DNA from: Whitmania pigra
Lineage: Eukaryota > Annelida > Clitellata > Hirudinida > Haemopidae
Assembly (NCBI GenBank): GCA_021613335.1
Contig: JAJTWR010000251.1
Location: 3,592,501-3,656,500, forward strand
Reading direction: 5' to 3'
DNA length: 64,000 bases
The notes under the pieces were generated by a model that worked only from the letters and a program-made list of their open reading frames with translations, was not told the DNA's origin and did no database searches. Position 1 is the stretch's first letter. Every line of letters begins with the position of its first letter. Shown piece after piece: positions 1-64,000 of the stretch. The translations under genes and the position numbers were made by a program.

Positions 1-810
1 CCCTCGCCTCAGTTGACTTCCTTCCTTCTTTCCTTCCTTCTTTCGTTCCTTCTTTATTTCTTTCGTTCGTCAACTTTCAGTCATTCGGATCATATGGATC
101 TCCATACGTCCTTCATCGTCTGCCTGAGACTCGATTTTTTGCAGATGTTCGAGGGAAATTATTTACTTGTGGGTTGATGTTGATGCATTGACATCATTGA
201 GACCAATTGGACTCTGGAACATGTGAGTGCGTGATCGAGTGAGTGAGCCATCAAGTCTTTTTATATGATCATTGTTAGCATTAGCAGTAATATTGGAACA
301 AATTAAATATTTTTTATTCCTCTGTTGTCAATATAACACAATTAATGCAAGCGGGCATTAGAATGTCATCTTGTGTGAGCAGTCGGCTCCATAAATATTT
401 CATGGATTTAACATTATTTATGCTAATTTATGCAATCGCATGACATCATCATAAACCATCGCGCTGCGGTGAACGCAATACGTTGGCTTGCTTTAGTTCA
501 TCGTTATCGTCATATATGATGATGATGATAACATTAATAGTAATAAATTCATGATAATAATATTAATAGTAATAAATTGTTCAGCGAACGATTTTAGCTT
601 TCGAGTTTAGGCAATTAAAATTCGCATTAAAGTCAATTTTTTCGAATTGTCTTTATTTGTTGCTCGTGTCCCCTGCCGTTAGTTTGTCTTTCGGTGAACA
701 ACTTACTTGCGTGGCGGAAAAATAACAGGGGAAAATCTAACCTGCCTACCTGCATCGAAGAATTGTTGTTTCTTCCGAAGAAGCAGGTTAGCTTACGAAT
801 CTGCATTCCA
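1..810. other. AT-rich intergenic DNA
   Basis: No gene is recognised. The first 70 bases are a degenerate pyrimidine tract built from cttcctt-like units. Short ATG/ATA-rich runs occur around 515-580. Reading frames here are short and match no family I know. Confidence 0.6.
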
Positions 811-986
811 CGGTGACCCTTCAAAACATCCTCGTCAATGTATCTTCATAAAAAAAAATATTTATATGAGTTAAAGACATTAACCGATAACTGATTTAAA
901 ATTTGATTAAATGAAATGAGTTTTATGTTTTGATGGTACCGTTTTGACGGGGCTATTTTGTCGCCGGGCTATTATGGCGGGGTGCC
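811..986. mobile_element. MITE, copy 1, with 8-bp target duplication
   Basis: This 176-bp element is bounded by GCATTCCA at 803-810 and again at 987-994, a perfect 8-bp target-site duplication. The ends are inverted (CGGTGACCC on the left, GGGGTGCC on the right), and the subterminal part repeats the words CAAAATAGCCC and GGGGCTATTTTG. The core is close to a second copy at 30404-30578. It has no coding capacity. The 8-bp duplication is typical of hAT-type transposases, so I infer a non-autonomous hAT-like element mobilised in trans. Confidence 0.85.
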
Positions 987-1080
987 GCATTCCACAGCAG
1001 TGTACAAGTGATTAAGGAGTGGTCATTGCACGGATGTTAATTCGAATACCTTGGAGTTTGTACGTAGGGGCCGAAGCCAT

Positions 1081-2575
1081 GTGGTTCGCATTCCAAAAAA
1101 GAAAGAAACCCCCTCAGGTAACAGAAGACAGGTGCATTGTGACTTTTGCAGCAAGACGTTCACAGTAAGAGATAAACACATAAAACAGAATCCATCCACT
1201 TGAATATCGCAAAGCCAGTGTTGGTCTTGCCTCTACTAAAGCAAGATGGACAGAATAAGAATATGGAGGCCGAAATGATTCGAAATGGAGTTTAAAACGT
1301 CAATAAGGAATTCCATAAAAGATTTGGACGCAGAACGTTGAATGCCATCAAAAGCCAAAGACTCGCTGATAAGTACAAGGTAACACTGGAAAGATACCTG
1401 AATTGTCCAACGACAACAACCACGCTCGCTGAGATGTTAAATCCTGCAATCATCTCTTGCCAAGATTCAGGTCATACTGTGAAAAAAATTCATCTGCTTT
1501 CTGTTCTTTTCTTTTCAAACCTTCACGACACATAATCGTGAAGAGCACTGGCAGACGCAGAATTGAATCTTGGAGGATTACAAACGAGTTCAATGTATCA
1601 CTCCAACAGCAATTCCGTACTCTCGACATGGAGACATGGAGACATGGAGATCATAATCAAAATTAGGAACAAACCGCAATACCGCAAACCGCTCTCCAAT
1701 ATGATGACATCGTTGTGACTGGCGACATTAATTCGTCAATGAAATGCAATTATAAATTAATTATAGCCTTTGCCGATGATTTGATTTTTTTTAACCTCCA
1801 CAGATATTGGAAGGAAAATGCTTCTGGAACAAGTTGAGGAGTCTTTGGCGAAATTGGGATTGAGTATCAATGCTCGTCTCTGAAGGCGGAAGTGCAGAGG
1901 AAGAATAATCCACGCATTGTCAACCCGGATCTATATCTTGAAGTCAATCAATATCAAATTAGGGCAGTGGACATTCTTGACGCCTACAAGTGCCTCGGGC
2001 TGACATTGGTCACAGGTTGAAATATGCAGCCAAGGAACAACTGAAGTAATGAAACTGCGGCAAGTTTGTATGACTCGGTCGATAAATGTGGACATCAGTC
2101 GTTTTCCCAAGGAGCGGGCATAAGCGAATGGATACTGGATGGTCAATCCTAGATGACCCCAAGTGATTACATATGATGTGTCAAAGTCAGGGCTGCCACC
2201 CTCCCAACATTCTCAGAATCTCCAAGTATGATTTAGAGATGAACACTTATTGTGATTCCGGGTGTGGTGCCTTCGAGTGCCTGGACCATATGTTCTAGGT
2301 TTGCCCAGGTATGGATGCAGAGAGAGCGGCATAAAAAAACTTGTCCGTTAATTAGAAAAGAAGCTGACCAAGAAAGGCTACATCACCAAAATTGGGCCTC
2401 GAATTAATGTTGGAGGGAATCTCAGATTTCCAGACCTGGTGGCTTGGGAGAGGGATCAATCGATGGTCTGCGATGCCACCATCGTTTCTGATACAGCCCC
2501 GTTGGACGAAGAACTTGTCAACAAAGTCAAAAAATATGACAATGACATTCGTATTTGGATGACAAACATCAATAA
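1081..2575 (+). pseudogene. Decayed R2-clade-like non-LTR retrotransposon
   Basis: Fragments of a single element can be read in order but in shifting frames. Around 1130-1190 there is an N-terminal C2H2-type finger (HCDFCSKTF, then H). Around 1762-1790 lies the reverse-transcriptase catalytic box (AFADDLIF). Around 2251-2305 there is a CCHC knuckle (C-x3-C-x7-H-x4-C, with one stop inside). Around 2428-2570 lies a restriction-like endonuclease segment with PDLV, CDATIV and KVKKYDND. This finger, RT, CCHC and PD-D/E order is that of R2/NeSL-type elements. Frameshifts and stops between the blocks show it is inactive. Its boundaries and target site are unclear. Confidence 0.75.
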
Positions 2576-3380
2576 TTTAAAATTTAATGTTTTGTGATTT
2601 ACTATTTTTGAGGAATGTGGCTCAGAAATTGAGTAGTTTATGAAAAAGTCCATTATTTTAAATTAAATGTTGAATAATATTAAATTTTGAAAACTAATAA
2701 AAACTTGTTAATTTATTTATACTAGGATTGTCTAAATATATACTAAGTTTCATTTGAATTTGTTTTCTAGTTTTTGTTTTATTAGCTTAATTTCAATAAA
2801 ATTCCAAAATTTACTTTACAAGCAAGCAACGGTTGACGTAAAGCCTAATTAATTACTTATATTTAATTATTTACTTGTGCTATATTAATTTCGTTTAGAA
2901 GTTGTAAATTTGAGGATATAGATTTAATTTTTTTCATTTTTAATTATTTCGAAAGATTTTGAACCCATAAAATTGGCTACTAGTTATCATTAGCTATAAC
3001 TAGTTAACCTTAGCTGATTACTAGTTATGCCAGATCCTTAATTTTTGTTTAAACCAGATTTTTTTAAAATATGGGTAATTCCGGAAACTGTACAGTACAA
3101 CCTGAACTGCTTTGAAATGGAACAGGGTTTATAAATCTGTAGTAAGCACATTGTGTAGATTATTAATTGGAATACAAATTATTTATTTATTTGTTTGTCT
3201 ATCTGTTCATTTTAATTTATGACATAACTCTTTTAAATTTAATTCAAGTGTAAGATCAATTTCGAATTTTATTCCTGAAATTCAATTTAATTTTATTTGA
3301 TTTTCTGCGATTGATGAGGTTTTGAAATTCAGTTTGAATGCGTTTTGGACATCGTTCAGTGCGAAATTTATTGTCATTGC

Positions 3381-3459
<79 letters not shown>

Positions 3460-3510
3460 GGTGGTGATGATGATGCTGGCGGCGATGCTGGCGGTGATGA
3501 TGATGTTTTA
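3381..3510. repeat. GTT/GGT/GAT trinucleotide microsatellite
   Basis: About 20 GTT units (3381-3442) are followed by GGT units and then GAT/GCT-like units. The step from one triplet to the next is a single-base change, as expected from slippage with point mutation. All three frames of both strands are open through it, which makes low-complexity false ORFs. Confidence 0.9.
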
Positions 3511-6500
3511 TGAACAAGAAGTAGCATTAAAGCATTATTAATGGTATAATTTTGGGCATTATAAATGTGAAATTTATTGCAATTAGGCCTATGTTTTGTG
3601 AAGTCAAGACTTTCACAAATATAGCAATAATTAAAAAAATTATTTATTAACGATTTAGCATTATTAATGTGAAATTATAGTAAATTACACTAAGCACAAC
3701 ATTTTTGTTTAAACTTAATTTTATTAATCAAAATTAATTTAATTAAATTATAACACTATATATAATAATATTTTATTAAATTATTAGTTGATTTAAAAAA
3801 TTAGGATTTTTAGTTTTGTTGCTTTTGTTTATATTCTAGGCAAAGTTTGCATTCAATTAAAGCGCTCGAACACACACACACGCAGACATACAAGCATCCA
3901 GTTTTATATACATGGCAAGATGTCTTTGTATGACGACGATAACGACCAAGACGATATCATAACAACTGTGATGAACGTGGTGACGACAATGACGACGACG
4001 ATGAAGATGATGACGACGATGACAACGACGACGATGACGATGACGATGAAGATGACGATGACGACGACGATAATTCAGCACCAATTCCACCTCGAATTAG
4101 GAGTCTTGAATGCGTGACATTCCTCCTATGTGAGGTCGTAAGGTGACGTTCCAATGAATCATTTTACCTCCAGAAGTAGTACTGGGTGACCTCACTTGTT
4201 GTCTCAGTATTACAAGGAATACCTCAACTTAATCTTTTTTGAAATATTAACAAATGGTAATGGGAGTTCTTATAATATTAATAATAATAAGTTATAGATA
4301 TTATCTGTATATTTGTGTATTTTTTAATGCAGTTATTTTTACAATAATTTTAATTATGCAATTGTTAATTTTAAAATTGTTTTAAATATTATCACAAATG
4401 GAAAATGGTTTTATTGTTTTACAGAATCAATCATTTTCATTGTTTTCTGCGATAATCAGATTCAAGGCGTCCACATAGGAATTATTTTTCAGCCTGTAGA
4501 TGTCTCCCGACAATACGACCGCTGTTTACTCGTGTGGCGGGAAATTTGATTTCAGTCGTCTGCTCGTATTTCCGCTCAAATATGACAGACGATTTATTTA
4601 TTGCTATTGCTATTAATGTTGTTATTACTATTGTTATCACAGGCTACCATTAATTATACTTACAATTATAATTGTTTATTATAATAACTTGTAATAATTA
4701 TGATTTTATATTATAATATAACTAGTAGCACCCGCGCAGAAGATCTACGCGTCTAGAAGCGCTTAAAAAAATAATTTATTATAGTAAAAGCATGTCATAA
4801 GTTAATGTGGTTTGCGTTTTTGTTTTCAGTTCTCAAAATATAATATTAGTACTCATACATTAAAGACATTTGAATAAATTTTATTTAATCTATTTTATTA
4901 AATTATTTACCAATTTAGGATTTTTATTCATTTTCTGTGCCAAACTTATTTGTTGAGCTGAGTTAATTTTAACCAATTAAAACGCTGGGAGTGACAGGCT
5001 GATATATATGGATAAGTAATGCAATAGTAATTGTAATAATGCAATAATGTGATAATAAAACATTAAAATATAATAATTATTTTACAGATTATTATTTCAT
5101 TTTTGTGTAAATGATTTTATGTTCTGTTTATATTTAAATTTTCATTGACTATAAAAATTTATAATGTAAGCCTTAATTGCATTTAATCTTTATCAATGTT
5201 CCAAGTTTCTGTCACGCTATTAAATCATCATATAGCCTGAGTAATTTATCATTATCATCAGAGTTATCATCGTCATCATCATCATCATTATCATTATTTT
5301 CATCATCATCATCCATTAATTTTCAAGATGTACAAAAGCAAGAAAAGGTAAAAAGGCTCTGAAAATAACTCCACCACTTAATGAGGTCAATCCAAGGGTC
5401 GACCAATGGCGTGCTTCGACCTACATAGATTCATTAGCCCCCATTGACGAGTTCATTTTGACCAATCAGGCCACTTGATGTTCGCCTGCCAAATCTCCCT
5501 TGATTGGTGGATATTTTTAGAAAATGTTCGCGTTTTTTTTTGTTACTAAGTTTACTGCAGCTATTTTCTAACTGTAGTGTTATGTAATTGTTAATAATAT
5601 AAATAATAGTACTATTATTCTTTTCATAGCATTGTTAAAGTAACTTTTTAATTATGATTTTAAGTTAATCAATAATATTAACATAAAACATAATTAGTTC
5701 ATTACATTATATCCATACATTTGAAATATTAAATTGATTACAAGACGCTACTTATAAAAATTATTAATGTTGTCGTTGTTGATGTTTATACTATCAATGC
5801 TATCAATTTCCAACTCCTCCCGTGACGTCACCATCAGGAAAGCCAACTCCAGCCCACTCGATGTAGAGCGCAGACGACCACGACGACGTAAAGCTGGAGC
5901 AGCCAATCAGCTCACGACCTTTCATAATCACGTGACACGCCCCCTGATCCCGGCAGCTTAAGTGAGGGCAGTTTTATGTGCCCCGCAAATGTGCTGAATA
6001 TTTCATGACTTCTAATTCGTCCGTTTTTCATTTCTTACGCCATGAGATCAGCCAATAGGAGGCGGGGAAGAATTTGAAAGAATTCTCTAATTTTCAGGTT
6101 TTTCACTCGAAAACTTTGAGTGCCGACTGAAATTGGGTTATTTTGGTGAAATATAACTCGCATTACAGGTAAAGAAACACTTTTTTATGAAAACATTTTC
6201 ATTCACATTTCTGATTTTCTCGAAGATATTTTATAACTTGACAACAAATATTGGCTATGGGTAGCCAGAAAGAATTCGCATCTCAAAAGCCTTTTTAACA
6301 GAACATTGAAATAGGTAAAAATGGCTGAGGAAATTATGTTCACGGAGATGACAAAAGAAACGATACTCATTTATGAAGAAAATAAATTCAATTCAATTAA
6401 ATTAATCATCTAGTTGAGCAATGAACGTTAATTAAATTACCAGTGAAGTTCACTTTAGGCGGATTATTGACAAGGTCCGTTATTAACAAAAAAAATCAAT

Positions 6501-7325
6501 CTAATTTCAATGATTAAAACAAAATTAATTACTTTGTGCTTTTTTCAATTATTACAACTAAATTAATAAAATTAATTAAATTGTGTTAAAACAAAATATT
6601 TGAAATATTGTACATCTTTAAACTCAATGCCATTATTTTAAAAGCAAAATTCAACTTTACGTCGACAAGAGCCTCAACTCGAACCGGTGAAAGCACAAAA
6701 AAAATAAACAATCGATGCGAGGCGCCATCTGCTGAATATTAAATTCCTTTCACGCACGCACACATACTCACACACACGCGGTTTGTATTAAAATTTATTA
6801 ATGTATTTATTTTTATTTGTAATACTAAATTAATAAATTACTGATTACTTTATAAAAATTTAAATAAATTCAAAAACTGTTATTATATTTTAAATTACCT
6901 TAAAAATTAATCATTTTAAAAGGACCTTGTTAAAATTTTACTCAGACTGTGTATTATTCAGCTTTGCTAGAGTCTGTAATTTTGGTGCTGCAGTCAACAC
7001 GGATCAAATTCGTTTTAAAAATGTAATTTTTTTAAATAAACGCAAATAAATGTAAAGTTAATTAATTTTTACAGTTTGTTAAATGGTTACTAGTTATTTA
7101 GTTTCAATAACGTTCATAAATATTAATCGCATTTTGCGATATAATGAGCTCCTTGCAATACAATGTTCAAAAGCCGTTTACAGCAGACGCAACCCGTTTT
7201 ACATTTTAAAGTATTTCTAAAATACAAATAAAATTCGTAAAATAAATGATTATACTTGATCATTTAATTAATCTCTGGTTACATCTCAGACAAGCCACAA
7301 CAAAAACGCAACGACAACTTGTTCA

Positions 7326-7341
7326 CACCTGTGTTCACCTG
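7326..7341 (+). promoter_or_regulatory. Paired CACCTG E-boxes upstream of the Neuralized start
   Basis: Two CACCTG hexamers at 7326-7331 and 7336-7341 lie 10 bp apart in the same orientation, inside an imperfect repeat of GTTCACNCCTGT. The start codon follows 46 bp after the second. CACCTG is an E-box core used by proneural bHLH and Snail-type factors. That these boxes regulate this gene is inference from position only. Confidence 0.3.
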
Positions 7342-7387
7342 TATTGGTTGTTTATTTTAGTCATCTGAACAGTTGCTATCGTTCGCG

Positions 7388-10300
7388 ATGGGCAACAATT
7401 TCAGCTCAGAATACCAAGGTTTTTGATTCGAATGTGCCGTATTTGTTTACTAATTTTCTTCAATTAGTCAACAATTAAATTCAAATATTTTTATAATTAT
7501 AATGAAATTATTGTTTGGTTCTCTCAATTTCGATTATCATCTCTGCGTTATGTCCATCCAGAATTCGACCACAGCAATCCTGTATTCGCACGTCTCGAAC
7601 CGCTGAAGTTTCACGAGCTCCACAGTTCAGGGGTCGTCGTTTCGCCCAACCACCTCGTACTTAGATGCCTCGACCAGGGCTCGGGTATGGCCTTTAGCGA
7701 CCGCCCCATCCAGCCAGAAGAAATCATCTGTCTGAAGGTGGTCATGTTCCATAAGGGAGTGTTTCGATTCGGCCTCACGACCTACGATCCGGCTAGTCTG
7801 TCGCAAGAATCTTTGGGGACTTTCCTAGCTCGAAGCTCAAAAAGCATCTTCCTCAAAGAAGTGTCCAGCGGAACGACGCAGAAAAACACCCTCATTTTCT
7901 TTAAGTTCAACCAGGATGGTCGTGTAGTTTACGGCTGGCAGAGGAAGGACAAGGAAAAAGACAAGGGAGTCCTGATCTCTGATGTCCCCGTCCACATTCC
8001 AGTCTGGGCGATCTTCCACATTTCTGGGAGGAACCTTGCTTTGAAACTCGAAGGTTGGAATGTCAGAAAAATATCCACCAGTTTCTGTAATTTTCCGTGA
8101 TTCAGTTTTATTCTTAATTTTCTAATTCATCAACTACCAACTTAGTTAATCTTTAATTAAGACTAGAAATCTAGAGAATTTTCATTCGTCGTAATTTCGT
8201 AGACATTTACATTCTTATCCAGGAGATAGTCTCCAAGTTTTGAGGGCAAAATCATTCAGGAGAAAGCAAGCGATTGTAAGAACCAAGAGTTTAGAAGTAC
8301 TTTCTCTGGCCGATAACACGAGGGACATCTCGCCCTCAAGCAACGTTGATCCTGAAGTTCAGTCCTCCCATCAAGAAGAAGGAAGCACAAACTTTTCAAG
8401 ATCAAGATCTTTCAGCATAACGGGCCCCAGTCAACGTCGAGCTTCTCAATCCTCCACAGCACCAGACCCCCAAACGACCCAGATTTTGATCAAGGCCGGA
8501 AGACAGCAGGGCAGGCGATTCTCAAAACTTCAACCGAAACAAATAGAAGAAAGAATACCTATGTGCTTCCACTTAAAATCTGGCAGAAATATCAGTCTTT
8601 CAACGGAACGGATGATGGCAACAAACAGAACGGGACAGAGTAATGGTTACGTCTTTACCAGAAGACCACTATGGACGGAGGAAAAGTTGGTTATCCACAT
8701 CTCGAAAGTGAACGTCGAATCGGGAGCCAACTTAGGGTTTGGTTTGACCGTCTGCGACCCCAAAGTCGTTACCGAATTTCCAGACGATGCTGACGAGCTT
8801 CTCGACAGGGAAGAGTACTGGGTTTTCGTTAAGGACGCATGTACCAATTTAGTGGAAGGAGATGTTCTCGCTTTCATGATCAGCAAAAAGGGTAAGTGTT
8901 ACCACTTCTGTCATATACCAATATTATTCTAACGATTATCTGGTGCCGAGTAATTTCGTGTTTTGTTTTAAAGTAAATGTTATACGAACGTCTATGTAGT
9001 TATTATTGAAATAAAATTGTAAAATCATTGAGGCATGAAATAAGCTGGTCAAGAACTTAGAGTGGTTATGATTCATCTAAAAATTATTTTAAGTTCTATT
9101 GATGTCATCACTTGACCCAGTAAATATTGAAATTCAACACTAAGCCTGTTATATTAATATAACTCAATAAGTGCGACCAATTTAGTTCCAATGTCTATAA
9201 AATATCTAGGTGAGGTAGGAATATCGAAAAACCAGTCTCCATTTAGAATCCTGATGCATGTCGATCCACTGATGTTATTTTGGGCATTCTTCGACGTCAC
9301 TGGGCCACTCGAAAAGATATCAAGTCTCGGTGAGATTTTGGAAATTAACCTTCTTTAATTACAAGCATATAGTCAAAAATGGTTGAATTATCACTTTAGA
9401 GTAGTATTTAATTAAAAGCATTTTGTCAAAAAAAAGTTACATTATTACCTTAGAATGCGGGATTGAATAATATGGTCTTTTTTTTTATACAAACCAAGCT
9501 ATCTTTTGTTTGCACGCTTTATCATGCAATTATATCAAACGATAATCTAGGCGTCTGAATTGAATGAGTACGCATATTCACTTTTTATCCAATGATTAAA
9601 AGATTTCAAACGAATATTTTAGTAGATACATAAAGAGCTTGTAAATCTCAGAAATTTATGATGTCTGTAAATAGATATTTGGATTTTCCATCATTCGGTT
9701 TCTTGACAACCACGGGCTTTCTAACCGTTACAAGTTAATTAAGATACAACTTCAACTTAACGACTTCATAATGAATAAATGAACATATGATTTAAATCAT
9801 AGAATCTACTTTGCTGCGGAAGTAAACAAGAATTATTTTCTTCATCCCAAGGTACCGTTCTTCACAGAAAGCAATCCACAGAATGCCTAACAGACTCCTC
9901 CGTGGAGATACCAAGATCAGACGTCCTTAGACCCCTCCCCTCACAGCCAACACCCGCTGCAAGGTCAAACGAAAAGTACGAACAGCTGAGTCACGCAACA
10001 ACAGTTCAAGAAAATCTCGTCACATCCAGAAAATCTCAAGTCATCACACCTCAAGTCAGAAACAACTCCCATTATCTCGACCTCTTTGCCGACCTTCCTT
10101 CCCAGTTGGCCCCACCACTCATCCCTGTACCCTCAAACGTACGACCTCAGATCCCCCAAAGGAAAAGCAAAGCTCCCAGGGAGATCAGAAGACCGAATGT
10201 TGCAGCCCCGCCTCCAGTTCCAGAATCCCAGAATACAGAAATAGCAAAAAAACTCAGCCCCAAAGAGATAGAGTCGCTACTCAAGGTTGATGTTACAGAA

Positions 10301-10507
10301 TCATCGAAAGAGGAACAGAAACCAACAGAAGCCTTGCTTCACGAATGCAGCATTTGCTTCGAAAACGAGCCAAACTGTGTCCTTTACACGTGCGGACACA
10401 TGTGTCTGTGCTACGAGTGTGGTCAGGGCATTCTGAAGGGTAGCAATCCCCTCTGCCCTCTCTGCAGGAAACCAGTTGCAGACGTCATAAAGATATACAA
10501 GTCCTAA
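7388..10507 (+). CDS. neurl1: Neuralized-like RING E3 ubiquitin ligase
   Basis: Five coding exons splice in phase: 7388-7418, 7562-8053, 8223-8891, 9210-9329 and 9852-10507, giving 655 residues. Exon 1 encodes MGNNFSSEYQ. The start MGNNFSS is the same as I recall for vertebrate NEURL1 and is an N-myristoylation motif (Gly2). Exon 2 carries a first Neuralized (NHR) domain (about residues 28-172), rather diverged. A second NHR (about 290-437) contains FHLKSGRN and GFGLTVCDP. The C-terminus is a C3HC4 RING (about 602-650) with CSICFE, YTCGHMCLCYECG and CPLCRKP. Family members ubiquitinate Notch ligands such as Delta at the membrane and drive their endocytosis. A polyadenylation signal AATAAA lies at 10700. 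RNASEH1 converges from the right. Confidence 0.95.
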
Positions 10508-10840
10508 CCCTTCGCTCGTTTCCCAATGTCTTTTTGTGATTTCTTTTTTCTTTTTTTCTTAATTGATGAGTTACACAAATGTTATCTTTGACTTCTGTTT
10601 GCCTAATTTAATGTGCAATGGTATTACACAATAATTTATGTGACTTAGACAAGCCTTTTGAAACGACTTCATTGTTTAAATTAAAATCAATGTGTTTTCA
10701 ATAAAGTTGTTAGTAATCTGGTTCGAGCAAAAATACTTCAGAAGAGGCCAAACAAGAACCACTACCCTACAAAAACACTTTAGTAGTCTATCACAGTGAT
10801 TAACCGGCGAGGTCAGAGATGAGTTAAGACAATGAACCGA

Positions 10841-13711
10841 TCACTTCCTAGAACCCTCTTTGGCCAGCCTATCGGCATGCTCGTTCCCTTCGATGCCAAC
10901 GTGTCCTCTGACGTGAACCTGCCAGAAATATGAATCCTTTTAGCTCTATTTTTTAGTTTCTTTAGGCAGACAATACACATCTCTCTATGTACACTATGGT
11001 ATGTCAATTTTATAGATCATAATTTTTATGTAACAAAAATTAATAAACAACTATGGTTTAACAACTTTACATTTATTAAAGCAACAAAGCTTTGTCAAAA
11101 GTCATCAAAACAACCTCATCCTATTATACATCATTTAAATCGTTAAAGTCGTTACTAACGTATGTGACCTTGATGTCCTTCTGTTCAGCATCCAACAACT
11201 CCAATTCCTCCCTGTTGATGACCGGATTTCCGCTCGCCAACAACCAGCCACGCTTCTTCCAGGCATCGATCCACTTTGTCATGCCTAAGTGGAAAGCGGA
11301 CATTAATGGAATTGCCATCAGCTTGTGGGGAATTACTAACGTTGCTGACGTCATCATCACCATCACCATGGATGTCATGATAATTATCATCAGGCTTGAA
11401 ATCATTAATATCATGAATAGTTTGTAAGACATTATTATACAATATAACATTAATATCATGAATAGTTTGTAAGACATTATTATACAATATAACATTTAAT
11501 ATCATGAATAGTTTGTAAGACATTATTATACAATATAACATTTAATATTATTAATATTATTATTACTTAATAATGGAGCTGCTTTAAAATTATTAATATT
11601 ATTAGTAATAATTACATCAGAAATATCGTACAATGTATTAAGTAAGAATATTCAATATACATAGCTGAAATTCCTAACATGATTGCTAAATCAGTTTGTA
11701 CTAAAACGAGAATTCTGGCATTAATGCTGAGCAAAAGAAAGAAAAGAACAAATCAATTTCAATTATGTTAGCGAGTCAAAGACACCAACAGGAGATGAGG
11801 AAGTTCGAGTCGGTGCGGACTTCGAGGTGTTTGATGCCCTTCGACTTGGCCTGTTGTACCGCCCTCACAACGGCCTGAAGTAACAATTCAACACTATAAA
11901 AATCAACAATATAACATTAACCAAAATTCAAAGCATGATTGGTTAAAATTCGTTAATAAGTTAAACTTATTAAAATATTAAAACTTGTTGCTGTATGATT
12001 TATTAAAATTTGTTTTATAATTGAATGATGGTGAAATGAAAGCAGGGAACAGGTAGTATAGTGGTTAAACTGATAAATAATGAGGCTCACCATGATTTCT
12101 GCTCTGTTATTGGACTGCCTTCCTTCCAACTTTTCGCTGAGATTGCTTCAAATTGAGATCAAAATTCTTTTAGTGAACAAAACTAAGGCCATTAAATTAA
12201 AAATATAACTAATTACATTCAGGATTACTTTTTATCAATCAATTAATTAGATCAACAATTAGGATTATTTAATTAATTAATCCCACTTATTAATGATGTC
12301 CTACTTACCAATTCATGACTAGCATTGACAAATTTATAATTATAATTAAATAATTAATTTCTGATTAATGTTAACTCATCTAATTATTTGCAACTAACAA
12401 GAATTAATTAAATTTGCAACTCACTCGGGGTGGTCTAATCCCCAAAACACTCCCAGTCCACCACAAGAGCCCTTCATTCCATTGAAATGACAACAGCCGT
12501 CCGTGTATACGACCACTGCATCTGAAAGATGCGAAACAAAACATAAACAAATACGATGATAATTCAAATTCAGTGAGTCAAGATTTGGAATGGGTCAAAA
12601 ATAAACAGGTTGTTATTATTCTACAATGCATTTACAATTTACAATATCATTTCAAGTTCAAAATGTTAAACCATCTGCAACTAGGAAAAGGTAATGAGGC
12701 TAGTTAATTAACATATTATTAATCCTCCTAACACATAAAATTAAAATTAACATAAATTACTGCTAAGTCGACCAAGTAACCAAATGGCAATAGCTCAAGT
12801 CAAGTCATCTTAACCCAAGCCAGCTTACCATTAAGGCACTCTTGAAGGTCGACCGACTTGCTAGTCGAGGAGTCTGCTTCGAATTTTCCTTTCTTTGTGA
12901 CAGTCGACGTGCTCTGACTGAGTTTCCTCTTCTGTGGAACTGAGGTGAGTGATGGTTGATCTGCACATTGGGTTATCGGATAATTTGCTATGTAATAAAC
13001 TGTAATGCTATGTTACATAATATTTCATGAGTGGCTTAAGAATAGTCCTTCAACCAGATAAATATAATGTGTAATAAATGTTATGTAATAAAGTGGAATT
13101 TTGATCACATAATGAGACACTTATTCGAATATCAACTATTCAGTTCAGCTTGTTTAGGTTAATCCCTCACCTTAGAGGTGATATTACTGCAGAGCATTTC
13201 AACTACAAGCAATAGCATCTTAAAATGCTACATTATCCATACCATACATTATCTCAGGAAGTTTACAAAACACGCCACAGCAATGTAATTGCAGATTTTA
13301 AAAGCAATTGCATCATAAAAATTGCCAAAAAATAAAAACATTTATAAAAATAAAAACTGCAGTGAAATCAACACCTACCTGGAGAGGCTTCTTCGATGAA
13401 CTTTTGTGCCTCCTCATTCGTCAAGAATTTCTTAAACTTTGCACCTGGAAAACCTTTGACCTGTTCTTGACATTCGGCCCTGAAAAATAAAGAGTTTATT
13501 GTTAACAAATAATTAAACATCTATCAATACAGCATTTAGTTATGTTAAATAGGTAAGAAATAGTGAAATATGATTCACCAGGTACGAAAGATACCAATTT
13601 GCTTGCCGACTCTCACAGCATAAAACCCGGTTGTTTCTGACAAAATCAAATTCAAAATTAATCGATGAAACAAACAAAACAAAAGTAGATTTCCAAAACA
13701 TTACTTGGCAT
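10841..13711 (-). CDS. RNASEH1: Ribonuclease H1
   Basis: Nine exons read on the minus strand: 13711-13705, 13636-13579, 13479-13379, 12960-12829, 12521-12425, 12136-12091, 11874-11790, 11284-11169 and 10918-10841. All phases agree and give 239 residues. The N-terminal hybrid-binding domain shows FYAVRVGKQIGIF, RTW and FKKF. A short basic linker follows. The catalytic domain has all four acidic residues: YTDGCC, NNRAEI, RTDSNF and NEHADRLA. The enzyme cuts RNA in RNA-DNA hybrids (R-loops and, in mitochondria, primers). The first coding exon holds only ATG plus four bases. No mitochondrial leader is visible upstream, unlike the two-start human gene. The last intron is ambiguous: the donor could be at 11169 (AAG/GTCACA) or six codon bases later (TAC/GTTAGT), changing three residues. 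Confidence 0.95.
11406..11545. repeat. 45/46-bp tandem repeat, three units
   Basis: Three near-identical units begin with TAATATCATGAATAG at 11406, 11451 and 11497. They lie in an RNASEH1 intron. A one-base indel separates the units. No palindrome or spacer structure suggests a function. Confidence 0.9.
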
Positions 13712-14813
13712 TATGGTATTTAGAGAAACCTTTCTGATAAGTTTACAGAGAGCATTCATTGAACATCAAAACAGACCTGAAATAGTAAGGAAAATTACCA
13801 CAAAGCAACAGCATCAAAAGCCAAATATATTATCGGCAATTAGCTTGAAAATGCAAAAGCTCATATTGATTTTCCACTACTCACACACCGACAGTATTCA
13901 GTAGGTCTAATTGTTTACGTTTGTCTTGCTTTAAGGATTTTATACCAACAGTCTTCGAGAAATATTTTCTAAACATGAATATTACATCGTTTTCACCACT
14001 CTGATTACATCTTGAAATATCTCATTTCCACATAAACTAATGTAAACCATTAACACCAAAATCGAAATAACCGCAAAATCCGCAAACTTCATCTAAATAC
14101 TAATTAACAAAGAAAACTCAAGCAAAAATATTGCAGTACAGGTATTTCGGTCCGTCGTAAACTCTTTTAAAATAACTGAAACAAAGACGGGTTTTTCTCA
14201 GAGTAAGAAAACAATTATCAAATAAACTCCTCGCGAACAATTTAATAAACACTGCTAATTTTGTTTTAAAAACATTGATGAAAAATGATTAAAGGTTAGT
14301 CAATTTTTTAAAATTGATAATTAAAATGTTATCAAAATTAAAAACTCATTTGTTTGATAAAATATTAGAAATGCTTCAATGCATCTGTCGATGCATTAAA
14401 AATATTAATTATATATTTATAAATTGGTCGGATTAAATTGTAATAAAAAATAACATTTACTGTTAGAGTTTTGTGTTATGTGTCACATAGAAATGATGTG
14501 TCAACGTAATGAGGCTAGAAACAGCTGTGCGTTCTGCTAACTGCTTAATTACAGTTCAATGGTTAATTACACGCTTTTTTGTTTAAAATGTGTTTTTGAT
14601 TGACGATTTTATAAATAATGGTTTAGTTGACCTAATTTTGGTTATTTGACCTCAACTGACCTTAATCTCCGTTGTCATCTGACGAATAAGATCAGACCTG
14701 GGAAGCCGGGCAGTTGAGAGAATCGTGCAGGGTCGTGCCGCCTTCTGAAAGCTGTTTAAGAACCCAGCGAGGACGAAATATTTCTTTCTGCTTTCGTACT
14801 TGAACGTTCCGGA
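13712..14813. promoter_or_regulatory. Shared 5' region between RNASEH1 and the MXD-like gene
   Basis: The two genes start 1.1 kb apart in opposite directions. The part next to the MXD start (14640-14813) is clearly GC-richer than its surroundings, as expected of a promoter and 5' leader. A long minus-strand frame at 14652-14879 lies here but has no upstream ATG. I see no TATA box. A bidirectional promoter is inference. Confidence 0.35.
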
Positions 14814-17111
14814 ATGTCCAATGGCGACTGGTGCTACCTCCTTCTTCGCGCAGCAGAGTTTGTTGAAAGGAATGACCAAGGCATTTTTCTTGATTTTTTG
14901 TCTCTTTACGTACGACTATCCGTCAATTTTGTTATAATCACGATCTCTCGGTATATGGTTACCGTTAGAGTGGTAGTAGCTCTGCGAACGTCGTTGTAAG
15001 GTTACCGTTGTTAAAACACGTGAAATGTGCTTTTCCAGCACCAAGACGCGGACAGAGTACGGCGCAGGCTTCAGCATCGCATCACAACCCACCGAGGCGG
15101 CAAAATAGTTTGACTGTGGCCTCCAAACTTAGGTTTTTTATATTTTCATTGATCTTTAACAAACTTTTACCGATTTTTTGTAGTTGATTGTAAACATTTG
15201 CTTTTCCAAATTTTATGTGGATCAGAGCCCTGCATAACGAACTGGAGAAAACCAGGTGAGTTTCAGTGTGTTTGAGAGACTTGCAATTCCTCTTTTTGAT
15301 TATTTCCTCGTTCCGCTCAAAGGAGAGCCAACCTGCGTCGCTGTTTTGAACGACTAAAAGAAATCGTTCCCGTTGGCTCCAAATCTGGTAGGCACACGAC
15401 TCTTGGAGTCCTGAACAGATCTACAATACTCATTAAGGTTTCATTAGAGATCGTTAAGCACGAATGATTTCTGAATTAGGAAGAGCTATTTTGTATTTGT
15501 ATTTTGTGTTTAGCCGATTTTTTTAGTTCCTTATGTATGCGGATAAGATGTGAAGAGATTCTTAATAGATCTACCATTTATATGGCGCCCTTGCCCGAGG
15601 GTGCTCCCTGGCAGTGCGAGCTGGGTTGTGAACACACTATCTGGTTGAAAGGCAATCGTAGAGATGCATCTTATAGCCAAGATCTGGTTGTTAACAAAGT
15701 CTGATGCCTAATTTCCCAAATTGAATTCTAATTCCCCTAAAAAAAAGTCATGCTTTCTATTGCAGAGCCTTCAGCTTGCAGAGAAGCAGCAGAAGATGGA
15801 GATGGAGGAACTGGAGAGAGTCCGATCGTATCTCCTGGAAAGATTAACTCAACTGACCAATGGGCATTACAGGCAGCGGGTCGACAGCTCCCCGCTCACC
15901 ACCAACTCGGTCTCATCCACTGACCAAGGTTGGTCATTTGATGTTAATAATAATTTTCATAATTTATTAATAATTTTCATAATTTAATAATAGCAGTCCA
16001 TACAGCAAATAATTGAGCTTCGCAGTCAAATAACTTAGCTTCATTTTGTACCTTGAGGTTACTACTTCACAAGTGTTGGTGAATGTAGGTGTTGTCAGCA
16101 AAGAGGTTAACAAGCGTTTTAATTGGCACTCGATTGAATCTGTCGTTTCGAGGGTTGCATCCGAGATGAGATTTGAATGTGGTGTCTTCAGTTTTGAAAC
16201 TGTCAGCCACCTCAAAAGCCTCGTTGATGAGATTGATGAATTTTAATGAAAGAGTGAATTCTACCTTAAATCAGTTGGTCTGTTTGCATGTTTTTAGATA
16301 GCAATCTGTTGCCATATTTAGCACCAGGATATTTATGCTATTTATAAGTTCTATTTATAGAGACAAATTACGTATTTAATGAATATTGAAAGTAAAGGTG
16401 AATGATCACGTTTCTGAACATCAGATTTTGTGATATCATTTAATCTTAAAAAATATCAAGGGTTTTAGAGGTCATAAATAATTCTCAATAGAAGATGTCT
16501 CTCTTGAACAAGTTGTTTAATGTAGCATGTGACTGTTTATTTGTGCTTTATTTTTTTATTTCTCAAAATTTCCAGAGCTCAAGCCTGTTTTAAAATTATT
16601 GATGCCTGCCTCAGATCTTCTTGAAGCTCATCAGTCAAAATTGATGCTGGTGGTATTATGAAATGTGAGGGGAATTATAAGGATAATAATAACTTCACAA
16701 ATTTAGGGCTCATAAAAGTTGAACTTGAAAACTTGACCTTGAAGACCAGTAATAGATTTAAGTCCCTTAAAAAAATGACATATGCTTGCTTTCAATAGAA
16801 AGGATTTCATGAAATTCAATTTCCAAACAAATCAAATTTACTGTGAATATACAAGATATTTAAAATTATTTATTTATGATAATTTGTATTACTTTACACT
16901 AGCAGTAAGTTTTAATTAGGCTACAAAACAGTTATATTATAGAATATTCTTATTATTTGCGAATTTTCAGCATGGCATTTTATACCGTAACAATATCCAC
17001 GCAGATGAGATCGATGTGGAATGTACTGACAGTAGCATACAAGGCAGCAGTGACTGTGATGAAAATCAAAGCAATACGGGCAGCGACTCGGACCCCTGGC
17101 ATATTCGATGA
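14814..17111 (+). CDS. MXD/MXI1-like bHLH-leucine zipper repressor
   Basis: Exons: 14814-14880, 15039-15132, 15226-15255, 15323-15437, 15766-15928 or 15942, and 16971-17111, about 207 residues. Exon 1 encodes a Sin3-interaction helix (CYLLLRAAEFVER), placed as in Mad proteins. The bHLH reads HNELEKTRRANLRRCFERLK, then VPVGSKSGRHTTLGVLNRS. A zipper follows (LAEKQQKMEMEELERVRSYL). The tail is acidic (ADEIDVECTDSS), like the EIEVDVEST part of MXI1. Such proteins pair with Max, bind CACGTG and recruit Sin3 to oppose Myc. Intron 1 fits only as a GC-AG intron (CAAG/GCATTT). The fifth donor is uncertain: a phase-0 site (GAT/GTTAAT, 15942) is needed to enter the last exon in frame, unless a small exon was missed. 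MXD1, MXI1 and MXD4 cannot be told apart here. Confidence 0.88.
15017..15022. promoter_or_regulatory. CACGTG E-box in intron 1 of the MXD-like gene
   Basis: The palindrome CACGTG lies in the first intron, 17 bp before exon 2. It is the canonical site of Max-containing dimers, including the product of this gene. Self-binding is conceivable but a single hexamer is weak evidence. Confidence 0.3.
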
Positions 17112-18462
17112 TGGATGGGTCCCTAAAAGGATCTTCACTCCTCCCCTCGAGGAATGCACAGGGAGAAGTGCCCTGTCGGCTTTTTTTGTTCGATATTAAA
17201 AAAAAACATTGTCGTTTTCATTCGGTGTTATGACCATTCATGATTTAAGTCTTCGTTTCATCTCGACCACTTTTGAATAGAAGTTTTCCTCATTCCGTCG
17301 GCGAGTTCATCCAGGTCCCCAGGGGCTTCGATGGCTCAATTTTCTCCTCATGACCGTCGTTTGTTGTTGTCCAGAACCTGGTGTTTCTAATTGTTTTATT
17401 TATTGTTTTCATCCACAACTGGTGAGTAACGTGTCCTAACTCTATTTATGCCAGCACGGCATCCGAGTGCTGCCTTCCCTTGACCGCAGATGTTCCAGAA
17501 AACCGTCCTAGGAAATTACAAATCATCAAAGATGCATCTTCTTTCATATTTTGCCTTATACACAAAGTTTCCTCTTAGAATTTCACCGCAGCTTTGACGG
17601 CCTGGGCGCATGTTTTGCGGTCCGGGTTTTTGTGAGCTTTTGAAATGTCGAGTGTATTTTTGCAATCAAAGAATATTTTTGATTGTGAATAGTGAATTGA
17701 CAGACTGAATTTGAATTCGACGGCGAACACGAAGTGGAGCTTTAGACGAGCATGTGATATTGTCGCATCAAAATTAACAATGTCATCGCTTGAACGCATA
17801 CTTATCACCTTTTTTTGTCGTTTTGTTTTGTTGTTATGTTCGTGTTTCACAATGTTTGATGGAAAAATCAATTTTATTGATGGAATTGTTTTTGTCAGGG
17901 TGTTCTTGTTCAGAATTAGGCTGGTCTCAAAAACAGTCCGTTGGACCTTGGTTACCCGAACTAAATGCGTTTGTCTTGGCATTAAATCTAGTTAAAGCAA
18001 AGTTGGATTGGAATTTATGAAATGTTCAACTCATTTCAAGTATTGAATGAACCAAAGGGAAGTGTCTCACACCGTCACTCGCTGCCGACGAATCTTAAGC
18101 CCCACACGTGAAATATATGGATTTTATGCTGGGTGGTTGGGGGCCATACTTTTGAGAGTAACCAGAATTTATAACCATTGTGTAAACACTTGACTTGCAT
18201 CTGGAGAGGACGTTGGTATGTTGGACCACACTCTCTTCGTGGTCAGAAATTTTGCAACCATCAGACGTTTTGTCCAAAGTGTTCATACCATCTAACTTGC
18301 AACATTCTGCTGAATTGTTGTCAAATCAGATACCTAAAAAGTTACCCTCTCCACAAGGTCTGGAACACTTCTCACCCAGTACCCTACAACTTTCATCTCA
18401 AGACTATTGGCACGGTTTGGTAAACCAAAAAAAAACAAAACACTTGTGTGTGATTTATTACT
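17112..18462. other. Convergent 3' region between the MXD-like gene and PUS1
   Basis: This 1.35-kb stretch probably contains the 3' untranslated region of the MXD-like gene. A minus-strand frame of 135 codons (17575-17982) and plus-strand frames at 18178-18473 are open, but I recognise no domain and find no convincing splice partners. On the minus strand AATAAA (18459-18454) follows the PUS1 stop almost directly and may be its polyadenylation signal. Confidence 0.4.
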
Positions 18463-21400
18463 TCAATTTCTGACGCTGGCTGCCTCAACAGTTTCAGTCC
18501 TTTCAATTGCCTCCTCCTCAACTTTTTGGGCGGATTCTGCTTTCGCATCATCGTTGACTTCGTGAGGTTTCTCGTCGTCTTGGTGATGGTTTTCCACTTT
18601 TTCGTTTGGTTGTTCGAGCACCTCTTTATTGGCCTGGAGACAACAAATACATGGATGAAGTAAAATATGATATATTTTGTCAGATTGCAGTAAATAGGCA
18701 TCAATCTTATTATGATGAAAATATTAGGTCTTCAAACTCACTAATCTGTTAAATATTCAAGTATTCATATTATATTAATTAAAGCTTAAATGTTGTAGCA
18801 ATGTTTTCTTATTATTAACTTGGAATGTTAATCCTTATTTAATGAACTTTTTATTCAATTAATTAATTAAATAATGAACTCAACTAATTAATAATTTGAT
18901 CATCTTAAATTCAATCACTTAATAATTAATGAACTCAACTGTTGACAACATGAATTTTAAGTAGCTTTCAACTTCACCCACTTGATGCTTACAGCATCTG
19001 ATTTATCTCACCTCCTCATCATCATGCTTTTCCTTCACATCTGAGTCATTGTCCGTGGCCTCTATCTGCACAAGGGCACGAAGCAAAGGGCGGGGCGTCT
19101 CCCCTGCAATACCATAGTGGTGGATGGGCAGCGTTGCCAACCATTTCATCATCGTGTTTGTCATTAAGGAAAAAATATAAAAAATCAAACCGGCAGAGTA
19201 GGAAACAATGTCGATGCAGAAGAGTTGAACGAGATTGCATTGAGTAAATAAAAAATAAACAGCATTGCTTATATTTTAATTTGTGTGATATCAGCTATAT
19301 TTTGATATTCACAGATTTGGTGTCAAAAAGGATATGATTTCTCTTCTTTTTCAGTTTTGTAGATGCTCGCGTAGATATACTTCTCCTTGAATTCATTCAT
19401 CTGCTCCTGGAAAAGCATTAATTGACAACAAGCATTAAAAAAAAATTCAATCAAAAACAACCATGAAATCAGCATTTAGGACGGACAAAAATTTATCAGT
19501 CACCTGAAATTCTGACCAATCAATCGCTTCGTGCATTCCATCTTCTCCGAACTTTCTGTTGTAAGAGTCGTAATGAATTTGATCGAGCAGAAGACCAAGG
19601 GGAGGGGCTTTGGGAATGTCCAACTGTCAATAAGCATCAAAATTCATCAAGTGATCATGAATATTCAAATTTCTTATTAAATTCAGTGCATAGTAAAAGC
19701 ATGCAAATTTCAAACAGTCAAGCATGTTTATCTATGATTTCATACATTTTCTTTATTGACTGAATGTCCAGTTTTCTCTTAACACCCACAGACAATTTTG
19801 GAATATACAGAATGGCTAAAGCACATTATCCTTCAGACAAGATCAACAAGAGTGAGTAAATTGGGTTCGGTGACATAAAATGGTAGACATAACAGATAAG
19901 AAAATGCTAAGACAAAGTGGGAATTTAGCAGTATCATTTCAACAAGCGGCAATTTGTCACAGAGATAACCTGTGTAAAGTGACAAATTTGGTCCTCTTTT
20001 GTGCTTGAGATATTAGGGTTTGGAAACATAAAAGAATCGACATAACCAATGAGAAAATGCTAAAACAAAGAGTGGATTTGGAGGTTTTACTTCAAAATAA
20101 ATTGACTTAACAGGGTTGGTGAATTAACCGAGGTAAAGATAAGTGGGTTCGACTGCAATAGTTAATTTTTATGGTGCTATGTGCGTAGCATCATCAATAC
20201 CACCAATCATCAATTTGATCTCACATTCACCATACAGCCTAAAATAAATGGCAGCAACAAAGTAGATAAATAAGCCACCTTGTCTGTCTTCCAACTCTGT
20301 TTTATGGTGTCAATGGTCGCAAAACCTCTGCATACGGCCATTGTCATTCCTGGAATGAACTTGAATTTGTATCTCTCTGGGTTTTGAACCTGCAGGTCAT
20401 TCAACAACTAACCTGACATCTTCCTAATCTGATGAAGCATGAAACTCTGACCCTTGATGGTCAGCGCGACATATTCAATGTCGTCACGGATGAACGGTTC
20501 TCCAACCTGTTGCAGATGATTTAATGACGATTAGAATTGAACAACTGAATATAATTCAATCAATAATTAAATGACCATTAGAATTAAATAACTGAACAAG
20601 TGATCCACACACATTTAAACTTTGTCGTTATAACCATAATCATCAAGAGACATCAAGGCACCAAGTATAGATGGTGTCAATGGCTTTTCAAGGGTTGAGA
20701 AAAGCTTATTAAAAATTATTGTGTAGCAACAATAAGCATAACTAATAATAATAATAATAATAATAATAGATTGGATAAATAAACTTCAAGGCATGGTGCT
20801 TCATCCTCAAGTAACCAAGAAAGTCAGAGATAAAATCAGACAGGTAGTCAAGGGTTGAGGAAAGCTTTACTAATATTCTAGGAAGTCTACACCCAAGTAC
20901 AGGTACAAACACCTGCACGTAAGTCCAGGTACATGTCTCAAGTGTGTATAAAATACATTCTCACCTTGTACTCCATGATATAACGGTGTGCACTTGGATC
21001 AGAAGATTTCCTGGAGACAAAGAAGCAGTGAAGAATTGTTTTAATGTGGAGGATGCCTTAACTTAATAATGCGCTCAAACTGTTTCATAACAATAACAAT
21101 TCTCAAAGCTTATTTTAGAACAACTGGTCACTCCTAGCAGCTAAGGAATTAATACAAATAGATTAATATGCATAACTAACCAGTTAAGCAATTACTTAAT
21201 TAAGTTAATTATCCTCCACGAGACAATGAACATGGCTTACTTTCCAGAGGTGTAATTGTGGAAGTTCCGAGTGCCGCAGAAGATGTTGAGTATGTGCTGA
21301 ATCTGCTCCAGCACATCCTCTTGAATATAGAGCAGCTCATTAATATTCATGTAATCAATAAGTTACTAAAAATAACCACATAGATAAACACAAACTTGTG

Positions 21401-24400
21401 ATTCTGTAGCTTTCTGTGACATTCTAAAAAAAATTCAATTTGTTGAGCTATGGATATTCTAATTTTTCTTATATTTATAAATTTTAAAAGCAATGCTTCA
21501 ATTGTCAACTATTTCTAGAGACTAAAGCACTTCAATAGAACAAAATTTAAATAAAACTTCATAATCATTAGCCAATCGTCATTCACCAGCCAACAATAAC
21601 TGTTGAATAATAGAATAATACAAGAGTCGAGCAGCTAATAAAATCTATGATGACTTCTCGAGTTGGTATGAAACAAGTTCATCTAAGCAACCATTCAAAA
21701 ACAAATACGTTATGGCAATGACCATACCAACCAAAAAGGCACTGCAAAAAAACGAAAAATAAACAGCCAAATGAATGACCAATAGGAAAGTCCCTTAGAC
21801 ACGAACCTCAGTGATTGGAGCAAACGCAAAGGTGGGTGTGACATAGGTATAAGTTCTTGCTGAGCAGTTATTCTTGCTGTCAAAACTTTTCGTAACCTTC
21901 TTGTAGCCTTTTTATAATTATTTGTAATTATTAATAAATAAATTACAATCATTAAACCATTTAATATTTCTTTACAATTTTTTAAATCTATGATTTTGCT
22001 CGTAATTAGGTAACTGTATTTAACGTCATTTTGTTTAATAAATATGAAAAAGAATTACTTTCATTCTATGGGAAAGCAGCACAAGTGACATCTAAATAAT
22101 TGACACGTTTTACAGCAAGAACACATGAAACAATAAGTGTTTGCATTCATTCTCACATTAAGCCTATCAGTCAATTGCATTCGAAAATATAAAATATAAA
22201 AATATAGCCAACTATTAATGGCATAATAATTAATTAAATAAGCCAAATGATAATATTCAAATGAAATGACATCAGTTGCATGACAAAAGCATCTCACCAA
22301 ACACCTTGATTTGTTCAGGAAGGTTCTCGTTGATCTTTTTTATGCCATCTTCAACGTCAATGAACATGTATAAGGGAAGAAAACAATGTTTCACCACAAA
22401 TGATAATGATAATAATAGTAGATAATAATAATAATAGATAATGATAATAATAGTAGATAATGATAATAATAGTAGATAATAATAATAATAGTAGATAATG
22501 ATAATAATAGTAGATAATGATAATAATAGAGACCGACCGAATATCATTTTCGGCACTGAAAATTTACATTTTGTCATTTACGGCATCATTTCATTTTCTG
22601 TTCAGCTAGGAAAATTAATTCTCAGTTTGGCAAAATAGTATAATTGTTTTTCACTATAAATAGTGAATAAGTTGTTTAGGAGCTCAAAGCTAAGTCTTAC
22701 TAAGGAGATTCAAAAGGCCAAAACATTTGAAGACAGGGGAAACTCTTGAGGATCCCTGTCAGAGCTCCAAGAGCTCCAAGGTGGAGTAATAAACTGAATA
22801 ATGTAATGAAGCATAGATTCTCTTATACCATTTCCTATGTAATCCTGGATTTTTCTAAGTGAATGACTCAAACGTAGTCAGATTCTGATACTATTTCAAT
22901 AACCAATGTCAGTTTGCCAGCCATACCCTTCTCATTGACTCCATTAATTTGATTAACTAAGAGACATCTAATGCCCCAGAAGAGATAGATGGGCTGTGCA
23001 CGAGAGTGAGCCCACTAGCTGATTAGTCCACAACTTCCAATAGCCAAACAAGTCATGCCCTCTACAAACAACAGTTGATTAATTACATCAAGGAGCCATC
23101 ATGTCTTCCCAGAAGGTCCATGGATGTATATGAGTAGCGGCATCATAGTGAATTTCTACTTCTGGAAGCTGCTGCATGCAAGTACTTGTCTTCACTGCCT
23201 ACCAGCATGGCATGTGAGTTTTACAGCCAGACAACTGTATGCAGGCTGATGCAGCAATTATACTTGGCCACAATGGTCTCCACGAACACAGTGCCTAAAG
23301 TGGCACTAAATTGATAATGTTAAAAAAGAGAGTGGTCAAAAGTAACAAGATTTAATAACAAAGTTATAATGCTATAATGTTGTAAGATCAAAATTAATAA
23401 ATGCAGTTAAATAGCATATGATCTGCCTTATGACCCATGCGATTGCATTTCATTATTTGTGGTAATCCTAGAAAGATAGGAAAGTATTTGTAAAATAAAT
23501 AATTATTTTATTACATTCCTTTTTACAGGCAGCATATTTAAAAACTTTTAAAAATAGGTCTATTTACTCTTAATCATTTGGTAGGCAGTCCGACCTTATT
23601 TTGTTATGCTATACCATTAATATTAATATGGCTTTACCAATGATATGAATTTAAGAATTCAGTTGATTAATTTATAGCCATATTCAGTCAGCACAGTAAA
23701 GCTCCAATAAGCAAATAAGCTACGGGTCAGAGCATGATGCTCAGGAATCAAAACAAAAACATTGCCACTTATCGCTCACCACAATATAACTTTTCATGAA
23801 CAGTTCTCAATAAGTTTTGTCTAAAAGTTGTCTATAAATTTAAATTCATTAAATTAAAACTATTTTAATTTATTTATGTTTTTGTTTTTTTTACAGTTTA
23901 TGGGCATAAATCGGTTTCAGTTTACGTTTTATTTTTCCTTTAATGTCAAGCATTTTTTGCTATTTGGTCTATTTTTATATTCGTTCCCACCCCAAAAAAT
24001 CATTTTTGGTCAGACTCTAATAATAGTTAATTTACAATGTGCCATTAAATAAATTATAATTAAATTAAAAAAATAATGAATAAAATAAAATTCATCAAGT
24101 CATAAATTTCAACAATATGGTTAAACCATTATTTTTTCTTAATAATAAGGAAAAACTTATCTTGAAAGAGACCACTTGTCCGGCTGCCGAAACACCCTTG
24201 TCTGTCCTTGCTGCCCTTTGGAAGCCCATCTGCATGCACAGAGAATTATCATGATAAGGTTAATGCTTTATTGCTATTCCAATATATATTATTATTATAA
24301 TTAATTATAATACACATTATTATTATGATAATAAGAACGCCAATAATAATAATAATAATAACAGTAAGAAATTGAAAACACAAGCATGGGGTTATTTTTG

Positions 24401-25335
24401 CATTAAATTGCATAACCCCTGTTTAATATAAACAGTCAAAATATTTAAATGAATGGATATTAATCATTTTGCAAACCAATAACAAATAATCATTATCATC
24501 TTATGAAAAATTAATTAGGCATACCTTGGGACCAGGCTGTTCAATGTGGTCAGGTCTGACTATACCTGCCTTGGCAAAAGCAGCCAAGAGATCCTCCTCA
24601 ATGGTTGGATAGCCTGGATTTCTGAATATTATAATGCATTTGCATACATAAATAATAGGAACAAATACATAAATAAATTGTATTTGTAATAATGTTTCTG
24701 TAAAGATTATTATCAAAGCAAATGCTTAACTTGCACCTGTGCAATCACAAGTAACAACACCAAAGTAGAACAAAACTATCAGAAATTTGTGAGGTCACAC
24801 AATGTGAAAATACATCCTAAAGTAAAAGCAATTAAGAACAATATCCTTTGAAAAACAGAAAACAAATGATAAACCTAACAGTCAATGAACCTAATAGCAA
24901 TAAAAGCGAGCATCAAAAAGTTGTGTGTGAATCCGACAACCTTTGCATTCCGAGGTACCCCTTGCCAGAGTACATGAGCATCATTGCCACCTTTTTCTTC
25001 CTCATTGACCAATCCTGATTGAGGATGTTATTTGAGGTTTAACATGACAAATTTGTTTATCAGTTTATGTTAGATCAGTAACACAAAGCACAATGACTCT
25101 AATTAACCAATTTATAAAATAAACAAACAAGTAATGTTTGGTACTCATAAATCAATACCTGGTCATCATCAAGCTTTTGTCTTTTAGCAGCAGATGCCTC
25201 GTCATCTTCATAAACCTGCTTGTGTTTCCAAGTCTTGTTGGTTGATTTCTTTCCCATAACTTCAAAAAAAGCTGATCTGGCTGATGAAATGATCTTTTCG
25301 AGGCAACTTCCAATTCGGAATTGTGGCAGTTTCAT
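18463..25335 (-). CDS. PUS1: tRNA pseudouridine synthase PUS1
   Basis: Fourteen exons on the minus strand: 25335-25159, 25014-24941, 24621-24525, 24229-24161, 22367-22298, 21907-21807, 21335-21241, 21010-20965, 20506-20413, 20349-20279, 19623-19504, 19406-19336, 19153-19012 and 18633-18463; 465 residues with all phases consistent. It belongs to the TruA family. [11 protein letters not shown] opens the fold and the catalytic aspartate lies in [11 protein letters not shown]. Also seen are [33 protein letters not shown] and WLATLPIH. The enzyme isomerises uridines in tRNA (and some mRNA) in nucleus and mitochondria. Two in-frame starts exist: Met at 25335 adds an amphipathic, mitochondrial-leader-like stretch; Met at 25257 (MGKKSTNK) would give a nuclear form. 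The C-terminus is a lysine/glutamate-rich tail. Introns 4 and 12 are AT-AC (see findings). Intron 4, 1.8 kb, is the longest. Confidence 0.95.
19740..20154. mobile_element. Deleted pogo/Tigger-like element in a PUS1 intron
   Basis: The right end reads, on the minus strand, CAGTCGAACCC followed by TTACCTCGGTT. Similar words border the larger relic at 44137-44960, and both share GAATCGACATAACCAATG and a GTCCAGTTTTCT-like stretch. It carries no usable reading frame. The left boundary is approximate. Confidence 0.6.
22395..22535. repeat. GATAATAATAGTA-type microsatellite in PUS1 intron 4
   Basis: Interleaved GAT/AAT/AGT units repeat through about 140 bp. The minus strand here contains no AG dinucleotide suitable as a splice acceptor before the next exon, which matters for judging the intron 4 splice site. 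Confidence 0.85.
22600..24100. other. Intron 4 of PUS1, interior
   Basis: About 1.5 kb of AT-rich sequence without recognised coding capacity or transposon protein. The GC-richer part at 22880-23290 may be an unidentified dispersed repeat. Confidence 0.4.
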
Positions 25336-26372
25336 TAATCACTGTAGAATTAGAAGGAACAGTTGTTATGGTATATTTTGTAACGTGATCACATTGCAAA
25401 GCATGAGATAAATTCTATGTGGTCAATCTGTGCAGTATTACGAGCGATGCTTTTTAACCTATAACAAAATCTACAAGCGCAGACCCGTCGAAAAATTATT
25501 AACAGTTGTGAGAGCACATTTTGGCACAAATATTTAATATTTAGATCACATTTTTTTGCAAAATACATATTAAGTCTCAACTATATTCAATCTTGAAAGC
25601 TATTATTTCATTGCAGGCTGTGCGATGAGTGATTATACGATGACAATCTCAAAGTATACCAGCCAGCAAATTTGAGCAATTTAAACTAAATCGGTAATTT
25701 TGAACTTATTTAAGTAACGAAATACCTTTTCAGCGTGTATCTGTCCGCACTCGCGATAAACAGATCAAACAATCCAAAAACAAATAATTTGCTTAAAACT
25801 AAATCTAGATTTAAAATGAAATTATAAACAACTGTTACATTGAAATTATAAATAACGTCACAAGAATTTAATAATATGATATGATTTAATGATAATAATA
25901 TTTTTATTTAAGTAAAACATTACATCATTACCAACTCGAGGACTTCCTAACAACTAAGCCTAAATTATGACAAGGTAAGCCAACGGGCTAGGCTGATGCC
26001 ATGATAAAGTAAACCAAACGTAGTCATTTAATTTCAAGTGTTCAAAAGAACTTTAAGTGCATAGTGCACACCCGACTCTAGGCCTGCAAGGCGAGTAGAG
26101 GAGAAAGCAGGACACTGAACTTCGTTCCAAGCGTGCAGGACGATGATAATAACGATAGTTATGTGTAGCAGTGAACTCCATGTTTGATGAGCCAGCCTGA
26201 GCTTATATAAGGGAAGCCACTCTCAAGTTCAAATCATCTCAATTATGTAACGGACTATAATCAACAAATAAATAAGCCACTCTCTCTAACACCTCGAACC
26301 TCTCCTTCGAAGCCGACAAACCTTTGCGGATGCTGGAGGCAAGGGAGAAAGTAGAGGATCTCTAGGGCAGTC
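25336..26372. other. Upstream of PUS1: intergenic and possible LTR remnant
   Basis: Only short frames are present. From about 25950 the sequence becomes GC-richer and contains a TATATAAGG box at about 26204 with a repeat-like neighbourhood, which resembles an LTR promoter but was not matched to any family. The hAT element at 26373 has inserted into this block. Confidence 0.35.
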
Positions 26373-27395
26373 CAGAGGCGTAGCCTGGGTATTTTGCGCC
26401 CGGGGGCAAACTATAGAATTGGCGCCCTTTTCCATGTCTATATATTTAATCTTACTGTATTACACTATGCATGCTTCACCCAATCAGTCACAGTCTAAGA
26501 TGATTTACATGCATAGTAGTCTAATACTGTCTAAAATAGATTTATTTTTCTTGATTTAACAGTTGCAAACTGATCAATAACGTCATAAAAGTCTGTTTTC
26601 TCAAGCGTTTCTCTTTCTATACTAAGAAGAGCAAGATCACTGAGATGATCCTGTCCCATTGATGCACGCAGATACGACAAAATAAGTTTCAATTTGCTGA
26701 ATGACCGTTCACAGCTTGCAATTGAAACCGCTATTGCTAACAAAATTTGTAGTGAAATTCGAAAATTCGGAAATACGTCGCTTCCATAAAGCACAATAAA
26801 ACCAAGGAGATCCAAAGGAGTTTCTGGTAGAGTTTCAGTTCGCTATCTCAGCAGCATTCTGCAGTCACCAATTTCGGTGAAGAGCTCGTAGCCCTTAATG
26901 TCCGTGTCGTAGAAAGTTGCAAAATCTGCACAACTTCGACGAATTTCATCTTCATCTGTGTCAGATAGAAGAGTCTTAACGTCCAGCAAAAATCCAAATT
27001 TTGTGTTCAGGTCTTTGAGTCGTGAAAAACGTGTTGACATCTGTTGAAGGCGATCGAACACATTCTTCATAACACGCAATACTTCCTCTTCTGATGAGAG
27101 TCCTGCATCTCTTGCCAGTTCTCCAGGCACTCTCCTACGTCGCCTAATTCTAGCTAGCAATGGTGGTGGGCTCACTGAGTTCACTGAGCTGGCAGCAGCA
27201 TCAACCAGATCTGGATGGCAGACGTATCAGACGATGACTCATATCTGCCCTGGTCCAACCGCCGCTGTTGGCTAGCTTGTGAGTGTGACCTGTTTTACCA
27301 CTGTCGCAAAAATTAGGTAAGCCTCATTTTGGCGCCCCTGTATCTTGGCGCCCGGGGACATATGTATCTCCCCGCCCCTCTTAGCTACGCCTCTG
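26373..27395 (-). mobile_element. hAT transposon fragment with intact ends
   Basis: The 1,023-bp insertion is flanked by GGGCAGTC on both sides (26365-26372 and 27396-27403), a perfect 8-bp target duplication. Its ends are inverted copies of CAGAGGCGTAGC. Minus-strand coding sequence (27184-26531) shows the last part of a ZMYM1/DUF4371-type hAT transposase: FDRLQQMSTRF, DIKGYELFTEI, then the dimerisation motif ASCERSFSKLKLI with YLRASMGQ. One in-frame TAG near 26840 splits it. The catalytic N-terminal part is missing, so this is a non-autonomous deletion derivative. Clean ends and duplication imply a fairly recent insertion. Confidence 0.92.
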
Positions 27396-27639
27396 GGGCA
27401 GTCTTCTCTGCTACACGGACATTTACTTGAGATTTGAGTACTTGTCACATGTCTGATTACAATATTTAATAACACTTGCATTTACTTTACTTGCAGAGGC
27501 ATTTCCATGTATTGTGAGGGCAAACATGGCAAAATCAGAAATAGACTGCAGGCTGAAATATCCGAAGCAGAACAAAATCGGAAGATTATTAATGATAAAT
27601 TTAGGAAAGATTTTATTGTCAGCAAGGAAAAAAGGAAGA

Positions 27640-27690
27640 GTGGGGGGTGCACTTTATTGACGTCCATTTCATAACTAGATGATTAGGACG
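27640..27690 (-). repeat. Orphan SINE/LINE-type 3' tail
   Basis: On the minus strand the words CCTAATCATCTAG and ATGGACGTCAATAAA match the 3' tail of the tRNA-derived SINE seen at 55889-56010, but the tRNA-like head is absent. Confidence 0.5.
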
Positions 27691-27811
27691 ACTTTTTCTC
27701 GTTCAGCTTGGCCGCTTCGGTTCTTACCTCGCCTGGCTCTCGTCGCTAATCTCCCGACTCTATCTTGGTTGTTAAATAAACTATACAATATATTACTAGT
27801 CTGTTATCTTT

Positions 27812-28064
27812 TGTTGTATTGCTGCAACAATATCAGAAATGTTAGTATTTGTCTGTATTCGATTCAAACGAACTTTGCTTTATTCCGAAAACATTTGAAA
27901 TAAACCACGCGAGTACCGGTAATTCAAACGTACTCCGAGAAAATCACACACGCGAACTACTCGAGAGCCACACCACATAACCAACTCCCTAACTCACTAA
28001 CTCTTAGGACAAGCTTTACCCCTTTTATACAAAATGTATCAGTATCGCAATGCACGTCACAACA
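27812..28064 (-). mobile_element. LTR of a Ty3/gypsy-like retrotransposon
   Basis: On the minus strand the 253-bp LTR begins TGTTGTGACG and ends ATACAACA, giving the TGTTGT/ACAACA inverted termini usual for LTRs. It contains TATAAAAGG. A purine tract, GGGGAGG, lies directly before it (28071-28065), as expected of the polypurine tract that primes plus-strand synthesis, so this is the 3' LTR. No matching 5' LTR is visible in the window. Confidence 0.8.
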
Positions 28065-28416
28065 CCTCCCCACCAGTCAAAAAGAGTAAACACTCCGATC
28101 TCCGAGGAAGTTTCACAGACTTTTTCAGATGACCTGGAAGTGGAGGCTGAAAGTTTCTTCGTCCCTTCAACCCGCTTCTGTATCTTCTGTACTGAACCGG
28201 TGCTTGAGAAAATAAATACTTGTTTGAAGGCAGAATATTGCTATGAAAACTTGAGTCCTTATTATGGGGATGCAAGGTGAGACTGGGAACTGGCACTTTT
28301 CCTGGATCATCGTCTTCTTCTACCCCATATCCTGGCCTCAGCTGCTCCACACGTCTTTTCCAAATAGAACCATTTAGCACTATATGTAAAGTTTTAACTT
28401 TTAAGGCTATGACCAC
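28057..28416 (-). pseudogene. Truncated gypsy-like pol C-terminus
   Basis: A frame of 119 codons contains NGSIWKRRVEQLRPGYG, the conserved end of Ty3/gypsy integrase (usual form IW-R/K-RHVDQLRP). It runs to a stop just at the polypurine tract and LTR. Everything upstream (protease, RT, RNase H, integrase core) is missing, so the element is 5'-truncated. Confidence 0.75.
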
Positions 28417-28739
28417 GCCCCCTCAAAGTTCATGAATATTTGAATACAATTAGCGTGAAAACCATCTCCGTCGTAGGGCCACAGCCGCAGATAAATCCTA
28501 TCCCAATCCATCTGCTGCTTCCTTCCAAAGGTAACAAATAATATCTTTAAAAAATGGAGGCATAATTGACATTCCTATCTCAACTAAGAACTAGTGAGCA
28601 ATTTATTATTGTGACTTGGCGCACGAAAATAAAATTATAAATAAATTATAGAGCCACCAATTTTTATGCCACGAAGACGTGCAACACGTGACGTCGTTTG
28701 AACGATATTTATAGGCATTCTGTGGTAATAATAATAATA

Positions 28740-28793
<54 letters not shown>

Positions 28794-29036
28794 TAATAAT
28801 AATAATAACAATAATAATAATATTAATAATTGTTACAATGGAATTGGAAATTAATGCAATAACGAAAATAATAACAAGGTAAATATTAAACAGAGGGTAT
28901 CAGTAAAGAGCAAGGATAACGAAAAACTGGATCAAATCTGCTCATGGAGTTGTCTTCTTAGCCATGCAGCCCACTGCATTGCACTTCCCCGCCACCAAAA
29001 AAGCCAGGACCAAAGCACCCCTGCCACTGAAGCACC
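28417..29036. other. 3' flank of UBE2O with (AAT)n microsatellite
   Basis: An (AAT)n tract with some AAC units covers about 28725-28830. The rest shows no gene. The end next to 29037 probably holds the UBE2O 3' untranslated region. Confidence 0.6.
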
Positions 29037-31691
29037 CTAACGACCTGGAAGGATAGACCTGGAGATGGCAGCATCCACGTACTGATCCAAACACTTTGCT
29101 AGAGTGATCTTGAAACCCCTGGATGCAGGAAACAGTGGAAAACCGGAACTCTGTCGGAGAGTGTCGAGAGCTGGAGTTGTCGAGGTGGCAGGTGATGTTG
29201 CGTCCTCAGTTGTTGTTGTTGTTGTTGTAGCATCAGGGAGGAGGGTTGTATTGGCAAGGGCAGTTGTTTCAGTTGCTGCTGAAGCAGCAGAACTCTCATC
29301 TTGATCCTTGACTGAGGTAGCATTCTGATTGTCTGGTGATAGTTGTTTCTTCATCTGGAATATTGAATCTTCTTGTAATATTGAAAATATCAATTGAGAT
29401 AATTCAATGAAACATAAAAAATATTCAATAAGTTCACATTGATCAATTATGTGGCAATCCAATAATTAAACGATCATTAAAACAGTATCACAATAACATC
29501 CCCACAAAGATACTTATAAGGATGAGTAATTATAATTATAATTTAATAGATTACTTAACAATAACGCACAAATTTGGAGAATGAAAAAGAAACAAATCCA
29601 GGATTAAACAAACCTCGGGCGTGCTGGGGGCAGAGTCTGCCGAAATGGTTGACCAGGATCTGAGCCTGTTCACAAACCTATAACCAATGGTTTTTGTAAT
29701 AATTTACCAGAAACCATTAATAATAACAATAATAATAATAATAATAATAATGATGATGATGATGATGATAATAACAATAATAATAATAACAATTAATTAA
29801 TTGTGCATAGAGTCAGAGTCATTACCAACGAAGCAGGCAAATTCAGCTGACCAGTTACAAACTTTGATTAACAATCAATATCAGACTTTATTGATTAAGT
29901 TCTGATAATAAATAGAATGATAATAACAAAATGATTGATGATAATAAAATAATAATGATAACAATTATGATGAACACTAATAACAAATATTGTTTTAAAT
30001 TAGTTGAAAGTTCAAAACAAAGAACTCTGAATCTCACTTTTCCGAGTTCTGTCTGAGATGCGACATGATTTCCATTTCGAACATGTCATAGGGATGAACC
30101 AACAACTTTGTCATTGCCTGATTTAAGATGATCAATAATAATATATGATTAACAATAATTAATAACTTGATGATCAAGAATTAACAGATTATTAAAATAT
30201 TATATTTAATATAAAAATATTTAGTCCATTGCTGCAAGTATATTTTTATAACTTGTATTGATAACTCTAATTTGGCAATAATAACTAAATAAATAATAAT
30301 TATCTAACAAAACTTTAACACTAATTAAAATACTCAAAATGTTACAGCAACAATAGTAATAATAATAACAACAACAACAACAACAACAATAATAATAATA
30401 ATTGGGTGACCCGTCAAAATAGCCCAGCGACAAAATAGCCCCGTCAAAACATCCCCGTTAATGTATCTTTATAAAAAAAAATATTTATATGAGTTGATAC
30501 ATTAACCTATAACTGATTTCAAATTTGATTAAATGAAATGAGTTTTATGTTTTGATGGGGCTATTTTGATGGGGTGCCTAATAATTGTGCTGACCTGGAC
30601 GAGTTTGATGATGGCCATCTCATTGTACATCCTGCAGTTCTCCATGCCCAGTTGGGTTCCTTTCTGCCTCTCGTAGCCTGCCTCATTATAGTAAGGCTCT
30701 GGATTCAGGATCAATCCTGTAATTGCAACAACAATGACTATGTTGGTGATGATGAAAATGTGGTGACATTGTAGTGATATTATGGTTATAATTTGGTGAT
30801 AATATGACGATAGTTTGGTGATAATGTGATGACATCTTGGTGATATTGTGGTGGTAATATGGTGATAATATTGTATTAATTTGCTTATTATATGATGACA
30901 TTGTGATGATAATAAGTTGATAATGTGGTTAGTGATCATTACGATGAAGATTATACTGAAGATTATGATGATAATGGTGATGATGGTGACAACATTGACA
31001 AACCCTGTATGGAGACGAGGACTTGAAGCAGGTTTGACTCTGAAGGATTCCAAATCTCAGTTCCCCTGCCTGACCACGTTCCCAGGAGGCTGACACACAC
31101 CTGGATTGTTGGAAGTAGTAATAATGATGATGATGCAAATGGTGGTTGGAGACCCAGCTTCTTTGAATGGCTTTGGTGATGATGATGATGATGATGATAG
31201 TAATTTACCAGTAAAAAGAGCAGAGGAGTAAACAACCATCTAATTAGTTATGAAGTGACCATCTAATTAACAATGAATTAACCAACTAATTAATAATAAA
31301 TAAACCATCTAAATAATAACAAATAAACTCTGACCTTTCCATCCTCGTACAAGTTCGGGTTGAGCCTGTCACTGCAATAGGACACGTAATGGAGTTTTGG
31401 GGGACTTTTAGGGTAGTCGGGTGAAAGTTGGACATCAAAGAAGAACAACCCATCCTCGTAAGGAGTGTTTGAAGGACCCTCGATCATGCTGCTGAACAGA
31501 TCCTGAAGAAAGTGCAATGAAATGCTTTTAATTTAAATTTCTGCATAAACGACAGCATAAGAACAATTATAGTCGTAATAAATTGTACATTATAGCAAAA
31601 TGATAAGGCAATTGGATCTAACACCATAGTCACTGCAATTCTACTGCCATCATCATAACCATCACTATCATCACAACCATCATCATCGTCC

Positions 31692-31728
<37 letters not shown>

Positions 31729-34700
31729 TGATGCTCACCATCCTCGACTCAAATCCCCTGACGTGTATTCCTTTTGGAAGGCAGGTCTTTAGTAGGTTCG
31801 TCTGGAAATGCCAAAGAAGGAACAATTGACCAGAGATAGCACAACAGTCATTGTATGTATGGAACAGCTAACTAGCTTAGTTAATTAATAAGTTAATGTC
31901 AGCACCTCCTTCCTGACAGCTGAGAAGAAGGTCTTTGGGTTGACTGGGTTGAAGTTGTTCTTCTTGAAGTGATGACTGTCGGGAACTGACTCGAGCATTA
32001 CAAAGCCTGAGTATGATGATGATGAGGTCGGTGATAATGATGGTGATTATGATGACGGCTCTGATAATGATGATGATGACAATAAGTAAACAACTTAAAA
32101 GCTACCTTGACCCAAAGGATCAGCCCTGGTCTCAACAACAGGAGTTCCATCAACATTTCCAGCCACCACTTCATCCTTGAGAATTCCTCCAGCAGAAGGT
32201 TCTTCCTCTCTGGCATCCTTGAAGACTTCCTCTGCATCCTCGGACCTGGAGTCATTCTTGTCGCGACAGGGCAGAGCGTCGATGAATTGGACATCAGACA
32301 GTTTTTGTTTCAAGGCGAGCGACTTGAGGCAGAGTTCCCGACACTCGTCGAACTCCGAGACAAGATTCCTGATGAAAGTCTGGAAAGTCCGGATGATGTC
32401 GTAGGGAGTTTTGTCGGGCCGTATGGCATCGAAAACTTTGAAGAGGGACGAGATGGAGAGGGACTGCAGTCCGTCGACAGATGCCTCTTCATCCGCTTTC
32501 AATTCTCCATTGCTGCTCAAATTTTGAACTTCTGGTTTCTCTTTCGTTTGAACTTCAACGGCCATCTTGGAATTAATCTCAAAGGACTGCCTTGCCTTGG
32601 AAAATAAAAAGAAGTGGATGCTGTAAGTTGCTTAAGATTGGTTGTTTAAATGGCTGATTAACAGGTTGAATGGTTAGACAATTGGGAGTTATAAACTACT
32701 TTAAATATAATACATTGGGAGTTATAAACTACTTTAAATATAATACATTGGGAGTTATAAACTACTTTAAATATAATACATTTCTAAGCACTTCCAATAA
32801 ATCAACAATAACAATAATCATAAAAAAATAACATGTAATAAAACTTTAAATAAACAACATTACACAAAGAGTTTCCATCGCAATTACATTTACAATCAGC
32901 CCCGAGACCACAGCACAAACTTCAGCCCGAAAACCAACCTTGGCGAAAGTCTTCCTGCAGTGGTTGTAACTTTTGGCCCTCTTCATCTGATCCTGAACTG
33001 CCTCCAAGTACTTTTTCATGGTGGACCAGGTCAGTATGAGCCTCGCATTGTCCATCCTGTGCATGGTTCTGTGAAGATTGCTCATGTCGAGAACAACGGC
33101 CATGAAGCCGTCGAAGTCGCAGGTTCCGTCAAGCCCCAAGTTGATCTGATCCGTCAAGGAACACCCGATCTGAGGCATGGAATTCTCTTGTTTTGCTGGA
33201 GAGACAGACTCGGAAAGGTCTTCGACCGGAGTGGATGCAATTTTTCTAGGCTGAAAAAGTTCGAACGTGTTGGTTACAGAAGTGAATGAGTAAGAAATAA
33301 TTAATTTATTGACTCTTATCTGATTAGCTGATGATAATCAAGGCTGTGAATTGAAGGCATTCCATAATAAGTAAATGATCTTAATTAAACATCTGCTCAA
33401 ACAATTGTTCCACTATGCAATACTCATAAATCATTCCAGGATCTTGGAAAGGCTCAAATGGAGTCAGATTCATCATCTACATCGTTGTAGTTATCACCAT
33501 CATCATCATCATCATATTCTCTTTTACCTTCATCACCATCAGTAGTACTTAATGAACTATTAAAGTATTTATTGTTAATATTATCATCAGCCAGCACCAA
33601 ACCAATGATAACCTCCTGATAGTGATCAACTTAACAAGTGAATGATGACGATGATGATGATGATCAAAAGAAACACCAAAGCAACAAGCAATCACCTCTG
33701 TGCTTGAGAAAGTTTTCTCCTGACTGAGTATTGACTGGAGCGTGACCAGATGTTGCTCCATCGACTCCTTCATGGCCATGAAGAAGGAGATGTTCCGCTC
33801 CAGGTCTTGAACCTCCATCTCCTCGATCAATGTCTGTCTGTCCGACTTCAACTTTCTGGTGTCGAGAAAGTAAAGAAGATGACTCAACAATGTGTGAGGT
33901 GCAAGAATTTAAAAGCCAACCATCTAAACTGTGATCTAGCTATGTTTAATATATGAAAAAAGTAATACAGTTAAGTCTTAAGCTAATTAACAGCTCTTAG
34001 TTAATAAGTCAGTATTATTATTATTAATTACTAAGAGCCTTAACTAATCACTGGTGGCTAATTAATCACTGGTTTCAAAATTCAAACTCACTCGGCAGGA
34101 CCATTGCCCCCTTCGGCAGGGCAGTCCTCGGCCTCCTCCTCGACCTCTTCCTCGGTCTCCCACTCCCAACTGCCCGTCGAGTTTGTCGACATTCGATCGT
34201 TCTCAGAGTCATCAGAGTCGGAGTATTCGCTCTCATCTTCAGAACTGCCCACGTCGGAGATCTGTCATCATCGTGCAGGTCAAATGATGGTGGGGATGAC
34301 GATAATGATGGTTGCCAGTCATGGTTATGATTCTCAGTTATGGTTATAATGACAGTGATGATGATGATGACTATATTAGCAGCAATATCAATTATAACTC
34401 TCACCTTTAAACCTATCATAGTACAACCACAGCCCATCCCTAACTTGACCCTTTGCCATCACTTAACCTATTAACCTTTGTAGTCTAACCTCTCATGACT
34501 AACATAACACAACATAACATAAGCAACCCTCACATCTGAAGTGATGAGAAACAGGTCGATGGGTTTACAGTACGAGGTGAATCCATCTGCCCAATGCACC
34601 AGCAGCCTCCCGTCCACCCCAGACTCTAGAACCTGACCCCCGACGGCCAGTGGGAGATGTGCACCCATTGCATCCTGCCCTGCCTGTGTGTTTGATGATG

Positions 34701-35329
34701 TTGAAGATTAAGAAAGTGTGACATATAATTATCAGTAAATAATAACAAGTTACTGTAATCAAGATTTCATATATACAAAAAGTTATCATCTGTTATCATC
34801 ACCTCTCCAGCTGAAACACTAACCCAGGCTATTCTTTAAACTTAAACCACTAAATATTAGCAACAAGTAAGCCACCAAAACGACAACAATCCGAACCTGG
34901 AATCCTCCGACTCGAACAACAACAGCACCGGGTCTGAACTTGAGATCCGAATGCTCCTTGATGTCAAACACGCTCACCTCTTCCCTCTCGCCGAGGTATT
35001 CAACGGAGGAACTGGTAATAATGATGATGACGGATGGTTGTGGATGTGATGATGATTATGATTATAATGGTAATGATGACGATTGCGATGATTGAGATGA
35101 TGATGGCAATGATAACAATGGTAATGAAAATTTTGATTACAGTGATGGTAATGATGATGGTGGTGATGATGGTTTGGCAAAATAATTATGCCTATTTATT
35201 GCACTGATGCAGATGACAACAGATCGCCAATAATAAATATTCTGATGATAACTGATAAAACAATACAAACACTTGACAAAATAAAGGTGCATGTTCATTG
35301 CATCAGAGGTATCATTAATAATGATGATG

Positions 35330-35392
<63 letters not shown>

Positions 35393-38300
35393 TAATAATA
35401 ATGATGATGATAATAATAATAATTATAGTAATAATCATTGCGATAAAATCAACAGGTGGGATTACAAATTCTCATTACCCACCTGTGACCATATTTATTT
35501 ATGGCCTTATTCATCATCGCTACTTTCATTTTCATCACCATCAATCTCCTCATCATTATCATTAATATTCACCATCATAACATGAATGCATCAATACATG
35601 ACACAGAAAGCAGTTAAGGACAATCTAGTGTAGCAGGTAGGTTCATAGTAAGTTGATGATAATCATGATGACGCTGGTGCTGGTGATAATAATGACAACA
35701 ATGATGGTCATTCATCAGACGCTGACAATGGCGATGATGATGATGACATTGAAAAGGTCCTACCTGGTGGCTCTACCGTCGTCACTGTACCACTGGACGA
35801 TGCATGTCCTTTCGAGGTGGTTGACCTTTTGAATGACCCCATAGTGGTTCAGGGACAGTCGCTCGGTGGCTGTTCACAAAAAGGGGAAACGTTACGCAAG
35901 CATAACATCTTCTGATGATATAAATATGTAAGTATTACAGTTTAGTTCTGTTATGCTTAACTTCATTTCTTAGATGCCCAATTAATCGGATAGGTTTCAA
36001 AATAAACACTAAAATAACATTCACGCCTATCCAAATCAATTTCTCAAGTTAATGTCTTAACCATGGGATCGCAGGTATTCACATTATGTCAAAGCAAACT
36101 AAATAGCATTATTTTCTCAAAGAACATTGCAAATTCATGATTCAGTCAAAACTAAAATAATTATATTGTTCACAGTGTGCTGGTATATTTTGTTCTTTAA
36201 CAAATTATTCTTTAAACCGATTAAATCCTCATTAATATTAATAATAATAGAAATGAAGTATAACCAATAAAAACACCGACACCTACGGTGAGCAGGTGAA
36301 ACATAATCTCCAGGGAAGAACTCCAGGTCGTCCACGTACTGTACAGGTAGGAGATCACCTGAGGAGATGTTGCCGTCCCTCGTTCCATCCTGCAATAAAA
36401 ATTTATTTACGAATGCCAACTGCAGCAACTTCCTTCTGGCAACGTAACATAATTATTCCTCTTAAACAACGCATCACAACACCATCATACCATCGCATCG
36501 CAAGACATACATACAAACAGATATACACATATACATACACACAGACCTGCCACAGAACTTCTATCTTGCTGTGCAGGGCGATGACCTCGACAGGAATCCT
36601 CGTCCCCGGTTCGAGGGTCTCGAACTTCTTGTTCGGTCGACCGAAGCTGATCTTCTGCGAGAACTTCTTCTTCTTCGAGGAGGCTTTGTTTCCCTGCCTG
36701 AGCTGGTGCTTGTGCTTCCTGCTGAAGCTCGGCACGGACATCTGGCTGCGCGTGTTCGTCTGCTGCAGCGAATAACGAACAATAAATTTATTTTATGCAA
36801 ATATGCTTCATGTAAATTTTTCAAAATCCCACTTAAAATATAAATTTTATTTGCATGGAAATATTAAAATAATAAATAGTTAAAAGTTTAAAATAATAGC
36901 AATCAATGCTCGATGTTTGATGAATGAGAAAAGCAACTTTAAATAATGGAACAAGATTTTATAATTAACAATTTAAAATAAAATACATTAACAACAACAA
37001 CAACAACAATAATAATAATAATAATAATAATAAAATTAACCAAACAACAGACCACCAAGCCATCAGACTTCTTCGACACTAGATTGTTCCCCAGCTTCGT
37101 TGGTGAATGAGACAGGTTGGCATTCAATGCCAGCAGTTCCACTTCGACGGCATCGGCAGGCAGCGAGGTTTCGGAATGGGTGGTCGACGGAGCGGAAACC
37201 TTGGACTCGGTCGAATTGCAGTCGGATTCCGTCACGTGGAGACCCTTTTCCGAGAGATCCTTGGCATGGAAGGTGGAGATGAACTCGTTCCTGACGTCCT
37301 CCTTGTTGATGCCGTTGCTCTGGATGACCCTGTCGCTCTTCCTCACAGTGTAATAGGCCTTGCTGCCAAGAGCGTAGTCGCACGCCTCGAAATAGTCTAG
37401 TATCTTGAGCCTGTCGATGATGATGGCAGTGGTGATACAGATGATGATGAAGATGGTGTTAGCGGTAATAAAGATGATGTCATTAAGCTTGATGATGATA
37501 TTGTCCGATGAGTTTTGTCTCGATGAACAAACATTTGTATCAAACACATCCAGTTATAAACATATTTAAGTAGGTCTATCAGATCAATCGTCAATATCTA
37601 TCAAAGAGCAGCCAATTAGATGGGATAATTTGTCGCTCGATACTAATTAGCCAGCTAATTAATATTAGTTGACCAGCTAATTAATATGAGTCAGTCTGAT
37701 AGCTGAAGGGTGCCTTTTTGAAGCTGGCCTTTGAGTTATTTTGTTTAGATATTTTATATTATTATTTTGCATTAATGCATTTTTATTGAATAAAATTACT
37801 TTAAATTATAAAATGAAAAAAACTCTAAATATAAACATAGAGCACCTTTCCAAATCCTTTCCAGAAATGACGTTGGGTGGATGTTTGTTCACCTCGTCCC
37901 CCGAGGAAGCCTCCGAGTACCCCCTGCACAGCCACATCACGTCCACGGACAAAACCTCCAACTGGTCGAGAAATAAAATGGTGAGAACACCAACGAGTGC
38001 ACAAGTGCAAAGAATAGCAATAATGCACTGATTATGATAATGCAAAGAATAGCAATAATGCACTGATTATGATAATGCAAAGAATAGCAATAATGCACTG
38101 ATTATGATAATGCAAAGAATATCAATAATGCACTGATTATGATAATGCAAAGAATAGCAATAATGCACTGATTATGATGATGATGATTCTGCTTATAACT
38201 CCGTGGCTCGTTGGATGCCGCAGAAACTTCTGCAACTTCCAGTGGAATGCAGGTTATTCAAATGAGATGACTATCTTAAACTATTAGACATTCCACCATC

Positions 38301-40597
38301 AATATGATCACAAATATTGCATGCAACATAGTTTAGCAGGAGATTTTGCCAACATTTAATAACTACTAAGAATTACTAATGGTTGTGTAATAACAGCCAT
38401 ATTGTTAAGCCATTTAAATTATATTATTATCAACTCATTCATTCGAAATTCTCAACAAAGCAAAAGTCTTGTGCCCTATCAGGATCTTCATTATCTTCTA
38501 CATTACACATCATTAACGCATTCATATTATCTATTTTAGCTACGTGAATTCACTATATTCCACTAAATTTTCAGTCTACAATTAGACGTGTTAATAATTT
38601 AACACGACATTATATTAACAATTAGATGTGTTAATAATTTAATACAACATTATATTAACAATTAACCACCTCTTCCACAGTGACCATGACCATCTTGTGC
38701 TTGTTCTTCTTCATGGACTTGCCCGAGTACCCTTTCGTCTGCTCCAACCAGTTGCAACCCTCGAGGAGTCCGAACTGACCCTTCAGCAACTGACCCACAT
38801 AGAACGAGTTCGTGAAAAACTCTGAAGACTGAAAAACAATTTTTGATCATTTGTGAGGAAAATGATGCTGAATCCTGTGTGAATATTAAGTGGGATAATT
38901 TCCCTCTTGAAGATATCACGCAGTTATGAAGCATCTACCTAGGATTTTAATTAATAAAACTATCTCCAAATTTCAGAAGGGATTTAAAAACAGAAGCCTT
39001 TTGCATGTTTCATAGTTGGTACATTCACTATATTTATTAAATGACCATAAGATAAATTACATTGGGAGATAAATGAAGTATCTTGAGAGATCAGAGCAAC
39101 ATCATTTAAGCTCGTTAACATAATTGTGGAAACATAGTGAAACATCAAAACATCAATACCCTGTCCCTCTTGTCGTTCAAGTCGTAGAATTCCGTCAGAT
39201 TTCCTACCAACTCTTCGGAGGAGAGTTCGCACCTGAAAGACGACAAAACGTCGAAGCGGTTAGGCGTTCCGACATCTTACGTCGAATCGTAACTCACTTG
39301 GCGCCGTCTGGAAATTTCAAGAGTATTCTTTCCGATATCTTGTCCACGTTGCCGACCCAACCGTCCATGTAAACCTGCTGGTGCTCCGAGTGGAATGGCT
39401 TGGAAAGGAGGAAAGTTCAGATTAGGGACATCATTTTTGAAGTGATAATGATAAGATCACTGAGTTCATGCATAATTATGCAGTCTCATCACTGTGCATT
39501 GCATCGGAATGTGAATCCATTTTAATGAGGCCACTCGCTACACGATCCCATTTTGTTTCAAAACTTTAAATATTGTCCTTGCTTTGTGGCACCTAATTGT
39601 TTTTTCTTCTGCCAGTTTGCAATTGATAAATGTTATCCACCTCAAATGGATACTAAATAAATGAATAAAGTGGGAGGGTACACGAGCATGCCAATATTTG
39701 ATGAATGTCCGTCGCATAGCTAGTTGATCAGCTTGGGGCACCTGCTATGGAGTTCAAAACCGGGCTGCCATCGTGAGAGGTTCGGCCTTAACTATTAGGC
39801 CGTGCGGGCTCACCAATAATTGTCTAAATCATCTCGTTATGAAATCGACTTTAAATAAAACCTACCTAACCACCTACCTCATGCCAATATGAAACCAAAA
39901 AATGCAATACAAAACCCCCAACAATCTCACCAGAAAATCGACGAGAAGGGAGCTGTCGACATCGAATATGATGAAAGGTTGAGTTAAGCACTGCAGAACA
40001 CAAGACATCTTGCAGTTTGTGACATATCCCTTCTGGCTTTCTTGCCCATTCAGCAGCCTCGTGACGATGTCGCCTGGGAGGAGAGATCTTTCCAGAATGT
40101 TCAGCTGAAATGTTTGGCCTTATATTGTAACAGCTAATTTGATGGTCGAGCATCATTTTATTTCCATTTCATTTATTCAGACAAAAGGAACATCAGCAGA
40201 TAAAATATACTGATACTCAAATAGTCACAAAATATTAATGTGAATGTTCATAATGGTGATGTGATGATCAAAAAAGTTGTACTTATCAGCACTAAAGAAA
40301 AGCTAAGATATGAAAAATTAATTTTCATAGCACACTTGGATTTGTAAGGATTTCACCAAATCATCTAACCTTGACCTCTTCAATAACTTCTGTTTTCCCT
40401 GAAGGATGCCAGGCCACCCTAACCGTATTTTTGCGCAAACTTTGATAGAGACTGTCGTTGTCTTCATCTTCTTCATCACTGCTGATATTTTGAGAACTCT
40501 CCAGGATGGTCCCAACTTTTCTTTTCACTAAACCGTTCTTCTTGCACTGGTAAATCATCTCGACTATGTCGTCCTCGAAAATTGGTACAGTCTCCAT
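29037..40597 (-). CDS. UBE2O: E2/E3 hybrid ubiquitin-protein ligase UBE2O
   Basis: Twenty-four exons with consistent phases on the minus strand: 40597-40370, 40104-39931, 39398-39298, 39232-39160, 38828-38670, 37961-37846, 37410-37053, 36762-36547, 36389-36287, 35869-35764, 35011-34897, 34683-34534, 34261-34092, 33855-33696, 33250-32939, 32595-32106, 32006-31906, 31801-31739, 31502-31335, 31100-31004, 30716-30595, 30117-30038, 29677-29614 and 29354-29037; 1,347 residues (human about 1,290). Conserved regions include [26 protein letters not shown], an acidic stretch near 34261 and a coiled coil near 33855. The UBC domain has [23 protein letters not shown] and the active-site cysteine in VCVSLLGTW (about Cys1123). 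The end has [11 protein letters not shown], as in human. UBE2O ubiquitinates orphan ribosomal and other basic proteins without a separate E3. Introns hold a MITE, a SINE and tandem repeats. Confidence 0.96.
30404..30578. mobile_element. MITE, copy 2, in a UBE2O intron
   Basis: A 175-bp copy of the element at 811-986. It is flanked by TAATAATT on both sides (30396-30403 and 30579-30586). The left end is more complete than in copy 1 and shows GGGTGACCCGTCAAAATAG followed by a second CAAAATAGCCCC word; the right end is the inverted counterpart. Confidence 0.85.
31640..31735. repeat. CAT microsatellite abutting a UBE2O exon
   Basis: About 20 CAT-type triplets lie directly next to the donor side of exon 31801-31739. 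UBE2O introns in general are rich in CAT/ATG triplet runs. Confidence 0.85.
32681..32779. repeat. 33-bp perfect tandem repeat, three units
   Basis: Units beginning ATTGGGAGTTATAAAC at 32681, 32714 and 32747 are identical. They lie in the UBE2O intron between exons 33250-32939 and 32595-32106. Confidence 0.95.
35320..35430. repeat. (AAT)n microsatellite in a UBE2O intron
   Basis: Runs of AAT with occasional GAT and AAC units. The frames opened by it encode only poly-Asn, Ile or Met. Confidence 0.85.
38006..38180. repeat. 35-bp tandem repeat, five units
   Basis: Five head-to-tail units start with TGCAAAGAATAGCAATAATG at 38006, 38041, 38076, 38111 and 38146. Unit 4 differs by one base and unit 5 has a changed end. 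There are no unique spacers. It lies in the UBE2O intron left of exon 38828-38670. Confidence 0.95.
39701..39814 (-). mobile_element. tRNA-derived SINE in a UBE2O intron
   Basis: On the minus strand the head reads GCCCGCACGGCCTAATAGTTAAGG (tRNA box A-like), followed by a box B-like GGTTTTGAACTCC and the tail word CTAGCTATGCGACGGAC. The same order occurs at 55889-56010 and 61556-61670. Confidence 0.75.
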
Positions 40598-43225
40598 CCT
40601 GCTTAGTCCTTAACTCAGCAAATATTCCTAGACAGAAAAATTGTGGAGAATTGGTGAAATATCAGCTAGAAACTCCGTTCAAAAACCTCGGAGAAGCTGT
40701 TAACATTCAGAAAATCAATTTAAATAATGCCCTTCTAAGTTGGCTATAAGCTTAACAAAATATTTGCCGGCTCGCAGAAAGCCGTGTAGATGTACCGCGG
40801 GGTAAGCCAGCCAAAACCATCTCTTGTATGCACTAAACTTCGAACGCAGTTGTAGCAAATTTATGATCGCAAATAAAACTAAAATGGTTTGTATTATTTT
40901 TACCTGTTTATTTTTACAAATTTCTTGTCAATTTGCAGTACATGAATGACGAGTTGCAGATTTTTATTTTAGTTATGTGAATTTTTGCACATGTTTTAGT
41001 CGTTTTGTGTTGTATATTTAATTATTTTCACTTATAGATCTCATCCTATCAACTTCAAGTTTCCATTTTATTCAGATTCGATTCAGTTCAAGCCCTAAAC
41101 CTAAAGCTACACATTCTAGTTATTTAAATTACATTGTTTTTTTGTTTACGCAAAATATTCAATTGACGGAGATGGAATGAAAATTTGTCAAAAATTAAAG
41201 CATTACTTTAAGTTTCCATATGACTGAGACTTGATCTCAAATGGTAAAGCATAATTTGTCCTTAATCTAAGCAAACTCCCAGAAGCTCTTTTGAGCGTTA
41301 TACAGTATTGTCTATCAATAATTCCCATTCAATAACCACTGAAAAGAAAGTGCTACACCGTTGGATTTCGTTTCGTTCGAGGCATAAATAAGCAGTAGCC
41401 TTCTTCACCATCCGAGTTTCTTCAGTTTTCGTTCTAATTTACGAAAAACTGAATACAAGCTAGATAACAATACATTTATAGGGTATTTCAGTGAGGACAA
41501 GTATAAATTAAACAATTAAATATCGGAAATATCTCTTTATTTGGTAATAAATAATATTCGCAGGGTGTTTCAACCACGATGATCATATTATTAATTATAT
41601 TAAAGTTAAGCTTTCCAACAAAGTAGCATTTGCACAGATGGAGCCCTAAGGACTTTTAAATATGAGATTCTTTAAAACACTCTTCTGCAGTAATTTATTG
41701 ATTCCAAAATATTTAAGTCAAATTAGCTTTAAGTAGAATCCGGCACATACCTGTAAATCAGGTTTTGGAGAGCATCGCCTCACCTCCGGCCCATCTCATT
41801 TTTGAAAATGCCGCCCGACCCGCGTCAAAAATTACCCCTAAGGATGACCGGGAGTTGCCATACTAATCTATCTTATATTCCTAAGAAGGCCAATGATTTC
41901 GTTATTCCAGTTAAGAATGTTTAAGCATTTTTGTTGTCTCAATTGTTTATTAAGTTCGTGGCCAGCAAACAGCTGCAAATTTCTTGAATAAAAACTAGAA
42001 TCCTCACAAATGTGTACATCTTCGGTGAAGACCTACCAAGGTTAATCAATACGAACAAAATAGAAAATAAATTTTAAAAATCCAAATAAAAACTTCACAC
42101 TAACATTTGATTGCATCTCCAAAGTCAAAAACGAACGAAAAACTAAAACTCACAACCGCAGAAAGAAACAAAATATTACAAAATATTACACAGACCCAAG
42201 CGAATGTACCGATCATTGACTGTAAATATTCTGTGAAATTTCCTCTCAGGTGTAAGACTGCAATTCAAGCTACACAACGTTCTCAGATGTCAAAGGAGCT
42301 CAATTTCAAAACAAACAAGGAGCTGTTTTGACATCTAGCAAGAATTTGTAATAGATGAACTGAACCTGCCAAAAAATCAAGGACCACGACACATCTGCCC
42401 TTATCAAAACAGACCTCCATCTTGCCTAAATACAGGTAATCATTCAACAATTTTGAGACGTCGGACAACAAGAAATGAATTCAAACAAAAAACCAAACAA
42501 ACAGAAATAAAATCAGCAAGAGGAAGTATCATGCTGCCTCTGATGCAATCTCTTATGCTAAAAACTTTGATATGCACCATTCTTGCAAAGTACATCTTCA
42601 AAGTACGGCTTTGCAGAGCGTATTAAAAGACAGGTCGAATCGAAGGTCTTCGATAAACGAGAGCTAAATCATCGGGCAAACAGATCTTCTGAGCGAACGA
42701 AACGACACGGGATCCTGGAAATTATAATATGTACAAAGTCTGCAAGACCCCGCATGCTGAGCTTGTAAATGAAAACAAATGCAAATTTGTCGCAACGACT
42801 TTTTTGGGTAATGAAATTTCACAAGGTTTGAGCAAGAGAAGAGTCTGCTTTCGTCCGAGTCATCGTCTCGCCATGAATCGATCCGTCGGCCGTGTTCTGT
42901 CGGTTGGAACAAAAACATTTAAGTCTACAAAGGAACCTCCATAGGCTTCAGAACAGTTTCAGTCTCTCATGAACAGGCTGACTTAAATATAAATGTTCGA
43001 GCTCGATTTTGACCTCTTTGTCTGGTCATGACCTTTATTCCAAGGTCATACAAGGACATAGCAATGATATTGTTACTAATAACAATATTAGTAATAATAA
43101 TAATAATAAAGTGACAACCGAGTGACAAATTGGAGGGAAATTAAACGACTTTATTAATCCAATGAAACACAACAATTAGAAATTAAAAAAAAAATAACAT
43201 CAATAACAGTTCATCGCTTTCAAGA
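40598..43225. other. Intergenic region between UBE2O and FOXK
   Basis: About 2.6 kb that should hold the UBE2O promoter on the left and FOXK 3' sequence on the right. Overlapping short frames at 42107-42331 and 42583-42944 show no domain that I recognise. No tRNA or clear transposon is seen. Confidence 0.45.
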
Positions 43226-52508
<9,283 letters not shown>

Positions 52509-53530
52509 TTGTTTACTTCGAGAAGGCGATGTTTTAGTTGTTTTCGTGCCGTGAACAAGACAACAACAATAAACAACAAATATGGCTGCCGCCGGTTTTT
52601 AGTCCGTTTGATTACCACGTGCGTGATTAATTTGATGTTTATTTATACGTAATTGATGCAATTTTTATTATCCAAGCAAATTAAACCATTTAAAAATTAT
52701 ATTACAAATTTATTTTTGAAATATGTATCAAGAAAAGGCTTGTTGCTCCTCCTAAAGCTTTCGCAAAGTGTTTTGTCATTCAGTAATAGGTCAAAAATCA
52801 GTTATATTTTTTTGGTTTTATAACAAACACATGAAAATCGCAAGTTAATCTTTGTGAGATATAGGAAAATTATATAAGCAAAGAATATTTATTATCCTAT
52901 TTTTTCAAAATTGTAGTATGGTTACTAATGACGTCATAGAATTTGCAAAGATCTCTTGGTAACATCTTTGACGATGGGGTTGATAGGTAATATTTAAAAA
53001 AAAACATCAACAACTCAGCTAGCATTTAAATTCTAGGTTGCTTCAAAAAATACATTTTTTTTAGATTTTTTAGGCTCATACGTAATAAATTGAAAATTAT
53101 TATTAAATGCATCACCCATTTAATGTTCTCAGCTATTATCATTGACTTGACAATAACAAGTCTGTCCACGCAAACTCTAAATTTACGGCTCCACTAACTC
53201 TTCCACAACATTCTCTTAAGCTCTGCGATAGTCGCTGTGCCTCAGTCGCATAAAATGCGAATCCATATTCACTTGCTGAGGACATCGTAACAGATCGACA
53301 ATTCATTTTAGGCTTCATGCACCATTATCCAACAATTCGGTAAGATTTACCATTTGTAACAATGACAAGAAGCCAATTGTCAACCACTGTCAACTCATGC
53401 AAACTAAAATCAAACAATGCTAACTCTTGGGTGAGGTGTGCAAAAGTGAACCCATAAACATTCAATTTACATGAAAGAACAAGGAAATAAATTTGATCAT
53501 TTGATTAGTTTTACTGAGTCAATCAATTTG
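52509..53530. other. Intergenic region between FOXK and DNAAF5
   Basis: One kilobase holding the FOXK promoter side and the DNAAF5 3' end. No frame longer than noise and no recognised element. Confidence 0.5.
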
Positions 53531-56500
53531 TCACAAGGGTTTTGGCAAAGAGTGAATGTGCTGGATCAGGCTGTTGCAGTACTCAGTTGATCTGTGCTTC
53601 AACCTCACATCATCAGTCAGCTTCAGCAACATGTCTGGACTGAGACTAGCATTCCTCATGAGTGTTCCTAAAGAATGAGCAAATTCATTAAAATCAGTAA
53701 TCAATAAAATGTGTACAAAAGATACATAAACAAACAAAGGATCTTCAGTGCATTTGCGATTCTCATTCAATTTTAATAGTAATAATAATAAAAATCTTCA
53801 TAGCAAGTCCAAGTATTCAGGACTCCTTACTTAAAATGGCCTCCTGGATCTTTTGGTTGGGATCATCCAGGTGAATCAAAAGTCCCTTGAAGATCTCCTC
53901 CAGGTGAGCACCATACAGCAAGACGTTGTAACCAGGGCGAAGGCAAGACAGGTAAGAGGAAAAGGTCTCCGATGCGGCGGTTCGAACGTTGTCGTTTCCA
54001 TCATCGAGTCTCTTCAAGAGGTCAGGGTAGAGGTTGTACAGGTCAGAGTTCTTCTCAAGGCTGTCACCAAAGATGGAAAAGATCTTGGAAAGGACATGAC
54101 AGGTGGTCAACCTTGTGCCCCTGTTCTCATCCTCCAACAGAGACCTCAGCTGGTTCACAATCTTGACATGCTCCAGGGTCTCAAACTGATAGATTGAAGA
54201 TTTAAGAATGGTTTTAATTAGATTAGGAAAATTGGTCATGATTGCTTTTGGGGAATATTAGTTTAACTGATTAATTGTGTGATTGTATTTAGCCAATTCA
54301 TTCGACTGTATCTGCATCAGGTGCCATTACCCAATGGTACTCCTGTAAGTCAGTCTTAAATACATTAGATCGATTACATTGTTTGATTTATAATAAATGT
54401 AACTTTAATAAACATAAGGATTAAATGAGAACTAATTCTTACACTAATTACAGTCCATAGTTTTTTTTTGTACTAATAAACTATTAATAAAAATATTTAT
54501 TACTAACATAAATATTCAAATAGTTTCAATTTTCAAACATGTTAAACTGCCCAACCTGCTCTCTGGTGAGTAGTTCAAGGTCAAGCACTGTCCAAAGGCA
54601 GGAGATGGCTGACTTTCTTAAAACCTCAGAAATCCTCCCAGCAGTCCATACACAGTTCGGAAGGATCATATCCACCACCACCCGCACAATTAAATCCCCA
54701 AACCTTAGCAAGAGATTAGTAATAATTAACCTTGTATTAATAATTAACTTTCTCTAGTTATCTTATATAGTTATCTTTGTTAACTTGTAGATTGTAATGA
54801 ATTTCAGTTTTATAAACTTAATAGTGCTTCTTTGAATAATGCATCGGCAAAGCCAAGATTACTTAACAATTGCTATCAATTTGTTGTAAAATTTTGCAAA
54901 AATACTATTTTAATAAAATTAAGTGAAATTAAATTAGTATAAGTTATTTAAACTATTCCGTCAATGAAAATTATCATAAAATAATATCATTTTCTGAAAC
55001 TATTTCACTGCTGCAAAAACAAAAATAACAATCCTCACCCTTCTCTGCAAAACAGCGAGGGCTTTGACGCCAGGACATGACTCACTAGGGCAAAAGAAGT
55101 GTGCCTAACTTCAGCATTCTTTGACGTTTTGAGGTTGTCTGCACAAATGTCCATTATTACTCCGAGACAATGTTCCAAAGAGTTGCCTGCACGGTTCAGT
55201 TTAAAAAATCTCAAAATTACATTCAAGGCTCTGATAACCATTTTTAAACATAAAATCATAATAATGTAAAAATATAATAATATAATATTTGTGGAACACA
55301 TTTCAAGAAGAATAGATTAGTCCCTTGGCTAGTTAATTAAATGATTTAGATCAATCTCAACAAAAAAACAAGCAACATCTATCATCCACCATCTGCCAAA
55401 TGAATGAGAGTCCCAAAGGCCAAAAGCTGAGGTGAGTTGTTGAGCCAATCATCTGACTGTTGCCTCAGTTGATCCAGAAAGTTTTGCGCATGCTTGCGAA
55501 TGAGCGAGCTTCTGTCTGGCATTTTCTCAGTGGAAGCCAACTTTTCCAGGAGTTCCAAGGACTGTTAATGATGACAAAATGAACATTTATAATTTTTTTC
55601 CAAACATGCTTACTTGTAAATATTGTGAAGTTACAATTTTTAAGCATTAAAATTCAAAATGTATTTGTTAAGTGCTTAGCTGAATTAGTTGTGTTCCTGC
55701 ATACGACGGTAATGGCAACAGTAGCAATGTGTCGTATTTGAAACCCAGCCTGCACTGACACCAGCGCCCTTGGGAAGGAACGCTATATAAATGGTTACAA
55801 GAAGCGCCTCTGCCGCTATGCATATGGCGCTATATAAATGAAGGTACAATTACAATTAAGAATAAGCAATTAAATAAAAAAAAAAAATGTTTTATTAGCG
55901 TCCGTTGCATGTCTAGATGATTAGGACGGTGCACCCGCAGCGGGGTTTGAACCCCGTGCTGCCATAGTGAGAGGAGCAGCCTTAACCGTTAGGCCATGCG
56001 GGCACACGAGCAATTAAATAACAGAAGGGCAAAAATAATAGCTTGCAGGTTAACCCAACAGATCAAGTTGATGTATGATACAGTAAAAGCAAATTATTAA
56101 TTGTCATAATCAAGCCACTTCCTCTGCTGTCTAGGACTGCCCATAGAAAACTACCTTTTATAAATCTGGGTACTCATATCCAGATACATTGGTGGATGTT
56201 AGAAATGAGATAATTGGAACAGGAAAAAGTCGACAGACTAAAACCAAAGCTATATTTAATGCCAATTCTAAACACATTTCAACTGTCTGACTTAGAATGC
56301 ATCCATCTGCTCAGCATTAATGTGAGCACTAACCAACCTTATTCTTGGTATGCTCTATCCTGTGGAGGGCCAGTATGTAGAGGAGCATTGAGAACATCTG
56401 ATATGCCACAGAATGGCAGTCATCTCCACTGATGATGATGATGCTCTCGATGCATGTTAGGAGAGCTTCTTGAATTCTCGTCTGTGAAACAAATTGTTTT

Positions 56501-56688
56501 TAGCACTTAATGTGAAAAGTCCACTTTAATTAGTATATCCATACTAATAATTAAGTTTAAATGCCCTTTTCTAATCTAGTATTTAACAAAACAAAGGTAT
56601 TGGAAGCATACATCCAAGGTCCATAATGATAATATGTTATTGCATTGCACAGATTACAAAACAAATGAAGTAATTATGATGATGATAA

Positions 56689-56719
<31 letters not shown>

Positions 56720-59080
56720 AATAACAACAATAATGTTAATAATAACAACGGGTGATTTTTTATGATGCCTCATCTTTTTTGGTTCAGTCATATCATTCAG
56801 TTATCCTGAATAGGCTTATAATCTATAAATTTGCAAATGGAAACTTAGAAAATCCCACCTCTGCCACTTGGCATATGCCCGGATCAGAAATGACATGGAG
56901 GATCCTGGGCAGGTGGGGCTGAAGTTGAACAGCCTGCGACCCTGTGATGACGTGAGCGAGGATGAAGATGGAGCCGTGGGACTGGGAGATCTTAATGTTC
57001 TCAGTGATCATCTTACACCAGATGTCCACGTCCACAAAGTAACCAATCAACTCTGAGCTTTTCATCACCTATGATCACCATTATTGAGATATTCTCAATG
57101 ATAGGTTGAAATGTTAATGTTTGGTGATAATAAAAATAAAATTATAGCACACAGTTGAAAATGAAATGATAATAAATGCAATAGTAACAACAAATGAAAT
57201 TAGATCTTGGCATTGGTTAGCTCAATCGGTTGCATTCTTGCACATGGTATTAACAGAAATCAACTTAATACGTTGCATTAATAACTCAGCCTGCAACGAT
57301 GGCATGCACGTAGGGCACTAAGAAGTGCCTTCACAATCAGATACATAAGTCTCAAAATATAGGCTAAATAGAAATAAACAGAATAATTATATTTCTAATT
57401 AAGAATTAGAGTTAAAGAATTCAATCTTTCAAGTGGAATGCAAAATCAACTCACAAATTCCACGACTTTTGATTCTTCATCACAGCAGGCCTTATAGAGT
57501 CCCAGGAGAGTCTTATCAAGGTGTTGCGTCACATTGTTCTCCTCGTTGGCAAGCATTACGTACAGCAACTTTGCCGCCTGGAGTCTCGTGTCAGCATTCC
57601 AATCTGCCATGTCGTTGACTATGGCAGGCAGAATCTTCGAATAATGGTTGTAGACCAACTGGCGACAACCAAGGTTTGGCCTTTTGACTGGAAGAATTAG
57701 AGCTAGCTTCGATTCAGTTCATAAAATAAACGACATTAGACATTGAATGTATTTAATGAAATTCTTACCATGCTTTGGATAATGATCTGGAGTAGGTTTC
57801 ATAAAGTCAATTTTATCTTTCAAGTCATTTTCATTTTCAGATTCATACTTCATGCCTGCACAAATTATGATTATAGTTGGACAGTTAAAGATTATCCTAT
57901 CATTTGGTGTACTGATGGAGAAGCAAATTAAATTAGTAAAGCACAGTTAATTACTGACAAAGTTAAGATATGCTGATTCGTTTTACAGCATTGTTTTAAA
58001 CATGCTTCAAACTATAACTTTAATTCATAATAAAACATAAATCCTAACAACATTCTATCCAAAATCAACGCACCAATGTCGTGCCACAATCCTTCGGCTT
58101 CCTCTCGTATCTCCAGAGTTTCATCGTTGAATCCAGAAAGAAGGAGGGGAATGAGCTTCGGCTGATACGAATATCGGTCGGGCAAATCCAGGAGCCACCC
58201 GCCAACCACTTGGATGACCGCCATACGTACAGAGGGCACAGGGTCAAATAGCCTTTGGGCAAGATGTGAAACCACATCATCAACAGATTTTCCATTTCCA
58301 TATTGAATAACAGTGCCTGAGGAACAGAGATGAAACCATTAAAATAATGTGTAAGTCAAATTTCCGCAATATTGTTAACATGAATATTCATTTGGTAACA
58401 GTATAAACTTTACCAATTGTCTGGATGACGAGAGCCCTAACTTTGGAGTGCTGGTGTGTCACAGTAAGCAAAAGGGGCTTTATCAATGTCTCCGAATGGT
58501 GATAGAATTGTTCTGGAATGGCTTTGGCCATCTGAGATGCACATTCGCAACTACACTTACGTATCTCTGAGTATGTGTCAGTGATGGTCTGCTGCAAGAT
58601 TTTAACCACATCATTCACAAATGGTGACACTTTTTTCTTACAAATTTGTATAATCTGTTCCAAGAATTTTAGTAGTTGGAGACGTATTTCTTCGGATGTT
58701 TCGACAATATCTTGTTGAGCCAAGCGCTTTACAAGAGTAGGAAATATTTTAATCAGCAAGCAATCTGGACTAGGTACTGTTGCAAAAACTTTGCAAATAA
58801 TTGAAATTGACAAATGTCGACATTGCTCCACAGGATCGCTAAATATTCTCAGGAGAGAGTTTATAAAGTGTTCTGAAGCAAAAACTTTCAGATTTTCTGT
58901 TTCATGACATTCTTCGGCTACGATTTGATTAATGTCTGTCAAAGCCTTTTTACGGACATTCTTGTTTTCTTCATGTAAACAATTTATAGGGCGCTGAACT
59001 TTTCTCACAACATCGTCATCCTGATTGTTCGTTTTAGCTGAAGACGTTTGAAAATCACGGGCAATAGCGTCAGCCATCAT
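53531..59080 (-). CDS. DNAAF5: Dynein axonemal assembly factor 5 (HEATR2)
   Basis: Eleven exons in phase on the minus strand: 59080-58414, 58316-58074, 57855-57769, 57687-57455, 57068-56859, 56481-56338, 55561-55390, 55186-55039, 54703-54556, 54185-53831 and 53667-53531; 847 residues (human about 855). It is built of HEAT repeats throughout. Family-specific stretches include [88 protein letters not shown] and [18 protein letters not shown]. The protein helps assemble axonemal dynein arms in the cytoplasm, and its loss in humans causes primary ciliary dyskinesia, so this animal has motile cilia or flagellated sperm. The start is MMADAIA; the second Met could also be used. Three SINE-like insertions lie in its introns. 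Confidence 0.95.
55674..55855 (+). mobile_element. tRNA-like SINE, family 2
   Basis: A box A-like TTAGCTGAATTAG head and box B-like TATTTGAAACCCAGCC are followed by two copies of CGCTATATAAATG, a tail word common in invertebrate SINEs. It lies in DNAAF5 intron 7-side sequence next to the family 1 copy at 55889. It is not a functional tRNA gene: no cloverleaf closes. Confidence 0.55.
55889..56010 (-). mobile_element. tRNA-derived SINE, family 1, best copy
   Basis: On the minus strand: CCCGCATGGCCTAACGGTT (box A), GGGGTTCAAACCCCG (box B), then CATCTAGACATGCAACGGAC and AATAAAAC, ending in an A/T-rich run. It is the cleanest of three copies and lies in a DNAAF5 intron. Confidence 0.8.
56671..56745. 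repeat. GAT/AAT/AAC microsatellite in a DNAAF5 intron
   Basis: GAT triplets pass into AAT and AAC triplets. Low complexity only. Confidence 0.8.
57205..57345 (+). mobile_element. tRNA-like SINE, family 2, degenerate
   Basis: GGTTAGCTCAATCGGTTGC resembles a tRNA 5' half with box A, and the AACTCAGCCTGCA downstream matches the corresponding part at 55740. Box B is worn. It lies in a DNAAF5 intron. Confidence 0.45.
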
Positions 59081-60641
59081 ATCGACGTTTCCTTAGTAGC
59101 AAAACTTCCGCTCTTAAAAATGCATTTGACCACAAATTCCTATTTAAATGGCCTAAGCGTTGTAATTCGTTTTATCGCAAGCAAAATAATATTTTTAAAT
59201 TATTGACAAAAAAATTATGTTTGCTAATGAAAAAACCGAGACGATCGCTTGAGTTTAATAAAACTTTTCATAGTTTCATCGTATTCACCGAGTTCCATAG
59301 ACTCTTTCAACTACGCTTGATTTTTAGATAAATGCACCAATACGCATAAGTTGTGTTTACCGTCAATATTATGACAATTTCAGTTTATTTAGAAACTGCA
59401 AACCTTACCAAATAACATGGTATTTCGTTCGTTATATAATAATGAGTCATTAAATTTTTGTTTGTAGTTTCTGTTATTAACCGTTTGATCACTTTAACAT
59501 AACATAACATAACATAACATAACATAACATTAATTTATAGTGGTTTAAGGAAACTAATGTCTATGTGATAAACCAATCCTAATTTTTAAAATCAGTATCC
59601 AAAGTTCGATAGTCGTATTTTAAATACTTCTAACGAAAAAATGCTTTCAGCTTTTAATGGGAAACCTAGAGTTAATGAAATATTTTTCTAAATGCCAAAC
59701 TTATTTTAACAAATATCCGAATTTAGTTATTAGTGGTCTCTGTTCCAATGGAACTTCAGGACCTAGAACAGCTTTCATTTAAGATGAAATATGAAATCTG
59801 GGTGGATTGTTCGTTGGCTTATTATCTTTTCAGAAATGTTTCTAATGTTGTGCTTGTAACATTTAAAAAAAATGTCATCTCATGTTTTAGGATTTGGCTT
59901 CCCCTTTGGAAAAAGCTGAAATGACGTATCTGATGTCGATCACCAAAACCAGTTTTAAAAAATGGATTTATCCAACAAGTTTTTATTTAATAGTTTGGGA
60001 GATTAGAACCTCCAGCCCCCATCTAGATGTGTCACTATATGTTGGTAATTAAAGGGGGAAGTCGGCTCCGAATTTGAGGATATGGATATTCAGCGTCGCA
60101 CGTCAAGATGATATTTCGAAGAGGCGCGGGCATGGCAGATATGTCAGGGAGGTCTGACTTATTATTACTGCAGATATCTTGAAGTCTATTCTGTTGCGAG
60201 TGTCAGTGTAGGCCGTGAGGAGATGGAGGATGTTGATTTTGTTTGCTGTGTATAAGACATTCTCTTAATACTACCTGTATTTGTATTACCCGTCAGAGAA
60301 GCAGCTCAATCAACTTCTCTCTACTGATTTGCCTACAAACTTTTGTTAAAACAGATGGAGACGCCCACATAATCGTTTCGAAATATGTGTTAATTTAAAT
60401 TGATGATGATTATGATTATGGTTATGGTGACGATGGTGCTGCGCAAGTTTTATTTTTGGTTCAATCGGTCTCAAATAAGTGAGCAGTCTCGATATCTTTA
60501 AAGTATTGAGCCGTCAATTAGGAGTTTATCTATCTTTTCTATAGGTTTATTATTTCTCAAAAATTTCAATAAACATTGTTTCACAGTAAAAATTTATTTT
60601 AAAGTTTAACAATTTAAAACAGCAGATGTTCCTCACTCATG
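59081..60641. other. Intergenic region between DNAAF5 and the neuropeptide gene
   Basis: About 1.5 kb with the DNAAF5 promoter side on the left. A short plus-strand frame at 59733-59924 has no recognised domain. Confidence 0.5.
59496..59530. repeat. AACAT pentanucleotide repeat, seven units
   Basis: Seven perfect AACAT units in tandem, about 420 bp upstream of the DNAAF5 start. It is internal to the region and not telomere-like in unit. Confidence 0.95.
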
Positions 60642-61074
60642 TCAGTAAATAACGAAATTCTTTAGAAATCGAAGATATTCCCTTTGATAATCTCTGTGTT
60701 TTTTCCTGGCCATTTCTTCAGACACTTTCAAATTTCGAAGCGACATGTCCAAACTGAGATTTGGATCATCAGTGGTCTGTGTTTTTGGAGACCGTTTGAA
60801 ATTTGAGCAGCCAGAAAATGTATTGCAAAATACTCTTTTCGTCATTCTTAGCAGATTCTGAAATGTCATGTTATATTTCTTACATATATAATAAACATCA
60901 AATCATAAGACTAGAAGTCACAAATAGTTAGTTATAGCAAATAATTGAAATTTATAAGACACTTTCTTTGTCCGACTTGTCTGACTCTGGATAGTCCTCA
61001 AGCGGATCTGCCGATAGGAAATATGCGAGAGAGAAGAAACAAGCCACAAAAACCGTCGCAGTCAATCGAGACAT
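60642..61074 (-). CDS. CCAP-like neuropeptide precursor
   Basis: Two exons on the minus strand, 61074-60961 and 60857-60642, give a 109-residue precursor. Exon 1 begins MSRLTATVFVACFFSLAYFL, a clear signal peptide with cleavage likely after about residue 22, then an acidic spacer. Exon 2 contains TKR, the 12-residue peptide VFCNTFSGCSNF (residues 47-58), then KRSP: dibasic cleavage sites on both sides. FCN-x-F-x-GC is the disulfide core of crustacean cardioactive peptide (arthropod PFCNAFTGC-amide). Extension past the second Cys without an amidation Gly is a form I recall from molluscan CCAP relatives. A C-terminal propeptide follows. The acceptor (TTTCAG) is good. The donor (AGT/GTCTTA) is weak, but it is the one that keeps frame. 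There is a single peptide copy. Confidence 0.75.
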
Positions 61075-61199
61075 TTGTTCAAAATCAATTTTTCAAACTA
61101 AACAATCTTCATTCGAAGTATCTTTATTCTCTGAAACAGTATGATCAGTTTAATGTCGACAGACGCTCTTATATCGGCTCACAGATAGCCTGAATGCTC

Positions 61200-62103
61200 T
61201 GGTATTTTAATTGTGAAAAGGAAAAATATTCTCGAGAAATAAAAAGATGTTGATGACATCCTGTCTAGCATGCTATAGGAAAGAGAGCAGAATGCTGATT
61301 TCTGTTTCTGGCAGGAAACGTCAAGAAACACGTTGAATTATTAAGGGGCGAGTTTACTTAAGGAACTCATAAAAAAATCTACAGATGTGAATTGTCTTCT
61401 GGGTTTTTTCGTCTAATCTGACCATCGATTCATATTACCTATTTTAAATTTGTTAAAACATAAAAAGCATTCTAAATAATCTGGGTTAAGTTGAGGTTTA
61501 TGGAGTTTTAAACAACATGCGAAATGACAAAATAATTATTTTGGAGGTTGATTTGTGCTCGCATGGCCTAATTAATGGCTAAGGCTGCGCCTCTAATGAC
61601 GGCAGTGCGGATTTGAACCCCGCTGCGGGAGCAGCATCCTAACCGCCTAGCTATGCAACGGACGTTCAATTGTTTTTGCCACTTGCAAGGGACACAGTTT
61701 GAGGTCTCAAGTGTTTTACATCCACACAAGATTTCAAACACATACTACAAGCTTATTGCATCTACACAAGTTTTTTTATAATCTCAGAAAACTTGATAAC
61801 AGATCCAACAACCTTCAACTTCAGATTAGTCAAGTGTTTACTAAATGGAAATGTTATTTCAAGTGAATATATTAATGCCATTTTTTTGAAAATGATAATT
61901 TATTGCCATCACAATTTGATGGATCACCGATCAATGTACAAAATGTCTCAGTCTTTGCATAAGCTGTTCATAAAGAAACCAGGCAAGAACAAAGTAGAAA
62001 AATTATATTCATGTAATCAAAACTTGATGTTAAGATAGTGTATTGTTGTTTGTATCCATCAAACTGGCAGTAAGAGCGACATCTTTTTTCAAATACTGAA
62101 ACG
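61200..62103. other. Intergenic region with one SINE
   Basis: Besides the SINE at 61556-61670, a plus-strand frame of 81 codons (61793-62038) is open. It shows no signal peptide or domain and is probably chance. Confidence 0.45.
61556..61670 (+). mobile_element. tRNA-derived SINE, family 1
   Basis: CTCGCATGGCCTAATTAATGG (box A with a short insertion), GGATTTGAACCCCGC (box B) and CTAGCTATGCAACGGACG tail, in the same order as the copies at 39701 and 55889 but in plus orientation. Confidence 0.8.
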
Positions 62104-62580
62104 TTAGGCAACAGCTTTCAATTCTTCTGGGAGAGGGTTCTTTGGGTGCTTGTTTTCAAAATGTTGCTTGTATGTCTTTGTATCAGGCATCTGTGCCTGT
62201 GAACAGTTTTAGACACAACATTAGACTATACAAAATTAAAAAAATATTCAAACAGATCAGTATATTCATCACAAATCACATAAACTAACTTGCTTCATTT
62301 TATTAAATATTAACATCCTAAAACTATGGCTACAAATGGAGTCAATTTTAACAAATCAGTGATTCCAAACAAAACTTGAAATGTTACATAATTTAAAAAT
62401 CAGTAGTACTCCTAAAAAATAGCTTTAGTAGCAAAATCACACAACCTTGCAAACAGTGCATGAGTATACGAGAGCAGCCTGAGCCGATTTCTTCTGGTCT
62501 GAACCTTGGGCCTTTTTCAATTTTGCTTGTTTTTCAGCATTCTTTTGCTGGCTTTGAATTTTCTGTTGACCACGAGCCAT
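62104..62580 (-). CDS. ZNF706: Zinc finger protein 706
   Basis: Two exons on the minus strand, 62580-62446 and 62196-62104, encode 75 residues (human 76). It starts MARGQQKIQSQQKNAEK, a lysine/glutamine-rich 4F5/SERF-type N-terminus, followed by a single C2H2 finger, YSCTVCKAQMPDTKTYKQHFENKH, split by the intron after the second Cys, and the conserved end HPKNPLPEEL. The vertebrate protein is a small nuclear regulator linked to exit from stem-cell self-renewal; its molecular role is not settled. The intron (62197-62445) has standard GT-AG ends. Confidence 0.96.
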
Positions 62581-63394
62581 TACGCCGTCAAAATCACGAA
62601 AAAAGCAAATCAACAAACACGATTCCTAGTGTCGCTCACTTTCTTTTGTAATGATGAGTATTCAGAAGATAATTAAATTAAAAGTTCAGTTGTACTTACA
62701 AAAATATTTATTTAAAACATTTATAAAATTTGTAACATTGTTGTCAATATTTGTATTATATTAATAATGTTATAATTTTAGATCGTTTTTAAAATAGGTG
62801 ATCTAATTTGCACTATATAATGATATTATTATCTTTAAACTTGATAAATAAATTATTTATTTATATCAATTTATAGTCTACAATGCAAATTTAGACTATG
62901 CAAATAATCATTTGTTGATTTCAGGTGTGAAGTTACGAGACTGGTGAATTTTTTGCTTGATTTCAAATACGTATTATGCATAATAATTTTATTTATAATT
63001 TTTGTACTTTATTTATTTATCAAATGAAATTACATCAACGCATTTTTCGGACAATTCACCATACTTGTATAAAAGAAACGGCGATAATGGAAAATGAGTT
63101 AGGCATGACAAGGAGCAAGCTTCTTCTATGAGCGTCTTCTGCACACGAACTATTTATTCTTAGTTTTGATGCTTTAAGAATCTGACAACGTAGGGAGACG
63201 CGATCTTCAGTACTAAAAGCTAGATTTATTAAGTTAAAAACTGTACAAGAGAATGGCATGCATGTGTGTGAGCAATACGGGAGTTTTGGATCTGCTGAAA
63301 ATTAAGTGACATTTCATTCGATTTTTTGGCTTGAAATAAGGCGTTTTAAACATTTACTTGAGTTTATAATTTTTTTTTTTTTGTAGGAGGAGAA
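62581..63394. promoter_or_regulatory. Divergent 5' region of ZNF706 and the H6PD-type gene
   Basis: The two start codons lie 0.8 kb apart in opposite directions. An acceptor-like run of T followed by GTAG at about 63370-63385, only nine bases before the plus-strand ATG, suggests an upstream 5' leader exon or tr. Confidence 0.35.
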
Positions 63395-64000
63395 ATGGTC
63401 AAGCTGTTCAGATTCATCATTCTTTTGATTGTATCGTTTGTAGCAGAAGAGGGCAGGTGTAGTACTTGCTCCAAAGTTTCAGAGCCTCATTGCCCTGCCT
63501 CTTCAGGGGATGTCAAACACCTCAATATTGTGCTGTTTGGGGCAACAGGAAATCTGGCCAAGAAATATTTGTGGCAGTCTCTCTTTGAGGTTTAGATTTT
63601 AGCATTTTTAGTTATCTGCTATTTTTTTTAAATAGCTTATTTTATTATATTCCAGTGGCTTGTTATTGTTATATTAGTATGATATCGAAATAGTATAAAA
63701 AAATGTACTAACTTATGAATCAGGTGAGCATGTTCAGGTATATTATCAAGGTGACAATGTCATTAGAACAGGTAAGGCAGTTGAACAATCCAGTGCATTG
63801 AGTGCTTGAGGTCATACATTTGTTTGTGCTTGTTTGAGATTACATCATTCAATACTTGTTTGAACAGTCCTTGTGACATGGCAGAACAAAGGCAGTTGGA
63901 AGCTCTAATTAGCATACTTGAGTCATTATGTGGCCTCAAGCAATTGGGTCAAACATTACAGTGACACCTTGTGTGATAAACAGTACTAGTAGTAGTGGTA
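63395..64000 (+). CDS. H6PD: H6PD-type ER hexose-6-phosphate dehydrogenase, first exon
   Basis: Coding exon 1 (63395-63589) ends in phase 0 at CTTTGAG/GTTTAG; the rest of the gene lies beyond the window. MVKLFRFIILLIVSFVAEEG is a signal peptide. The NADP-binding start of the glucose-6-phosphate dehydrogenase fold follows: LNIVLFGATGNLAKKYLWQSLFE, with the GxTGxLAxK motif. The luminal signal plus KKYLW rather than the cytosolic G6PD sequence points to H6PD, which oxidises glucose-6-phosphate in the endoplasmic reticulum and supplies NADPH there. The residual 63590-64000 is intron 1. Only the N-terminus is seen, so the lactonase half typical of H6PD is unverified. Confidence 0.8.

What the first reader, a model, noticed from the sequence alone, without database searches (positions are those of the whole stretch)
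19154..19335. U12-type AT-AC intron in PUS1
On the minus strand the 182-base intron begins ATATCCTTTT right after AAATC and ends TTCCTTAATGACAAACAC. ATATCCTT is the minor-spliceosome donor consensus. TTCCTTAAT is the branch-point consensus, about ten bases before the terminal AC. Splicing here restores phase 2 and gives [18 protein letters not shown], aligned residue by residue with the human TERDERSMAQWLSTLPIH that I recall. No GT-AG alternative fits. It implies this lineage keeps the minor spliceosome.
Basis: partly seen in the sequence, partly recalled or inferred. Interest (0 to 1): 0.8.

Follow-up and report, generated by a model that had tools for sequence, protein, structure and literature searches.

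The report
Rare-class intron in annelid PUS1 gene
A gene for an RNA-modifying enzyme in a probable leech carries a well-supported, apparently ancient intron of the rare kind removed by the minor spliceosome, and another intron in the same gene has the same unusual ends but looks built for the ordinary spliceosome.

Summary
On the minus strand, 19335-19154 is a 182-nt, phase-2 intron in PUS1, with the U12-type donor ATATCCTTTT, branch site TTCCTTAAT 10-11 nt before the 3' end, and terminal AC. Splicing it aligns the protein gap-free with human PUS1; no GT-AG alternative fits.

The genome encodes U11, U12, U6atac and a slightly sub-threshold U4atac, plus exons matching CENATAC and SCNM1. Three firm and one probable further ATATCC...AC introns were found. 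Gene models of a cockroach and a stick insect run past the same exon end as EKS-YPL/YPF, as an ATATCCTT donor at the same site and phase would. The intron is probably at least as old as protostomes.

It is also AT-AC, but major-like: ATAAGT...TTTTCTTCCCTTATAC.

The species is probably a leech. Helobdella, the nearest named relative here, reportedly lost about 80% of its minor introns, mainly by conversion to major type (PMC10639083). This is a surviving member of a known class, not a new kind. Splicing itself was not observed.

The parts
19154..19335 (-). U12-type AT-AC intron (intron 13 of PUS1), 182 nt, phase 2
19326..19335 (-). minor-type donor ATATCCTTTT
   Evidence: sequence; 8 contiguous pairs with the U11 5' end; no pairing with a recalled U1 5' end, +1.6 kcal/mol
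19163..19171 (-). branch site TTCCTTAAT, the only TTCCTTAAY in the window on either strand
19154..19155 (-). terminal AC of intron 13
19336..19406 (-). exon 13 of PUS1, ending ...TEKEEKS
19012..19153 (-). exon 14 of PUS1, beginning [11 protein letters not shown]...
18463..25257 (-). PUS1 coding region, 15 exons, 443 aa; 12 of 14 introns GT-AG, introns 4 and 13 AT-AC
   Evidence: human PUS1 9h51_c E=1.9e-110; PF01416 E=3.5e-12
22368..24160 (-). intron 4 of PUS1, AT-AC of major (U2-like) type, 1793 nt, phase 0: AAG^ATAAGTTTTT...TTTTCTTCCCTTATAC^ATG
   Evidence: protein score 180 against Helobdella; best of 16 open GT/GC-AG joinings 135

Best explanation
19335-19154 is an old U12-type (minor) AT-AC spliceosomal intron in PUS1 of an annelid, probably a leech. 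By the known mechanism, U11 pairs with UCCUUUUU of the donor and U12 with UUCCUUAAU of the branch site as one unit; U6atac, delivered with U4atac, then takes over the donor (UCCUUU with AAAGGA), one of the two As of UUAAU attacks the donor, and the exons are joined inside the serine codon of EKS-MMKW. Shown here: sequence, phase, protein continuity, matching snRNA genes, other such introns in the genome. Inferred: that it is spliced this way in the animal, and that it has stood at this site since before annelids and insects parted.
For: Donor, branch site, AC and spacing. Best of all joinings for the protein, gap-free with human PUS1. All four minor snRNAs found, with the expected recognition sequences. 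Of 14 PUS1 donors it is the only one that a recalled U1 5' end cannot pair with and the one that U6atac pairs with best. Exons matching CENATAC and SCNM1. Further ATATCC...AC introns: three firm, one probable among 10 pattern matches, against 3 control matches. Two insect models read through the same exon end as SYPL and SYPF.
Against: No transcript was seen. U4atac is under Rfam's cut-off. Pairing energies alone are not specific: U11 pairs better with the donors of introns 3 and 8 (-6.4, -5.9) than with this one (-4.5); the best U12 pairing in the last 40 nt is as strong in intron 4 (-6.9) as here (-6.8); and scans of the pre-mRNA with snRNA segments rank other stretches first. The insect evidence is amino acids, not DNA, and only 2 of 207 listed relatives; a search aimed at more found no candidates.
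Confidence: 0.93

Rival explanations
1. The AT-AC intron at 19335-19154 is removed by the major spliceosome, as some AT-AC introns are.
For: Major-type AT-AC introns exist (PMC8280824 names SYCP2 and TAF2, passages), and intron 4 of this same gene looks like one.
Against: The donor ATATCCTT does not pair with a recalled U1 5' end (+1.6 kcal/mol); the branch site is the strict minor consensus at minor spacing, with GACAAAC and no pyrimidine tract after it.
Confidence: 0.04
2. A GT-AG or GC-AG intron, a neighbouring AC, or an assembly error explains the site, and the AT-AC ends are not real.
For: 1 of 24 in-phase GT-AG pairs and 11 of 52 in-phase GC-AG pairs leave an open frame; an AC six bases earlier also stays open.
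Against: None of these gives as good a protein. An error creating a ten-base donor and a nine-base branch motif in the right places is not credible (rates).
Confidence: 0.02
3. The intron is a U12-type intron that is no longer efficiently spliced, so that part of the PUS1 transcripts end at EEKS-YPF-stop and the enzyme is regulated by retention.
For: The retained frame stops at once. Human AT-AN minor introns have relatively high basal retention (PMC8280824 abstract).
Against: No expression data; nothing in the sequence points to weak splice sites.
Confidence: 0.15

Closest known systems
U12-type (minor) AT-AC introns
   Same: Donor ATATCCTT, branch site TTCCTTAAY close to the 3' end, AC end, phase other than 0, minor snRNAs in the genome.
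   Different: Nothing in kind; branch A at 10-11 nt from the end, at the short edge of the reported optimum of 11-13 nt (PMC3584512, passages).
Minor introns of the leech Helobdella robusta (PMC10639083)
   Same: Helobdella is the nearest named relative by PUS1 protein; the paper reports about 80% loss of minor introns, mainly by conversion to major type (passages).
   Different: Whether Helobdella PUS1 keeps this intron could not be seen; only its protein model was read, and it runs correctly across the junction.
Major-type (U2) AT-AC introns, e.g. SYCP2 and TAF2 in human (named in PMC8280824)
   Same: Intron 4 of this gene: AT-AC ends with a donor ATAAGT and a pyrimidine-rich 3' end.
   Different: Does not describe intron 13. 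The ATAAGT form of such donors is recalled, not taken from a call.

Membership tests
U12-type intron | Donor RTATCCTT | tested here: met
   ATATCCTTTT at 19335-19326
U12-type intron | Branch site close to TTCCTTRAY | tested here: met
   TTCCTTAAT at 19171-19163
U12-type intron | Short distance from branch site to 3' splice site, optimum 11-13 nt | tested here: met
   10 or 11 nt depending on which A (optimum from PMC3584512); borderline short
U12-type intron | No distinct pyrimidine tract before the 3' splice site | tested here: met
   GACAAACAC follows the branch motif; 10 of 17 pyrimidines near the end against 14 of 17 in introns 4 and 8; the stretch before the branch motif is T-rich
U12-type intron | Minor snRNAs U11, U12, U4atac, U6atac in the genome | tested here: met
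   U4atac at 49 bits, under the cut-off of 53
U12-type intron | Removed by the U12-dependent spliceosome | not testable with these tools
   needs RNA and inhibition of U12 or U6atac
PUS1 | Full-length similarity to human PUS1 and a TruA-type synthase domain | tested here: met
   9h51_c E=1.9e-110, residues 14-356; PF01416 47.2 bits, cut-off 23.3
Major-type AT-AC intron (intron 4) | AT and AC ends required by the protein | tested here: met
   score 180 against 135 for the best open GT/GC-AG joining
Major-type AT-AC intron (intron 4) | Recognised by U1 and U2 rather than U11 and U12 | tested here: inconclusive
   pairing energies U1 -3.9, U11 -1.7, U6atac +0.7, and 14 of 17 pyrimidines before the end; recalled U1 letters, no functional test

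The most novel reading that the evidence does not exclude
PUS1 preserves two fates of minor introns side by side. Intron 13 stayed U12-type. Intron 4 would be an old U12-type AT-AC intron that changed its donor from ATATCC to ATAAGT, gained a pyrimidine tract and went over to the major spliceosome without ever changing its AT-AC ends. The Capitella model (a deletion after SLK, reading SLKI------SVFKIN) and the bivalve Solemya model (extra residues before the expected M, VVSLKIFIFFFYMLLNAEN) are odd at exactly this site, as gene finders blind to AT-AC would make them, so the switch may be as old as annelids and molluscs. AT-AC major introns in general might then be footprints of minor-to-major conversion.
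Probability: 0.25. Interest if true: 0.6.

Novelty: new member of a known kind. Interest (0 to 1): 0.38.

Why it matters
A probable leech, from a group in which one species is reported to have shed most of its minor introns, still has the genes of the minor spliceosome and several AT-AC minor introns, one of which insects seem to share. The same gene offers a natural pair, a minor and a major-like AT-AC intron, in which conversion from one spliceosome to the other could be traced across annelids. Gene finders that allow only GT-AG ends would distort PUS1 at both places, as the odd insect, Capitella and Solemya models suggest.

Tried and rejected
Tried and rejected: GT-AG and GC-AG joinings at both AT-AC introns (for intron 4 only acceptors from 600 nt before the stated one onward and donors up to the first stop were tried). 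The nearer AC at TTCCTTAATGAC. A loose window scan for further U12-like introns gave 9 donor/branch combinations, only this one with a strict donor and a strict branch site. Duplex energy as a detector: not specific. Lineage from COX1: the four matches are open in the standard code and their loci have G+C of 0.374 to 0.601; they look bacterial, and no mitochondrial gene was found. Of the ten genome pattern matches, L019, L022, L023, L025 and L026 were rejected by eye on the translations (coding on the other strand, coding read-through, or no visible exon) and L018 stayed undecided. Papers: searches for PUS1 with 'U12-type intron', 'minor intron', 'U12 intron' and 'AT-AC' listed seven different papers, none evidently on an intron of PUS1 by title and abstract start; of these I saw passages only of PMC7960923, so I do not claim that it is not in print. 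A search for more read-through models of the insect kind found no candidates. Never answered: the genome pattern for GT-ending minor introns and the AT pattern for longer introns (111-171 nt between the motifs), so no genome-wide count and no ratio of the two subtypes is given.

Full report
What is there. The minus strand of 19335-19154 was read directly. It is 182 nt, begins ATATCCTTTTTG after ...AAAGAAGAGAAATC and ends ...TTTTTTCCTTAATGACAAACAC before GATGATGAAATGG. I built a model of the whole coding region, 15 exons from 25257 to 18463, 443 aa. Twelve of its 14 introns are GT-AG; intron 13 is the reported one and intron 4 is discussed below. The protein matches human PUS1 (PDB 9h51_c) at E=1.9e-110 over residues 14-356, with no gap at the intron-13 junction, and has the PseudoU_synth_1 domain (47.2 bits, cut-off 23.3).

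Is it more than chance. All donor/acceptor pairs between the two exons were tried. Of 88 GT-AG pairs, 24 are in phase and 1 is open; it is not among the 25 best proteins printed. The stated AT-AC pair gives the best protein of all. Strict ATATCCTT occurs twice and TTCCTTAAY once on the two strands of the window; that branch motif and one of those donors lie at the two ends of this intron. The branch A lies 10 or 11 nt from the 3' end. A review gives an optimum of 11-13 nt, and the lack of a distinct pyrimidine tract, as marks of U12-type introns (PMC3584512, passages).

The machinery. In the window's own genome (178 Mb, 381 contigs) the Rfam models find U12 at 3 places (best 123.5 bits, cut-off 53), U11 at 3 places (best 86.4, cut-off 39), U6atac at 22 places with E up to 0.001, 17 of them over the cut-off of 33 (best three 90.6-93.9 bits, all on contig C192), and U4atac at 1 place with 49 bits, under its cut-off of 53. 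These counts are lower bounds because only the best candidates are scored. Of the eight U6atac loci that I read, some of the weaker ones lack the 3' stem or run into simple repeats and look like dead copies (my reading). The recognition sequences are the expected ones: U12 GUAAGGAA for the branch site, U11 AAAAAGGG (L004) and U6atac AGAAAGGAG for the donor. U4atac and U6atac are predicted to pair (-32.2 kcal/mol, no shuffled control). With a recalled U1 5' end, intron 13 is the only one of the 14 donors that U1 cannot pair with (+1.6 kcal/mol; the others -3.0 to -9.7) and the one that U6atac pairs with best (-5.7). Against this, U11 pairs better with the donors of introns 3 and 8 (-6.4 and -5.9) than with this one (-4.5), the U12 pairing near the end is as strong in intron 4 (-6.9 against -6.8), and scanning the pre-mRNA with snRNA segments ranks other stretches first. 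Energy is therefore supporting evidence only. Single exons match CENATAC (35.7 bits, cut-off 25.3, model positions 2-37 of 330, sequence) and SCNM1 (47.8 bits, cut-off 27, sequence). CENATAC is reported to be needed above all for AT-AN minor introns in human cells (PMC8280824, passages).

Other minor introns in the genome. The pattern ATATCCTTT, 50-110 nt, TTCCTTRAY gave 10 matches; the tool's control, the pattern read backwards, gave 3. The PUS1 intron, with 155 nt between the motifs, is outside this range. I read all ten. Three have exon homology running across the predicted junction: uba4/MOCS3-like (L020; 5.9e-13), twinfilin (L021; 1.2e-16) and ADAM10-like (L024; 1.1e-8). One more, ADAM/disintegrin-like (L027), is probable (Pfam E=1.5e-5, 26.1 bits, under the curated cut-off of 35.1). 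One is undecided (L018) and five are not introns as far as I can see. The searches for GT-ending and for longer AT-ending introns did not complete by the machine.

Age of the intron. No other eukaryotic genome could be read, so I looked at protein models. Two searches found 493 and 1015 proteins and listed 120 each, 207 different ones. Two of the 207, both insects, run off the end of this exon: Periplaneta americana P0133 (...EIEEKSYPLSLW) and Timema genevievae P0135 (...EIQEKSYPFMLDGH) (P0133 also). Not all 207 reach this place. In phase 2, TC^ATATCCTTN reads S-Y-P-L or S-Y-P-F, just as the intron of the window would give if read through (EEKS-YPF-stop). A second Periplaneta model (P0132) has the spliced reading EEKSMLSW. 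The simplest inference is a U12-type donor at the same site and phase in these insects, so that the intron predates the split of annelids and arthropods. This rests on amino acids; the DNA must be read. A further search aimed at such models found no candidates.

A second AT-AC intron. Intron 4 (24160-22368, 1793 nt, phase 0) reads AAG^ATAAGTTTTT...TTGTTTTCTTCCCTTATAC^ATG. The AT-AC joining gives VVSFK^[17 protein letters not shown], gap-free with Helobdella VVSFKMFVDVEDAVGKINSHLP (score 180); the best of 16 open GT/GC-AG joinings scores 135. Against human PUS1 there is a one-residue gap four residues after this junction. Donor and pyrimidine tract are of the major type (U1 -3.9, U11 -1.7, U6atac +0.7 kcal/mol; 14 of 17 pyrimidines). 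A single sequencing error cannot explain it, because both ends differ from GT-AG in the matched way. Of the 207 proteins, four show three or more gap columns around this site: the Capitella model lacks residues here (SLKI------SVFKIN) and the Solemya model has extra ones (VVSLKIFIFFFYMLLNAEN), as gene finders blind to AT-AC might produce; the other two (P0019, insertion before GVSAAG; P0147, three extra residues) have no such look. I propose, as the bold reading only, that intron 4 is a minor intron that went over to the major spliceosome with its AT-AC ends kept.

Lineage and literature. The nearest named PUS1 is Helobdella robusta (65% over 74% of the C-terminal query; 73% over residues 36-200), then unnamed sequences, then the annelid Ridgeia. 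A leech is the likeliest source; this is an inference. [quoted passage not shown] Searches pairing minor-intron terms with leech listed that paper and one tick paper; those pairing PUS1 with minor-intron terms listed nothing evidently on this intron (titles and abstract starts only, plus passages of PMC7960923).

Verdict. The finding is correct in observation and interpretation. It is an ordinary member of a well-known class in an interesting lineage. The pairing with a major-like AT-AC intron in the same gene and the hint of a position shared with insects raise it a little above routine.

Noticed in passing
window 24160-22368 (-): Second AT-AC intron in PUS1, of major-like type (ATAAGT donor, pyrimidine-rich end); Capitella and Solemya protein models are odd at the same site.
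   Followed up: partly
L028-L031 (contigs C115, C49, C360, C47 of the genome): Four COX1-like genes open in the standard code with locus G+C of 0.374-0.601: the assembly seems to hold bacterial contigs, symbionts or contaminants.
   Followed up: partly
L008-L015 and further places listed: U6atac is multi-copy: 22 matches, three full-length ones clustered within about 4 kb on contig C192; several weaker copies look like dead ones.
   Followed up: partly
window 46758-47168 (+): Fragment of a mariner-type transposase (Pfam Transposase_1, E=2.1e-11).
   Followed up: no
window 7687-10507 (+), 49202-52508 (-), 53817-59080 (-): Other genes: two Neuralized domains and a RING finger; a forkhead and an FHA exon, possibly one FOXK-like gene; HEAT/DNAAF5 exons.
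   Followed up: no
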